From the NCBI GenBank assembly GCA_027078475.1, contig JALWYH010000103.1, positions 1-43,851 of the forward strand: 43,851 nucleotides of DNA, read 5' to 3'. The notes under the pieces were generated by a model. It had not been told where the DNA came from and did no database searches. It was given only the letters and a program-made list of their open reading frames with translations. The translations under genes were made by a program, and so were the position numbers. This stretch comes from Thermoproteota archaeon (lineage in GTDB: Archaea > Korarchaeota > Korarchaeia > Korarchaeales > Korarchaeaceae). This document shows positions 1-43,851 of the stretch, one piece after another (the stretch's first letter is position 1; each line of letters starts with the position of its first letter).

Positions 1-37
1 CCTGGGGGGAGAGAGGGGTGACGGTGGGGTGGGTCGG

Positions 38-244
38 ATGGAAGAAGGGTTGAGTTACTCCCTCTCGACCATCTCGCTGGTGGCCCTGCTCCTGATAGTC
101 ACCTTGGCCCTCTCCTCACTGGAGCCAGCCCTCAGGGAGAGGAGGTGCGCTAGACTGCTGGAGATAAGAAACGAACTCGAGTCACTGGCGGACTCCCTTA
201 AGTTGGACGCATCGAGGTATCTGGGGGCGGTGGGAAGGTGCTAG
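38..244 (+). CDS. Small single-pass, pilin-like membrane protein (start uncertain)
   Basis: The product is about 68 residues long. A short charged N-terminus (MEEG) is followed by one hydrophobic segment at residues 8-28 and a charged, helical, probably extracytoplasmic tail with two cysteines. This is the layout of type IV pilin-like proteins, but I recognise no family. The frame stays open to the left edge of the window. The ATG at 38 is preferred, with GTG at 29 as an alternative; G-rich sequence (GGTGGGGTGGG) lies just before it. Its end overlaps the GTG of the next small frame, so it appears to be the first visible member of a coupled set of membrane-anchored proteins (38-1396). Presence of a gene is fairly likely; function is unknown. 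Confidence 0.55.
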   Translation: MEEGLSYSLSTISLVALLLIVTLALSSLEPALRERRCARLLEIRNELESLADSLKLDASRYLGAVGRC

Positions 245-321
245 AGGAGATGGCGGAGGCCTTGCTGACCCTGCTCCTTGTCACCCTCATGCTCGCCTCC
301 CTGGCGGGGGTCCTAGGTTGA
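238..321 (+). CDS. 27-residue hydrophobic microprotein
   Basis: A short frame starts with GTG at 238 inside the end of the previous gene and stops with TGA at 319-321. The next gene's TTG start at 318 shares that stop (TTGA). The peptide has an acidic N-terminus (MLEEMAEA) and then about 18 hydrophobic residues, enough for one membrane helix. The reason to believe it is context: it fills exactly the gap between two coupled genes and has overlaps at both ends, the same style used by its neighbours. An ATG at 250 is an alternative start. It could instead be non-coding sequence that happens to stay open. Confidence 0.4.
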   Translation: MLEEMAEALLTLLLVTLMLASLAGVLG

Positions 322-593
322 AGTGGTTGCTGGCGGTCGTGATATCGATCCTCCTGGTGGCGCGCTTTCTGATCGTTCCTGTGTGGATTCATCCGGGATG
401 GCAGGTCAGGGCTAAGGCCCGGGTCTGCAGCGAGGTCGCTAGGACGGTGAACCGTCTGGGATACAGAATACTCCTCGGTCAGTCCGGTCCCGGGGAACTC
501 ACCAGCTCGTGCGGGGGTGAGAGAGGTATCTTCTACTGCATTTCAATACCTGGAACATCGCCCCCTGTTAGCTTGAGGGTTGGATTCCCTTGA
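318..593 (+). CDS. Small exported or membrane-anchored protein with cysteines
   Basis: The 91-residue product begins with an N-terminal hydrophobic segment (about residues 3-22, MKWLLAVVISILLVARFLIV). An outward-facing domain follows with three cysteines: one at about 37 and two near 65 and 74, in TSSCGG and IFYCIS. The TTG start overlaps the preceding TGA by 4 bases, and the stop overlaps the next TTG in the same way, which points to translational coupling. No family is recognised. N-terminal anchor, small size and cysteine content would suit a minor pilin or pseudopilin, but that is inference from layout only. Confidence 0.55.
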   Translation: MKWLLAVVISILLVARFLIVPVWIHPGWQVRAKARVCSEVARTVNRLGYRILLGQSGPGELTSSCGGERGIFYCISIPGTSPPVSLRVGFP

Positions 594-1396
594 AGGAGCT
601 CGTCGTGCTTCTGATAGCTGTCCTTATCGCCTCCTTCATAGTGAGTCTGCCATCGTTCGACGGGGACTGGTATCTCTACAGGGGTGAGGCAAGGATGTGG
701 GAGCTCGCCGCGGAGGCCGACACCCTCAGGGCTAGGTCCCTCATATTCGCGAGGGCCTTCGTGGACACCTGGCTGGCCCGGATGAACGGCACCCCATGCG
801 AGATACAGCCTCCCTCTCCCAACGGGAGCCTGTTCAAGGAAGAGCTGATGGAGGATCTGAGGGCGAAGGGATTCTCCCTCGCGGGAAGCATCGGCTACTC
901 CGTCGGGGAGTCGATGGCTGTAGGGAGATCTGATCCCGCCTTTGGGGGGGCGTGCAGGGACGGCGGCGTAGAAGTCAGCGTGATCTCTCACTTGGAGGTG
1001 AGGGATGCTCTGCTGGGGATGGTTGCACACAGGAGCTTCCGAGCCAAGGGATGTCAACCGACATCCTATTATCTGATGAGGAGGGTTCTCTCCGAGCTGG
1101 AGTCAGGCAGCCTCTCCGTGGTTAAGGATTCATTCTCCGCCGGCGGGAATCTGACGGAGTCCATGGAGATGATGAGGAAGGGGATCTCCCACCTGGTCGG
1201 GGCCATCAGGGAGAACCTCACGGGGAAGGGTCTGGATGTCTGGGCCTCCTACTCCACCAAGTTCTTAGGGGACCGGCTCATCATCTCCTTCAGGGCCGTC
1301 GTGACCGACGGCGAAGCCGTGATAATATATGGAGGAAAGGAGAGAAGGGGATTCACCTGCTCCAGGGATTGGGAGGTCAGTGTGGAGCTGCCGTGA
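590..1396 (+). CDS. Exported or membrane-anchored protein of unknown function
   Basis: The 268-residue product has an N-terminal hydrophobic helix (about residues 3-20, KELVVLLIAVLIASFIVS). A long extracytoplasmic part follows with helical stretches, two N-glycosylation-like NxS/T sites (NGT near 65, NLT near 187) and four cysteines (near 69, 121, 151 and 258) that could form two disulfides. The TTG start is in a TTGA overlap with the preceding gene. It is the largest member of the coupled set, and the architecture matches an anchored pilus- or surface-associated protein. I do not recognise the family. A T-run at 1423-1428 after the stop could end the transcript. Confidence 0.65.
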   Translation: MKELVVLLIAVLIASFIVSLPSFDGDWYLYRGEARMWELAAEADTLRARSLIFARAFVDTWLARMNGTPCEIQPPSPNGSLFKEELMEDLRAKGFSLAGSIGYSVGESMAVGRSDPAFGGACRDGGVEVSVISHLEVRDALLGMVAHRSFRAKGCQPTSYYLMRRVLSELESGSLSVVKDSFSAGGNLTESMEMMRKGISHLVGAIRENLTGKGLDVWASYSTKFLGDRLIISFRAVVTDGEAVIIYGGKERRGFTCSRDWEVSVELP

Positions 1397-1422
1397 CGTG
1401 AAAGTTTCCCTCCTCCCTCGCG

Positions 1423-1428
1423 TTTTTT
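1423..1428 (+). terminator. T-run after the anchored-protein chain
   Basis: Six consecutive T residues lie 27 bases after the stop of the preceding gene, within a pyrimidine-rich stretch. Archaeal termination often needs only a T-rich tract, so this is a plausible but weak terminator. Confidence 0.3.
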
Positions 1429-1458
1429 CCCGTCCTTATCGAGCTGGGGAGCGTCAAT

Positions 1459-1755
1459 ATGATGAGGCTCCTGTCTTACTCTCTGCTGATGATGGCCCTC
1501 CTGCTCACCCCTCTCATGGTGAGCGCTCAGGACCCGCTCTCCAACTTCCAAGACGCCATAAATGAGTTAACCCAGAGCATTCTGGGGATACTGAACACCC
1601 TCAAGGCGTCGGCCATCTCCATAGGGAGGGTGATGGCTGGCACGCTGATAGCCCTGGGAGTCGTGCTGTGGGCCAGCGACATATTCACCTACAAGGGCAG
1701 GAAGCTTATCCTCGCCGGCATAATACTGCTGATCGTCATGGAGCTGATCAGGTAA
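1459..1755 (+). CDS. Signal-peptide protein with two hydrophobic helices; candidate VirB2/CedA1/TedC-like pilin
   Basis: The product has 98 residues. Residues 1-23 form a clear signal peptide ending in VSAQ. Two hydrophobic segments follow (roughly residues 54-74 and 80-97), separated by a very short basic loop (FTYKGRK) that would face the cytoplasm. Cleaved signal, two helices, a short basic hairpin loop and about 75 mature residues is the layout of VirB2/TrbC conjugative pilins and of the archaeal DNA-import pilins CedA1 and TedC. No sequence-level match can be proven by eye. The start ATG at 1459 is preceded by GGGGA. It lies just downstream of the anchored-protein chain but has a separate upstream region. 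Confidence 0.65.
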   Translation: MMRLLSYSLLMMALLLTPLMVSAQDPLSNFQDAINELTQSILGILNTLKASAISIGRVMAGTLIALGVVLWASDIFTYKGRKLILAGIILLIVMELIR

Positions 1756-1806
1756 GGGGTTGGTGAAGGATTAATAGGGGTGGCGCGGGAATCTCACAGG
1801 ATATCC

Positions 1807-2604
1807 ATGAAGAGAGTGGGTTTCGTCCAGAACGATCCCGTCTTCGGGGAGGTTGAGAGAAACGTAAGCAGGGCACTCGAGCTGGCCTCTAGGGTGGAAG
1901 CTGATCTCCTCATATTTCCCGAGCTGTTCAACACGGGATACCTCTTCCTCAGCAAGGAGGAGGTATCGAGGCTCGCCGAGGATCTCGGTGGGTACACGGT
2001 CCGTCAGCTGAGCCGGTTCGCGCGTGAGACATCCACCGCGCTGGTGGCCGGCTTCGCGGAGAGGGAAGGGGGTCGATTCTACAACTCGGCCGTGGCCATA
2101 GATGAGGATGGAGAGGTCAAGGGAGTATACAGGAAGACTCACCTGTTCTTCGAGGAGAAGCTCCTATTCGAGCCCGGGAACACCGGATTCAGGGTGTTCG
2201 ACCTGGTGGGAATTAAAGTGGGCGTGATGATTTGCTACGACTGGAGGTTCCCAGAGGCGGCCAGGACCCTCGCCCTAAAGGGGGCGCAGGTCATCGCCCA
2301 TCCCTCCAACCTGGTGCTGCCCTTCGCCCCGGCAGTCGACTTGGCCCGTGCCGTGGAGAATGGGGTGTTCGTCATACTGTCCGACAGGTCCGGAGTGGAG
2401 GAGAGGGGAGGGAAGAGATTCGAGTACGAGGGTAGGTCGCTGATCGTGGATCCTGGGATGAACGTACTGGTCCAGGCGCCGAGGGAGGGGGAGCACGTCA
2501 TGGTAGCCGAGATAGACCCCAACAAGGCGGATAATAAGAAGATAAATGAGCTCAACGATATATTCGAGGACAGGAGGCCGGAAATGTATGAAGGTCTATG
2601 CTAG
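1807..2604 (+). CDS. Carbon-nitrogen hydrolase, nitrilase type
   Basis: The 265-residue product is a single-domain nitrilase-superfamily enzyme that hydrolyses a non-peptide C-N bond through a thioester on cysteine. The catalytic triad is visible: Glu39 in FPELFNTGY, Lys110 in YRKTHLF and Cys143 in MICYDWRFPE. The segments around the cysteine and the C-terminal NDIFEDRR strongly recall the structurally known Pyrococcus abyssi nitrilase, which acts on small aliphatic nitriles; an amidase role is equally possible. I chose ATG 1807 because family homology begins at once (MKRVGFVQ). A GTG at 1780 would add nine unlikely residues. An AT-rich ATTAATA at 1769-1775 may be its TATA box. The gene overlaps the next one by 17 bases. 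Confidence 0.88.
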   Translation: MKRVGFVQNDPVFGEVERNVSRALELASRVEADLLIFPELFNTGYLFLSKEEVSRLAEDLGGYTVRQLSRFARETSTALVAGFAEREGGRFYNSAVAIDEDGEVKGVYRKTHLFFEEKLLFEPGNTGFRVFDLVGIKVGVMICYDWRFPEAARTLALKGAQVIAHPSNLVLPFAPAVDLARAVENGVFVILSDRSGVEERGGKRFEYEGRSLIVDPGMNVLVQAPREGEHVMVAEIDPNKADNKKINELNDIFEDRRPEMYEGLC

Positions 2605-4177
2605 CCTTACGTTCCTCCTGGGCTTACTTCTCATCGCACCAGTGGTCGCGTCGGGGGTGGGATCGCTCACCGTCAGGAATTACGTTGACTGTTACATCAC
2701 CAGCTGGGATCCCGACACGCCGCACGCCAGCTCGGAGGTCCTCAAGGTGTCTAGGAGCCAGGTGAATAACACCACCGCCGAGGCTAGAGCTCTCCTCAGG
2801 TTCGATCTTGGGGAGATAAGGTCTCACATACCGAGGTACTCCAAGATAATCAACGCCACGCTGGTTCTCCGGACATTCAACACCTCCAACCCGCCCCTGG
2901 AGGTATGGGACGTGAGGGGAGACCCGGACATAATAGGGACCACATGGAACAGCGTCAGATCGGGGGTCCCCTGGGACACGCCGGGCGGGGACCTAGTCAG
3001 GATGTGGGGCGAGGGCGTAGGATCCTCCCCCTCGGCCGCGGTGAACCTCACTGCCTACGTGCAGGCCGCGGTTGATGAGGAGCTGGAGACCAACGGGTGG
3101 CTCCTCGTGAAGGTGGCCGAGGGTCAGGAGGGATACTACGAGTTCTACTCGGAGAGCTCCGGTTCAAACGGTCCGGTCCTTAAGATAGAGTATCAGCCGG
3201 CCTCCCTGGGAATAGCGCTGGAGGCTCCAGAGGTGGATATCACTCAGGGAGGAAATGTGAGCCTCAGGGTCTACGTGACGGGCCACCTCTCCAAGCCGGT
3301 GAACCTCACGCTGGAGGGGCCGGAGTTCCTCTCCTATGAGTTTTCCCCGGAAACCGGATATCCGCCGTTCAACAGCACTCTGAGACTAGATGTACCGGAA
3401 ACTGCTCCAGGCGGGGATTACACCATCATGATAAGGGTGAAGGGGGTCATGGAGGCCTCGGCTCCTGTGAACCTGACGGTACTGCAGAGCAGGGGTTTCT
3501 CCATCATAGGACCGACCAGCATCGAGCTCGTTGGAGGCTTGACGGATAACCTATCGCTCAGAGTTGTCCCGACCGGCAACTTCGCTGGAGAGGTATCTGC
3601 TGGAGTTCTCAGTTCCCCTGACTGGCTGAACGTCTCCCTCAATCCTCACTCCGCCGTTCCGCCCTTCAACTTGACGGTGACCCTCACCTCTCTCCCAGGC
3701 CTCAATGCCTCCGGTACCCTTTCCCTCGTGTTCACAGGAGCAAGAAATAGGGTTTATGAGGTTAACGTGACCACCAGGGTGAGAAGAGTGGCCGTCTACT
3801 CCAATCAGATAGATTGGAACCTCTCCTCGGAGATGCTGATCTCCGCCGCCAACTCATCAGGCGTGACCCTGGAAAGGATCAACTCTACAGACAGCTTCGG
3901 AGGATACGATCTGGTCATAATAATGGGGGGGCACAAGGCCCCGGTCGATGGTCATATGCCCACCAACGTGGCGGCCTCGATCCTATCCGATGAGGAGAAG
4001 AACTCCCTTATTCACGGAGGTCAGGTAGTGCACGTGGAGTCGAAATACGGCACACTGATAGTGATAGTGGCCGGAGCGGACAGGTACGAGACGTCGGATC
4101 TTCTCCAGAGGGATCTGAACGGCAATGGGATACCCCTGTCCCAAGAGCTGATGGTGGGGGATCCGCGTGGAATATGA
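2588..4177 (+). CDS. Secreted surface protein: DNRLRE-like domain, two Ig-like domains, S-layer-like C-terminal domain
   Basis: This 529-residue protein starts with a signal peptide (about 1-22, ending VVASG). Residues 25-205 resemble the DNRLRE domain found in secreted archaeal and bacterial surface proteins (ARALLRFDLG, a VWDV strand, and a final GPVLKIEYQ strand). Two Ig-like beta-sandwich repeats follow at about 207-300 and 310-395, each opening with an xxLEAPEV or IIGPTSIEL-type strand and rich in NxS/T sites. From about residue 400 comes a domain with LVIIMGGHKAP and IVIVAGADRYET that is shared with the transglutaminase-like protein at 10287-11909. The start ATG follows AGGAGG at 2572-2577 and overlaps the nitrilase gene. 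A cell-surface role is inferred. Confidence 0.8.
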   Translation: MKVYASLTFLLGLLLIAPVVASGVGSLTVRNYVDCYITSWDPDTPHASSEVLKVSRSQVNNTTAEARALLRFDLGEIRSHIPRYSKIINATLVLRTFNTSNPPLEVWDVRGDPDIIGTTWNSVRSGVPWDTPGGDLVRMWGEGVGSSPSAAVNLTAYVQAAVDEELETNGWLLVKVAEGQEGYYEFYSESSGSNGPVLKIEYQPASLGIALEAPEVDITQGGNVSLRVYVTGHLSKPVNLTLEGPEFLSYEFSPETGYPPFNSTLRLDVPETAPGGDYTIMIRVKGVMEASAPVNLTVLQSRGFSIIGPTSIELVGGLTDNLSLRVVPTGNFAGEVSAGVLSSPDWLNVSLNPHSAVPPFNLTVTLTSLPGLNASGTLSLVFTGARNRVYEVNVTTRVRRVAVYSNQIDWNLSSEMLISAANSSGVTLERINSTDSFGGYDLVIIMGGHKAPVDGHMPTNVAASILSDEEKNSLIHGGQVVHVESKYGTLIVIVAGADRYETSDLLQRDLNGNGIPLSQELMVGDPRGI

Positions 4178-4997
4178 AGAACTCAACCGCACCGGGGTCA
4201 GGATCCCCAAGCTGGGACTGGGGACCTACGGCATGGATTCCGCTCGCAGGGAGGAAGCTCTAGCTGCTCTCAGGAGAGGAATAGAGCTTGGAATGACCCT
4301 GATCGATACGGCCGAGATGTATGGATGGGGCAGGGTGGAGGAGATTGTTGGGGAGGCGATAAGGCCCTTCGACAGGGAGGAGCTGACCATAGTGACTAAG
4401 GTGTGGGGGACCAACTTGGGGTACGAGTCGGTGAAGAGAGCGGCCAGGGCTAGCGCCGCCAGGCTTGGGACCTATATCGATGTCTACCTCATTCACTGGC
4501 CGAATCCCTCCTTCCCTCTAGAGGAAACGCTGAGGGCCATGGAGGAGCTGGTGAGCGAGGGAACGATAAGGTACGTGGGGGTGAGCAATTTCACCCTAGA
4601 TCAGCTCAAGAGGGCCAGAGAGATCATGAGACACAATGACGTGGTCACCGATCAGGTGGAGTACAGCCTAGTGGTGAGGGAACCAGAGGAGGACCTACTG
4701 CCCTACTGCCAGAGGGAGAGGATAACCCTCATGGCCTACAGCCCCTTGGCCAAGGGCAAGCTCGCCAAGAGACCGCCTATGAAGCTCAAGCTCGTGGCCG
4801 CGAGGCTGGGAAAGACGCCCGCCCAAGTGGCCCTGAACTGGCTCGTATCCAAGCCGATGGTGGTGGCCATTCCCAAAGCCTCCAAGGTGGATCACGTTGA
4901 GGAGCTCGCGGGATCCGTCGGATGGCGCATACCGGATGATCTGATGAGGGAGCTGGATGATATCCGGGGGGAGAGAGCAAGATGGCCAAGGACATGA
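4167..4997 (+). CDS. Aldo/keto reductase
   Basis: The 276-residue product is an NAD(P)H-dependent TIM-barrel oxidoreductase acting on aldehydes or sugar carbonyls. The family tetrad is present: Asp47 and Tyr52 in LIDTAEMYG, Lys78 in VTKVWG and His110 in LIHWPNP. The conserved VGVSNF strand and a C-terminal VAIPKASK phosphate-binding region suit NADP(H). Length is typical of the family. The GTG start at 4167 overlaps the previous stop and is preceded by the G-rich GGTGGGGGAT. The substrate cannot be told from sequence. Confidence 0.9.
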   Translation: MEYEELNRTGVRIPKLGLGTYGMDSARREEALAALRRGIELGMTLIDTAEMYGWGRVEEIVGEAIRPFDREELTIVTKVWGTNLGYESVKRAARASAARLGTYIDVYLIHWPNPSFPLEETLRAMEELVSEGTIRYVGVSNFTLDQLKRAREIMRHNDVVTDQVEYSLVVREPEEDLLPYCQRERITLMAYSPLAKGKLAKRPPMKLKLVAARLGKTPAQVALNWLVSKPMVVAIPKASKVDHVEELAGSVGWRIPDDLMRELDDIRGERARWPRT

Positions 4998-6070
4998 GCG
5001 GGGCCGATGTTGTTGCCATCCTATCAGATTACCCCAGGCAGACCCTGGCCGCCCACCTGACGGCCATCCTCTCCTTCATCCAAGAGAAGAGGAAGAAGAA
5101 GGGCCTCTTCAGCAGGAAGGAGGAGGTTGTGGACTCCATAAGGGTGGGATACATCCCGCTTGAGGGGGTTCGGGGGGATGGTTTCTCCGTCGTGGTCGAC
5201 AGGCTCTGCGCACTGGAGCCGGAGTTCAGTCTTGAGGATGTGGGAGCGTGGGAGTCGGCCCTCTCAGACCTGAGGGCGATAATGGACCACAGAACCTTCG
5301 CCTCCCGTCTCAAGGCATTGTCCGACTTCAGGCCGCCGGTTGAGAGGGTGACGCTGAGGGGGATCGCGCCAAGCTTCCTCTTCCCCCTCCTGACGAAAAC
5401 CGCACCCGTCCAAGTGAACATGGAGGGGGAAAGACGATGCGAGCCCACATCATCGGAGGGGTTCCTGTCGGCTATTAGCAGGCTCGATGACTTCGAGAGA
5501 CGCCAGGGTGAGTTTCAGCGTCTGGCCTCGGGGCTGAAGCTGCTTTGTGATGAGGTGATAGGGGACCTAGATTCGTGGCTGGAGAGGTACCCTCCAGACT
5601 CCTCCATGAGGAGGGAATACCAGGAGGAAAGGAGGAGGATAAGCAGTTCCTGCTCCTCCCTAACCTCCAGGCTAGAGGGCGCAGCCAGGGCGTACGGGGA
5701 GCTGGTCTCCACTCTCAGGTCGGCTCCTCCGCTGAAACAGGTCCTCCTCCCGGTGTACCGGGTGCAGACCAGGGGGAAGGCCAGCAGGAGGTTCCTGATC
5801 TCCAACCTGAGATTCAAGCGGCCGGGGCTCACCTACAAGATAAAGGATCTGCTAGGCAGGTTCGACTCGCTGTTCGAGGAGACGGGTGTGAGCAGGAGGT
5901 TGGCCTCCATCCTGAGGGTTGATGCCATCGAGTGGGGGCCCAACCTGCTGACTGAGGACATGAGAGAGGAAATCTACGGTGAACTGGCCGCCCTGGAGGA
6001 GGAGGGATTCGCTGACGAGGAATACGCGGACTCCATAGCCGAGCTGATCTCCAAGTCCCTCCTCCGGTGA
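4982..6070 (+). CDS. Conserved-looking cytoplasmic protein of unknown function
   Basis: The 362-residue product has no signal peptide or membrane segment. It is highly charged, with a helical, coiled-coil-prone middle (about 160-245, many E/R/L/S heptads) between two regions containing similar phrases (VGYIPLEGV near 60 and LLPVYRVQ near 255). It overlaps the aldo/keto reductase by 16 bases (ATG at 4982, with GGGGGGAG upstream), so it is co-translated with it. I do not recognise a family and found no catalytic motif. Codon use matches its neighbours. Confidence 0.75.
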   Translation: MAKDMSGADVVAILSDYPRQTLAAHLTAILSFIQEKRKKKGLFSRKEEVVDSIRVGYIPLEGVRGDGFSVVVDRLCALEPEFSLEDVGAWESALSDLRAIMDHRTFASRLKALSDFRPPVERVTLRGIAPSFLFPLLTKTAPVQVNMEGERRCEPTSSEGFLSAISRLDDFERRQGEFQRLASGLKLLCDEVIGDLDSWLERYPPDSSMRREYQEERRRISSSCSSLTSRLEGAARAYGELVSTLRSAPPLKQVLLPVYRVQTRGKASRRFLISNLRFKRPGLTYKIKDLLGRFDSLFEETGVSRRLASILRVDAIEWGPNLLTEDMREEIYGELAALEEEGFADEEYADSIAELISKSLLR

Positions 6071-6073
6071 CAA

Positions 6074-6082
6074 ATTTTTTAA
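6074..6082 (+). promoter_or_regulatory. TATA box of the aminopropyltransferase gene
   Basis: ATTTTTTAA is centred about 27 bases before the ATG at 6105 and no ribosome site is seen between them, which predicts a leaderless transcript. Confidence 0.6.
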
Positions 6083-6104
6083 GCCCGAGCTGGGATCGGG
6101 TCCC

Positions 6105-7046
6105 ATGCCCGTCAAGCTGCCCAAGCCGGGGCTCAGGAACGTTGATGGCATCCTGCTTTATCTGGAGCATGCGGGTCCTTACCTGGCGACGCTGACGCCC
6201 GTGGAGAGGGTCGTATCGTCCGAGATGACGGAGGCAGGACAGCTGGTGGAGGTGGTGGATTTCCCCTTCTATGGCAGGTCCCTGTTCATAGAGCACATAG
6301 TGATGCTGTCTCTGTACGACGAGTTCATCTACCACGAGACCCTGGTGCATCCCGCCCTGCTCTCGGTGGAGAGACCCGAGAAGGTGCTCATAATAGGAGG
6401 GGGAGATGGAGGGGCCCTGAGGGAGGTACTGAAGCATCCGGTGAGCGAGGTGACCATGGTCGAGCTCGACAGGTCGGTCATAGACTTGGTGATGAGGCAC
6501 CTGCCCCAGGTGCCCGACGGGGCCTTCGATGACGACAGGCTCAGGCTGGTCATAGGCGACGGCAGGGCCTTCGTTGAGAGAAGCGAGGAGAAGTACGATG
6601 TGGTGATCCTGGATCTGACGGATCCCTACGGGCAGGCGGCGAGGCTCTACACTAGGGAGTTCTACAGGAAGGTCAGGGACGTGCTCGGGGATGGCGGGCT
6701 GATGGTTACCCACAGCACTGGTCTCCACATAAACAGGCTCGCCTTCCAGAGGGTCTACAGAGCCATAAGAGAGGTCTTCCCCAGGCACGCGGTGGCCAGA
6801 ACCTACATACCCTCCTTCACCGACGACTGGACCTTCTCATTCGGCTCCGAGTCAGTGGTCCCGCCCGATGTCGATCCCGACACCATCAGGAGGAGGTTCG
6901 AGGGGAGGGGCCTCGACGGGAAGACCAAGTTCTACTCCCCGGAGATGCACCACTCGCTCTTCCAGCACCCGGTCTTCGTCAGGAGGACACTCGAGGAGGA
7001 GGTGGAGCCGAGCACCGACGCCAATCCGGCGGAGATTGAGGATTAG
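6105..7046 (+). CDS. speE: Polyamine aminopropyltransferase (spermidine synthase family)
   Basis: The 313-residue enzyme transfers aminopropyl from decarboxylated S-adenosylmethionine to a diamine or agmatine to make spermidine-type polyamines. Family features are an N-terminal beta-strand domain, then a Rossmann fold with VLIIGGGDGGALREVLKH, an acidic strand end at MVELDRSVID, a DDRLRLVIGDGRAF segment and the catalytic-region DLTDPYGQA followed by LYTREFYR. Length is normal. The long chain resembles the archaeal and thermophilic enzymes that use agmatine or make longer polyamines; substrate choice is not decidable here. Its stop overlaps the stop of the convergent tyrA gene. Confidence 0.88.
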   Translation: MPVKLPKPGLRNVDGILLYLEHAGPYLATLTPVERVVSSEMTEAGQLVEVVDFPFYGRSLFIEHIVMLSLYDEFIYHETLVHPALLSVERPEKVLIIGGGDGGALREVLKHPVSEVTMVELDRSVIDLVMRHLPQVPDGAFDDDRLRLVIGDGRAFVERSEEKYDVVILDLTDPYGQAARLYTREFYRKVRDVLGDGGLMVTHSTGLHINRLAFQRVYRAIREVFPRHAVARTYIPSFTDDWTFSFGSESVVPPDVDPDTIRRRFEGRGLDGKTKFYSPEMHHSLFQHPVFVRRTLEEEVEPSTDANPAEIED

Positions 7047-7840
7047 GAATCACCGTAGAGGGCCCTGTACGAGGACTCGAGATCCAAGAGATCCATCCAC
7101 CTCCTGGCCCTCCTCCTCAGGGAACCCAGATCTCGCCCGAGGGAGGAGGTGAACTCCGAGAGCACCTCGGGGAAGTAGGGGTTCTGTCCCATCAGGTCCT
7201 CCGTAAGCGACTCGCTCTGCATGAGTGAGGAGATGCCGAGCCTAAGGAACCACCTGAGGCTTGTGGTCTCCAGCGCCTTGATCACCTCCGCCCACGGCTC
7301 GGCCGACGAGAGGAATGAGTGGAGGATGAGGTGGACGAGGGCCAGCCAGGCCATCGCCCTGTCGTGCTCCTCCAGGCTTACCACGACGTACCTGAACGGG
7401 AGGATGGATGAGGCCAGCCGAAGCTCGGACTCCCCGTTTGATACGGGTATGAGGGCTGCCCTCCCCCTGGATGGGTCCCCGATGCCGGGGCCGAATAGCG
7501 GGTGGATCGAGGCAACCCTCAGCCCCCTCCGAAGGGCCTCCCTGAGTGACGGCATCACGGGGGATTTGACCGAGGAGACCTCCACTATGGCGCTACCCTC
7601 CCTCATCCCGCCGGAAACAGTTGATATGACGGAGGGCGTGGCTGAGATGGGGACGCTGACCACCACCACATCGAAGGTCTCTAGCTCCTCTAGGGAATCC
7701 AGCGTCGATCCCCTGACCCTCCGGGCCAGCCTCCGGGCCCTCTCCCTGTCCAGGTCGAACAGGTGGATGGAGTGCCCTTTCGATAGATACTCGGCCAAGA
7801 GGCTCCCGAAATCCCCCGTACCTACTATCAGGATCTCCAA
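7043..7840 (-). CDS. tyrA: Prephenate/arogenate dehydrogenase (TyrA family)
   Basis: The 265-residue product begins with an NAD(P)-binding Rossmann motif (ILIVGTGDFGSLLAEYL) with FDLDRERARRL at the end of the second strand. It then carries VVVVSVPISATP, SSVKSPVM and SIHPLFGPG, which are typical of TyrA; the histidine in SIHPLFGP is the conserved catalytic one. It oxidatively decarboxylates prephenate or arogenate for tyrosine synthesis. The TTG start at 7840 overlaps the upstream chorismate mutase-aminotransferase gene by 13 bases, so the two are coupled. It is the last gene of the four-gene minus-strand operon. Confidence 0.85.
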   Translation of the reverse strand: MEILIVGTGDFGSLLAEYLSKGHSIHLFDLDRERARRLARRVRGSTLDSLEELETFDVVVVSVPISATPSVISTVSGGMREGSAIVEVSSVKSPVMPSLREALRRGLRVASIHPLFGPGIGDPSRGRAALIPVSNGESELRLASSILPFRYVVVSLEEHDRAMAWLALVHLILHSFLSSAEPWAEVIKALETTSLRWFLRLGISSLMQSESLTEDLMGQNPYFPEVLSEFTSSLGRDLGSLRRRARRWMDLLDLESSYRALYGDS

Positions 7841-9177
7841 GACTGTAGGGCCTCCCTCAGCAGCCTGAGTCCCTGGTCAGCGTCAGGACTGGCGTACGTT
7901 ATCCTCAGCCTGTCGTCGTAGGGTCCGAATCCCGATCCCGGGGCGACAGCTATCCTCCTCTCCTCGAGGAGCCTGAAGGCGAAATCCATGGAGCTGAAGC
8001 CCTCGAGCTCGACCCTAGGGAAGAGGTAGAGGGCACCATCCGGTCTGTTCATCTCCAGAGGCGCGCCCTCGAGCTTTCTCATGGCCAGGTCCAAGTAGGA
8101 GGCGAGGTTCTCCTTCACCCTCCCGGTCCAATCCCTGGCTGACTCCAAGGCCGAGGCACCTGCTTCCTGGAGGAACTCAGGGACGTTTGTTATCGTGAGC
8201 CCCAGGAACTTCGAGAGCTTCCTAACCCTCTCCTCGTCTCCCATCACGTAGCCCAGCCTGAAGCCCGTCATGCCGAAGGCCTTGGAGAGGGTGTTCACAG
8301 ATAGGGTGTTCTCGTAGATCCTGGCGGGAGCCATCCTATCCACGAACGAGAGTTCCGCATAGGCGTCGTCGCTTATGAGGAGGGCATCGTTCTCCCTCAG
8401 GATCTCGGAGAGCTCCTCCAGCTCCTTCCTCGTCCAGACCCTGCCGTCCGGATTGTTGGGGGAGCAGAGGATGAATGCGCTCACACCCCTGAGCCTCTCC
8501 ACTTCACGCATTGACCTGATCTCAACCATCTCCAGCGACAGGTGAGCTGCCATCCCCCTGTAAGCGGGCCAGGCGGGGAGCATCAACCCAATCCTGTCTC
8601 CCGGCCTGAGGAAAGTGGATAGGATAGAGAAGATGGCATACTTTGACCCGGGGGTGGGGATTACCCGCTCGGGTCGCGCGTCCACCCCGTCCCTGTGGGA
8701 CAGCCACTCGCTGGCCGCCTCCTTGAATCTGGGAAGACCGAGGGAGGTGCCATACCTCGTTTCTCCCCTCTTCACCGCCTCCACGAGCGAGTCAAGTACG
8801 TTGGGAGGGAAGGACCACGGCGGCTCGCCCACCTCGAGGTGGTATACCTTCTCACCGGATCTCTCGATCTCCTTGGCCCTCCTGAACACCTCCACGTGGG
8901 GTCCGGCCCCGCCCCCCTCTGGCACTTGGGCCCTTATCGAGGAGGAGATCAGGAAGTTGAAGATCCTCCTGCAGTCGTATTCGTCCAGTCCGGCCTCACC
9001 GCATCTCGCGAGGACCGATCTCCAGAGGTCCGACTCGACCTCCCTGTTCCTCACCGGGAGCCCCCTCTCGGCCTTGAGTTCAGCCACCTTCCTGACGAGG
9101 GACAGCCTCTCCGCGTAGAGATCGACTATCCTGAGGGTGACATCCCTTATCCTGGCCCTGAGATCATCCAGATTCAT
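7828..9177 (-). CDS. Chorismate mutase (AroQ) fused to a class I/II aminotransferase
   Basis: The 449-residue protein has two domains. Residues 1-85 are an AroQ chorismate mutase, with Arg24 (AER), Lys35 (AELK), Arg45 and Glu46 at the expected active-site spacing. Residues 90-449 are a fold-type I aminotransferase with Asn242 in SPNNPDG, Asp271 and Tyr273 in SDDAYAEL, PLP lysine Lys299 in NTLSKAFG and a C-terminal LRITYA arginine. It would convert chorismate to prephenate and transaminate prephenate or an aromatic keto acid. ATG 9177 is chosen over GTG 9186 because GAGGTG at 9184-9189 sits six bases before it. It lies between aroC and tyrA. Confidence 0.88.
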   Translation of the reverse strand: MNLDDLRARIRDVTLRIVDLYAERLSLVRKVAELKAERGLPVRNREVESDLWRSVLARCGEAGLDEYDCRRIFNFLISSSIRAQVPEGGGAGPHVEVFRRAKEIERSGEKVYHLEVGEPPWSFPPNVLDSLVEAVKRGETRYGTSLGLPRFKEAASEWLSHRDGVDARPERVIPTPGSKYAIFSILSTFLRPGDRIGLMLPAWPAYRGMAAHLSLEMVEIRSMREVERLRGVSAFILCSPNNPDGRVWTRKELEELSEILRENDALLISDDAYAELSFVDRMAPARIYENTLSVNTLSKAFGMTGFRLGYVMGDEERVRKLSKFLGLTITNVPEFLQEAGASALESARDWTGRVKENLASYLDLAMRKLEGAPLEMNRPDGALYLFPRVELEGFSSMDFAFRLLEERRIAVAPGSGFGPYDDRLRITYASPDADQGLRLLREALQSWRS

Positions 9178-9182
9178 GTCGT

Positions 9183-10277
9183 TCACCTCAGCACCTTGGG
9201 TATGACCCCTGCCCTTATCGCGTGATCCGCCAAGACGAAGGCGAGCATGCTCTCGACCACCACCACGGCCCTAGGCACGATCGACGGGTCGTGCCTGCCT
9301 TTAACCCTTATCTCCACCTCCCTCATCTCCTCGAGATCGACGGTCCTCTGGGGCTTGGCTATGGAGGAGGTGGGCTTGAAGGCCACCCTGACCACCACGG
9401 GCTCTCCCGTCGTTATGCCACCTATAACGCCGCCGTGATCGTTCTTGGCGTAGGCCACCCTGCCATCCCTTATGACCAGTGGATCATTGTGCTCCGATCC
9501 CCTCATCCTGGCGGCCCTGAAGCCTGAGCCGAACTCCACCCCCTTAACAGCGGGAATGGAGAACATGGCCTTGGCGACGTCCCCCTCTATGGTATCAAAC
9601 ACGGGCTCGCCTAGCCCCGGGGGGACGTTCAGGGCGATGGCCTCGACCACACCCCCCACGCTATCGCCCTCCCTTCTTGCCTCCTCAACGATCCTCGCCA
9701 TCTCCCTGTAGCTGCGCTCGTCCGGCGCCCTGAGGGGGTTCCTGTACCTGTACTCCCTAGCCCCCTCCAGATCAAAGTTGGATGCCCTGACCCCGCCTAT
9801 CTCCAAGGAGTAGGCGATCACCTCCACGCCGAGGCGCCTTAGGAGCTTCTCGGCCACCGCACCGCCCATGCACATAGAGATGGTGATCCGGCCTGAGAAC
9901 CGGCCCCCTCCCCTGTAATCATTGTAGCCCCCGTACTTCAGGGCCGCCACGTAATCGGCGTGTCCCGGCCTCGGCCTCCTGCGGAACTCCTCGTAGTATG
10001 AGGAGATCACATCCTCGTTCCGGACGATCATGGTTACCGGCGCGCCGGTGGTCCTCCCCCTGAAGACCCCGCTGATTATCCTGACCCTGTCGCTCTCCGA
10101 CCTGGCGGTGGTGTACCTCGATTGGCCCGGCCTCCTCAGGTCCAGAAGCTCCTGAACGTCGGACTCGATCAGGGGAAGCCCGGCGGGGACTCCCTCTATG
10201 ACCGCCCCCACCACCTCCCCGTGGCTCTCCCCGAAGGACACGAGCCTGAGCTCCCTGCCTAGGATATCCCCTGCCAT
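9183..10277 (-). CDS. aroC: Chorismate synthase
   Basis: The 364-residue enzyme catalyses the last step of the shikimate pathway, EPSP to chorismate, with reduced FMN. Diagnostic segments are the N-terminal SFGESHG, RRPGQSRYTTARSESD, SGVFRGRTTGAP, RPRPGHADYVAALKYG and YNDYRGGGRFSGR, and later GGITTGEPVVVRVAFKPTSS and GRHDPSIVPRAV. Length is normal. The ATG follows GAGGTGAT, which also contains the stop codon of the upstream gene. Its own TGA provides the ribosome site of the downstream mutase-aminotransferase gene, so translation is coupled through the operon. Confidence 0.97.
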   Translation of the reverse strand: MAGDILGRELRLVSFGESHGEVVGAVIEGVPAGLPLIESDVQELLDLRRPGQSRYTTARSESDRVRIISGVFRGRTTGAPVTMIVRNEDVISSYYEEFRRRPRPGHADYVAALKYGGYNDYRGGGRFSGRITISMCMGGAVAEKLLRRLGVEVIAYSLEIGGVRASNFDLEGAREYRYRNPLRAPDERSYREMARIVEEARREGDSVGGVVEAIALNVPPGLGEPVFDTIEGDVAKAMFSIPAVKGVEFGSGFRAARMRGSEHNDPLVIRDGRVAYAKNDHGGVIGGITTGEPVVVRVAFKPTSSIAKPQRTVDLEEMREVEIRVKGRHDPSIVPRAVVVVESMLAFVLADHAIRAGVIPKVLR

Positions 10278-10286
10278 CAGATCACC

Positions 10287-11909
10287 TCACGGGGTGAACG
10301 GCCTTATCCTGATGAAGTCCAGGGCGGAACCCTGGTACTTGAGGGTGATGCCTGCTCCGACCTTGGAGACAACCGTGTAGAAGTTGATGACGATTGTCCT
10401 GACCTCGCCGGGCCTCAGGATCCCGATGTTCACCGTTTGAACGTTCCTATCCATCGTCAGCCTGTCCCCTGCATCCCCCAGCCTCACCAGGTGGGGATCG
10501 TTGCCCCCCACCTCCACCTGGCTTAGGGGGTAGAGCTGGGCCTCCAAGCTCAGGGGAACTGTATCCCTCTCTCCCACGTTTGCCATCTTGGCTATGAGGG
10601 TGATCCCGTGACCTCTCCCTATCTTCCGGGAGGCTATAGTGTAGTTGGCTATGAGGGGAACCGGCACATCGTCCATGGTCACCACGAACAGTGGGAAATC
10701 CCTGTAATTCCATCCTATCTGATCGGCGAGCCAAGAGAGATCGGGCACCTCTCCCGGCATGAAGAAGTTCGTGGTTTCCACGTAGAAGTAGCTCCTGCCG
10801 TTGAGATCGAACTCGAGCGATGCCGGACCCTTGGCGAGCTTCCTCTGAAGATCTAGGAGATCCACAAGCACCACCGGGATGCCCTCGAAGCTGATCAACT
10901 TTTCCGACACGCGGGGCCATCTCACGAGTTCGCGATTCATGGCCACGGCCGAGGCCGCGTGGGTGGGCATGAGGAGAAGCGCCGATCTGTATCCCATCGC
11001 CTCGTAGAAGGAGTCCAGCAGTATGGAGAGGTCCTCGCAATCCCCGCTCCCCCTGTACAGGGTCTCAAGGGGATAGCTGGGGTAATCGCCGGTGGGGGAG
11101 AACTCGTTGGCCAGCGAGTACTTCATGCTCTGGACGAAGGATGCGACGAACCACAGTTTCCTGTACTCACTCATCCCCTCTTTGTTGGCGATGGACTCGA
11201 GGCTGCGCATCAGCTCATTGATGTAGGGGTCGTCGTGGGGGGTCCTGACCATCAGGTACCAGGTGAAGATCAGGGTGTCCCTGCTCCTGTTGAATTCCAG
11301 CACCCTCATCCTGGGCTTAACCCTGAAGAAGTCCACTAGAGGACGGGGGACCTCCAGCGAGACCTCGTAATCCTTCCCCACCTTGGGAGGGAACTTCCAC
11401 CTGAAGTGGAGGACCGTAGTGTTCCTCATCTCCTTCTCGGTGAGGGGAGGGGATACTTGAACGCTCTCGTTGATCAGGAAGTCCATCACCCCCTTTTCTA
11501 TGAGGGAGTCGACGGCCTCCAAGGTCTCCGCCCTCGTATGTCCCGCGATCACCGCTACCCTCCTTCCACCTCTGTGAGAGAGAGTGAAGGTCCAGTAACC
11601 CCTCACGTTCATCAGGGCCTGGGACTCGTCCCTCGGCAGGTACCTGCGGGACAGAATCCCAACCTCCCTGGCGAGTGGACCTCCTAGGATGAAGTAGAAA
11701 TCGTAGCCCCGGGGCATCCTGGTGCTCCTGTCCACCTCAAGCCCCAGCTTGGACAGATGAGCCTCTAGAGAGTCAGCGGCACCGGAGTCGAATTCGTTCG
11801 CCACCACGAGGACCTTGAACCCCTTGGAGGAGGCAGCCGATGGAGTGGGGAGGACGAGGGTGATTAGTGGGAGGAGAAGCAGTATCGTGAACCCCTGTCT
11901 TCGTCGCAT
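10287..11909 (-). CDS. Exported transglutaminase-like protein, first gene of the aromatic operon
   Basis: The 540-residue product has a signal peptide (about 1-27, ending PSAASS). Residues 30-145 form a domain with FYFILGGPLAREVG and VAVIAGHTRAET that is also found in the secreted protein at 2588-4177. Residues 245-380 are transglutaminase/papain-like, with Cys291 in GDCEDLSILL, His317 in MPTHAASAV and Glu378 in YFYVETT as the likely third member. The C-terminal part is beta-rich and has no membrane anchor. Activity could be protein cross-linking or a peptidase/amidase reaction at the cell surface. Its stop is nine bases before aroC and forms part of aroC's ribosome site. Confidence 0.82.
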   Translation of the reverse strand: MRRRQGFTILLLLPLITLVLPTPSAASSKGFKVLVVANEFDSGAADSLEAHLSKLGLEVDRSTRMPRGYDFYFILGGPLAREVGILSRRYLPRDESQALMNVRGYWTFTLSHRGGRRVAVIAGHTRAETLEAVDSLIEKGVMDFLINESVQVSPPLTEKEMRNTTVLHFRWKFPPKVGKDYEVSLEVPRPLVDFFRVKPRMRVLEFNRSRDTLIFTWYLMVRTPHDDPYINELMRSLESIANKEGMSEYRKLWFVASFVQSMKYSLANEFSPTGDYPSYPLETLYRGSGDCEDLSILLDSFYEAMGYRSALLLMPTHAASAVAMNRELVRWPRVSEKLISFEGIPVVLVDLLDLQRKLAKGPASLEFDLNGRSYFYVETTNFFMPGEVPDLSWLADQIGWNYRDFPLFVVTMDDVPVPLIANYTIASRKIGRGHGITLIAKMANVGERDTVPLSLEAQLYPLSQVEVGGNDPHLVRLGDAGDRLTMDRNVQTVNIGILRPGEVRTIVINFYTVVSKVGAGITLKYQGSALDFIRIRPFTP

Positions 11910-11930
11910 GCTATCTTATGCGTCATTGAG

Positions 11931-11940
11931 AGTTAAAAAG
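11931..11940 (-). promoter_or_regulatory. TATA box of the transglutaminase-aroC-tyrA operon
   Basis: On the minus strand CTTTTTAACT is centred 26 bases before the ATG at 11909, predicting a leaderless start for the four-gene operon. No comparable box was seen before aroC itself. Confidence 0.6.
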
Positions 11941-12011
11941 TGACCCGTCGATGCCGGCCGAGCCGCCATCGCGGAATAAAGGGAAAGGAAGGGAAAAGAG
12001 AGGAAGGAAGT

Positions 12012-13394
12012 TCACGGACCGTAGCTCTGGAGCACCTCCTCCTCAGGAGGCGGGGATGGTATGAGTCCCTTCTCCATCAGGAGCTTGGTGGCCTCCCTGG
12101 CGTTCCTGATTATATTCACTGCTCTCTCATAGAGCTCGTCCCTGCTCAGGATCTTCCTAGCCACCCCCTGCTTTATGGACTGCTCCGCAGCGGCGACGGC
12201 CTCCAGCGGATAGACCTCCCACTCGTCCATGGTCGGGATTATGTAGTCCTCGTGGATTCCCTTCTCCTCGGCGAACTTGGCCAGTGCATCCCCAGCGGCT
12301 ATGCACATCTCATCGGTGATCGTCTTGGCCCTTACATCGAGAACTCCCCTGAATATTGCTGGGAACCCGAGGCTGTTGTTGACCTGATTGGGGAAGTCGC
12401 TCCTCCCGGTGGCCACCACCCTCGCTCCTGCCTCCTTGGCCTCCCAAGGCCATATCTCCGGTATCGGATTGGCGCACGCGAAGACTATCGGGTCGTCGTT
12501 CATGAGCCTTATCCACTCCTTCTTCACCACGCCCGGGCCGGGCTTGCTCATGGCTATCAGGGCATCGGCCCCCTTGAAGGCCTCCTCAATGGTCTTAGCA
12601 TTCTCCTCGTTAGTCTTCATAGCTAGGTCATACTTCCACGGGTCCTTCTGCTTTATCTCCTCCATATCAGGCCTGTCGCGATACAGGGGTCCCTTGCTGT
12701 CGATCATTATTATGTGCCCCGGCGGCACGCCCGCCTTTATCAGGACGATGGCGCTCCTCAGGTTGGCTGCTCCAGATCCGAAGAACACTATCTTAGCCTG
12801 CTTCATATCCTTGCCGACTACCTTGAAGGCGTTCTTCAGCCCGGCGTATACCACGGTGGCCGTTCCCTGCTGGTCATCGTGCCAGACCGGAATTTGAAGC
12901 CTCTTCCTGGCCTCCTCCAGCACGTAGTAGCACTTGGGCTTCTCTATGTCTTCCAGATTTATCCCGCCGAAGTTGGGCTCGATCCACTCGAGCAGCTTGA
13001 GCATCTCCTCTGGCTTGTGGGCCCTGACAACCAGTGGGAAGGCATCAACACCCCCCAGATACTTGAACAGTAGAGCCTTGCCCTCCATGACGGGAAGACC
13101 CGCCTCCGGCCCGATGTTTCCGAGACCAAGTACCCTAGTTCCGTCGCTCACCACCGCCACGTAATTCCACCTATTGGTGTGGTAGAATGACTGTTCCGGG
13201 TCCTCCTTGATCACCTTGCAGGAGGCGGCAACCCCGGGCGTGTACCATATGGCGAAATCGTCAACGCTCCTGACGACACACTTGGGCATCACCTGGACCT
13301 TGCCCTCGTAAAAGGGATGATAGGCGAGGGCCAGCTTGGCAGGCTTCTCAGCCTTCTTGAGGAGTTCCTCAACAGTGGGCTTGTGCTCAGACAT
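12012..13394 (-). CDS. NAD(P)-dependent malic enzyme
   Basis: The 460-residue enzyme oxidatively decarboxylates malate to pyruvate, linking C4 and C3 metabolism. The N-terminal malic domain carries IWYTPGVAASCKVI (catalytic tyrosine region), VVSDGTRVLGLGNIGPEAGLPVMEGKALL and VPVWHDDQQGTATVV (metal-binding acidic residues). The NAD-binding domain has IVFFGSGAANLRSAIVLIKAGV and CANPIPEIWPWEA. The size matches the short prokaryotic malic enzymes without the phosphotransacetylase extension. ATG 13394 follows GGTG with six bases between; GTG 13403 is less likely. Confidence 0.92.
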   Translation of the reverse strand: MSEHKPTVEELLKKAEKPAKLALAYHPFYEGKVQVMPKCVVRSVDDFAIWYTPGVAASCKVIKEDPEQSFYHTNRWNYVAVVSDGTRVLGLGNIGPEAGLPVMEGKALLFKYLGGVDAFPLVVRAHKPEEMLKLLEWIEPNFGGINLEDIEKPKCYYVLEEARKRLQIPVWHDDQQGTATVVYAGLKNAFKVVGKDMKQAKIVFFGSGAANLRSAIVLIKAGVPPGHIIMIDSKGPLYRDRPDMEEIKQKDPWKYDLAMKTNEENAKTIEEAFKGADALIAMSKPGPGVVKKEWIRLMNDDPIVFACANPIPEIWPWEAKEAGARVVATGRSDFPNQVNNSLGFPAIFRGVLDVRAKTITDEMCIAAGDALAKFAEEKGIHEDYIIPTMDEWEVYPLEAVAAAEQSIKQGVARKILSRDELYERAVNIIRNAREATKLLMEKGLIPSPPPEEEVLQSYGP

Positions 13395-13420
13395 GAGAGG
13401 CACCGGGGATCAGTTCAGAG

Positions 13421-13430
13421 CATATTTGAA
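13421..13430 (-). promoter_or_regulatory. TATA-like box of the malic enzyme gene
   Basis: The minus-strand sequence TTCAAATATG lies about 30 bases before the ATG at 13394, at the right distance for a short-leader transcript. Confidence 0.45.
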
Positions 13431-13441
13431 ATAGTTTCCTT

Positions 13442-13457
13442 TTTTCATGTGTGAAAA
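13442..13457. promoter_or_regulatory. Perfect inverted repeat upstream of the malic enzyme promoter
   Basis: TTTTCA and TGAAAA flank a TGTG spacer. The repeat sits directly upstream of the malic enzyme TATA box and 23 bases beyond the stop of the neighbouring class V PLP gene. It could be an operator for the malic enzyme or part of a terminator for the PLP gene. Confidence 0.4.
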
Positions 13458-13479
13458 GATCATGGGAGATCCCGCATCT

Positions 13480-14577
13480 TCATCGTCCTCTCTCCTTCAG
13501 GAGATCTGTCAGAACCTCAATCGATAATTCAACTTCATCCGGGCGGATATAGGGGTGAATCCTCAGCATGAGGCTGTTGGCTGCCAAATCCCTAGATCTT
13601 CCCATAGCTAAGAGGACGCGACTTGGGGATTCCGAGGTTCCCTGGGATAGATAGAGGCCTCTGGAGCTGGCCTCCACTATGAGGGATCCCGCTCCCTCTC
13701 TCAGGGAGAAGTTAACCGTATCAACGGAATCTGGGGGGCTGTTCATCTCATCCACCAAGTCCCCTATCTCCTCGGCTATCTCGTCCCTCGCTCTCTTCGC
13801 CTCTCTCCAGGCTTCCGGTGAGCCGAAGAGTCTGAGAGCCATGTAAAAACCGGCCAATGACGGGATATTTATGTCGACTGGAGTCAAGGTCTGGATGCCC
13901 GGGCTCCCCGACATCATGGGATTGAGATCAAGGTCCTCCCTCGCGTAGAGGATCCCTGTCCCTCTCGGTCCATAGATCTTAGAGCCGCTCAGAGAGAGGA
14001 GGTCCACTCTGGAGAGGTCGATTGGAATCCTTCCTAGGGCATCGCAGGCATCCACGTGTAGAAGCACGTCCTTTTCCCTCGTGATATCAGACACCGCGTC
14101 TATGTCCTGAATGGTCCCGGTCTCCTGATTGACCATCTGGACGCTGACCAGAAGGGTGTCCCTGTCTATCGCTCGCGTGAGTTCCTCTGGGATCACCCTG
14201 CCCTCCCGGTCAACGGGAACCCTCCTCACGTGTATGCCGGCAGATGAGAGCCTATCCACCATGCCGAGTATGCTCTCATGCTCCACCGAGCTGACGACCA
14301 CGTTTCCTCTCCTGCCTGGAGATTCCAGGATACTCCAAATGGCCAAGTTGTTGGCCTCCGTGCCGCTGCCCACGATTGTGAGGTCGCCATCGGATCGAAA
14401 GTGCGAGCTGAGGTAGTCCAGCACCTCCTCCACGAACTCGTAGGCCTCCAAACCGGGCTGATGAGGGACTTTCGGGGAGCCGTACGCCTTCCTGTTGAAG
14501 AAAGGCCTCAGGAAGTCTACTACCTCATCAGGAGGCCTGGGAGCCAGTTCGTTGTCCAGATAGACCGAAGTCGCCAT
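13480..14577 (-). CDS. Class V PLP enzyme, NifS/IscS-like but without the catalytic cysteine
   Basis: The 365-residue product is built like a cysteine desulfurase: GSGTEANNLAI, His100 in SSVEHESIL, NQETGTIQ, Asp176 in HVDACDALG and PLP lysine Lys200 in SGSKIYGPRG. The loop that should carry the persulfide-forming cysteine (residues 308-320, LYLSQGTSESPSR) has none, and the only cysteine in the protein is Cys178 near the PLP aspartate. It may be a transaminase, a lyase, or a desulfurase that needs a partner. The ATG at 14577 is preceded by GGAGGA, so longer upstream starts are not used here. Confidence 0.85.
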   Translation of the reverse strand: MATSVYLDNELAPRPPDEVVDFLRPFFNRKAYGSPKVPHQPGLEAYEFVEEVLDYLSSHFRSDGDLTIVGSGTEANNLAIWSILESPGRRGNVVVSSVEHESILGMVDRLSSAGIHVRRVPVDREGRVIPEELTRAIDRDTLLVSVQMVNQETGTIQDIDAVSDITREKDVLLHVDACDALGRIPIDLSRVDLLSLSGSKIYGPRGTGILYAREDLDLNPMMSGSPGIQTLTPVDINIPSLAGFYMALRLFGSPEAWREAKRARDEIAEEIGDLVDEMNSPPDSVDTVNFSLREGAGSLIVEASSRGLYLSQGTSESPSRVLLAMGRSRDLAANSLMLRIHPYIRPDEVELSIEVLTDLLKERGR

Positions 14578-14735
14578 AACTGGTTCCTCCAGCCTAGGTT
14601 CAAAAACCATTGGTTGGCACTCTAATTCCATTTGCGATCTTTCATTCAATCAGGTGAGGTTTTTCGATGGCAGGAAATGGATTCTCACCCCTGAAATCTC
14701 TCCTGAAACGTTACGAAACGATCTCGATCGATTTG

Positions 14736-14743
14736 TATTTATA
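14736..14743 (+). promoter_or_regulatory. TATA box of the two-helix microprotein
   Basis: TATTTATA lies about 38 bases before the GTG at 14778, giving a predicted start site near 14766, just before the GGAGGT ribosome site. Confidence 0.55.
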
Positions 14744-14777
14744 GGGAGGTAGGAGGGAAGTTGCGGAGGTGGTGGCC

Positions 14778-14951
14778 GTGAGGATCCTCGAGATCATGAT
14801 CGCTAACGCGCTGATATATCACATCGGGTTGGCGCTTACCCTGATGGGAGTGAGCGGAGGAGTTGGCATACTGATGGCCACCACCAACTTGGCGATGGCT
14901 TACCTGCTTCTGAGGTATGCCCATCACTTACAGAGGATCCTCTCCGTCTAA
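14778..14951 (+). CDS. 57-residue membrane protein with two hydrophobic helices
   Basis: The small protein has two hydrophobic segments (about residues 3-24 and 29-46) and a basic C-terminal tail (RYAHHLQRILSV). No family is recognised. A good TATA box (14736-14743) and a GGAGGT ribosome site at 14765-14770, seven bases before GTG 14778, support it as a real gene. GTG codons at 14769 and 14772 are weaker alternatives. It stands alone, 45 bases before the separately promoted aldolase gene. Confidence 0.6.
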   Translation: MRILEIMIANALIYHIGLALTLMGVSGGVGILMATTNLAMAYLLLRYAHHLQRILSV

Positions 14952-14967
14952 AACCCAAGGGATAGCG

Positions 14968-14974
14968 ATTATTA
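14968..14974 (+). promoter_or_regulatory. TATA box of the aldolase gene
   Basis: ATTATTA is centred 26 bases before the ATG at 14997 and no ribosome site is visible, so a leaderless transcript is predicted. Confidence 0.6.
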
Positions 14975-14996
14975 GCTCTTCTGTCGCGTTACCCGT

Positions 14997-15902
14997 ATGA
15001 AGGGATTTTCCGGAGTGATAGTGCCGACAGTAACTCCGTTCAGCGAGGACCTCTCGGTGGACTTAGAGGCCCTCCGGTGGCTGATTTCCTTCTTGGACGA
15101 GAGGGGAGTCGATGGTATATTCGTCAACTCCACTACCGGAGAGTTCGTCCATCTGAGGAGGGAGGAGGCATTGGAGATAGTAAGGGCGAGCCTTGATACC
15201 GCTGAGGGGGCCAAGGTGATCTCCGGGATAGGCTCCAATTACACAGATGAGGTCATCTCCTTGGGCAGAGAGGTGGGGGACCTCGGCGTGGATGGAGTGG
15301 TGGTGATGCCCCCCTACTTCTTCAAACTGAGGGATGACTGGCTCTTCCATCACCTAGGCAGGATAGCCAACTCGCTGGATCTCCCGATCATCATATATAA
15401 CGTGCCCTCGCTCACCGGAAACGACATACCCGTAAGCGTCTACCTCAGGCTGGCCGAGGAGTTCTCTAACGTGGTCGGTGCCAAGGTGACCAAGGACAGC
15501 ATCTCCTACATGAGGAACCTCATAGTGAGAGTTAAGTCGGTCAGGCCGGATTTCACCGTGCTCACCGGCATGGACGATCACTTGCTCAACACCCTAGCCC
15601 TCGGGGGAGATGGTGGGATTATGGCCCTCGCGAATGTGGCCCCTAGGATTCACCTGTCGATAACGAGGGCTTGGGCAGAGGGTGATTTGATGACCGCTGT
15701 TAAGGAGTTCAGGAGGCTCGCAAGCCTGGCTAGGATCTACGATCACGCTTCATCCTTCCCAACTGCCATAAAGACTGCTCTCTCTATAATGGGGGCTCCT
15801 ATCAAGGAGATATGCAGGCCTCCCCTTATGGCCGAGTCGGCCGAGGCTAGGACGAGGATAAGAGAGGTTCTTGAGGAGCTAGGAATCTCGATTGATTCTT
15901 AA
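14997..15902 (+). CDS. DapA-family (class I) aldolase, probably not a true dihydrodipicolinate synthase
   Basis: The 301-residue TIM-barrel lyase forms a Schiff base through Lys163 (VVGAKVTKDS), with Tyr134 in IIIYNVP and Thr46-Thr47 in NSTTGEF. The arginine that binds the aspartate-semialdehyde carboxylate in DHDPS (the R of NVPSRTG) is Leu139 here (NVPSLTG). That points away from lysine synthesis and towards a 2-keto-3-deoxygluconate-type or other pyruvate aldolase, as in archaeal Entner-Doudoroff pathways. Which aldolase it is cannot be settled by reading. Its 3' end overlaps the convergent MFS gene by 24 bases. Confidence 0.87.
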   Translation: MKGFSGVIVPTVTPFSEDLSVDLEALRWLISFLDERGVDGIFVNSTTGEFVHLRREEALEIVRASLDTAEGAKVISGIGSNYTDEVISLGREVGDLGVDGVVVMPPYFFKLRDDWLFHHLGRIANSLDLPIIIYNVPSLTGNDIPVSVYLRLAEEFSNVVGAKVTKDSISYMRNLIVRVKSVRPDFTVLTGMDDHLLNTLALGGDGGIMALANVAPRIHLSITRAWAEGDLMTAVKEFRRLASLARIYDHASSFPTAIKTALSIMGAPIKEICRPPLMAESAEARTRIREVLEELGISIDS

Positions 15903-17042
15903 GGACATGATCAGGAGGGGAATAGCCGCCATCTGGGTTGCCAGAGCGAACAGCGACCCCTCCAACGCGCCCCCCGAGTAGAGGAAGTAGCCGAAGATCG
16001 TACCGCTGGCAAGGAATCCCAAGCCGTAGGCCGTGTTGAAGATCCCGTAGGCGGTTCCTCTCACCCTCACGGGGACGAGATCCGACACTGCAGCCCTGTA
16101 AACGGACTCCTGCATCCCGTACACTATTCCAAATGAGATCACCGCCAGCAGGACGCTGCTCCCTTCCATCAGGGTCGCGATTGAGGGGAGGGGTGAGAGG
16201 ATGAAGGGGATCAGGAGCACTGATCTGCCGATCCTGTCGTAGGCAAGCCCGGCCAGGGGTGCCGAGACGGCGTCGACCGCCTGCATGACAACGTAGAGGT
16301 AGGCGGCCATCCAAGGGGAGAAGGCCTCGCTGGAGGTCAGCACTATAAGGGACACGTGGATCAGGCCAGCCGTGTTCAGGAGTACGGCCATGGTGTAGAG
16401 CCAGAATCCCCCGGAAAGGCCAGCCAGTCCCATTCTCCTATTTCCCCACCCGCTGGGGGCGATCATCCTGAACTTGGAGTAGATATAGAGGAGCGATGCC
16501 AGAAGGGCCACGTAGGGAATTAGCAGGGAGAGGAAGGCGGTGGAGTAATCGTTCGGTCTGATCAGGAGGATGGTGCCCATCAGGGCTGGTCCGGCGATCG
16601 CCCCTATCTGATCCAGCAGCTCGTGGAGCCCGAACGCCTTACCGGCTCCAACCTCACGGGAGAGGGAGGCTATCAGCACGTCCCTAGCCGGCGACCTGAG
16701 TCCCTTCGCAATCCTCTCGATGAATATAAGCGCCACGGCCAACGGAAGGAAGGGGGCGAGACCCATCAGGGGTATTGACACTATAAGACCGTAGCCCAGC
16801 AGGTAGAGGGGCCAGTAGGCTCCAGTGGCATCGGCCAGTATTCCGCTCACCAGCCTGAGGGCGAGGCCGACGAACTCGGACAGGCCGAACGCCAATCCCA
16901 CCGCCAGGGCGGAGGCACCCAAGGATCCGAGGTAGGAGGGGGCGACGGCCCTGGCCCCCTCGTAGATCACATCCCCTATTAGGCTCACTATCCCGAAGAG
17001 GACTACGGCCCCTAGAGCAGCCCTCCTGTCGAGCTCTCCCAA
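15879..17042 (-). CDS. Major facilitator superfamily transporter
   Basis: The 387-residue protein has about twelve hydrophobic segments in two halves with a central cytoplasmic loop (IYSKFRMIAPSGWGNRRMG, near residue 190-208). Each half has an MFS-like basic loop between helices 2-3 and 8-9 (ILADATG and LAYDRIGRSVL). The second-half motif LVPVRVRGTAYGIFNTAYGLG is typical of drug/metabolite MFS members. The substrate is unknown. It starts with TTG after GGTGAT, seven bases downstream of the DUF998 gene, so the two are likely co-transcribed. Confidence 0.88.
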   Translation of the reverse strand: MGELDRRAALGAVVLFGIVSLIGDVIYEGARAVAPSYLGSLGASALAVGLAFGLSEFVGLALRLVSGILADATGAYWPLYLLGYGLIVSIPLMGLAPFLPLAVALIFIERIAKGLRSPARDVLIASLSREVGAGKAFGLHELLDQIGAIAGPALMGTILLIRPNDYSTAFLSLLIPYVALLASLLYIYSKFRMIAPSGWGNRRMGLAGLSGGFWLYTMAVLLNTAGLIHVSLIVLTSSEAFSPWMAAYLYVVMQAVDAVSAPLAGLAYDRIGRSVLLIPFILSPLPSIATLMEGSSVLLAVISFGIVYGMQESVYRAAVSDLVPVRVRGTAYGIFNTAYGLGFLASGTIFGYFLYSGGALEGSLFALATQMAAIPLLIMSLRINRDS

Positions 17043-17049
17043 CGGGGGA

Positions 17050-17595
17050 TCACCACCTAGGACTCATCCCCACCTTCATCAGGGAGTCGAGATACCAGAG
17101 GAGCGTGACGAGGATCGATACCATCTCGGGAACGGCCTCCCCGCAGGGGCAGAAGCCGGAGAGCTGCACGGCCCAAGAGGCGGCGATCACCGCGGCGGAC
17201 GCCAGAGGGTAGCTCCTCCCCTCCTCGTAGCTGTAGGTTATCGCGGCCAAGGCGATGCCCAAGAAGAACAGGAGGGAAACGAAGAAGTGGATGCTTCCGT
17301 AGACCTCGTCGAACGTGCCGATCAGGAGCAGGAAGTATCCGGACAGGGCCATAAGCTTGGACGTGATGGGGTACCTGCTCGCCATGTAGAGGATGCAGTG
17401 GAGGACCAGGAGCAGGCCGCCGGTCGACAGCCCCAGGTTGAAGAGGGGCGCCACAGGGCTCCTGACCGAGTTTCCCAGGTCGCTGAGCGCGTTCACCTCC
17501 CACCTGAACCAGGGGGAGAGGGCTATGGAGAGGAACACGAGGGTGAGCGGTACTGCGAAGGCTGCCACCCCCAGCACGAGGGGTTTCGATCTCAT
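17050..17595 (-). CDS. DUF998-family membrane protein
   Basis: The 181-residue integral membrane protein has six hydrophobic segments. The ALSDLGNSVRSPVAPLFNLG segment after the first helix is characteristic of DUF998. There is no known function. A CPC motif near residue 149 is unusual. A minus-strand TATA box at 17615-17624 lies inside the end of thrS and predicts a leaderless start at the ATG 17595, so this gene and the MFS gene can be expressed independently of thrS. Confidence 0.8.
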   Translation of the reverse strand: MRSKPLVLGVAAFAVPLTLVFLSIALSPWFRWEVNALSDLGNSVRSPVAPLFNLGLSTGGLLLVLHCILYMASRYPITSKLMALSGYFLLLIGTFDEVYGSIHFFVSLLFFLGIALAAITYSYEEGRSYPLASAAVIAASWAVQLSGFCPCGEAVPEMVSILVTLLWYLDSLMKVGMSPRW

Positions 17596-17614
17596 AGGGT
17601 TACGAGAGAGGGGA

Positions 17615-17624
17615 GCCTAAAAAG
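17615..17624 (-). promoter_or_regulatory. TATA box for the DUF998-MFS pair
   Basis: The minus-strand AACTTTTTAG is centred about 25 bases before the ATG at 17595, within the last codons of thrS. Confidence 0.55.
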
Positions 17625-19551
17625 TTGAGGAGCCTCCCCTCAGATCGGGTGGAAGGAACTCATCGCGGAACTCCCTGAGGAAGTCCTCCAGATCCATGGA
17701 TCCTAGGTTTCCCCTTCCCTTGCGCCTCACGGCCACCTTTCCCGACTCCACCTCCCTGTCCCCGATCACAAGGAGGATGGGGACCTTCTCCAGCTCGCTC
17801 TCCCTTATCCTGTATCCCAGAGTCCCCCTGGCGTCATCCAGATCGGCCCTCAGCCCCGTCCTGAGGAGCTCATTCAGTACCTCCTTGGCCCTAGCCAGGT
17901 GCCTCTCGGCCACTGGCAGGACCCTCACCTGGATCGGGGCCAGCCAGACGGGGAAGTTGCCGGCGTAGTGCTCGAGCAGTATGCCGAAGAACCTCTCTAT
18001 CGATCCCAAGAGGGCCCTATGTATCATCACCACGGTCCTCTCGCTCCCGTCGGCGTCCACGTAGGTGACGCCGAACCTCCTCGGCAGGTTGAAGTCCAAC
18101 TGTATCGTGCTGAGCTGCCACTCCCTGCCTATGGAGTCGACGAGCTTCACGTCTATCTTTGGACCGTAGAAAGCCGCCTCTCCCTCCATCACATCGTAAT
18201 CATATCCCCTCTTCCTGAGGGCCTCCTCCAAGGCGTGCTGAGCCCTCACCCAGTCCTCCTCGCTTCCCATGTACTCCTCCGGATGCCTCGGATCCCAGGT
18301 GGAGATCTCCACCTTGAACTCCCCGAAGCCGAATGACCTCATTATGTACTCGTCCAGCTCTATAACCCTAGATATCTCGTCCTCAAGCTTCTCGGGGGTG
18401 GTGAAGATGTGAGCGTCGTCCTGAGTGAACCCCCTGGCCCTCAGGAGGCCGTGCAGCACCCCCGACCTCTCGTACCTGTACACGGTGCCCAGCTCGAAGA
18501 ACCTCATGGGCAGCTCCCTGTAACTCCTCCTCCTGGACTTGTACACGAGTATGTGGAAGGGGCAGTTCATGGGCTTGACCGCGTGCTCTATCCCCTCCTT
18601 CTCGAAGACGTACATGAAGTCCCTGTAGTAGTTGAGGTGCCCCGAGATCCTCCAGAGGTTGGTGTAGGCTATGTGAGGCGAGTAGACCAGCTCGTATCCC
18701 CACCTCTGGTGGACCCTCACTAGGAAGTCCTCTATTACCCTCCTTATCCGCGCCCCCTTGGGGTGCCAGATGACGAGTCCAGGCCCTATCACCTCGGAGG
18801 GCATGGAGAACAGATCGAGCTGCGGTCCCACTATCCTGTGATCCCTCTTCCTGGCCTCCTCCCTCATCCTGAGGTAGCGCTGGAGCTCCTCCTCGGAGGG
18901 AAAGGATATTCCATAGACCCTCTGCATCACCGGGTTCCTCTCATCACCCTTCCAATAGGCCGAGGAGGCGTTGAGCACCTTTAGAGCCCTAACATAGCCG
19001 GTGGAAGGCAGGTGGGGCCCCCTGCAGAGGTCCACGAACTCCCCCTGCCTGTATACCGATACCACATCATCGTCCATCTCCTCGAGGAGCTCGACCTTGT
19101 ACACCTCTCCCATGCTCCTGAATAGCTTTATCGCCTCCTCTCTCTCCATCTCCTCCCTGACGATCGGCAGGTTCTCGCTCACGATTCTCCTCATCTCATC
19201 CTCTATCCTCTGCAGGTCCTCCGGGGTGAAGGTCCTCCCTCTCAGGTCGAAGTCGTAGAAGAATCCCTCCTCGATGGCGGGGCCTATCCCAAGCCTGGCC
19301 TCTGGGAACAGCCTCTTCACCGCCTGGGCCATTATGTGAGAGGAGGTGTGCCAGAAGGTCTCCCTCCCCTCCGGCGAGTTGAAATCCAGCACCTCTATCA
19401 GGGTGTGACCCTCTCGCACTACCCATGTCAGGTCGACGAGCCTCCCATCAACCCTAGCCACGAGGCCCGATCCCGGTGGGATCTGATCCAGTATCCTCTC
19501 CCCTATCCTGGCATCGAGCTCCCTACCGTCTGGCAACCTGAGCTTTACCAT
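17617..19551 (-). CDS. thrS: Threonyl-tRNA synthetase, bacterial-type full-length enzyme
   Basis: The 644-residue class II synthetase charges tRNA-Thr. Domains in order are an N-terminal TGS domain (1-60), an HxxxH editing domain (His68 and His72 in HTSSHIMAQ, with DLCRGPH), the catalytic core and a C-terminal anticodon-binding domain (VLPVAERHLARAKEVL onward). The core carries MNCPFHILVYKS and DDAHIFTT zinc ligands, FRVELGTVYRYE-like motif 2 and the final IHRALLGSIERF motif 3. The TGS plus HxxxH editing arrangement is that of bacterial and eukaryotic enzymes; typical euryarchaeal ThrRS has an unrelated N-terminal editing domain. ATG 19551 follows GGAGGTG with six bases between; GTG 19560 is disfavoured. 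Confidence 0.96.
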   Translation of the reverse strand: MVKLRLPDGRELDARIGERILDQIPPGSGLVARVDGRLVDLTWVVREGHTLIEVLDFNSPEGRETFWHTSSHIMAQAVKRLFPEARLGIGPAIEEGFFYDFDLRGRTFTPEDLQRIEDEMRRIVSENLPIVREEMEREEAIKLFRSMGEVYKVELLEEMDDDVVSVYRQGEFVDLCRGPHLPSTGYVRALKVLNASSAYWKGDERNPVMQRVYGISFPSEEELQRYLRMREEARKRDHRIVGPQLDLFSMPSEVIGPGLVIWHPKGARIRRVIEDFLVRVHQRWGYELVYSPHIAYTNLWRISGHLNYYRDFMYVFEKEGIEHAVKPMNCPFHILVYKSRRRSYRELPMRFFELGTVYRYERSGVLHGLLRARGFTQDDAHIFTTPEKLEDEISRVIELDEYIMRSFGFGEFKVEISTWDPRHPEEYMGSEEDWVRAQHALEEALRKRGYDYDVMEGEAAFYGPKIDVKLVDSIGREWQLSTIQLDFNLPRRFGVTYVDADGSERTVVMIHRALLGSIERFFGILLEHYAGNFPVWLAPIQVRVLPVAERHLARAKEVLNELLRTGLRADLDDARGTLGYRIRESELEKVPILLVIGDREVESGKVAVRRKGRGNLGSMDLEDFLREFRDEFLPPDLRGGSSTF

Positions 19552-19712
19552 GAGAGACACCTCCTCAAGGAGACGGGGTCTCGCTTCAGGGGATCATCCG
19601 GACTCGCGTGGCTTCGAAATGATCCGCTCTCAGAAGGAGGTTCACAGAAGTGGATGAGAAGTTTCTCGATCCCTCCTCAGCGAGATCACCTCTCCGCCTT
19701 TGGTGGATCTCC

Positions 19713-19721
19713 AATTTATAA
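19713..19721. promoter_or_regulatory. Near-palindromic TATA element between thrS and the Fe-S gene
   Basis: TTTATAAA with flanking bases reads as a TATA box on both strands. On the minus strand it would give thrS a leader of about 140 bases; on the plus strand a start near 19745. The rest of the 264-base gap 19552-19815 shows no gene. Confidence 0.4.
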
Positions 19722-19785
19722 AGGTATCTGGATCCTGCTGGCGATTCAGGATCGGGGGCCTCCCGGGCACGATCAAGCCGTCTAC

Positions 19786-19794
19786 GTTAATAAG
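19786..19794 (+). promoter_or_regulatory. TATA box of the Fe-S/GlcD pair
   Basis: GTTAATAAG is centred 26 bases before the GTG at 19816, predicting a leaderless transcript with a GTG start. Confidence 0.55.
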
Positions 19795-19815
19795 CTTCCC
19801 CAGGTAGTGAGCTAG

Positions 19816-21240
19816 GTGAGGGGGACGGCTGTCCCGGAGATAGTCAGGTTCGCCGCCGAGAATACGACTCAGACGGGCGACATCTTGGGTCTGGGTACCG
19901 AGCAGAGGGTGAGGTGGGCCAAGGGACTGCTTCCCAGGGGTCCCGTAAACGGGACGGTCTTCTACTCGGGTGAGATGTACCCGGTCATGGGGTACGCCGA
20001 GGGAGCCTTCAGGATGCTGAAGAGGCTCGAGGGGTTCATGGACGTCAACTCCCTAGCGAGGGTGGGTCCCCTGATGAGAAAGCTCGGGATATACAGGGTT
20101 GGAGCCAGGGCCCTGTGGGGTGGCCTGAACGAGAAGTATCAGAGGGCGCTCAGGGATGCCGTCTACGTTCTCAGGAAGTTGGGTGTAGAGATGGGATACC
20201 TCTTCGAGGATGAACCCCCATCGGGTGTCGCCCTTCACACATACGGCCTGCTGAGGGAGTTCAAGGAGCACGCCGAGTGGGTCAGCAGGAGGCTGGAGGA
20301 GCTGGGGGTGAGGAGGATAATAACCTTAGACCCCATCGTCGCGACCGCCTTCAGGCTCTATTACCCGGAGTTCGTGAAGGACTGGAGGGTGGAGGCCCTC
20401 CACTTCGTTGAGATCGTGGCACGGGAGATGGCCAGGCAGGGAGTGAGGCTCAGGCTGAGCAGGAGGGTCAGGGTTACCTACCACGATCCCTGCTACTTGG
20501 CCAGGACCCTCGGCGTGGTGGACGAGGTCAGGTTCATTCTCGGGAGGATAGAGGGGGTGGAGCTCGTGGAGCCCCCTAGGCACGGCGTTAACACTGGATG
20601 CAGCGGAGATGGCGGTCTGGAGCTTACCCAGCCACCCTTGGCCAGGAAGGTCTCCTATGAGAGGATTGAGGAGCTTAGTGGGACCGGGGCTGAGAGGGTG
20701 CTTACGTCCTGTCCGGCCTGCATAATGATGCTCAGGACGGGGTTCGATTCCATGAACCTAGGCTTGGGCGTCGATGACCTCGCGTCTCTAGTGGCGGAGG
20801 CCATGAGGAACGGAGTGGAGAGGGAAGTTGAGACGGATGCAGGTGAGGAGAGGAGAGAAAAGCTGTTCTTCAAGAGATACAGGGTTCTTCCCCGAAGTCC
20901 CGAGCCTAAGAGTCTCGAGTTGGATGATCTGGCCGAGATGCTCCTATGGGAGACGGACAAATGCAAGAAGTGCGGGTTCTGCAACGTTGAGTGCCCCACC
21001 TACAGGGCACTCGACAGGCTGGAGAGCAGATCCGCCAGGGGCAGGATGACCCTGATAAACTCCCTAGTCAGGGGAGATCCTGTAAGACCCCGCGCAGTGC
21101 TGGACAGGCTGTACTCGTGCGTGCTCTGCGGCCAGTGCTCCCAATCCTGTCCAGTGGGCCTTCACGTCCAAGAACTAATAGTTTATGGTAGAGCATACGC
21201 CATATACTCAGGGAGGGCCGGTGTGGGTCCGGGAGCGTGA
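19816..21240 (+). CDS. CCG/Fe-S protein with C-terminal ferredoxin domain, GlcF/HdrD-like
   Basis: The 474-residue protein carries electrons for the FAD dehydrogenase encoded next. The first cysteine-rich (CCG) domain has lost its ligands: PSG at 135-137 and LDPIV at 171-175 replace CCG and SCPxC. The second keeps Cys226 (HDPCYL), Cys262 (GCSGDGG, second Cys changed to Ser), Cys299 and Cys302 (TSCPAC). Two 4Fe-4S motifs then follow at the C-terminus: Cys383/386/389/393 and Cys435/438/441/445. In GlcF and HdrD the ferredoxin part is N-terminal, so this order is permuted. The GTG start has its TATA box at 19786-19794. It overlaps the FAD subunit gene by 4 bases. Confidence 0.85.
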   Translation: MRGTAVPEIVRFAAENTTQTGDILGLGTEQRVRWAKGLLPRGPVNGTVFYSGEMYPVMGYAEGAFRMLKRLEGFMDVNSLARVGPLMRKLGIYRVGARALWGGLNEKYQRALRDAVYVLRKLGVEMGYLFEDEPPSGVALHTYGLLREFKEHAEWVSRRLEELGVRRIITLDPIVATAFRLYYPEFVKDWRVEALHFVEIVAREMARQGVRLRLSRRVRVTYHDPCYLARTLGVVDEVRFILGRIEGVELVEPPRHGVNTGCSGDGGLELTQPPLARKVSYERIEELSGTGAERVLTSCPACIMMLRTGFDSMNLGLGVDDLASLVAEAMRNGVEREVETDAGEERREKLFFKRYRVLPRSPEPKSLELDDLAEMLLWETDKCKKCGFCNVECPTYRALDRLESRSARGRMTLINSLVRGDPVRPRAVLDRLYSCVLCGQCSQSCPVGLHVQELIVYGRAYAIYSGRAGVGPGA

Positions 21241-22631
21241 TCGCAATGGGATTCCCTGAGGCGCTTTCAGAGATATCTAAGAGGGTCGGTAAGAGCAAGG
21301 TTCTGACAGATCCGGAGGATGTTTACGCTTACTCCTTGGATGCCAGTACCGAGTACAGAAGGGCTCCCGGTGCGGTAGTCAGGGCCAGCTCAGATGAAGA
21401 TGTCAGGGTCGTACTGGAGGTGGCCGACAGGGAGAGGGTCCCTGTGGTACCGAGGGGAAGCGGAACCTCCCTCACTGGGGCCTCGGTCCCCATCAGCCCA
21501 GATTCTATAGTCCTTGACCTGACCCCCATGAGGAGGATCCAGGTGAACGTGGACGATGGCTACGTGATGGCCGAGGCCGGAGCCACAGTGCTCGAGGTGG
21601 ACAGGGCCTGTAGAGAGCACGGGTTCTTCTTCCCCCCAGATCCAGCTAGCTCCAGAGTGGCCACAGTGGGCGGCGCCCTAGCGGAGAACGCTGGTGGGCT
21701 CAGAGGAGCCAAGTTCGGGGTGATGAAGAACTGGGTGTTGGCCATGGAGGTTTACCTCCCAGGCGGTAGGAGGTTGAGGATAGGGGAGCCCGTTTACAAG
21801 TGGAGGTGGGGACCAGATCTCCTTTCCCTCTTCATCGGCTCCGAGGGCACGCTGGGCGTGATAACAAGGGCATGGCTCAAAATATACCCGCTGCCGGAGA
21901 AGGTGGTCAGGATAATGGGGACCTTCGACAGGCTGGAGGACGCCGGAAGGGCTATATCTCAGATAAGGAGGAGGGGTCACGTGCCCATGATGCTCGAGCT
22001 CTTGGACAGGGAGACCATAGAGATAGTGAATGAGGTGCTGGGCTACGACGTCGAGCTGGCTGAGGCCATGGTGGTGGCCGACGTGGATGGACCGAGAGAA
22101 GCGGTATGGAGAATGGCCAGGGAGGTGGAGGAGGTCATGAGGGAGAGCGGAGGGAGGACCCGAGCCAGCGACGATCCTGAGGAGATGCAGCAGCTCTACC
22201 AGGCCAGGCAGGGGGCCTACGCAGCAGTCACCAGAGCATACCCTGGGGTGCTGCTGGAGGATATAACCGTTCCCCTCAGCAAGTTGATGGTGGCCCTGAG
22301 GGAGCTGGAGAATCTCAGGAGGGAGTACGGGATGAGGATGCCGGTGTTCGGCCATGCCGGGGATGGGAACCTTCATCCGACTATATGCTTCGATCCCAAG
22401 GATGAGGATCAGCTGAGGAAGGCTAGAGAGATGTTCATCAGGATAGGAAGGCTTGCGATAGAGCTTGGTGGGGCGATCAGCGGTGAGCACGGTATAGGGC
22501 TCGCCAAGAAGGAGCTGTTCCTTGAGGAGATAAAGGCTATCAGAGGGGAGGGCTATCTGGAGGTCGTCAGGGAGATAAAGAGGATGCTGGATCCGAACGG
22601 GATAATGAACCCGGGGAAGCTGTGGTTCTAA
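21237..22631 (+). CDS. FAD-linked 2-hydroxyacid dehydrogenase (GlcD/Dld type)
   Basis: The 464-residue flavoprotein oxidises a 2-hydroxyacid such as D-lactate or glycolate. The FAD-binding type 4 domain shows PVVPRGSGTSLTGASVP, PPDPASSRVATVGGALAENA and GLRGAKFGVMKNWVLA. The C-terminal half has the FAD-oxidase features PVFGHAGDGNLHPTICFD (HAGDGN) and GAISGEHGIGLAKKELF, ending in LDPNGIMNPGKLWF. Length is normal. GTG 21237 overlaps the TGA of the Fe-S gene (GTGA), which fits a two-subunit complex made in equal amounts. ATG 21246 is an alternative start. Confidence 0.93.
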   Translation: MIAMGFPEALSEISKRVGKSKVLTDPEDVYAYSLDASTEYRRAPGAVVRASSDEDVRVVLEVADRERVPVVPRGSGTSLTGASVPISPDSIVLDLTPMRRIQVNVDDGYVMAEAGATVLEVDRACREHGFFFPPDPASSRVATVGGALAENAGGLRGAKFGVMKNWVLAMEVYLPGGRRLRIGEPVYKWRWGPDLLSLFIGSEGTLGVITRAWLKIYPLPEKVVRIMGTFDRLEDAGRAISQIRRRGHVPMMLELLDRETIEIVNEVLGYDVELAEAMVVADVDGPREAVWRMAREVEEVMRESGGRTRASDDPEEMQQLYQARQGAYAAVTRAYPGVLLEDITVPLSKLMVALRELENLRREYGMRMPVFGHAGDGNLHPTICFDPKDEDQLRKAREMFIRIGRLAIELGGAISGEHGIGLAKKELFLEEIKAIRGEGYLEVVREIKRMLDPNGIMNPGKLWF

Positions 22632-22695
22632 TTCTCTACCCTTCCCCTCCTCCACACATTCCCGGCAAGACCGGAAGACATCTCCGGTCACTCGG

Positions 22696-24066
22696 TCAGT
22701 CCTTCATCAGCCCCTCTATCGGCTCTATTACATCCTTGGGCGCCGATTCGAAGGGCTCCAGGTACCTCCTCAGCGCCCTCGGTATCTCCACCACCCCGTC
22801 CTCCCGCTGGTGGTTCTCCAAGATGGCGCATATAGTCCTAGTGGTGGCCAGGGCCGTGCTGTTCAGCGTGTGGACGAACTCCCTCCTCCCCCTCCTGTCC
22901 AGCTTGATCCTCAGCCTGTAGCTCTGCCAGTCAACGCAGTTGCTGCAGCTGACTAGCTCCCTGTACCTGCCTTGGGCCGGGAACCAGCCCTCCAGATCGT
23001 ACTTCTTGGCGGCGCAGGCCCCAAGATCCCCGGCAGCTATGTTCACTATCCTGTAAGGGATTTCCAGTTTCTGGTATATCTCCTCGGCGTTCCTTATCAG
23101 CCTCTCGTGCCACTCCCAGCTCTCCTCCGGCCTTGAGTAGACGATCTGCTCTACCTTGGTGAACTGGTGAACTCTGAAGATTCCCTTGGTATCCTTGCCA
23201 TGCGTTCCTGCCTCCTTCCTGAAGCAGGGGCTCACGCCCACGTAGAGACGGGGCAGCTCATCGTCGGTGAAGGTGTCGCCCGCGTGCATGGCTATGAGCG
23301 GGTGCTCAGAGGTGGCTATCAGGTAGAGATCCTCCCCCTCGATCTTGTAAATGCTGTCCCTGAAGGTCTCGAGGTCGGTAACACCCAAGTAGTAGCGTTC
23401 CCTAAGCATGTAGGGAGGGATCACCGGGATGAAGCCCTTCCTAGTTATGTGGTCTAGGGCAAGCATGATGAGCGCCTGCTCAAGCCAGACTATGTCCTTG
23501 AATAGGTAGAAGAACCTGCTCCCGGCCACTTCCGCAGCCTTCAGGGTATCTCCCTGCCTGAGGACGAGCTCCAGCTCGTCTGCGTGTCCCCTCGGCTCCC
23601 AGTCTATGACTAGATGATCCACTTCAAAGCCGGCGGTCTCCCCCATGAACCTATCTAGCTTGCTCTTGGGGACCCTTGGCACGCCCCAGAACCTCACCGG
23701 CACGTTGTAGGATTCGTCGGGGCCCTCAGGAACCGATTCGTGGACTATAGAGGGAAGGGACATTAGGATGGAATCCCTCTCCCCTGACAGATTCCTCACC
23801 AGTTCTTCCAGCTCCTTCACCTTAGAACCTAGCTCCTTGGATTCCTCTATCAGTCTCCCCCTCTCCTCTGGGCTAGCCCTCGGGATCGCCCTGTTTATCT
23901 CGTTCCTCCTCTCCCTGAGCCTGTTGAGCTCGGTCACGGCCTCCCTCCACCTGGCATCGAGCTCTATGGCCCGATCCACGACGTCCACGGGCATACCTCT
24001 CTTCTTCAGGCTTCTCTTCAACATATCTGGGTTGGATCTCAGGGCTTCAAGGACGGACCAGCTCAC
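22696..24066 (-). CDS. serS: Seryl-tRNA synthetase
   Basis: The 456-residue class II enzyme of the ordinary (not the rare methanogen) type charges tRNA-Ser. The N-terminal helical arm is present (RSNPDMLKRSLKKRGMP at about 9-25, then a long charged coiled coil to about 110). The catalytic core shows YLIATSEHPL (TSE motif), CFRKEAGTHGKDTKGIFRVHQF (motif 2) and LNSTALATTRTICAILENHQ (motif 3). The N-terminus aligns with the family only from the GTG at 24066. An ATG four bases upstream is out of frame and soon meets a stop. Confidence 0.96.
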   Translation of the reverse strand: MSWSVLEALRSNPDMLKRSLKKRGMPVDVVDRAIELDARWREAVTELNRLRERRNEINRAIPRASPEERGRLIEESKELGSKVKELEELVRNLSGERDSILMSLPSIVHESVPEGPDESYNVPVRFWGVPRVPKSKLDRFMGETAGFEVDHLVIDWEPRGHADELELVLRQGDTLKAAEVAGSRFFYLFKDIVWLEQALIMLALDHITRKGFIPVIPPYMLRERYYLGVTDLETFRDSIYKIEGEDLYLIATSEHPLIAMHAGDTFTDDELPRLYVGVSPCFRKEAGTHGKDTKGIFRVHQFTKVEQIVYSRPEESWEWHERLIRNAEEIYQKLEIPYRIVNIAAGDLGACAAKKYDLEGWFPAQGRYRELVSCSNCVDWQSYRLRIKLDRRGRREFVHTLNSTALATTRTICAILENHQREDGVVEIPRALRRYLEPFESAPKDVIEPIEGLMKD

Positions 24067-24094
24067 TCATGACACCGTGAGGTTAGGGGGCCTG

Positions 24095-24104
24095 TATTAA
24101 TAAA
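24095..24104 (-). promoter_or_regulatory. TATA box of serS
   Basis: The minus-strand TTTATTAATA lies about 33 bases before the GTG at 24066, giving a leader of about seven bases. Confidence 0.5.
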
Positions 24105-24147
24105 CCGTTGAGACGTACCTCCAGCTCCCGCGGGGAAAGGTGAGGGA

Positions 24148-24531
24148 TCACTCCACGTAGAGTGAGATGAACCCGCCTATTCCCCCCAGAAGGGCTCCAA
24201 GAATGAGGCTAGCCACCAAGGCGTTCACCCAGATCAGGGCGGACGCGTGCATCGGTCCCATCATCGGAAGGTAGGGTCCCCACATCATCAATCCAACCAC
24301 CACCCCCGCCAAGGACACGCCCGCTCCCATCACAGCACCTCTTTTAGCGGCCTCGACCTGATCCCTCCTTATCTCGCCGTAGAGCATGGAGAAGTAGGCA
24401 TACAGGAACCCGCCTGCTAGAGGTCCGAGGACCCCTATTCCCGGAATCAGCTCCACCACGAATCCGATGATGAAGGACATCAACGAGAAGTTATCCCTCC
24501 TTATGAAGGATAGAGAATCGGCAAGAGTCAT
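24148..24531 (-). CDS. Small integral membrane protein
   Basis: The 127-residue product has four hydrophobic segments rich in Gly and Ala (about 17-34, 38-52, 66-85 and 99-125). The middle charged loop is YGEIRRDQVEAAKRGAVMGA. The layout recalls the DUF5518 group of archaeal membrane proteins, but the assignment is not firm. It lies between serS and the clc gene, which diverges from it; the shared gap is 121 bases and AT-rich near 24565-24580. Confidence 0.65.
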   Translation of the reverse strand: MTLADSLSFIRRDNFSLMSFIIGFVVELIPGIGVLGPLAGGFLYAYFSMLYGEIRRDQVEAAKRGAVMGAGVSLAGVVVGLMMWGPYLPMMGPMHASALIWVNALVASLILGALLGGIGGFISLYVE

Positions 24532-24612
24532 GCCTCAACTCCCCCGACGACCGATCCGGGAATCTAGTTCTAATTAAGTTATGCTGCCCCGGACCCGGGA
24601 GGGCTGGAAGCT

Positions 24613-24623
24613 CTTTTATTTTT
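24613..24623 (+). promoter_or_regulatory. TATA box of the chloride channel gene
   Basis: CTTTTATTTTT lies about 35 bases before the ATG at 24653. A GGAGGG ribosome site at 24643-24648 follows it, so the leader is short but not absent. Confidence 0.5.
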
Positions 24624-24652
24624 ACCCGGGTGGGCCGGGTCCGGAGGGAAAC

Positions 24653-26350
24653 ATGGTCAGAATAGTTCGACCTTCCACCGGACTATACAAGATGCTGCTC
24701 AAATGGGTGACCGTCTCATCTATTGTCGGCTTCCTGACGGGATTGCTCGTGTCTCTGCTGGAGATATCGGTGCTGGACGCGTCGGAGTTCATGCTCAGAA
24801 GGATAGCCGAGAGCGGTTTCATATGGCTCGTGCCCGTGGTCCCCTTCATCGGGATAGCGGTGACCGGCTTCCTGAGGGACAGGTTCACCAAATTGCCGCA
24901 TCTCCATGGCACGGAAGAGGTACTGGATGCCTACCACTACAGAGATGGGGACATGGTCCTCATGGACGCACCAACCAAGACGGTGGGGGCCATACTCACG
25001 GTGGGATCGGGGGGCAGCGCCGGGCTGGAGGGCCCGAGCATACACATAGGTGGGGCGGTAGGTGCGGCCGTGAAGAGGCTAATGGACCGACTAGGAATAG
25101 AGGAGGACGGGAGGATCCTTCTGCTGACTGGGGCTGCCTCCGGGATGAGCGCCATATTCAAGGCTCCCCTCACCGGTCTCATGTTCGCGCTCGAGGTCCC
25201 ATACAAGGACGACATGGCCCATCAGGCGGTGGTGCCGGCGCTCATATCCTCGGTGGTCTCCTACCTTACCCTCATATCCATCTTGGGTGCCGAGCCCATA
25301 TTCAAGGCCTTCAAGCCCTTCGGTGAGGTTACGCTCTACGTGCTTGGTCTGGGCCTGCTCGAAGGGATCGTCATGGGGCTGTTCTCCGTCGTATTCGTTA
25401 GAACCGTCTCCCTAGTGGAGAAGGTTATGGAGGGGAAAAGCTTCACCCTCAGGGGAGTGATGGGTGGAGCCGCTGTGGGACTGCTGGCCATGCTGACCCT
25501 CTTCGCCACCGGAACTCTATATCCCTTCGGCCTCAGCTACGAGCTGGTCAAGCTGTCCTTCCAAGGGGGGGACAGCACGTTCTTCTTCAGCATGGCCGTT
25601 CTCAAGATGGTGGCGACTGCCCTAACCTTGGGGAGCGCGGGCATAGGGGGAGTGTTCATCCCCTCAATAGTGATAGGATCCACTCTAGGCTCCGCGATGA
25701 GCGCCATGGATCCGAACATGACGAGCCTGTTCGTCGCCCTCGGCATGTCCTCATTCCTCTCAGCGGCCTTCAAGACTCCATTGACGGCGGTATCCTTTGT
25801 CGCCGAGACGACAGGCTCAGAGGCCTATATCATCCCCGGGCTGGTGGCGTCCGCTGTGGCTTACATAATCTCGGGCAAGTACTCCCTCCCGAAGAATCAG
25901 AAAATAGTGGAGACCACCAAGATAGAGGAGCTGGAGAGAGTGAAGGTCAAGGAGCTCATGGTCCATCCTCCTCCGGTGCTCAGGGACGATCTAACGATAA
26001 AGGAGTTCTTCAACAAGTACTTCCTGAGGTATAGGGATCACTTCGTCTTCCCCGTCAAATCCAAAGATGGGAGGATAGTGGGCATCGTGGCCCTGAGGGA
26101 TGTCAACAGCGTGCCCACATCAGAGTGGGACAGGGTCAAGCTGATAGATATAGTGAGGAAGGTGGAGTTCCTCAACCCGGATGACAACCTGATGACGGCC
26201 CTAGACAAGATGTACGAGTTCGGGGTGTGCTGCCTGCCCGTCGTTGATCCGAAGAAGGGGGAGGTGGTGGGCGTGCTATCTGCCGACGCCGTGGTCATGT
26301 TCCTGGAGCAAAAGAGGAAGCTGAAGAAGTCGGCCCTGTTCCTGAGCTGA
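24653..26350 (+). CDS. ClC-family chloride channel/transporter with CBS domains
   Basis: The 565-residue membrane protein has a ClC core of about 430 residues. The selectivity-filter motifs are GSGGSAGLEGPSIHIGG, with Glu126 at the gating-glutamate position, and SAGIGGVFIPSIVIGS; GMSSFLSAAFKTPLTA follows. A C-terminal pair of CBS domains (about 445-565, VKELMVHPPPVL and IVRKVEFLNPDDNLMTALDKM) likely binds adenine nucleotides and regulates opening. It moves chloride, possibly with proton exchange. ATG 24653 is preferred over an upstream ATG at 24581, because it follows a GGAGGG and the upstream extension overlaps the TATA box. Confidence 0.92.
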   Translation: MVRIVRPSTGLYKMLLKWVTVSSIVGFLTGLLVSLLEISVLDASEFMLRRIAESGFIWLVPVVPFIGIAVTGFLRDRFTKLPHLHGTEEVLDAYHYRDGDMVLMDAPTKTVGAILTVGSGGSAGLEGPSIHIGGAVGAAVKRLMDRLGIEEDGRILLLTGAASGMSAIFKAPLTGLMFALEVPYKDDMAHQAVVPALISSVVSYLTLISILGAEPIFKAFKPFGEVTLYVLGLGLLEGIVMGLFSVVFVRTVSLVEKVMEGKSFTLRGVMGGAAVGLLAMLTLFATGTLYPFGLSYELVKLSFQGGDSTFFFSMAVLKMVATALTLGSAGIGGVFIPSIVIGSTLGSAMSAMDPNMTSLFVALGMSSFLSAAFKTPLTAVSFVAETTGSEAYIIPGLVASAVAYIISGKYSLPKNQKIVETTKIEELERVKVKELMVHPPPVLRDDLTIKEFFNKYFLRYRDHFVFPVKSKDGRIVGIVALRDVNSVPTSEWDRVKLIDIVRKVEFLNPDDNLMTALDKMYEFGVCCLPVVDPKKGEVVGVLSADAVVMFLEQKRKLKKSALFLS

Positions 26351-26375
26351 CTTTCTTCCCTTCTTTTCCTCTCCC
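26351..26375 (+). terminator. Pyrimidine-rich tract after the chloride channel gene
   Basis: A run of T and C with several TTT groups directly follows the stop codon, in the short gap before the convergent cysS stop. It is a plausible archaeal T-rich terminator. Confidence 0.35.
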
Positions 26376-26393
26376 TCCCACGTCTCTCGCCGC

Positions 26394-27815
26394 CTACCTC
26401 ATCATCCTCCACTTAGTTCCCTTGGGAGTGTCCTGTATCTCAATCCCCAGTTCCCTAAGTCGAGCCCTTATCTCGTCCGCCAAGTCATATTCCTTCCTGC
26501 TCCTTAGGTGAGATCTGACGTCTAGGAGCAGGGTTATCAGGCTCCTAATCATCGACTCGTCGTAGCCCAAGCCCACCCTGATGCCAAGGACCTCGAACAT
26601 GTCCTGGAATGTGGAGATCGCCTCATCCCTGGCAGCCCGTGTTAGCTGGCCGGAGATCTCGTAGTGGGCGTTCACCACCCTAACCAACTCAAACAGCTGT
26701 GCTAGAGCCTCGGCGGTGTTCAGATCATCCATCATCGAGGAGAAGAATCTCTCTCTAGTCGACCTGACCCCATTCAGGAACTCCCCCTCGGCCTCGGTCC
26801 CCTCATCCACCAAGTCCATGTCCATCAGGTTGGCGTACCCGTTGACTATCCTCTCGTAACTGTTCCTAGCTTGGTCGAGCAGCTCCCATCTGAAGTCAAT
26901 GGGAGAGCGGTAATGCCTGGAGAGCAGGAATATCCTTAGGGCGTTGGGATTGTATTGCCTTAGGGCCTCCCTTATGGTGATGAAGTTTCCCAGGGACTTG
27001 GACATCTTCTCCCCCTCCACCGTCAGCAGGCCCGTGTGGATCCAGTACTTGACGAAGGGCTTCACCCCAGTGTAGCTCTCTGCCTGCGCTATCTCGGCCT
27101 CGTGATGCGGGAAGGCCAGCTCTATGGCACCGCCGTGTATGTCGTACTGCTTCCCGAAGTGCTTTATCGAGATGGCGGTATCCTCTATGTGCCACCCCGG
27201 CCTACCGTAACCCCAGGGCGATTCCCAGCCGAATTCGTCTCGGGGTCTATTCCTCCATAGGGCGAAATCCCCGGGATTCCTCTTGGTCGGGTCAGGCTCT
27301 ATCCTGTGGACCCTCAGTTCCTCCGGCCTCTGGCCCGATAGCTTGCCGTAGTCGGGGAAAGTTGTAATATCGAAGTAGACGCCAGTCTCCGTAACGTAGG
27401 CGTGGCCCTTCTCCAGCAGCACTCTTATCTGCTCGAATATCTCCGGCAGGTAGTCCGAGGCCCTGGCGTACAGGTTGACGCTGGTGACGTTAAGGGCCTC
27501 CATGTCCTCATGATAGTAGCGCTCGAACTCTCTAGCAAGCTCCAGCGGATGCCTTCCCTCCTCTCTGGCCCTGTTAACTATCTTATCATCCACGTCAGTA
27601 ATGTTTTGGAGATAGAAGAGTGAGTAATCCATCTTCCTGAGAAACCTGGCCAGCGTGTCGTAGAACACGTAGGTCCTAGCGTGGCCAAGGTGGGAGTAGT
27701 CGTACACAGTGGGCCCGCACACGAACATGAAAACCCTCCTTCCTTGGAGGGGGATGAATCTCTCGAGGGAGCGGGAAAGTGTGTTGAAGACCCTTATCTC
27801 AGCAAAGGCCGTCAC
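26394..27815 (-). CDS. cysS: Cysteinyl-tRNA synthetase
   Basis: The 473-residue class I enzyme charges tRNA-Cys. The zinc site and HIGH region are FVCGPTVYDYSHLGHART. The other zinc ligands lie in RPGWHIEDTA and FPHHEAEIAQAE, and the KMSKS loop is GEKMSKSLGNF. The helical anticodon-binding domain follows from about residue 320. Length is normal. The GTG at 27815 is the first usable start before conserved sequence, with a GGTG about ten bases upstream. Presence of CysRS means the organism need not use the SepRS/SepCysS route. Confidence 0.97.
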   Translation of the reverse strand: MTAFAEIRVFNTLSRSLERFIPLQGRRVFMFVCGPTVYDYSHLGHARTYVFYDTLARFLRKMDYSLFYLQNITDVDDKIVNRAREEGRHPLELAREFERYYHEDMEALNVTSVNLYARASDYLPEIFEQIRVLLEKGHAYVTETGVYFDITTFPDYGKLSGQRPEELRVHRIEPDPTKRNPGDFALWRNRPRDEFGWESPWGYGRPGWHIEDTAISIKHFGKQYDIHGGAIELAFPHHEAEIAQAESYTGVKPFVKYWIHTGLLTVEGEKMSKSLGNFITIREALRQYNPNALRIFLLSRHYRSPIDFRWELLDQARNSYERIVNGYANLMDMDLVDEGTEAEGEFLNGVRSTRERFFSSMMDDLNTAEALAQLFELVRVVNAHYEISGQLTRAARDEAISTFQDMFEVLGIRVGLGYDESMIRSLITLLLDVRSHLRSRKEYDLADEIRARLRELGIEIQDTPKGTKWRMMR

Positions 27816-27850
27816 CCATGGGCAGCACCTGTCCCACAGAGGGCCGGTCT

Positions 27851-27860
27851 CTTAAAAATG
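27851..27860 (-). promoter_or_regulatory. TATA box of cysS
   Basis: The minus-strand CATTTTTAAG predicts a start site near 27830, about 15 bases before the GTG. Confidence 0.5.
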
Positions 27861-27899
27861 TTGAGAGCCTTGGGCGCGTCGAGGGCACGCCCAAGGAGG

Positions 27900-28346
27900 T
27901 CAGGGCTTGGCGGGAGGGTACTTGCTGGTGTCCTCGTAGTACCACATCACAGTCTCCTTGTCTGAGAGGACGTACTTGTCCGCTGCCACAGGACCGAGGG
28001 TCCAGCCGGTCGAGGGGTTCCAGGTCCACCACATCCAGTAGTAAGGCTTGTCGTTCTTCACGCCGTTAATTGAGTTAACAAAGGCACCCATCCCGGGGTA
28101 GATGGTGTAGTTCACTTCAGCAACCGACTTGGTGGCGTCGAGCAAGGTGCTGCCCTTGGCTACTTGGGTGGAGTTGTGCCATTCCACCCTTCCATCCTTG
28201 TACTTGAAGCCTATGTTCACGGTTATGGTCTCTCCCTCGGTCTGCTTGGCCTGCAGCAGGGAACTGTTGATATACAGGGATGTGGCAACAACCGCCCAAG
28301 CCAAGAAGATTATAGTAGCTGCTTTCCAGAGCTTATCGCCCATCAT
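27900..28346 (-). CDS. Exported DUF4430 protein
   Basis: The 148-residue product has an N-terminal hydrophobic signal or anchor (about 8-26). A DUF4430-like beta domain follows, covering STLLDATKSVAEVNYTIYPG, FVNSINGVKNDKPYYWMWWT and VLSDKETVMWYYED. This fold is related to the C-terminal domain of cobalamin carriers and to secreted binding modules, but a cobalamin role is not shown here. Two ATG codons occur in tandem; the second (28343) has better spacing from GGTGAT. The gene diverges from the DUF4443 regulator, and a 19-bp palindrome covers its predicted transcription start. Confidence 0.8.
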   Translation of the reverse strand: MMGDKLWKAATIIFLAWAVVATSLYINSSLLQAKQTEGETITVNIGFKYKDGRVEWHNSTQVAKGSTLLDATKSVAEVNYTIYPGMGAFVNSINGVKNDKPYYWMWWTWNPSTGWTLGPVAADKYVLSDKETVMWYYEDTSKYPPAKP

Positions 28347-28352
28347 ATCACC

Positions 28353-28371
28353 TGGATGGATTATCCATCCA
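28353..28371. promoter_or_regulatory. Perfect 19-bp palindrome, candidate operator
   Basis: TGGATGGA and TCCATCCA flank a TTA spacer with no mismatch. It lies between the divergent DUF4430 and DUF4443-regulator genes, over the predicted minus-strand start site (about 28357) and ribosome site and next to the shared TATA box. A dimeric winged-helix regulator such as the neighbouring gene product is the obvious candidate to bind it. Confidence 0.65.
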
Positions 28372-28373
28372 AT

Positions 28374-28392
28374 AACCTATTTAATAAAGGTT
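28374..28392. promoter_or_regulatory. Shared bidirectional TATA element
   Basis: AACCT and AGGTT flank an ATTTAATAA core at 28379-28387. The core centre is 29 bases before the ATG at 28412 on the plus strand. On the minus strand it places a start near 28357, a dozen bases before the DUF4430 ATG codons. One TATA box seems to serve both genes. Confidence 0.55.
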
Positions 28393-28411
28393 GTGAGATG
28401 AGGTCCGGGCT

Positions 28412-29026
28412 ATGTTGAGGGTGCTGGAGGAGCTGGAATCTGCTGTGAGAAGGCTTCCCGGTCCAACTCCAAATTTCAACCTGATTCACGCGGTCATGCT
28501 CCTCATGATACTGGAAGGAGGGGCGATGGGCAGGAAGAGGATATCGGAGGTCATGGGGATCGGAGAGGGAACCGCCAGGAGCCTAATATCGAGGTTGAGG
28601 GAGTCCGGATACGTCGAAGTGGACAGGACAGGCTGTCGTCTCAGTAGAAGGGGAAGGAGAGAGCTCAGGGAACTCAGGAGGCACCTGCTGGGCCCCCGCG
28701 AGGTGGTGCTGAGTGAGCTCCACAGGGGTGGAGTGGTCGTCTTCATGGTCAGGAGAGCGGGGTTGAAGCCGATGAATGTGGTGGAACTCAGGGATGAGGC
28801 TGTGAGGGCCGGTGGCAGGGGCGCCATTATCCTGCTCCACATGGATGGAAAACTGGTTTTCCCGGAGACCATGGAACCCGTCGGGAAGTACGGACGGAAT
28901 GACGAGCTGACTCTGAAGGAGGCGCTGGATCCCGGCGACGGCGACATCCTAGTTATAGGGCTAGGCGATTCTCCGAGGGAGGCCAAGATGGCCGCGCTCG
29001 CGGTCAGCCTAGTCATGTTGAGATGA
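28412..29026 (+). CDS. DUF4443 winged-helix transcriptional regulator
   Basis: The 204-residue product has an N-terminal winged helix-turn-helix (about 17-85). Its RISEVMGIGEGTARSLISRL and ESGYVEVDRTGCRLSRRGRREL segments are characteristic of the archaeal DUF4443 family. The C-terminal half (about 95-204) is an alpha/beta domain with GAIILLHMDGKLVFPE and DILVIGLGDSPREA that may sense a ligand. The gene is predicted to be leaderless from the shared TATA box. The adjoining palindrome suggests local control of the DUF4430 gene and perhaps autoregulation. The ligand is unknown. Confidence 0.85.
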   Translation: MLRVLEELESAVRRLPGPTPNFNLIHAVMLLMILEGGAMGRKRISEVMGIGEGTARSLISRLRESGYVEVDRTGCRLSRRGRRELRELRRHLLGPREVVLSELHRGGVVVFMVRRAGLKPMNVVELRDEAVRAGGRGAIILLHMDGKLVFPETMEPVGKYGRNDELTLKEALDPGDGDILVIGLGDSPREAKMAALAVSLVMLR

Positions 29027-29112
29027 TCCGCTCGTCTGACCATACCATAAAAATCATAAATTAAGGAAAAGGTAATAATTAAGTAGAAGGTTAAGTAAAA
29101 TGGGCTGATAAC

Positions 29113-30801
29113 TTGATCAGACGAGCCCTCATCCTCGTTTTACTACTGACCCTACTCCCTCTCTCGGGCGAGCCGCGCACATCGGCCCAGCCTCAGGGGT
29201 TTTCCATGCAAGTAAGAGCCGTGTCCGACTCATACGTGGCCCAAGATAACCCCAACTGGAGGGCTGGTAAGGAGGATCTCCTGATCATAGGCTACTCTGA
29301 GTACTTCTCCCAGCATGATTGCCACTTCGCCCCTGGAGGCGGGTATTACAAGAAGAGGGTTGTATGCACGCAGGAGTACAGGGTCGGGAGCCGGAGGAAC
29401 ATACTGGTACACTTCGACCTCAGCCCAATCCCCCCGGGATCCGAGGTGTTGGAGGCCATCCTTAGGCTCCACGCCCATACACCCTTGGACATCCTGCCCG
29501 TGAAGGTATACGGGCTGACGGAGTGCTTCAGGGAAGATGAGGTGACCTGGCTCAACAGGAATTCCTCCAGCATGTGGACTCAAGGGGGAGGTACTCATGA
29601 GAAGACGAAGCTGGATTCAGGTGATCTGGGGAAGTTCAAGAACGAGGTGGAGTTCCACACCTTCAACGCGACCGATTACTACAGGAGGGTTCTTTCAGGG
29701 AATGCAAAGAACTGCGGGATAGTCATCATGCCAGATCCGGGAGTCTATCCGGGCCCGAGGGAGAAGACTGTGGACATCTGCGATATGAACGGGGAGTGCC
29801 AGCGCATATACAGGGACGGCTTCAAGGAGTACCTCCTGAACAAGAGAACCGAGTATTACGCTAAATTCTACAGCAAGGAGCTCGCTCTGAAGGATAACGT
29901 CTCCAAGTACATTCCCACGCTCTTAATAAAGTTCAGGGGTCCCACAATTGAGCTGGTAGGACGACCGTCCAGCGTTGAGGTTCATCCCGGCGAGGAGGTC
30001 GCCGTAGACCTGATCCTGAACGGCAGCTACTCCGGCAATCTCTCCCTCCAGTTCGAGGTCCCTGAGGGGATAACAGCTACTCTAGGCGGGCCGGTATCCA
30101 TGGGCTCCTCAGTGAAGGTGATCCTGAAGGTTGGGGAGGAGGTGCCGCCCGGAGAGTACTCCTTCATGGTGATCCCGGTGGTTGAGGGATACAACACCTC
30201 GTACTTCAGGATCCGGGAGTTCTGGGGGGAGGTGGCGGTGAAGGAGAAGTCGGCCAAGCGGACCGATCACTTCCTGATGCTGCCCCAGCTCACTAAGGTG
30301 GATCTGAGCCCAGGAGGGGTGACCAGCTTCAAGCTCTCCCTCGTACCGAGGGGTAAGTTCTGGGCCAAGGTGCACTTAGATTACGAGGCTCCAGAGTGGA
30401 TGGAGGTCACCTTCGAGCCGGAAGAGGAAACTCCCAGCTTCTCTTCGATTGTGAGGCTCAAGGTGAGCAGTGATGCCCCTCTGGGAACCCACGAGCTTGT
30501 CCTAACCGGTGAGGGCGGAGGGGTGTCGAGGAACGTCACCATAAGGGTCGTGATAACCGCCCCCAAGGGGACGACGGCGCCGGTGACCACCACGACCACC
30601 GGGAGAGTTACTAGCTCAGGGGTGACCAAGTCCGAGACGTCCACGCCAATGACCAGTCCGCAGTATACCACCCCGAAGACGGCGCCGGTGACCACCACGG
30701 TCGTGGAGGAGGGAGGTGTGCCTCTCTCCCTCCTGCTGGCGATCGCGGCAGTCGCAGTTGTGGTTGTCATGGCAGCGGCGTTCCTGCTGAGGAGAAGGTA
30801 A
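29113..30801 (+). CDS. Cell-surface DNRLRE-like protein with stalk and C-terminal anchor
   Basis: The 562-residue product has a signal peptide (about 1-26). A DNRLRE-like beta domain follows (about 30-275: VRAVSDSYVAQDNPNW, ILVHFDLSPIPPGSEVLEAIL, VKVYGLTECF, VTWLNR, LLIKFRG), with several cysteines that may pair. Two Ig-like domains come next (about 276-375 and 390-480), then a Thr/Ser/Pro-rich stalk (485-535), one membrane helix and an RRR stop. It is a classic archaeal surface protein, related in its first domain to the one at 2588-4177. TTG at 29113 is the start; AT-rich upstream sequence holds possible TATA boxes (AATAATTAAG near 29078). Confidence 0.8.
   Translation: MIRRALILVLLLTLLPLSGEPRTSAQPQGFSMQVRAVSDSYVAQDNPNWRAGKEDLLIIGYSEYFSQHDCHFAPGGGYYKKRVVCTQEYRVGSRRNILVHFDLSPIPPGSEVLEAILRLHAHTPLDILPVKVYGLTECFREDEVTWLNRNSSSMWTQGGGTHEKTKLDSGDLGKFKNEVEFHTFNATDYYRRVLSGNAKNCGIVIMPDPGVYPGPREKTVDICDMNGECQRIYRDGFKEYLLNKRTEYYAKFYSKELALKDNVSKYIPTLLIKFRGPTIELVGRPSSVEVHPGEEVAVDLILNGSYSGNLSLQFEVPEGITATLGGPVSMGSSVKVILKVGEEVPPGEYSFMVIPVVEGYNTSYFRIREFWGEVAVKEKSAKRTDHFLMLPQLTKVDLSPGGVTSFKLSLVPRGKFWAKVHLDYEAPEWMEVTFEPEEETPSFSSIVRLKVSSDAPLGTHELVLTGEGGGVSRNVTIRVVITAPKGTTAPVTTTTTGRVTSSGVTKSETSTPMTSPQYTTPKTAPVTTTVVEEGGVPLSLLLAIAAVAVVVVMAAAFLLRRR
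30573..30699 (+). repeat. 22-base direct repeat in the stalk region
   Basis: The same 22 bases occur at 30573-30594 and 30678-30699, encoding the threonine-rich phrase TAPVTTT twice. This looks like repeat expansion within the stalk of the surface protein rather than a mobile element. Confidence 0.7.
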
Positions 30802-30856
30802 TTTAGGAGGGAATAAAGCTAATCAGAGAGCCCCTCCTCCCCCACTTACCCCTTCC

Positions 30857-30865
30857 TTTTATTTT
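30857..30865 (+). promoter_or_regulatory. TATA box of the cysteine-synthase-like gene
   Basis: The TTTTATTTT tract is centred about 25 bases before the ATG at 30885; leaderless start predicted. Confidence 0.55.
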
Positions 30866-30884
30866 TCTCGGTTCCTCCTAGAGC

Positions 30885-31751
30885 ATGCCCGAGCTCTGGG
30901 AGCAGGTGGGGAATACCCCCGTGGCCGAGGTAGACGGCATCCTCTTCAAGCTGGAATACCTTAATCCAGGTGGGAGCCACAAGGACAGGATGGCAGTGTC
31001 CATGCTGCTGGACTTAGTGGATAGGAAGGGGAGGGGAGGGGCCATAGTCGAGGCCACTGCCGGGAGCACAGGGGTGGCCCTCTCGCTCTACGGCAGTCTG
31101 ATGGGTTTTGAAGTGTATATAGCCGCCAAGGAGACGGCGAGTCCCGTCAAGCTGGCCCTCATGAAGAGGCTCGGTGCCCAAGTCATTCTCTGCCCCGAGG
31201 TCCCCCCAGAGGATCCCAGGAGCATACACTCAGTGGCGATGAGGATAGAGAAGGAGAAGGGAGCTCATTTTCTCATGCAGGACTCCAATCCCGCCAATCC
31301 CAAGGGGCAGGAGAGGCTGGCGAGGGAGATCATGGAACAGGTTGGCAGGGTCGATGTGTTCGTCATGGGTGTGGGGACCGGGGGAACGATATCGGCCGTT
31401 GGCAGAGCTCTCAAGAAGGAGTACGACACAAAGGTTGTGGCCGTGACCCCGGTGGGATCGGAGTTAGCCAAGAGGTTCGGTCTTCATGGGGAGTTCGAGG
31501 GGGGTATTGACGGATACGATTCCTTCCACATACCCGAGAACTTGGACCTCTCCGTGATAGATGAGGTGTTCACAGTGAGCCCCGAGGATGCCATTTCCTG
31601 GGCCAGGAGACTCTCCAGCAGGAGAATCCTCGGCGGTATGTCATCGGGTGCGCATTATATGGCTGCCATCAACGCGCTGAGGAAGTACGGGGGCAGGGTA
31701 GTGACGGTCGCAGCGGATCATCTCCTCTTCCATCCCGGCATATTGGAATAG
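30885..31751 (+). CDS. PLP-dependent enzyme, cysteine synthase/threonine synthase family
   Basis: The 288-residue fold-type II PLP enzyme carries the lysine in LNPGGSHKDRMAVSM, a substrate-loop ATAGSTGVALS (usually TSGNTG, so Asn is replaced by Ser), a phosphate-binding GVGTGGTISAVG and the C-terminal GGMSSGAHYMAA serine. The closest match is O-acetylserine sulfhydrylase/cysteine synthase, though it is somewhat short and the altered loop leaves room for another amino-acid substrate. It follows the surface-protein gene but has its own promoter. Confidence 0.85.
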   Translation: MPELWEQVGNTPVAEVDGILFKLEYLNPGGSHKDRMAVSMLLDLVDRKGRGGAIVEATAGSTGVALSLYGSLMGFEVYIAAKETASPVKLALMKRLGAQVILCPEVPPEDPRSIHSVAMRIEKEKGAHFLMQDSNPANPKGQERLAREIMEQVGRVDVFVMGVGTGGTISAVGRALKKEYDTKVVAVTPVGSELAKRFGLHGEFEGGIDGYDSFHIPENLDLSVIDEVFTVSPEDAISWARRLSSRRILGGMSSGAHYMAAINALRKYGGRVVTVAADHLLFHPGILE

Positions 31752-31768
31752 TTCGGATTCTTCCGAAC
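31751..31768 (+). terminator. Hairpin at the stop of the cysteine-synthase-like gene
   Basis: GTTCGGA and TCCGAAC form a perfect 7-bp stem with a TTCT loop, beginning on the last base of the stop codon. It could help end the transcript; it also sits 12 bases before the TATA box of the next gene and could instead be an operator. Confidence 0.45.
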
Positions 31769-31780
31769 CTTATCCACTCA

Positions 31781-31788
31781 CTTTTTAG
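31781..31788 (+). promoter_or_regulatory. TATA box of the DUF4349 gene
   Basis: CTTTTTAG lies about 33 bases before the ATG at 31818, with a purine-rich AGGGGATGA ribosome site between. Confidence 0.45.
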
Positions 31789-31817
31789 GGGCTTACCGGG
31801 GAGCATCAGGGGATGAA

Positions 31818-32693
31818 ATGGACAGGAAATTCGCCTTAGTCGCAATCCTATTCGCGATCCTGGTGGTAGCCGGTTATCTATACTATCCCTACGTGGTCGA
31901 ACCCGGCAAGCTTGGAGAGGTCCCGCCCGGGATGAAGGGAAGATTTGAGGCCCTCCCCCCGGCGACTGTTCGAACAACTGCCACAACTAGGGCCATGACC
32001 AAGGCCGGAGAATACGGTGGAACGACATATATACCATACAATCTCGCCGGGATGATCAGAAAGGTATCGGTAACCGTCACGATCTCGCTTGAGGTGGATG
32101 ATGTCAGGAGGGCGGCAAGCAAGGTGGAGGAGCTGGCCTACTCTCTGGGAGGATACGTCCAGCACTCCAGTATCACAGGGGAGAGGGGCTATCTGACGAT
32201 CAAGGTACCGAAGGCGGACTTAGAGACCGCCCTCTCCCGGATAAGGTCGCTGGGAGACGTCAAGCGCGAGGAGATGAACACGGTGGATCTCACTGATGCG
32301 ATAGTCGATCTGGATGCAAGACTTAGAAACGCCAGGGCAGAGGAGAAGAGGCTTCTGGATTTAATGAGCAAGGCTGAAAATGTCAGAGACCTAATCGAGA
32401 TTGAGGAGAGGCTCTCCGCTGTGAGAGAGAGGATAGAGAGGCTACAGGCTGTTAAGGAGAGAATGGAGAGGAGGGTGGACTATGCAACGATAAACATCGA
32501 CCTGAGGAGGAGGGGTGTCTCCGCTCATGGCGAGAGCTTCTTTGACAAGATACTTCGCGATGCCGAGAGGGCGCTCCTGGGCTCCATCTACATCTTGGTT
32601 GTGGGCGCGGCCTTCCTAGTGGTGCCCACCATCTTGGCGGTCCTAGTGTGGGTCACCTACAGGAGGCTGGCTGCCGAGAGGCCCGGTGGATGA
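31818..32693 (+). CDS. DUF4349 membrane protein
   Basis: The 291-residue protein has an N-terminal hydrophobic anchor (about 6-24) and a Thr-rich linker. From about residue 75 runs a DUF4349 domain: KVSVTVTISLEVDDVRRAA, LGGYVQHSSITG, YLTIKVPKADLETALSRI, then a coiled coil with DLDARLRNARAEEKRLLDLM and IEERLSAVRERIERLQAVK, ending in VDYATINIDLRR. A second membrane helix near 255-280 precedes a short basic tail. The family is membrane-anchored and widespread but of unclear function. Confidence 0.87.
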   Translation: MDRKFALVAILFAILVVAGYLYYPYVVEPGKLGEVPPGMKGRFEALPPATVRTTATTRAMTKAGEYGGTTYIPYNLAGMIRKVSVTVTISLEVDDVRRAASKVEELAYSLGGYVQHSSITGERGYLTIKVPKADLETALSRIRSLGDVKREEMNTVDLTDAIVDLDARLRNARAEEKRLLDLMSKAENVRDLIEIEERLSAVRERIERLQAVKERMERRVDYATINIDLRRRGVSAHGESFFDKILRDAERALLGSIYILVVGAAFLVVPTILAVLVWVTYRRLAAERPGG

Positions 32694-33119
32694 ATTCACG
32701 ACGGACGGAGTTCAGTAAAAGTATTGATCCCATTCTTTGTCATATTTTTTACCAAAACCTCTTATGTCTCGTGATCATTCCCTCAACCTGTCACCCTGTC
32801 GGGAGACGAGTCCCACACTAAGGAGCTTCCTCGCTCGGTGACCCATCCCTTTCCTCCCTCCAGAGGTGTGCAGTCAATGCTACACCCCTTTGACAACATT
32901 ACACGAGTGAGATCGTCCCCCGACCTAATGACGGTGGATCGCCTCCCCAGCTGGAAATGTTAACATATTTTCTGGAATTCGCCGGTCGTCAATTTATTTT
33001 AATTGATGCCTGGAAGGAGCCCGCTTATAGCCTCATTCATACTTTTACCGTAAATTTTAAGAGTATCAGGGGAGGGAATACCGCTAGGCTCCCTAAGAAG
33101 CCCTAAGAGGGGTGAGCAA
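32694..33119. other. 426-base gap before the Liv operon, no gene seen
   Basis: No convincing coding frame lies here. It contains a possible TATA box (ATATTTTTTACC, 32741-32752), a hairpin at 32865-32886 (GGTGT-GCA, loop GTCAA, TGC-T-ACACC with one bulged T), the 10-base palindrome ATGTTAACAT at 32957-32966, an inverted repeat TCAATT/AATTGA at 32989-33006, and the probable Liv TATA box TAAATTTTAAGAG near 33051-33063. The leader also repeats CCCTAAG twice just before the ribosome site GGGGTGA. A small RNA or a multi-site control region is possible. Confidence 0.5.
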
Positions 33120-34460
33120 ATGAGTTCGAAAGCGTGGGGAGTAGTATCTATCGTCCTCTTTATCATAGGAATCCTGTTGGGCTATGCGGCAGCTCCCGGT
33201 AAGGTGAGCGTGTCCACCACCACCGTCACCGTGGGCGGTGCCGGTGCCCAGACCATCACCAAGACGGTCACCGTCACGGGCAAGGGGACCGCGGCGCCCG
33301 AGCAGAAGGAGTATGTGATTGGTCTAGCCATCGCGGTTACCGGAGGTTATGCAGTGGACGGCCCCAGGAGGAGGAATGCCGCGATCCTGGCCATAGAGGA
33401 GATAAATGAGATGTTGCAGAAGGCAGGATCTCCCGTAAGGCTCAAGTACATCCACGAGGACACCAAGACCTCGGCTGAGGGTGCCATAGCCGCATACGAG
33501 AAGTTGGCCTCCGCGGGCGTTCAGATGGTGGTGGGACCGCTCGCAACCAGTGAGTGCAAGGCCATACTGGACTATGCCAAGTCCCACCACATGACCGCCA
33601 TAAGTCCGAGCAGCACGGGAACCGCTGCTATGGTCAAGGACGACTACTGCTTCAGGGTACCGTCCCCTGATAAGTACCAGGGTCCGGCCCTAGCCAAGAT
33701 AATATGGGATCAGGGCATAAGGAAGCTCGTCATCATGGCTAGGAGCGACGATTACGGTAAGGGGCTCGCCGACCTGATAGAGGCCAACTTCAAGAAGCTG
33801 GGAGGACAGGTTGTCAAGATAATCTACGACTACACCCAGCCCGACCTCAGCGCTGATGTGGAGAGGGCCAGCTCCGCCGTGGCCAACTTCGGAGCCGATG
33901 CCCAGACCGGAGTCGTGATAATCGCCTTCGATGACGATGGAATAAAGATCTTGGAGGCCGCCAGGCTCGATCCGACCCTGCAGAAGGTCAGGTGGTTCGG
34001 GCCCGACTCCATGAAGAGGGCCACCTTCCTGCCGCCCAAGGCCAAGGAAGACATAGCCAAGTTCCTGCAGAGCGTCCACTTCATGGCCACGACCCCGGCC
34101 GTCGGATCCAAGGACAACCCGCTGGTGAAGGAGTTCATAGAGAAGTACACCAAGAAGTTCGGTGAGTCGCCAGAGGCCAGCACCTACGCCTTCTACGCCT
34201 ACGACGCGGCCTGGATAGCTGGTCTTACCGTGCTCGTGGCCCACAAGTACGATGGCAGGGTCTTCCAGAAGTTGGTGCCCTACATAGCCAAGCACTTCTA
34301 CGGAGTGACCGGATGGAAGCTCCTGGATGAATACGGAGATGCGGCGGTGCCGATCTACGATATCGTGGCCCCGAGGGTCGTGAACGGCAAGTGGACCTTC
34401 AAGACCATCGGCAAGTATGATGGTACTACCAAGGCGACCACGTTCTACGAGCAGCCCTGA
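33120..34460 (+). CDS. livK: Branched-chain-amino-acid-type ABC transporter, substrate-binding protein
   Basis: The 446-residue protein has an N-terminal hydrophobic segment (about 7-25) after MSSKAWG, a Thr/Val-rich linker (about 30-62) and a Leu/Ile/Val-binding-type periplasmic fold. The fold shows YVIGLAIAVTGGYAVDGPRRRNAAILAIEEIN, VQMVVGPLATSECKAI, AISPSSTGTAA, FRVPSPDKYQGPALAKI, VIMARSDDYGKGLADLI and YAFYAYDAAWIAG. There is no lipobox cysteine. The KA before the hydrophobic stretch would also suit a pilin-type (class III) signal. The ligand could be branched-chain amino acids or other amino acids, amides or urea. Confidence 0.9.
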   Translation: MSSKAWGVVSIVLFIIGILLGYAAAPGKVSVSTTTVTVGGAGAQTITKTVTVTGKGTAAPEQKEYVIGLAIAVTGGYAVDGPRRRNAAILAIEEINEMLQKAGSPVRLKYIHEDTKTSAEGAIAAYEKLASAGVQMVVGPLATSECKAILDYAKSHHMTAISPSSTGTAAMVKDDYCFRVPSPDKYQGPALAKIIWDQGIRKLVIMARSDDYGKGLADLIEANFKKLGGQVVKIIYDYTQPDLSADVERASSAVANFGADAQTGVVIIAFDDDGIKILEAARLDPTLQKVRWFGPDSMKRATFLPPKAKEDIAKFLQSVHFMATTPAVGSKDNPLVKEFIEKYTKKFGESPEASTYAFYAYDAAWIAGLTVLVAHKYDGRVFQKLVPYIAKHFYGVTGWKLLDEYGDAAVPIYDIVAPRVVNGKWTFKTIGKYDGTTKATTFYEQP

Positions 34461-34470
34461 ACCCTCCCCC

Positions 34471-34479
34471 TTCAATTTT
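34471..34479 (+). terminator. T-tract between the binding-protein and ATPase genes
   Basis: TTCAATTTTT lies 11-19 bases after the stop of the binding-protein gene and before the GGTGAT ribosome site of the next. Partial termination here would give more binding protein than transporter, as is usual for ABC importers. Confidence 0.3.
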
Positions 34480-34490
34480 TCGGTGATAAC

Positions 34491-35249
34491 ATGACCGCTA
34501 TCCTTCAGCTTAGAGATGTTGCTAAGTATTTTGGCGGAATAAGGGCGGTAGACGGCGTCAGTTTCGACCTGGAGGAGAGGCAGATAGTCGGGCTCATAGG
34601 GCCCAACGGCTCCGGCAAGACCACCCTGATCAACCTGATATCGGGAGTCTACAAGCCAGATAGGGGGAAGATCCTGTTCAGGGGAGAGGACATAACGGGC
34701 CTAGATCCATGGGAGATCTACCACAAGGGCATAGTCAGGAGCTTCCAAGTCCCCAGGCTCTTCGAGAAGATGCTCGTGGTGGAGAACGTGATGGTGGCCC
34801 ATAGGAATCAAAAGGGAGAGAACCCACTGATAGCCCCAATCCACAGTAAGTGGAGAGATCAGGAGGTGGAGTACGCCAGGAGATCCCTCCAGACCATTAG
34901 AGAATTCGGACTGTCGAGGGTGAGGAACAACTGGGCCACTGAGCTGAGCGGGGGCCAGATGAAGCTTGTAGAGATAACTAGGTCCATGATGTCCGAACCG
35001 AGGGTTCTCCTGCTGGATGAGCCCGCCGCGGGAGTGGCGCCTAAGCTGGCGAGGGAGATATTCGGCCACATAGTGAGGATCAGGGACGAGTACGGCCTCA
35101 CCTTCCTGATCATAGAGCACAGGCTCGACATACTCTTCGATTACGTGGAGAGGGTGCTGGTGATGAACTACGGTGAGCTGATATATGATGGGGATCCCGA
35201 GGGCGTGTACAAGGATCCGAGGGTCATAGACGCTTATCTGGGTGAGTGA
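34491..35249 (+). CDS. livG: Liv-type ABC transporter ATPase 1
   Basis: The 252-residue ATPase shows Walker A GPNGSGKTTLIN, signature ELSGGQMKLVE, Walker B VLLLDEPAAGV and the switch histidine in IIEHRLD. The insertion between Walker A and signature (EKMLVVENVMVAHRN onward) and the C-terminal VYKDPRVIDAYLGE are typical of LivG. It powers uptake with LivF. The ATG follows GGTGATAAC. Its TGA ends one base before the livF ATG. Confidence 0.93.
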   Translation: MTAILQLRDVAKYFGGIRAVDGVSFDLEERQIVGLIGPNGSGKTTLINLISGVYKPDRGKILFRGEDITGLDPWEIYHKGIVRSFQVPRLFEKMLVVENVMVAHRNQKGENPLIAPIHSKWRDQEVEYARRSLQTIREFGLSRVRNNWATELSGGQMKLVEITRSMMSEPRVLLLDEPAAGVAPKLAREIFGHIVRIRDEYGLTFLIIEHRLDILFDYVERVLVMNYGELIYDGDPEGVYKDPRVIDAYLGE

Positions 35250-35250
35250 T

Positions 35251-35970
35251 ATGGCTGACTACATTATGGAGACCAAGAACCTGACGGCCGGCTACGGCAA
35301 GGCCGTCATCATCCAGGATGTTAATTTTCAGGCCGAGAGAGAGAAAGTCACGGCCATAGTAGGACCCAACGGATCCGGCAAGTCGACCTTCCTCAAGACG
35401 CTCTTCGGGCTGACCAGGGTGTTCAATGGCAGTGTGGTCTTCGACGGAGAGGACATCACCAAGCTGGCACCTGAGGCCAGGGCTAGGAAGGGACTAGGAT
35501 TCGTCTTCCAAGTCAACAACGTCTTTCCAAACCTCACGGTTAGGGAGAACCTAGAGATGGGAGCCTATGCCAGGAATGACAAGGAGGAGATAAAGAAGGA
35601 TATGGAGGAGATACTTGACATATTCCCCATACTCAGGGAGAGGCAGAAGCAGAAGGCTGGCTCCCTGAGCGGTGGGGAGAGACAGATGCTCGCCATGGCT
35701 ATGGCCCTCATGGGCAGGCCCAAGCTCCTCCTGCTGGACGAGCCAGCCGCTGCCCTCGCGCCGAAGGTGGTGACCCAGATATTCATGAAGATCAGGGACA
35801 TAGTCAACTCGGGCGTCACGGTAATCTTGGTCGAGCAGCATGCCAAGAGAGCCCTGAGTTTCTGTGACATGGGTTACGTGTTCTCCAGTGGCAGGATCGT
35901 CATGAAGGGTCCTGGGAAGGACCTGCTAGCCGACGAGAAGTTTGTGGAGGCCTTCCTTGGGAAGAGGTGA
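35251..35970 (+). CDS. livF: Liv-type ABC transporter ATPase 2
   Basis: The 239-residue ATPase shows Walker A GPNGSGKSTFLK, signature SLSGGERQMLA, Walker B LLLLDEPAAAL, switch VEQHAKRALSF and the terminal LLADEKFVEAFLGKR typical of LivF. ATG 35251 is chosen because GGTGA, at the end of livG, sits five bases before it. An upstream GTG at 35242 is possible. Its stop codon lies within the livH ribosome site. Confidence 0.93.
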   Translation: MADYIMETKNLTAGYGKAVIIQDVNFQAEREKVTAIVGPNGSGKSTFLKTLFGLTRVFNGSVVFDGEDITKLAPEARARKGLGFVFQVNNVFPNLTVRENLEMGAYARNDKEEIKKDMEEILDIFPILRERQKQKAGSLSGGERQMLAMAMALMGRPKLLLLDEPAAALAPKVVTQIFMKIRDIVNSGVTVILVEQHAKRALSFCDMGYVFSSGRIVMKGPGKDLLADEKFVEAFLGKR

Positions 35971-35975
35971 TGTTT

Positions 35976-36905
35976 ATGGATCTGTCGATACCCCTCATGA
36001 ATTCCCTCACCTTGGGAAGCCTGTACACCCTCATGGCCCTAGGCCTCACCATGTCCTTTTCGGTGACCAAAATAGCCAACTTCGCCCACGCCGAGCTCGT
36101 GACCGTGGGAGGCTACGTCACAGCCCTCTTGGTCAACTGGATGGGATTCGGGCTGGGTGAGTCCCTCATCGCCGCCTTCATCGCGTCGGCCCTTCTCGCC
36201 GTTGCCATGGATGAGGGTGTCTTCAAACCGATGATAAAGAGGGGCTCGAAGCCGCTCTTCCTGCTGGTAGCCAGCATAGGTATAGGTCTGGTGGTCAGAT
36301 ACATCCTCTTTATATACGCCGATCTCAACGCCGTCATAACCCTGCAGGCCCAGACCAACGTCCAGATCATAGGCAGGTTCGGAAGAGCGGGGATAACCAC
36401 GATGCATCTGTGGATTTTCCCCATCACCATAGCCAGCGTTGTCCTACTGCACCTGATGTTCCACTACACAAAGCCCGGGAAGGCCCTCAGGGCCATGGCC
36501 GACAACGAGGATCTGGCCAGGGTTTCCGGTGTCAAGATATACACCCTGAGAAGGCTCATGTGGTTCATAGCAGGCGGCATAACCGGGGTCGCCGGTGGCC
36601 TGTGGGCCGCCTACTCAGTGATAACTCCAGAAATAGGATGGTACGCCCTGCTCAGGATATTCGCTGCTTCAATACTGGGTGGCCTGGTGAGCTTCTGGGG
36701 CACTATAGCTGGTGGCCTGATAGTGGGCTTCGCCGAGAACTTCGGGATAACGTTCATGAACACGTACTTCAATGTGAACACGGCCTACAGACCTCTGATC
36801 TCCTTCGTTATAATAGTGATTGTGCTCCTGATAAAGCCCACCGGATTCGCTGGCTTCGATCTCATGGAGTGGATAAAGGAGAGGAGGAAGAAGGGAGGTG
36901 AATGA
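35976..36905 (+). CDS. livH: Liv-type ABC transporter permease 1
   Basis: The 309-residue permease has about eight hydrophobic segments. The N-terminal LGSLYTLMALGLTMSFSVTKIANFAHAELVTVGGY is the hallmark LivH opening. The coupling (EAA) loop is GKALRAMADNEDLARVSGV, followed by a Gly-rich helix (ITGVAGGLWAAYSVITPEIG). It ends in a basic tail (KERRKKGGE). ATG 35976 lies six bases after GAGGTG (35964-35969); GTG 35967 and ATG 35970 are alternative starts. Confidence 0.92.
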   Translation: MDLSIPLMNSLTLGSLYTLMALGLTMSFSVTKIANFAHAELVTVGGYVTALLVNWMGFGLGESLIAAFIASALLAVAMDEGVFKPMIKRGSKPLFLLVASIGIGLVVRYILFIYADLNAVITLQAQTNVQIIGRFGRAGITTMHLWIFPITIASVVLLHLMFHYTKPGKALRAMADNEDLARVSGVKIYTLRRLMWFIAGGITGVAGGLWAAYSVITPEIGWYALLRIFAASILGGLVSFWGTIAGGLIVGFAENFGITFMNTYFNVNTAYRPLISFVIIVIVLLIKPTGFAGFDLMEWIKERRKKGGE

Positions 36906-36906
36906 A

Positions 36907-38040
36907 TTGCAGCTGGAATTTCTGGCCTCTTACATGCCCATCTTCACTTCCTTTGTGGTGCTCTTCGCCATTTACCTCATAGCGGCCCTCAGTCTCAACA
37001 TGGAATACGGCTACGGTGGCATACCTAACTTTGGGCATGTCTTCTTCATCTCCGTGGGCGCCTACACCGCGGGAGTACTGACAGCTAGGACGGTGGATTA
37101 CCTGGCGAGCATTAAAGCAGGATACTGCTCGGGACAGGCGTCTGTCATGAGGACCGCCTACCTCGCATCTCACCCGATCGAGGCCGTGGGACTGTTCGTT
37201 GCATCTCTCATTCTGGGAGCGATTCTAGGAGGGCTGTTTGGATATCTTGGCTCTTACCCAGCCCTGCGTCTCAAGGAGGACTTCCTGGCCATAACTCTAA
37301 TATTCATCGGCGACATGGGTAGGATAATCGCGAGGAATGAGGAGGGCATAGTTTGCGCACTCACCGGTCTGACGGGAATAGCTAATCCCCTGTCCTTCAT
37401 CAAGGACGTGAACACGAGGAGCATAGCATATGCCCTCATCGTGGTCGCCTTCGCCGTGCTCGCCTATGTCTATGTTCAGAAACTTGCCCAGTCACCCTTT
37501 GGCAGGCTCCTCAAGGCAGTAAGGGATGATGACCTGGCTGCCATGGCCCTAGGCAAGGTGGTGCCCAAGGTGAGAGGGGAGATAATGATCATAGGTAGCG
37601 CCCTGGCCGCCATAGCTGGGGTTCTCAGGACGTTCTACATCCAGGGAGTCGTTGCCGACGACTTCCAGCCCCTGATAACCTTCCTCATACTCACCATGGT
37701 GATCCTCGGCGGGATGGCTAACAATAAGGGTGTCATCCTCGGCACGCTGATAATGACTGCCCTCGATCAGTTCATATCCCCCTCATTCATGAGCATGCTC
37801 GGTATAACCGTGGAGTTCGACGTGACCTACATGAAGTACATCATAATAGGGTTGATCATAATACTGGTGCTCATGTTCAGGCCTCAGGGAGCGATACCCG
37901 AGGGTCCGGTGGAGACCCCGGCGCTTGAGCTATCTAGGTCTAGCGAGTGGGACGTGGAGGAGAAGCTGGAGATAGGTGTTGAGACCGGCTCTGGCGGGAG
38001 TGAGAAAAGAGAACAGGGAGACAATCAGCCAGCCGGGTAG
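36907..38040 (+). CDS. livM: Liv-type ABC transporter permease 2
   Basis: The 377-residue permease has nine or so hydrophobic segments. LSLNMEYGYGGIPNFGHVFFISVGAYTAG and YPALRLKEDFLAITLIFIGD are LivM features, and the EAA loop is GRLLKAVRDDDLAAMALGK. The hydrophilic C-terminal tail (about residues 333-377) is longer than usual. The TTG at 36907 is six bases after GGAGGTG; GTG 36898 is an alternative start. It is the last gene of the five-gene importer operon, and it meets a convergent gene at 38042. Confidence 0.9.
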   Translation: MQLEFLASYMPIFTSFVVLFAIYLIAALSLNMEYGYGGIPNFGHVFFISVGAYTAGVLTARTVDYLASIKAGYCSGQASVMRTAYLASHPIEAVGLFVASLILGAILGGLFGYLGSYPALRLKEDFLAITLIFIGDMGRIIARNEEGIVCALTGLTGIANPLSFIKDVNTRSIAYALIVVAFAVLAYVYVQKLAQSPFGRLLKAVRDDDLAAMALGKVVPKVRGEIMIIGSALAAIAGVLRTFYIQGVVADDFQPLITFLILTMVILGGMANNKGVILGTLIMTALDQFISPSFMSMLGITVEFDVTYMKYIIIGLIIILVLMFRPQGAIPEGPVETPALELSRSSEWDVEEKLEIGVETGSGGSEKREQGDNQPAG

Positions 38041-38041
38041 A

Positions 38042-38986
38042 TCACTCCCCTTTCCTTTTTCTAGCCGCCGTCCTCTTGATCAGAAAAAAAGCTAGGACCG
38101 CGACGGCAACACCCGCCAGTAGGGGCAGCTGGATGGTTCGCCAATTGGCAGACACACTGGGGATGGTCACCTCGGTGACGTAACCCACCTGCTCTATCCC
38201 TATTATGTCGGTCACGTAGTACACCGTGAACCTCGGCTCTCTCACGGTCACGTACACGGTGGAGTTCATGGGAAGATCATCCTCGGTCCTGCCAGAGATG
38301 ATCACCTTATAGCACGGGAAGAGACCGGCTGGCGTCCGCACGTTCTCTAAGGATATCACCCTCACCCTTGTGGAACCGAAGCTCTTCTCGTAGCCCTCCT
38401 TCAGCCTAAGGGAGGAGAGATCTATGTAGGGTTCCGACAGCCTCTCGGGAACGAATGGAAGTGCTCTAGAGAGGTTATCCCCTGTGAACCTGATTCTCTC
38501 CTTCCTCCCCCCGCTCTCCTTGACAACGATCCCCTGCTTCAGCAGGATCTCGTAGCTCTCATTCTTGCCATCCTCCAGTCTCATGACCGTCCGGTAGGGG
38601 AAGACCTCATTGTCCTCCCACCAGTAGGTTATGAGGACTCTCCTCACACTCAGGTTGAACTCTGGAGGTACCAATAGCATCTCGGAGAGCGGTCTACCCC
38701 TGTCATCGTAGCAGAACTCGGACGTGGAGTTGATCCCCCTGTAGAAGAGGCTGCCAGAGGCGTTGACCTCCAGGTGGACCCTGACCAGCTTGCATCTCCT
38801 CCCCTCAGAGGAAGACCAGCCCGTGACCTCGTAGGTCTTGTTCCCTATGTAGACACCGCTGAGCCTGTAGACCAGCTTGGATCCGATGGGAAGCTGTGAT
38901 ATAGCAACGGGTTGTGCCGTAGAGGAGAGCACGGGCAGGAGTAGAAGGGATAGAAGAGCCGCTGCGGCGACGATCCCCTTTTCCAT
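38042..38986 (-). CDS. Exported, C-terminally anchored protein of unknown function
   Basis: The 314-residue product has a signal peptide (about 1-24, ending STAQ). A beta-rich extracytoplasmic domain follows, with three cysteines (near 64, 92 and 224) and several NxS/T sites. One membrane helix (about 286-303) comes next, then a basic tail (KRTAARKRKGE). No family is recognised. It converges with livM, one base between the stops. A minus-strand TATA box near 39008-39017 predicts a leaderless start. Confidence 0.75.
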   Translation of the reverse strand: MEKGIVAAAALLSLLLLPVLSSTAQPVAISQLPIGSKLVYRLSGVYIGNKTYEVTGWSSSEGRRCKLVRVHLEVNASGSLFYRGINSTSEFCYDDRGRPLSEMLLVPPEFNLSVRRVLITYWWEDNEVFPYRTVMRLEDGKNESYEILLKQGIVVKESGGRKERIRFTGDNLSRALPFVPERLSEPYIDLSSLRLKEGYEKSFGSTRVRVISLENVRTPAGLFPCYKVIISGRTEDDLPMNSTVYVTVREPRFTVYYVTDIIGIEQVGYVTEVTIPSVSANWRTIQLPLLAGVAVAVLAFFLIKRTAARKRKGE

Positions 38987-39007
38987 AGGATTGGATCTCG
39001 ATCGATC

Positions 39008-39017
39008 AACAAAAACG
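39008..39017 (-). promoter_or_regulatory. TATA box of the anchored protein gene
   Basis: The minus-strand CGTTTTTGTT is centred 26 bases before the ATG at 38986. Confidence 0.5.
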
Positions 39018-39050
39018 TTTGGGAAAAATGGAGAGGGGGGGAGGCTCGGT

Positions 39051-40964
39051 TCAGTAGTAATACCAGATGCTCTCGTACTCCCCTATGTCCTCCCCCATCT
39101 CCTTGAGCCTCATGAGATAGTCGTAGATGGGCACATCGACGTAGGGCCAGGGATCAACAGGGGCTATTCCCTTCTCCCAAGGATGCCACACGTATATCCT
39201 GCTACCGCTCTCGGGCATTATAGCTATGAGCTCGCGGTCCTGCCAGGCCCTTATATGGTTCTTACCCAGCGCCGGGACGTTGAACACAGGCTCATCGGTC
39301 CTGTACTGTCCCGGGAGCAGTCTGGCCTCTTCCTTCCTTTCCTGGGCCAGCCTGGCCACGGGGACGAGATAATCCCTCTGCTCGAACTTGCCCTTTGGAT
39401 AGAAGTTGTAGTACGGATCTATCCCTATTATCTTGAGGGCTATTCTAGTGAGTACGTACTGGAACCTCCTGGATGTGAAGAAGTGGTAAACCTGCTGGTT
39501 GTACACGTAGATATCGTGGTCCCTCAGGGTCTTAACGGCCTGGGCCATGTACGGAGTGACCTCCTCGGCGCTCTCGACGTGGGTCACGAACATTATGTTC
39601 CTCTTGTTGGGCTCGATGAAGCTGCTCAGCATCTCAGCGTACTCATTGGTGATCCTCATAGGTACGGTGACCACTATCCTGCTGCCTATCCTTATGCTCT
39701 TGATGTGGTCTATCTCCGCCAGGCGGCTCAGTATGTACTCCATGTACTTATCGTTCAGGATAGCAGGATCGCCGCCGGTGAGGAGAACATCCATCATGGA
39801 CTCGTGGTTGGCGAACCACTCGATGGCCTTGTCTATGAGTGCCTTCGGCGGTATGCCTACGGGGCTGAAGGCCTCCTCTATCTCCCAGTTCCTCTGGCAG
39901 TAGACGCAGATCTGCGGACACGTGTCGGCCACCTTGAGTATGGCGATCATCGGGTATCTCCTGGTTACCAGCTCGAGCGGGGAGGTGTCGTGCTCCTTCA
40001 TGAAGTCGAATATATAGTTCCTGTCCTGCCTGTGCTTGATCATCTCCTCTAGATACCACCTGGGCGGGATGACCTGGGCCCTGACCTGAGGATCCCACTT
40101 CCTGTCGGCCCTCTCGAAGTCGAACAGGTGCAGGTAATATGGGGTTATGCCGAAGGGTATCCTGTTCTCTATGGCCATCCTCATGTTCTCCACGTCCTCC
40201 TCCGTCAGGGGCACCAGCTCCTTCAGCATGTCCACGTGCTCCAGCTTCTTGAACACGTGCTTGAAGTGCCATTTGTAGTCCATCCAGTCGTCCCTGGTTG
40301 CCCCGAAGTAGTCGAGGATCTTCTGGATGTTCTGCTCCCTCTTCTCTATCACCTTCGGATCGAGGCCGAAGGTGTACCTGCCGAAGTACTGCTTCACCAG
40401 CCTGGCCACCTCGTCTAGGTACTCGGACCTGAGTATGGCCCCCTCCCTTCCTCCTATCCTGAGGAACTCGTGGACTATCTTGGCCTTCTCCTCACCAAGA
40501 AGATCGTGAATCCAGCCCCTGGCGTAGTTGGAGTTGCCGTGTATCGCCTTGAACAGGTACTTGAACTCCATTATGAAGCCCATGCTCACCCTGTCTAGGA
40601 GCCGCTCACCCTCCTTTGCGAGCCTCCAGAGGTACTCGAGAGTGCTGAAAGTGGCTATCTTCTCATTCTCTGGGGAGATTATATTCCTGAAGTTCTTTAT
40701 GGCTTCCAAGGCGAGCCAGTAGTCTATCCTGTGCAGCTTTATCCGCCCGACCCTTAGCTCCCACTCTAGGGAAGCCAAGTAATCGTATAGCTTTTTCCTA
40801 GCCTCCTCGACGTCTCTGCTCTCCTCAAGCATCTTCCTGATCTGCTCTCCTTCCCTCCACATTTCATCAAGGGCCTTGGCTTTCTCCTCAAAAGATGCGT
40901 CCTTCCAGGGGATCTTCCCCAGTATATCAACGCCGGCCTCAACGATCGTCTCCAAGGATCTCAC
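39051..40964 (-). CDS. KamA-family radical SAM aminomutase, long form; possibly glutamate 2,3-aminomutase
   Basis: The 637-residue protein has a helical N-terminal region of about 260 residues and then a KamA-type radical SAM/PLP core. The 4Fe-4S cluster site is Cys349, Cys353 and Cys356 (CPQICVYC). VLLTGGDPAIL and SIRIGSRIVVTVPMRIT are family motifs, and Lys568 (NVPALGKN) matches the PLP lysine. Aligning by eye with lysine 2,3-aminomutase, the two aspartates that hold the lysine side chain correspond to Lys524 (FYPKGKF) and Asn562 (VFNVPALGK), the pair described for glutamate 2,3-aminomutase. A GTG start at 40964 or TTG at 40955 fits the TATA box at 40991-41000. Confidence 0.85.
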   Translation of the reverse strand: MRSLETIVEAGVDILGKIPWKDASFEEKAKALDEMWREGEQIRKMLEESRDVEEARKKLYDYLASLEWELRVGRIKLHRIDYWLALEAIKNFRNIISPENEKIATFSTLEYLWRLAKEGERLLDRVSMGFIMEFKYLFKAIHGNSNYARGWIHDLLGEEKAKIVHEFLRIGGREGAILRSEYLDEVARLVKQYFGRYTFGLDPKVIEKREQNIQKILDYFGATRDDWMDYKWHFKHVFKKLEHVDMLKELVPLTEEDVENMRMAIENRIPFGITPYYLHLFDFERADRKWDPQVRAQVIPPRWYLEEMIKHRQDRNYIFDFMKEHDTSPLELVTRRYPMIAILKVADTCPQICVYCQRNWEIEEAFSPVGIPPKALIDKAIEWFANHESMMDVLLTGGDPAILNDKYMEYILSRLAEIDHIKSIRIGSRIVVTVPMRITNEYAEMLSSFIEPNKRNIMFVTHVESAEEVTPYMAQAVKTLRDHDIYVYNQQVYHFFTSRRFQYVLTRIALKIIGIDPYYNFYPKGKFEQRDYLVPVARLAQERKEEARLLPGQYRTDEPVFNVPALGKNHIRAWQDRELIAIMPESGSRIYVWHPWEKGIAPVDPWPYVDVPIYDYLMRLKEMGEDIGEYESIWYYY

Positions 40965-40990
40965 CGGCCGCCGGACATTAAGCGTGTTGC

Positions 40991-41000
40991 TTAAAAGTAT
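40991..41000 (-). promoter_or_regulatory. TATA box of the KamA-family gene
   Basis: The minus-strand ATACTTTTAA is centred about 31 bases before the GTG at 40964. Confidence 0.5.
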
Positions 41001-41040
41001 TTCGTTGAAACGCTACTCAATTAGTAAAATGCTCAACTGA

Positions 41041-42126
41041 TCATAAGTAGCCCAGCCATCCGCCCGATTCCACGCAGGGACCGACTATTGGTATGGGCTC
41101 GCCGCATTGAGGACATCTTCCATCCTCAGAAAGATTGCACTTTTCTATGGTAAAGCCATATCTCCTTATTAGGAGTGTCCCGCACTTGGGACAATAGGTG
41201 TTCTCGTCCGGATCGCCAGGGACATTACCTGAATAGACGTACTTTACCCCCTCCTCCCTCGCTATCCTTATGGCCCTCTTTATGGTCTCCACGGGAGTTG
41301 GAGGAAGGTTCTTCATCCTGAAATGAGGGTAGAACCGCGAGAAGTGAACCGGCGTGTCATCCCCGACCTCCTCGACGACCCATCTGGCGAATGACCTTAT
41401 CTCCTCCTCCCGATCATTGAGGGTGGGTATTATGAGGTAGGTTATCTCCACGTGCCTCCCTGCCCGCTTCAGGGCCAGGACCGTGTCCAGCACCGGCTTT
41501 AAGAAGGGGGCCTTGGTCACCTTCCTGTAGAACTCGTCGGTGAAGGCCTTGACGTCCACATTGGCGGCGTCTATCAGGGGTATGAGTCTCTTTCTGGCCT
41601 CTTCGCTCCAGTAACCGTTTGTGACGCTCAGAGTGGCTAGTCCACGTTCCCTGGCCAGCCTGGCCGTATCCACTACCCACTCCATGCTAACTATGGTCGG
41701 CTCGTTGTACGTGAAGGCTATGCTCGAAGCTCCCAGCTCGAGGGCCTCCCTGACAGCCTCCTCCGGTGTCAGATTTCTCAGGTAGCTGAAGCTCTCCGGA
41801 TCAGACTGGCTTATCACCCAGTTCTGGCAGTGCTCGCAGAACAGGTTGCAGCCCACCGTCCCTATACTGTAGGCGTAGCTCCCCGGCATGAAGTGGAAGA
41901 ACGGCTTCTTCTCTATGGGATCCATGGCGACGCTACTCACCCTGGAGTAGTTCACCTCGCAGAGGGTACCGTCCACATTTAGCTTGGTCCTGCAGAGGCC
42001 GTACATCCCGGGGGGTATGATGCACTTCCTGGGGCAAGCCAGGCACCTGACTCTGCCGTCCCCCAGTGGCTGCTGCAGCTCGGCCACCGCGCGATGCGGG
42101 TTACCATCAGGACATGCCCTAGCCAT
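41041..42126 (-). CDS. amrS: AmmeMemoRadiSam system radical SAM enzyme
   Basis: The 361-residue enzyme has an N-terminal cysteine set (Cys28, Cys31, Cys35 and Cys45; CLACPRKCIIPPGMYGLCRTK). A conserved VDPIEKKPFFHFMPGSYAYSIG-like stretch follows, with SAM cluster cysteines 93, 97 and 100 (GCNLFCEHCQNW). A C-terminal zinc-ribbon-like part (YCPKCGTLL and RCPQCGEP) ends the protein. This is the family found with AMMECR1 and MEMO1 domains across archaea and bacteria, whose reaction is still poorly defined. Neither partner gene is in this window. The ATG at 42126 is predicted leaderless. Confidence 0.92.
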   Translation of the reverse strand: MARACPDGNPHRAVAELQQPLGDGRVRCLACPRKCIIPPGMYGLCRTKLNVDGTLCEVNYSRVSSVAMDPIEKKPFFHFMPGSYAYSIGTVGCNLFCEHCQNWVISQSDPESFSYLRNLTPEEAVREALELGASSIAFTYNEPTIVSMEWVVDTARLARERGLATLSVTNGYWSEEARKRLIPLIDAANVDVKAFTDEFYRKVTKAPFLKPVLDTVLALKRAGRHVEITYLIIPTLNDREEEIRSFARWVVEEVGDDTPVHFSRFYPHFRMKNLPPTPVETIKRAIRIAREEGVKYVYSGNVPGDPDENTYCPKCGTLLIRRYGFTIEKCNLSEDGRCPQCGEPIPIVGPCVESGGWLGYL

Positions 42127-42150
42127 CGATGTTAAGCATCACGGCCGAGG

Positions 42151-42160
42151 GATAAATGTT
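42151..42160 (-). promoter_or_regulatory. TATA box of the AmmeMemoRadiSam gene
   Basis: The minus-strand AACATTTATC is centred about 29 bases before the ATG at 42126. Confidence 0.5.
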
Positions 42161-42177
42161 CGCCCCGCCCGGCTCGG

Positions 42178-42254
42178 CCCGGGATACCGGTGGAGCGCAA
42201 CCTCGCACGCAGCCCGGCATCCCGGAGTGGAATGGGAGCAGCTCCGGCTCCGGG
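42178..42254. other. GC-rich, stem-forming segment between divergent genes
   Basis: CCGGGAT at 42179-42185 can pair with ATCCCGG at 42219-42225, enclosing a second possible stem (GTGGAG with CTC-G-CAC). CCCGGAG at 42221-42227 can alternatively pair with CTCCGGG at 42248-42254. It is not a tRNA. It may be a structured RNA or an operator area of the epimerase promoter. Confidence 0.3.
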
Positions 42255-42256
42255 AA

Positions 42257-42266
42257 ACTTTATCCC
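42257..42266 (+). promoter_or_regulatory. TATA box of the epimerase gene
   Basis: AACTTTATCC lies about 35 bases before the ATG at 42296, giving a leader of roughly nine bases. Confidence 0.5.
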
Positions 42267-42295
42267 TAAGGGGATGGGTCTCCCCGGGGATCGCG

Positions 42296-43417
42296 ATGCC
42301 CATCGAGAGGATAGAGGTCTACACCGTCGAGCTCCCGTACCTCCAGCCCTTCACCATCTCCTTGGGGACCTCCACCAGCAGCACCGACGTGGTGGTGAAG
42401 GTCATCGATGACGAGGGAAGAATTGGCTGGGGCGAGGGATCCCCCGCTAGGAGGATCATAGGCGAGAGTGAGGAGACCATGGTGGCCGCCATGCACACCC
42501 TGGCCCCCGCTGTGATGGGGGAGGACCCCATGGATGTAGAGAGGATAGAGGAGAAAATGGACAGGGCTATCCTCGGAAATAACTCCGCCAAGCTCGCCCT
42601 GGAAATCGCGGTGTTCGATCTCAAGGGCAGGATACTCGGGGTGAAGGTCAGGGACCTCCTCGGTGGTTACAGGGACAGGGTCGAGACCGATTTCACCATA
42701 GGGATAAAGAGCCCCGAGGAGATGGCCAGGGAGGCGGTCAGGATAGTGGAAAGGGGGTTCAGGATCATAAAGCTCAAGGTGGGCACGGGCGTGGACGAGG
42801 ACGTGGCAAGGGTGAGGGCCGTGAGGGACGCCGTGGGGAAGGACATCAGGCTCAGGATAGATGCCAACCAGGGATGGACCGTCAAGGAGGCCATGCGGGC
42901 CCTAACGCAGATGGATCGCTACGACCTCGAGCTCGCGGAGCAGCCGGTCAGGTGGAACGATCTGGAGGGCATGGCCATGCTCACCAGCATGAGCCCCATA
43001 CCGATAATGGCCGACGAGTCGGTTCACACTCCGGAGGACGCCCTCAGGGTGGTGGAGATGGGGGCCGCTGACTACATCAACATAAAGCTGACGAAGGCGG
43101 GCGGTCTGCTCAAGGCTAGGAGGATAGCTGCGATAAGCGAGACCGCCGGGATTCCCAACATGATAGGCTGCATGATGGAGGGAGGGGTCAGCATCACCGC
43201 CGGCGTTCACTTCGCCGCCGCCACCAGGAACCTCGTGACGACCGACCTGGACTCGGACATCTCCTTGAAGGAGGACTTCGTCGAGGGAGGGGCCGGCTAC
43301 GAGGACGGGTACAGGATCGTCCCCGAGGGACCCGGTCTGGGCAACCTCAGGATAAGGGAGGAGAAGCTCAGGCTGAGGGCCGTCTTTCAGGAGGGTGGAG
43401 GTGTTCAGGCCTTCTGA
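42296..43417 (+). CDS. Enolase-superfamily enzyme, dipeptide epimerase type
   Basis: The 373-residue enzyme has the capping and barrel domains of the muconate-lactonizing-enzyme subgroup. Catalytic lysines are Lys159 and Lys161 (IIKLKVG) and Lys264 (INIKLTKAGG); metal ligands are Asp189 (RIDANQGW), Glu215 (LAEQP) and Asp240 (MADES). The KxK and opposite lysine pattern with GCMMEGGVSITAGVHFAAA near the C-terminus is like L-Ala-D/L-Glu and other dipeptide epimerases. The exact dipeptide is unknown, and archaea lack murein, so the substrate is probably not from peptidoglycan made by the host. ATG 42296 is chosen because the family N-terminus begins there (MPIERIEVYTVELPY). Confidence 0.88.
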   Translation: MPIERIEVYTVELPYLQPFTISLGTSTSSTDVVVKVIDDEGRIGWGEGSPARRIIGESEETMVAAMHTLAPAVMGEDPMDVERIEEKMDRAILGNNSAKLALEIAVFDLKGRILGVKVRDLLGGYRDRVETDFTIGIKSPEEMAREAVRIVERGFRIIKLKVGTGVDEDVARVRAVRDAVGKDIRLRIDANQGWTVKEAMRALTQMDRYDLELAEQPVRWNDLEGMAMLTSMSPIPIMADESVHTPEDALRVVEMGAADYINIKLTKAGGLLKARRIAAISETAGIPNMIGCMMEGGVSITAGVHFAAATRNLVTTDLDSDISLKEDFVEGGAGYEDGYRIVPEGPGLGNLRIREEKLRLRAVFQEGGGVQAF

Positions 43418-43851
43418 GCCGCTCTGGCCTGCTCTATGGCCCGGTATATGGCTTCCTTCACCGCCTGGACCGCCTCCTTCCCCTCATTTCCACCCTTTCC
43501 AGCCATTATCTCGAAGTACCATGAGTTCCCGTACCAGAGAACCAGGGTCTGATTGTCCCCGAGGTACTGGAGCAACCCCCCCTGGTTTGTCACCAAGTAC
43601 CTCACCCTGTCCTCCGGCAGGTTCTCCTTCAGGGCGTTGAGGGCCCTCGCGCCGAACTGGAGGGAGGTCTGCGGATCGGGTAGCTTCGCTATCACGAACG
43701 CGACGAACGTGTCGTTCCTATAGGCTCCCACGTAGTAGAAGGCCGTGCTGCCCAAGGGAAAGTCCAGCCCGGTTCCCAGACTGGCAACCGGCTGGCCGCC
43801 GAAGAAGGTGAAGTCCGTTATGTTCATGTTGGACGTTATATTCTCTAGGGG
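43405..43851 (-). CDS. Partial gene of unknown function running off the right edge
   Basis: The frame is open through the window's right end, so only the last 148 residues are seen; the ATG at 43827 is internal or an alternative start. The visible part has a mixed alpha/beta character (TAFYYVGAYRNDTFVAFVIA, VLWYGNSWYFEIMAGKG) and ends in a helical Ala-rich tail (AIYRAIEQARAAQKA). No family is recognised. Aspartate and NxT sites would suit an exported protein. Its stop lies 13 bases inside the convergent epimerase gene. Confidence 0.65.
   Translation of the reverse strand, partial: PLENITSNMNITDFTFFGGQPVASLGTGLDFPLGSTAFYYVGAYRNDTFVAFVIAKLPDPQTSLQFGARALNALKENLPEDRVRYLVTNQGGLLQYLGDNQTLVLWYGNSWYFEIMAGKGGNEGKEAVQAVKEAIYRAIEQARAAQKA

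Follow-up and report, generated by a model that had tools for sequence, protein, structure and literature searches.

An N-terminally extended KamA-family protein from a Korarchaeal genome as a probable archaeal glutamate 2,3-aminomutase, encoded beside an amino-acid importer

The window, a stretch of 43,851 nucleotides from a Korarchaeal genome (assembly GCA_027078475.1, contig JALWYH010000103.1), carries the only copy of kamA in that genome, and the question raised by this locus is which amino acid the encoded radical SAM protein rearranges. The gene is a single open frame of the minus strand with a GTG start and 637 codons for amino acids, and its span, as given by a sequence-only reading, was borne out exactly. 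We consider it probable that the protein is an archaeal glutamate 2,3-aminomutase of a long, N-terminally extended type, which would be fed by an importer and whose product is perhaps a compatible solute. The features of the gene, numbered against lysine 2,3-aminomutase (LAM) where indicated, are the following.

39051-40964, minus strand: kamA, long KamA-family radical SAM/PLP aminomutase of 637 residues, predicted glutamate 2,3-aminomutase
40311-40964, minus strand: N-terminal extension, residues 1-218, ahead of the LAM-aligned region (the hhalign match to LAM starts at 219-220)
39897-39920, minus strand: radical SAM CxxxCxxC motif (C349, C353, C356), then Q357-R358; invariant in 56 homologs
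39393-39395, minus strand: Lys524, at the LAM Asp293 site and in the Lys column of the glutamate model (profile position 330)
39279-39281, minus strand: Asn562, best placed at the LAM Asp330 site, with a one-residue gap required; invariant in 56 homologs
39261-39263, minus strand: Lys568, presumed PLP Schiff-base lysine in a GK motif, LAM Lys337
39054-39068, minus strand: C-terminal IWYYY tail (IWYY invariant in homologs, last residue Y or F)

HMM scoring placed the protein in the KamA family of radical SAM proteins, TIGR00238 (334.4 bits, cutoff 199.2) being the sole model above its cutoff. Among the substrate-specific NCBIfam models, the best score was that of glutamate 2,3-aminomutase (192.6 bits), followed by LAM (166) and Arg-AM (143). 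The first of these, the clostridial equivalog TIGR04368, has a cutoff of 650 bits and the LAM model, TIGR03820, one of 525, so that the protein lies below both. The homologs from Methanococcus (275 bits) and M. thermolithotrophicus (259) are also below the TIGR04368 cutoff, and for them too the glutamate model is the best of the substrate-specific set. The long-KamA family is therefore missed by annotation, since its members are labelled only “KamA family” and fall under the TIGR04368 cutoff. The nearest solved structure is that of a lysine 2,3-aminomutase (PDB 2a5h, E=1e-36); an AlphaFold2 model of the window protein computed with six Korarchaeal sequences reached a pLDDT of 39.6 and was discarded.

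The protein shares with AblA and PDB 2a5h the radical SAM core, the CxxxCxxC motif, the equivalents of Arg134 (R358 in the alignment) and Lys337, and about 30% identity. The cluster at C349, C353 and C356 and the PLP lysine K568 had been noticed before and are confirmed here; the GK motif of K568 recurs in almost every KamA enzyme compared. Among 56 distinct homologs from archaea, there is no variation in the cysteines, R358, F561, N562 or K568, and position 524 holds K in 54 proteins and Q in the other 2. The differences from AblA and 2a5h lie in a Lys in place of Asp293, most likely an Asn in place of Asp330, and the long N-terminus. Profile–profile alignment (hhalign) and MAFFT both put K524 on Asp293 without gaps, in agreement with the earlier alignment by eye. 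The placing of Asn562 stood in part: the residue is present and invariant, but it falls on Asp330 only with a one-residue deletion in the GGGG loop (N-V-P set on the D-A-P anchor), whereas a strictly gapless register counted from the PLP lysine brings F561 to that site. The spacing from the Asp330 site to the PLP lysine is seven residues in LAM, six in the window protein and five in several other KamA enzymes, and the hhalign alignment with LAM is ambiguous in the C-terminal part. Because of the one-residue gap, N562 at the Asp330 site is likely but short of proven.

No bacterial glutamate 2,3-aminomutase was found in plasmids, and among 394 genomes of the Methanosarcina/Archaeoglobus phylum none scored above the cutoff; mutants scored in silico against the HMMs stood in for such a sequence. 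In a Methanococcus-family lysine 2,3-aminomutase, the score of the glutamate model rose by 2.7 bits with D293K and by 2.9 bits with D330N, the other exchanges giving +0.5 (D293N) and −0.4 (D330K). The LAM model dropped for every LAM mutant scored, and most other models dropped with D293K and D330N. In the window protein, K524D cost the glutamate model 1.5 bits, whereas the scores of the LAM, Arg-AM and EpmB models went up; the match of the glutamate model to this protein stops exactly at K524, its position 330. These scores, together with the end of the match, point to Lys at the Asp293 site as the glutamate-type residue, and the preference of the glutamate model for Lys and Asn at the two columns upholds the earlier statement that this pair marks glutamate enzymes. 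The Lys, and probably the Asn, are thus shared with the Clostridioides difficile enzyme behind TIGR04368, from which the window protein differs by roughly 150 or more extra N-terminal residues and by the loop before the PLP lysine.

It is extremely improbable that the protein is instead a lysine 2,3-aminomutase of the AblA kind, a reading suggested by the common fold and family: Lys replaces Asp293 and the Asp330 site has no Asp, no acetyltransferase gene lies next to kamA, and the genomes of M. thermolithotrophicus and Methanococcus hold a separate AblA-like gene alongside the long KamA. Nor is another acidic or polar amino acid (aspartate, glutamine or 2-aminoadipate), with K524 on a different carboxylate, a likely substrate. 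Several alternative residues occur at both sites across KamA enzymes, and the subclades of the long-KamA family have diverged to less than 50% identity, both of which leave some room for it; the Lys/Asn pair is nevertheless that of the glutamate model, and the long KamA is found in known accumulators of beta-glutamate.

The C-terminal IWYY(Y/F), invariant in the 56 archaeal homologs, is absent from lysine 2,3-aminomutases. The Gln at position 524 is found in two long KamAs (L122:539-2344, minus strand, and L123:812-2614, plus strand), both adjoining a Na+/H+ exchanger, and these two possibly act on a different substrate.

The N-terminus had been described as an added domain of 260 residues. 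An extension does exist, but it covers about 215 residues beyond LAM, is present in all orthologs and has conserved columns, so that it belongs to the whole long-KamA family and is not peculiar to the window protein. In the methanogen orthologs its final portion aligns with the beginning of the glutamate-aminomutase model. Homologs of about 700 residues on Bacteroidales “plasmid” contigs (L054:3599-5713, L158 and L159) contain Lys524 and N-x-P-x-x-G-K and show a remote N-terminal match (hhalign probability 96%); as judged by sequence, they would represent a bacterial offshoot of this type of enzyme.

The long KamA with its whole N-terminus was found in 39 of the 394 archaeal genomes sampled, although two of the 39 hold it only as contig-end fragments. 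Its carriers include 7 of 16 genomes of the same genus, Thermococcaceae, Methanocaldococcus, Methanococcaceae and Geoglobus, besides others. When lysine, arginine and EF-P aminomutases were included as neighbours in a tree, these proteins formed one clade (support 100/100, branch 1.78), which joins the window protein with Korarchaeia, Thermococcus, Geoglobus, Methanocaldococcus, Methanotorris, Methanothermococcus and Methanococcus. Several members come from genomes that we take to be those of M. jannaschii (G338), Methanotorris igneus (G478), M. vannielii (G448), M. maripaludis C5 (G386), Thermococcus barophilus MP (G204) and Geoglobus acetivorans (G312). Another, G871, is Methanothermococcus thermolithotrophicus, its glutamine synthetase being 100% identical over 334 residues to PDB 8OOL. 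Identity to the window protein is 54% for the M. jannaschii form (presumably MJ0634, assigned to TIGR00238), an ortholog that differs only by sequence divergence and context, 50% for that of M. thermolithotrophicus, and 46–48% for the Methanococcus copies, which have a shorter N-terminus. One Methanococcus genome (G386) has two long KamA copies, L114 and L115, besides AblA.

The enzyme studied by Tunckanat and colleagues, MmarC7_1783, is reportedly a KamA-type radical SAM protein with an N-terminal extension of about 160 residues. It is said to have been chosen for its glutamate-type substrate-site residues and confirmed by expression in a methanogen, in which beta-glutamate was detected. These features fit the 594-residue Methanococcus proteins of the clade, which indicates that the earlier idea was sound in kind but had already appeared in print for related archaea; the window protein shares about 48% identity with the nearest protein that may have been studied experimentally. 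The reference list of PMC10702137 includes the corresponding title on glutamate 2,3-aminomutase in methanogenic archaea (Tunckanat et al. 2022, Biochemistry 61:1077). With the present clade, the archaeal glutamate 2,3-aminomutase family reaches beyond methanogens into Korarchaeia, Thermococcales and Archaeoglobales.

The fold family, motif residues, conservation, clade and transporter linkage were computed, and from them we infer the substrate, the roles of the residues and the direction of the reaction. In the proposed mechanism, a [4Fe-4S] cluster on C349, C353 and C356 would split SAM to give the 5'-deoxyadenosyl radical, and glutamate would be bound as a Schiff base to the PLP that rests on K568. 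R358 would contact the alpha-carboxylate, and K524, with N562 assisting, would hold the gamma-carboxylate. The shift of the amino group from C2 to C3 would then yield beta-glutamate (3-aminoglutarate), which may serve as a compatible solute. The substrate in the cell is probably glutamate or beta-glutamate delivered by the amino-acid importer linked to the gene. The surroundings of kamA in the window are these.

33120-38040, plus strand: amino-acid (Liv/HAAT-type) ABC importer operon of five genes
33120-34460, plus strand: importer binding protein (Pfam PF13458)
34491-35249 and 35242-35970, plus strand: importer ATPases
35967-36905 and 36898-38040, plus strand: importer permeases
38042-38986, minus strand: hypothetical protein of 314 residues, signal-like at its N-terminal end and with a hydrophobic segment at its C-terminal end; it lies downstream of kamA at a distance of 64 bp
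41041-42126, minus strand: AmrS-like radical SAM protein, upstream of kamA

Unlike that of the methanogen enzyme, the gene thus adjoins an amino-acid ABC importer, and its host is probably a heterotroph and not a methanogen. In a set of 29 genomes, an ortholog of the ABC binding protein and kamA occur together in nine, and the binding protein is found in none of the other 20 (threshold E 1e-60, with unrelated distant matches in other genomes, which fall below it, left uncounted). One of these 20, Thermococcus G033, belongs to another phylum and does have kamA, which there goes with a TRAP importer; inside the Korarchaeal phylum the pairing has no exception. The importer genes and kamA run convergently in the window but divergently in G017, and in G002 the binding protein is on a different contig from kamA. 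Shared ancestry accounts for part of this co-occurrence, as six of the nine genomes are close relatives.

Of the 29 genomes, 26 have the AmrS-like neighbour, which served as a control; being near-universal, it was rejected as an operon partner and probably has no functional tie to kamA. Its counterpart in what we take to be Korarchaeum cryptofilum (G009:C1:930842-931918) has one in-frame TGA, which may mean a broken gene or recoding. The 314-residue hypothetical protein had no Pfam match.

In the Thermococcaceae, a TAXI-type binding protein (79–100% alike) is encoded directly downstream of the aminomutase in 18 genomes, followed by DUF1850 and then a fused TRAP permease in the ten loci examined; 56 other genomes hold just a more distant relative, mostly at 51–60%. 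The Thermococcus binding protein matches 1us4, described as “putative GluR0 ligand binding core”. The aminomutase family is linked to two unrelated amino-acid importers in feeders on organic matter, a connection that is new here. At other archaeal long-KamA loci the neighbour is a Na+/H+ exchanger (three genomes) or, elsewhere, TrkH or a Na+/Ca2+ exchanger.

M. thermolithotrophicus (G871), G338 and G478 all fall in the clade, and the presumed T. barophilus genome G204 also carries kamA. Beta-glutamate is reported for M. jannaschii, M. igneus and M. thermolithotrophicus (PMC6958431). Its presence in three species whose genomes fall in the long-KamA clade was counted in favor of the glutamate aminomutase. 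For T. barophilus under salt and heat stress, the NMR results cited from PMC4932500 name only mannosylglycerate, aspartate and glutamate, with no beta-glutamate. As G204 carries kamA, the enzyme of heterotrophs may not serve osmolyte storage. Of the earlier proposal that the protein makes beta-glutamate as a compatible solute, the assignment as a glutamate 2,3-aminomutase is well supported by the site residues, the mutant scoring, the clade and the 2022 methanogen enzyme; the solute role, which may or may not apply in this host, draws no support from the T. barophilus spectra.

The same catalysis could also run the other way, the Korarchaeum and Thermococcus enzymes reconverting imported beta-glutamate, released by methanogens that share their vents, into L-glutamate to grow on. 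We regard such scavenging as possible, if on balance doubtful: dedicated importer partners in both groups and the lack of beta-glutamate in salt-stressed T. barophilus speak for it, while the transporters are of only putative substrate and the Na+/H+ exchangers adjoining kamA in other archaea suggest salt physiology. The wider picture of an import-and-isomerise module of heterotrophs, in which an ABC or TAXI-TRAP importer and an aminomutase interconverting beta-glutamate and glutamate would feed on the methanogen osmolyte instead of storing it, seems rather unlikely.

Assignment of the family as glutamate 2,3-aminomutases also sharpens an old conflict. Roberts 2005 (PMC1224877) states that NMR work excluded a glutamate aminomutase as the origin of the beta-glutamate of methanogens, and proposes a CoA route via MJ0800 and MJ0400. 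The genome of M. thermolithotrophicus nevertheless encodes a likely one.

Two halophilic methanogens have a second KamA of 358 residues (L020:1480-2556 and L021:1471-2547, both on the plus strand), in which Glu occupies the LAM Asp293 site and the Asp330 site lacks an Asp; these proteins are sister to arginine 2,3-aminomutases. Their genomes are presumably those of Methanohalophilus mahii and Methanosalsum zhilinae, and this shorter enzyme is a candidate for the one behind the beta-glutamate and beta-glutamine of Methanohalophilus.
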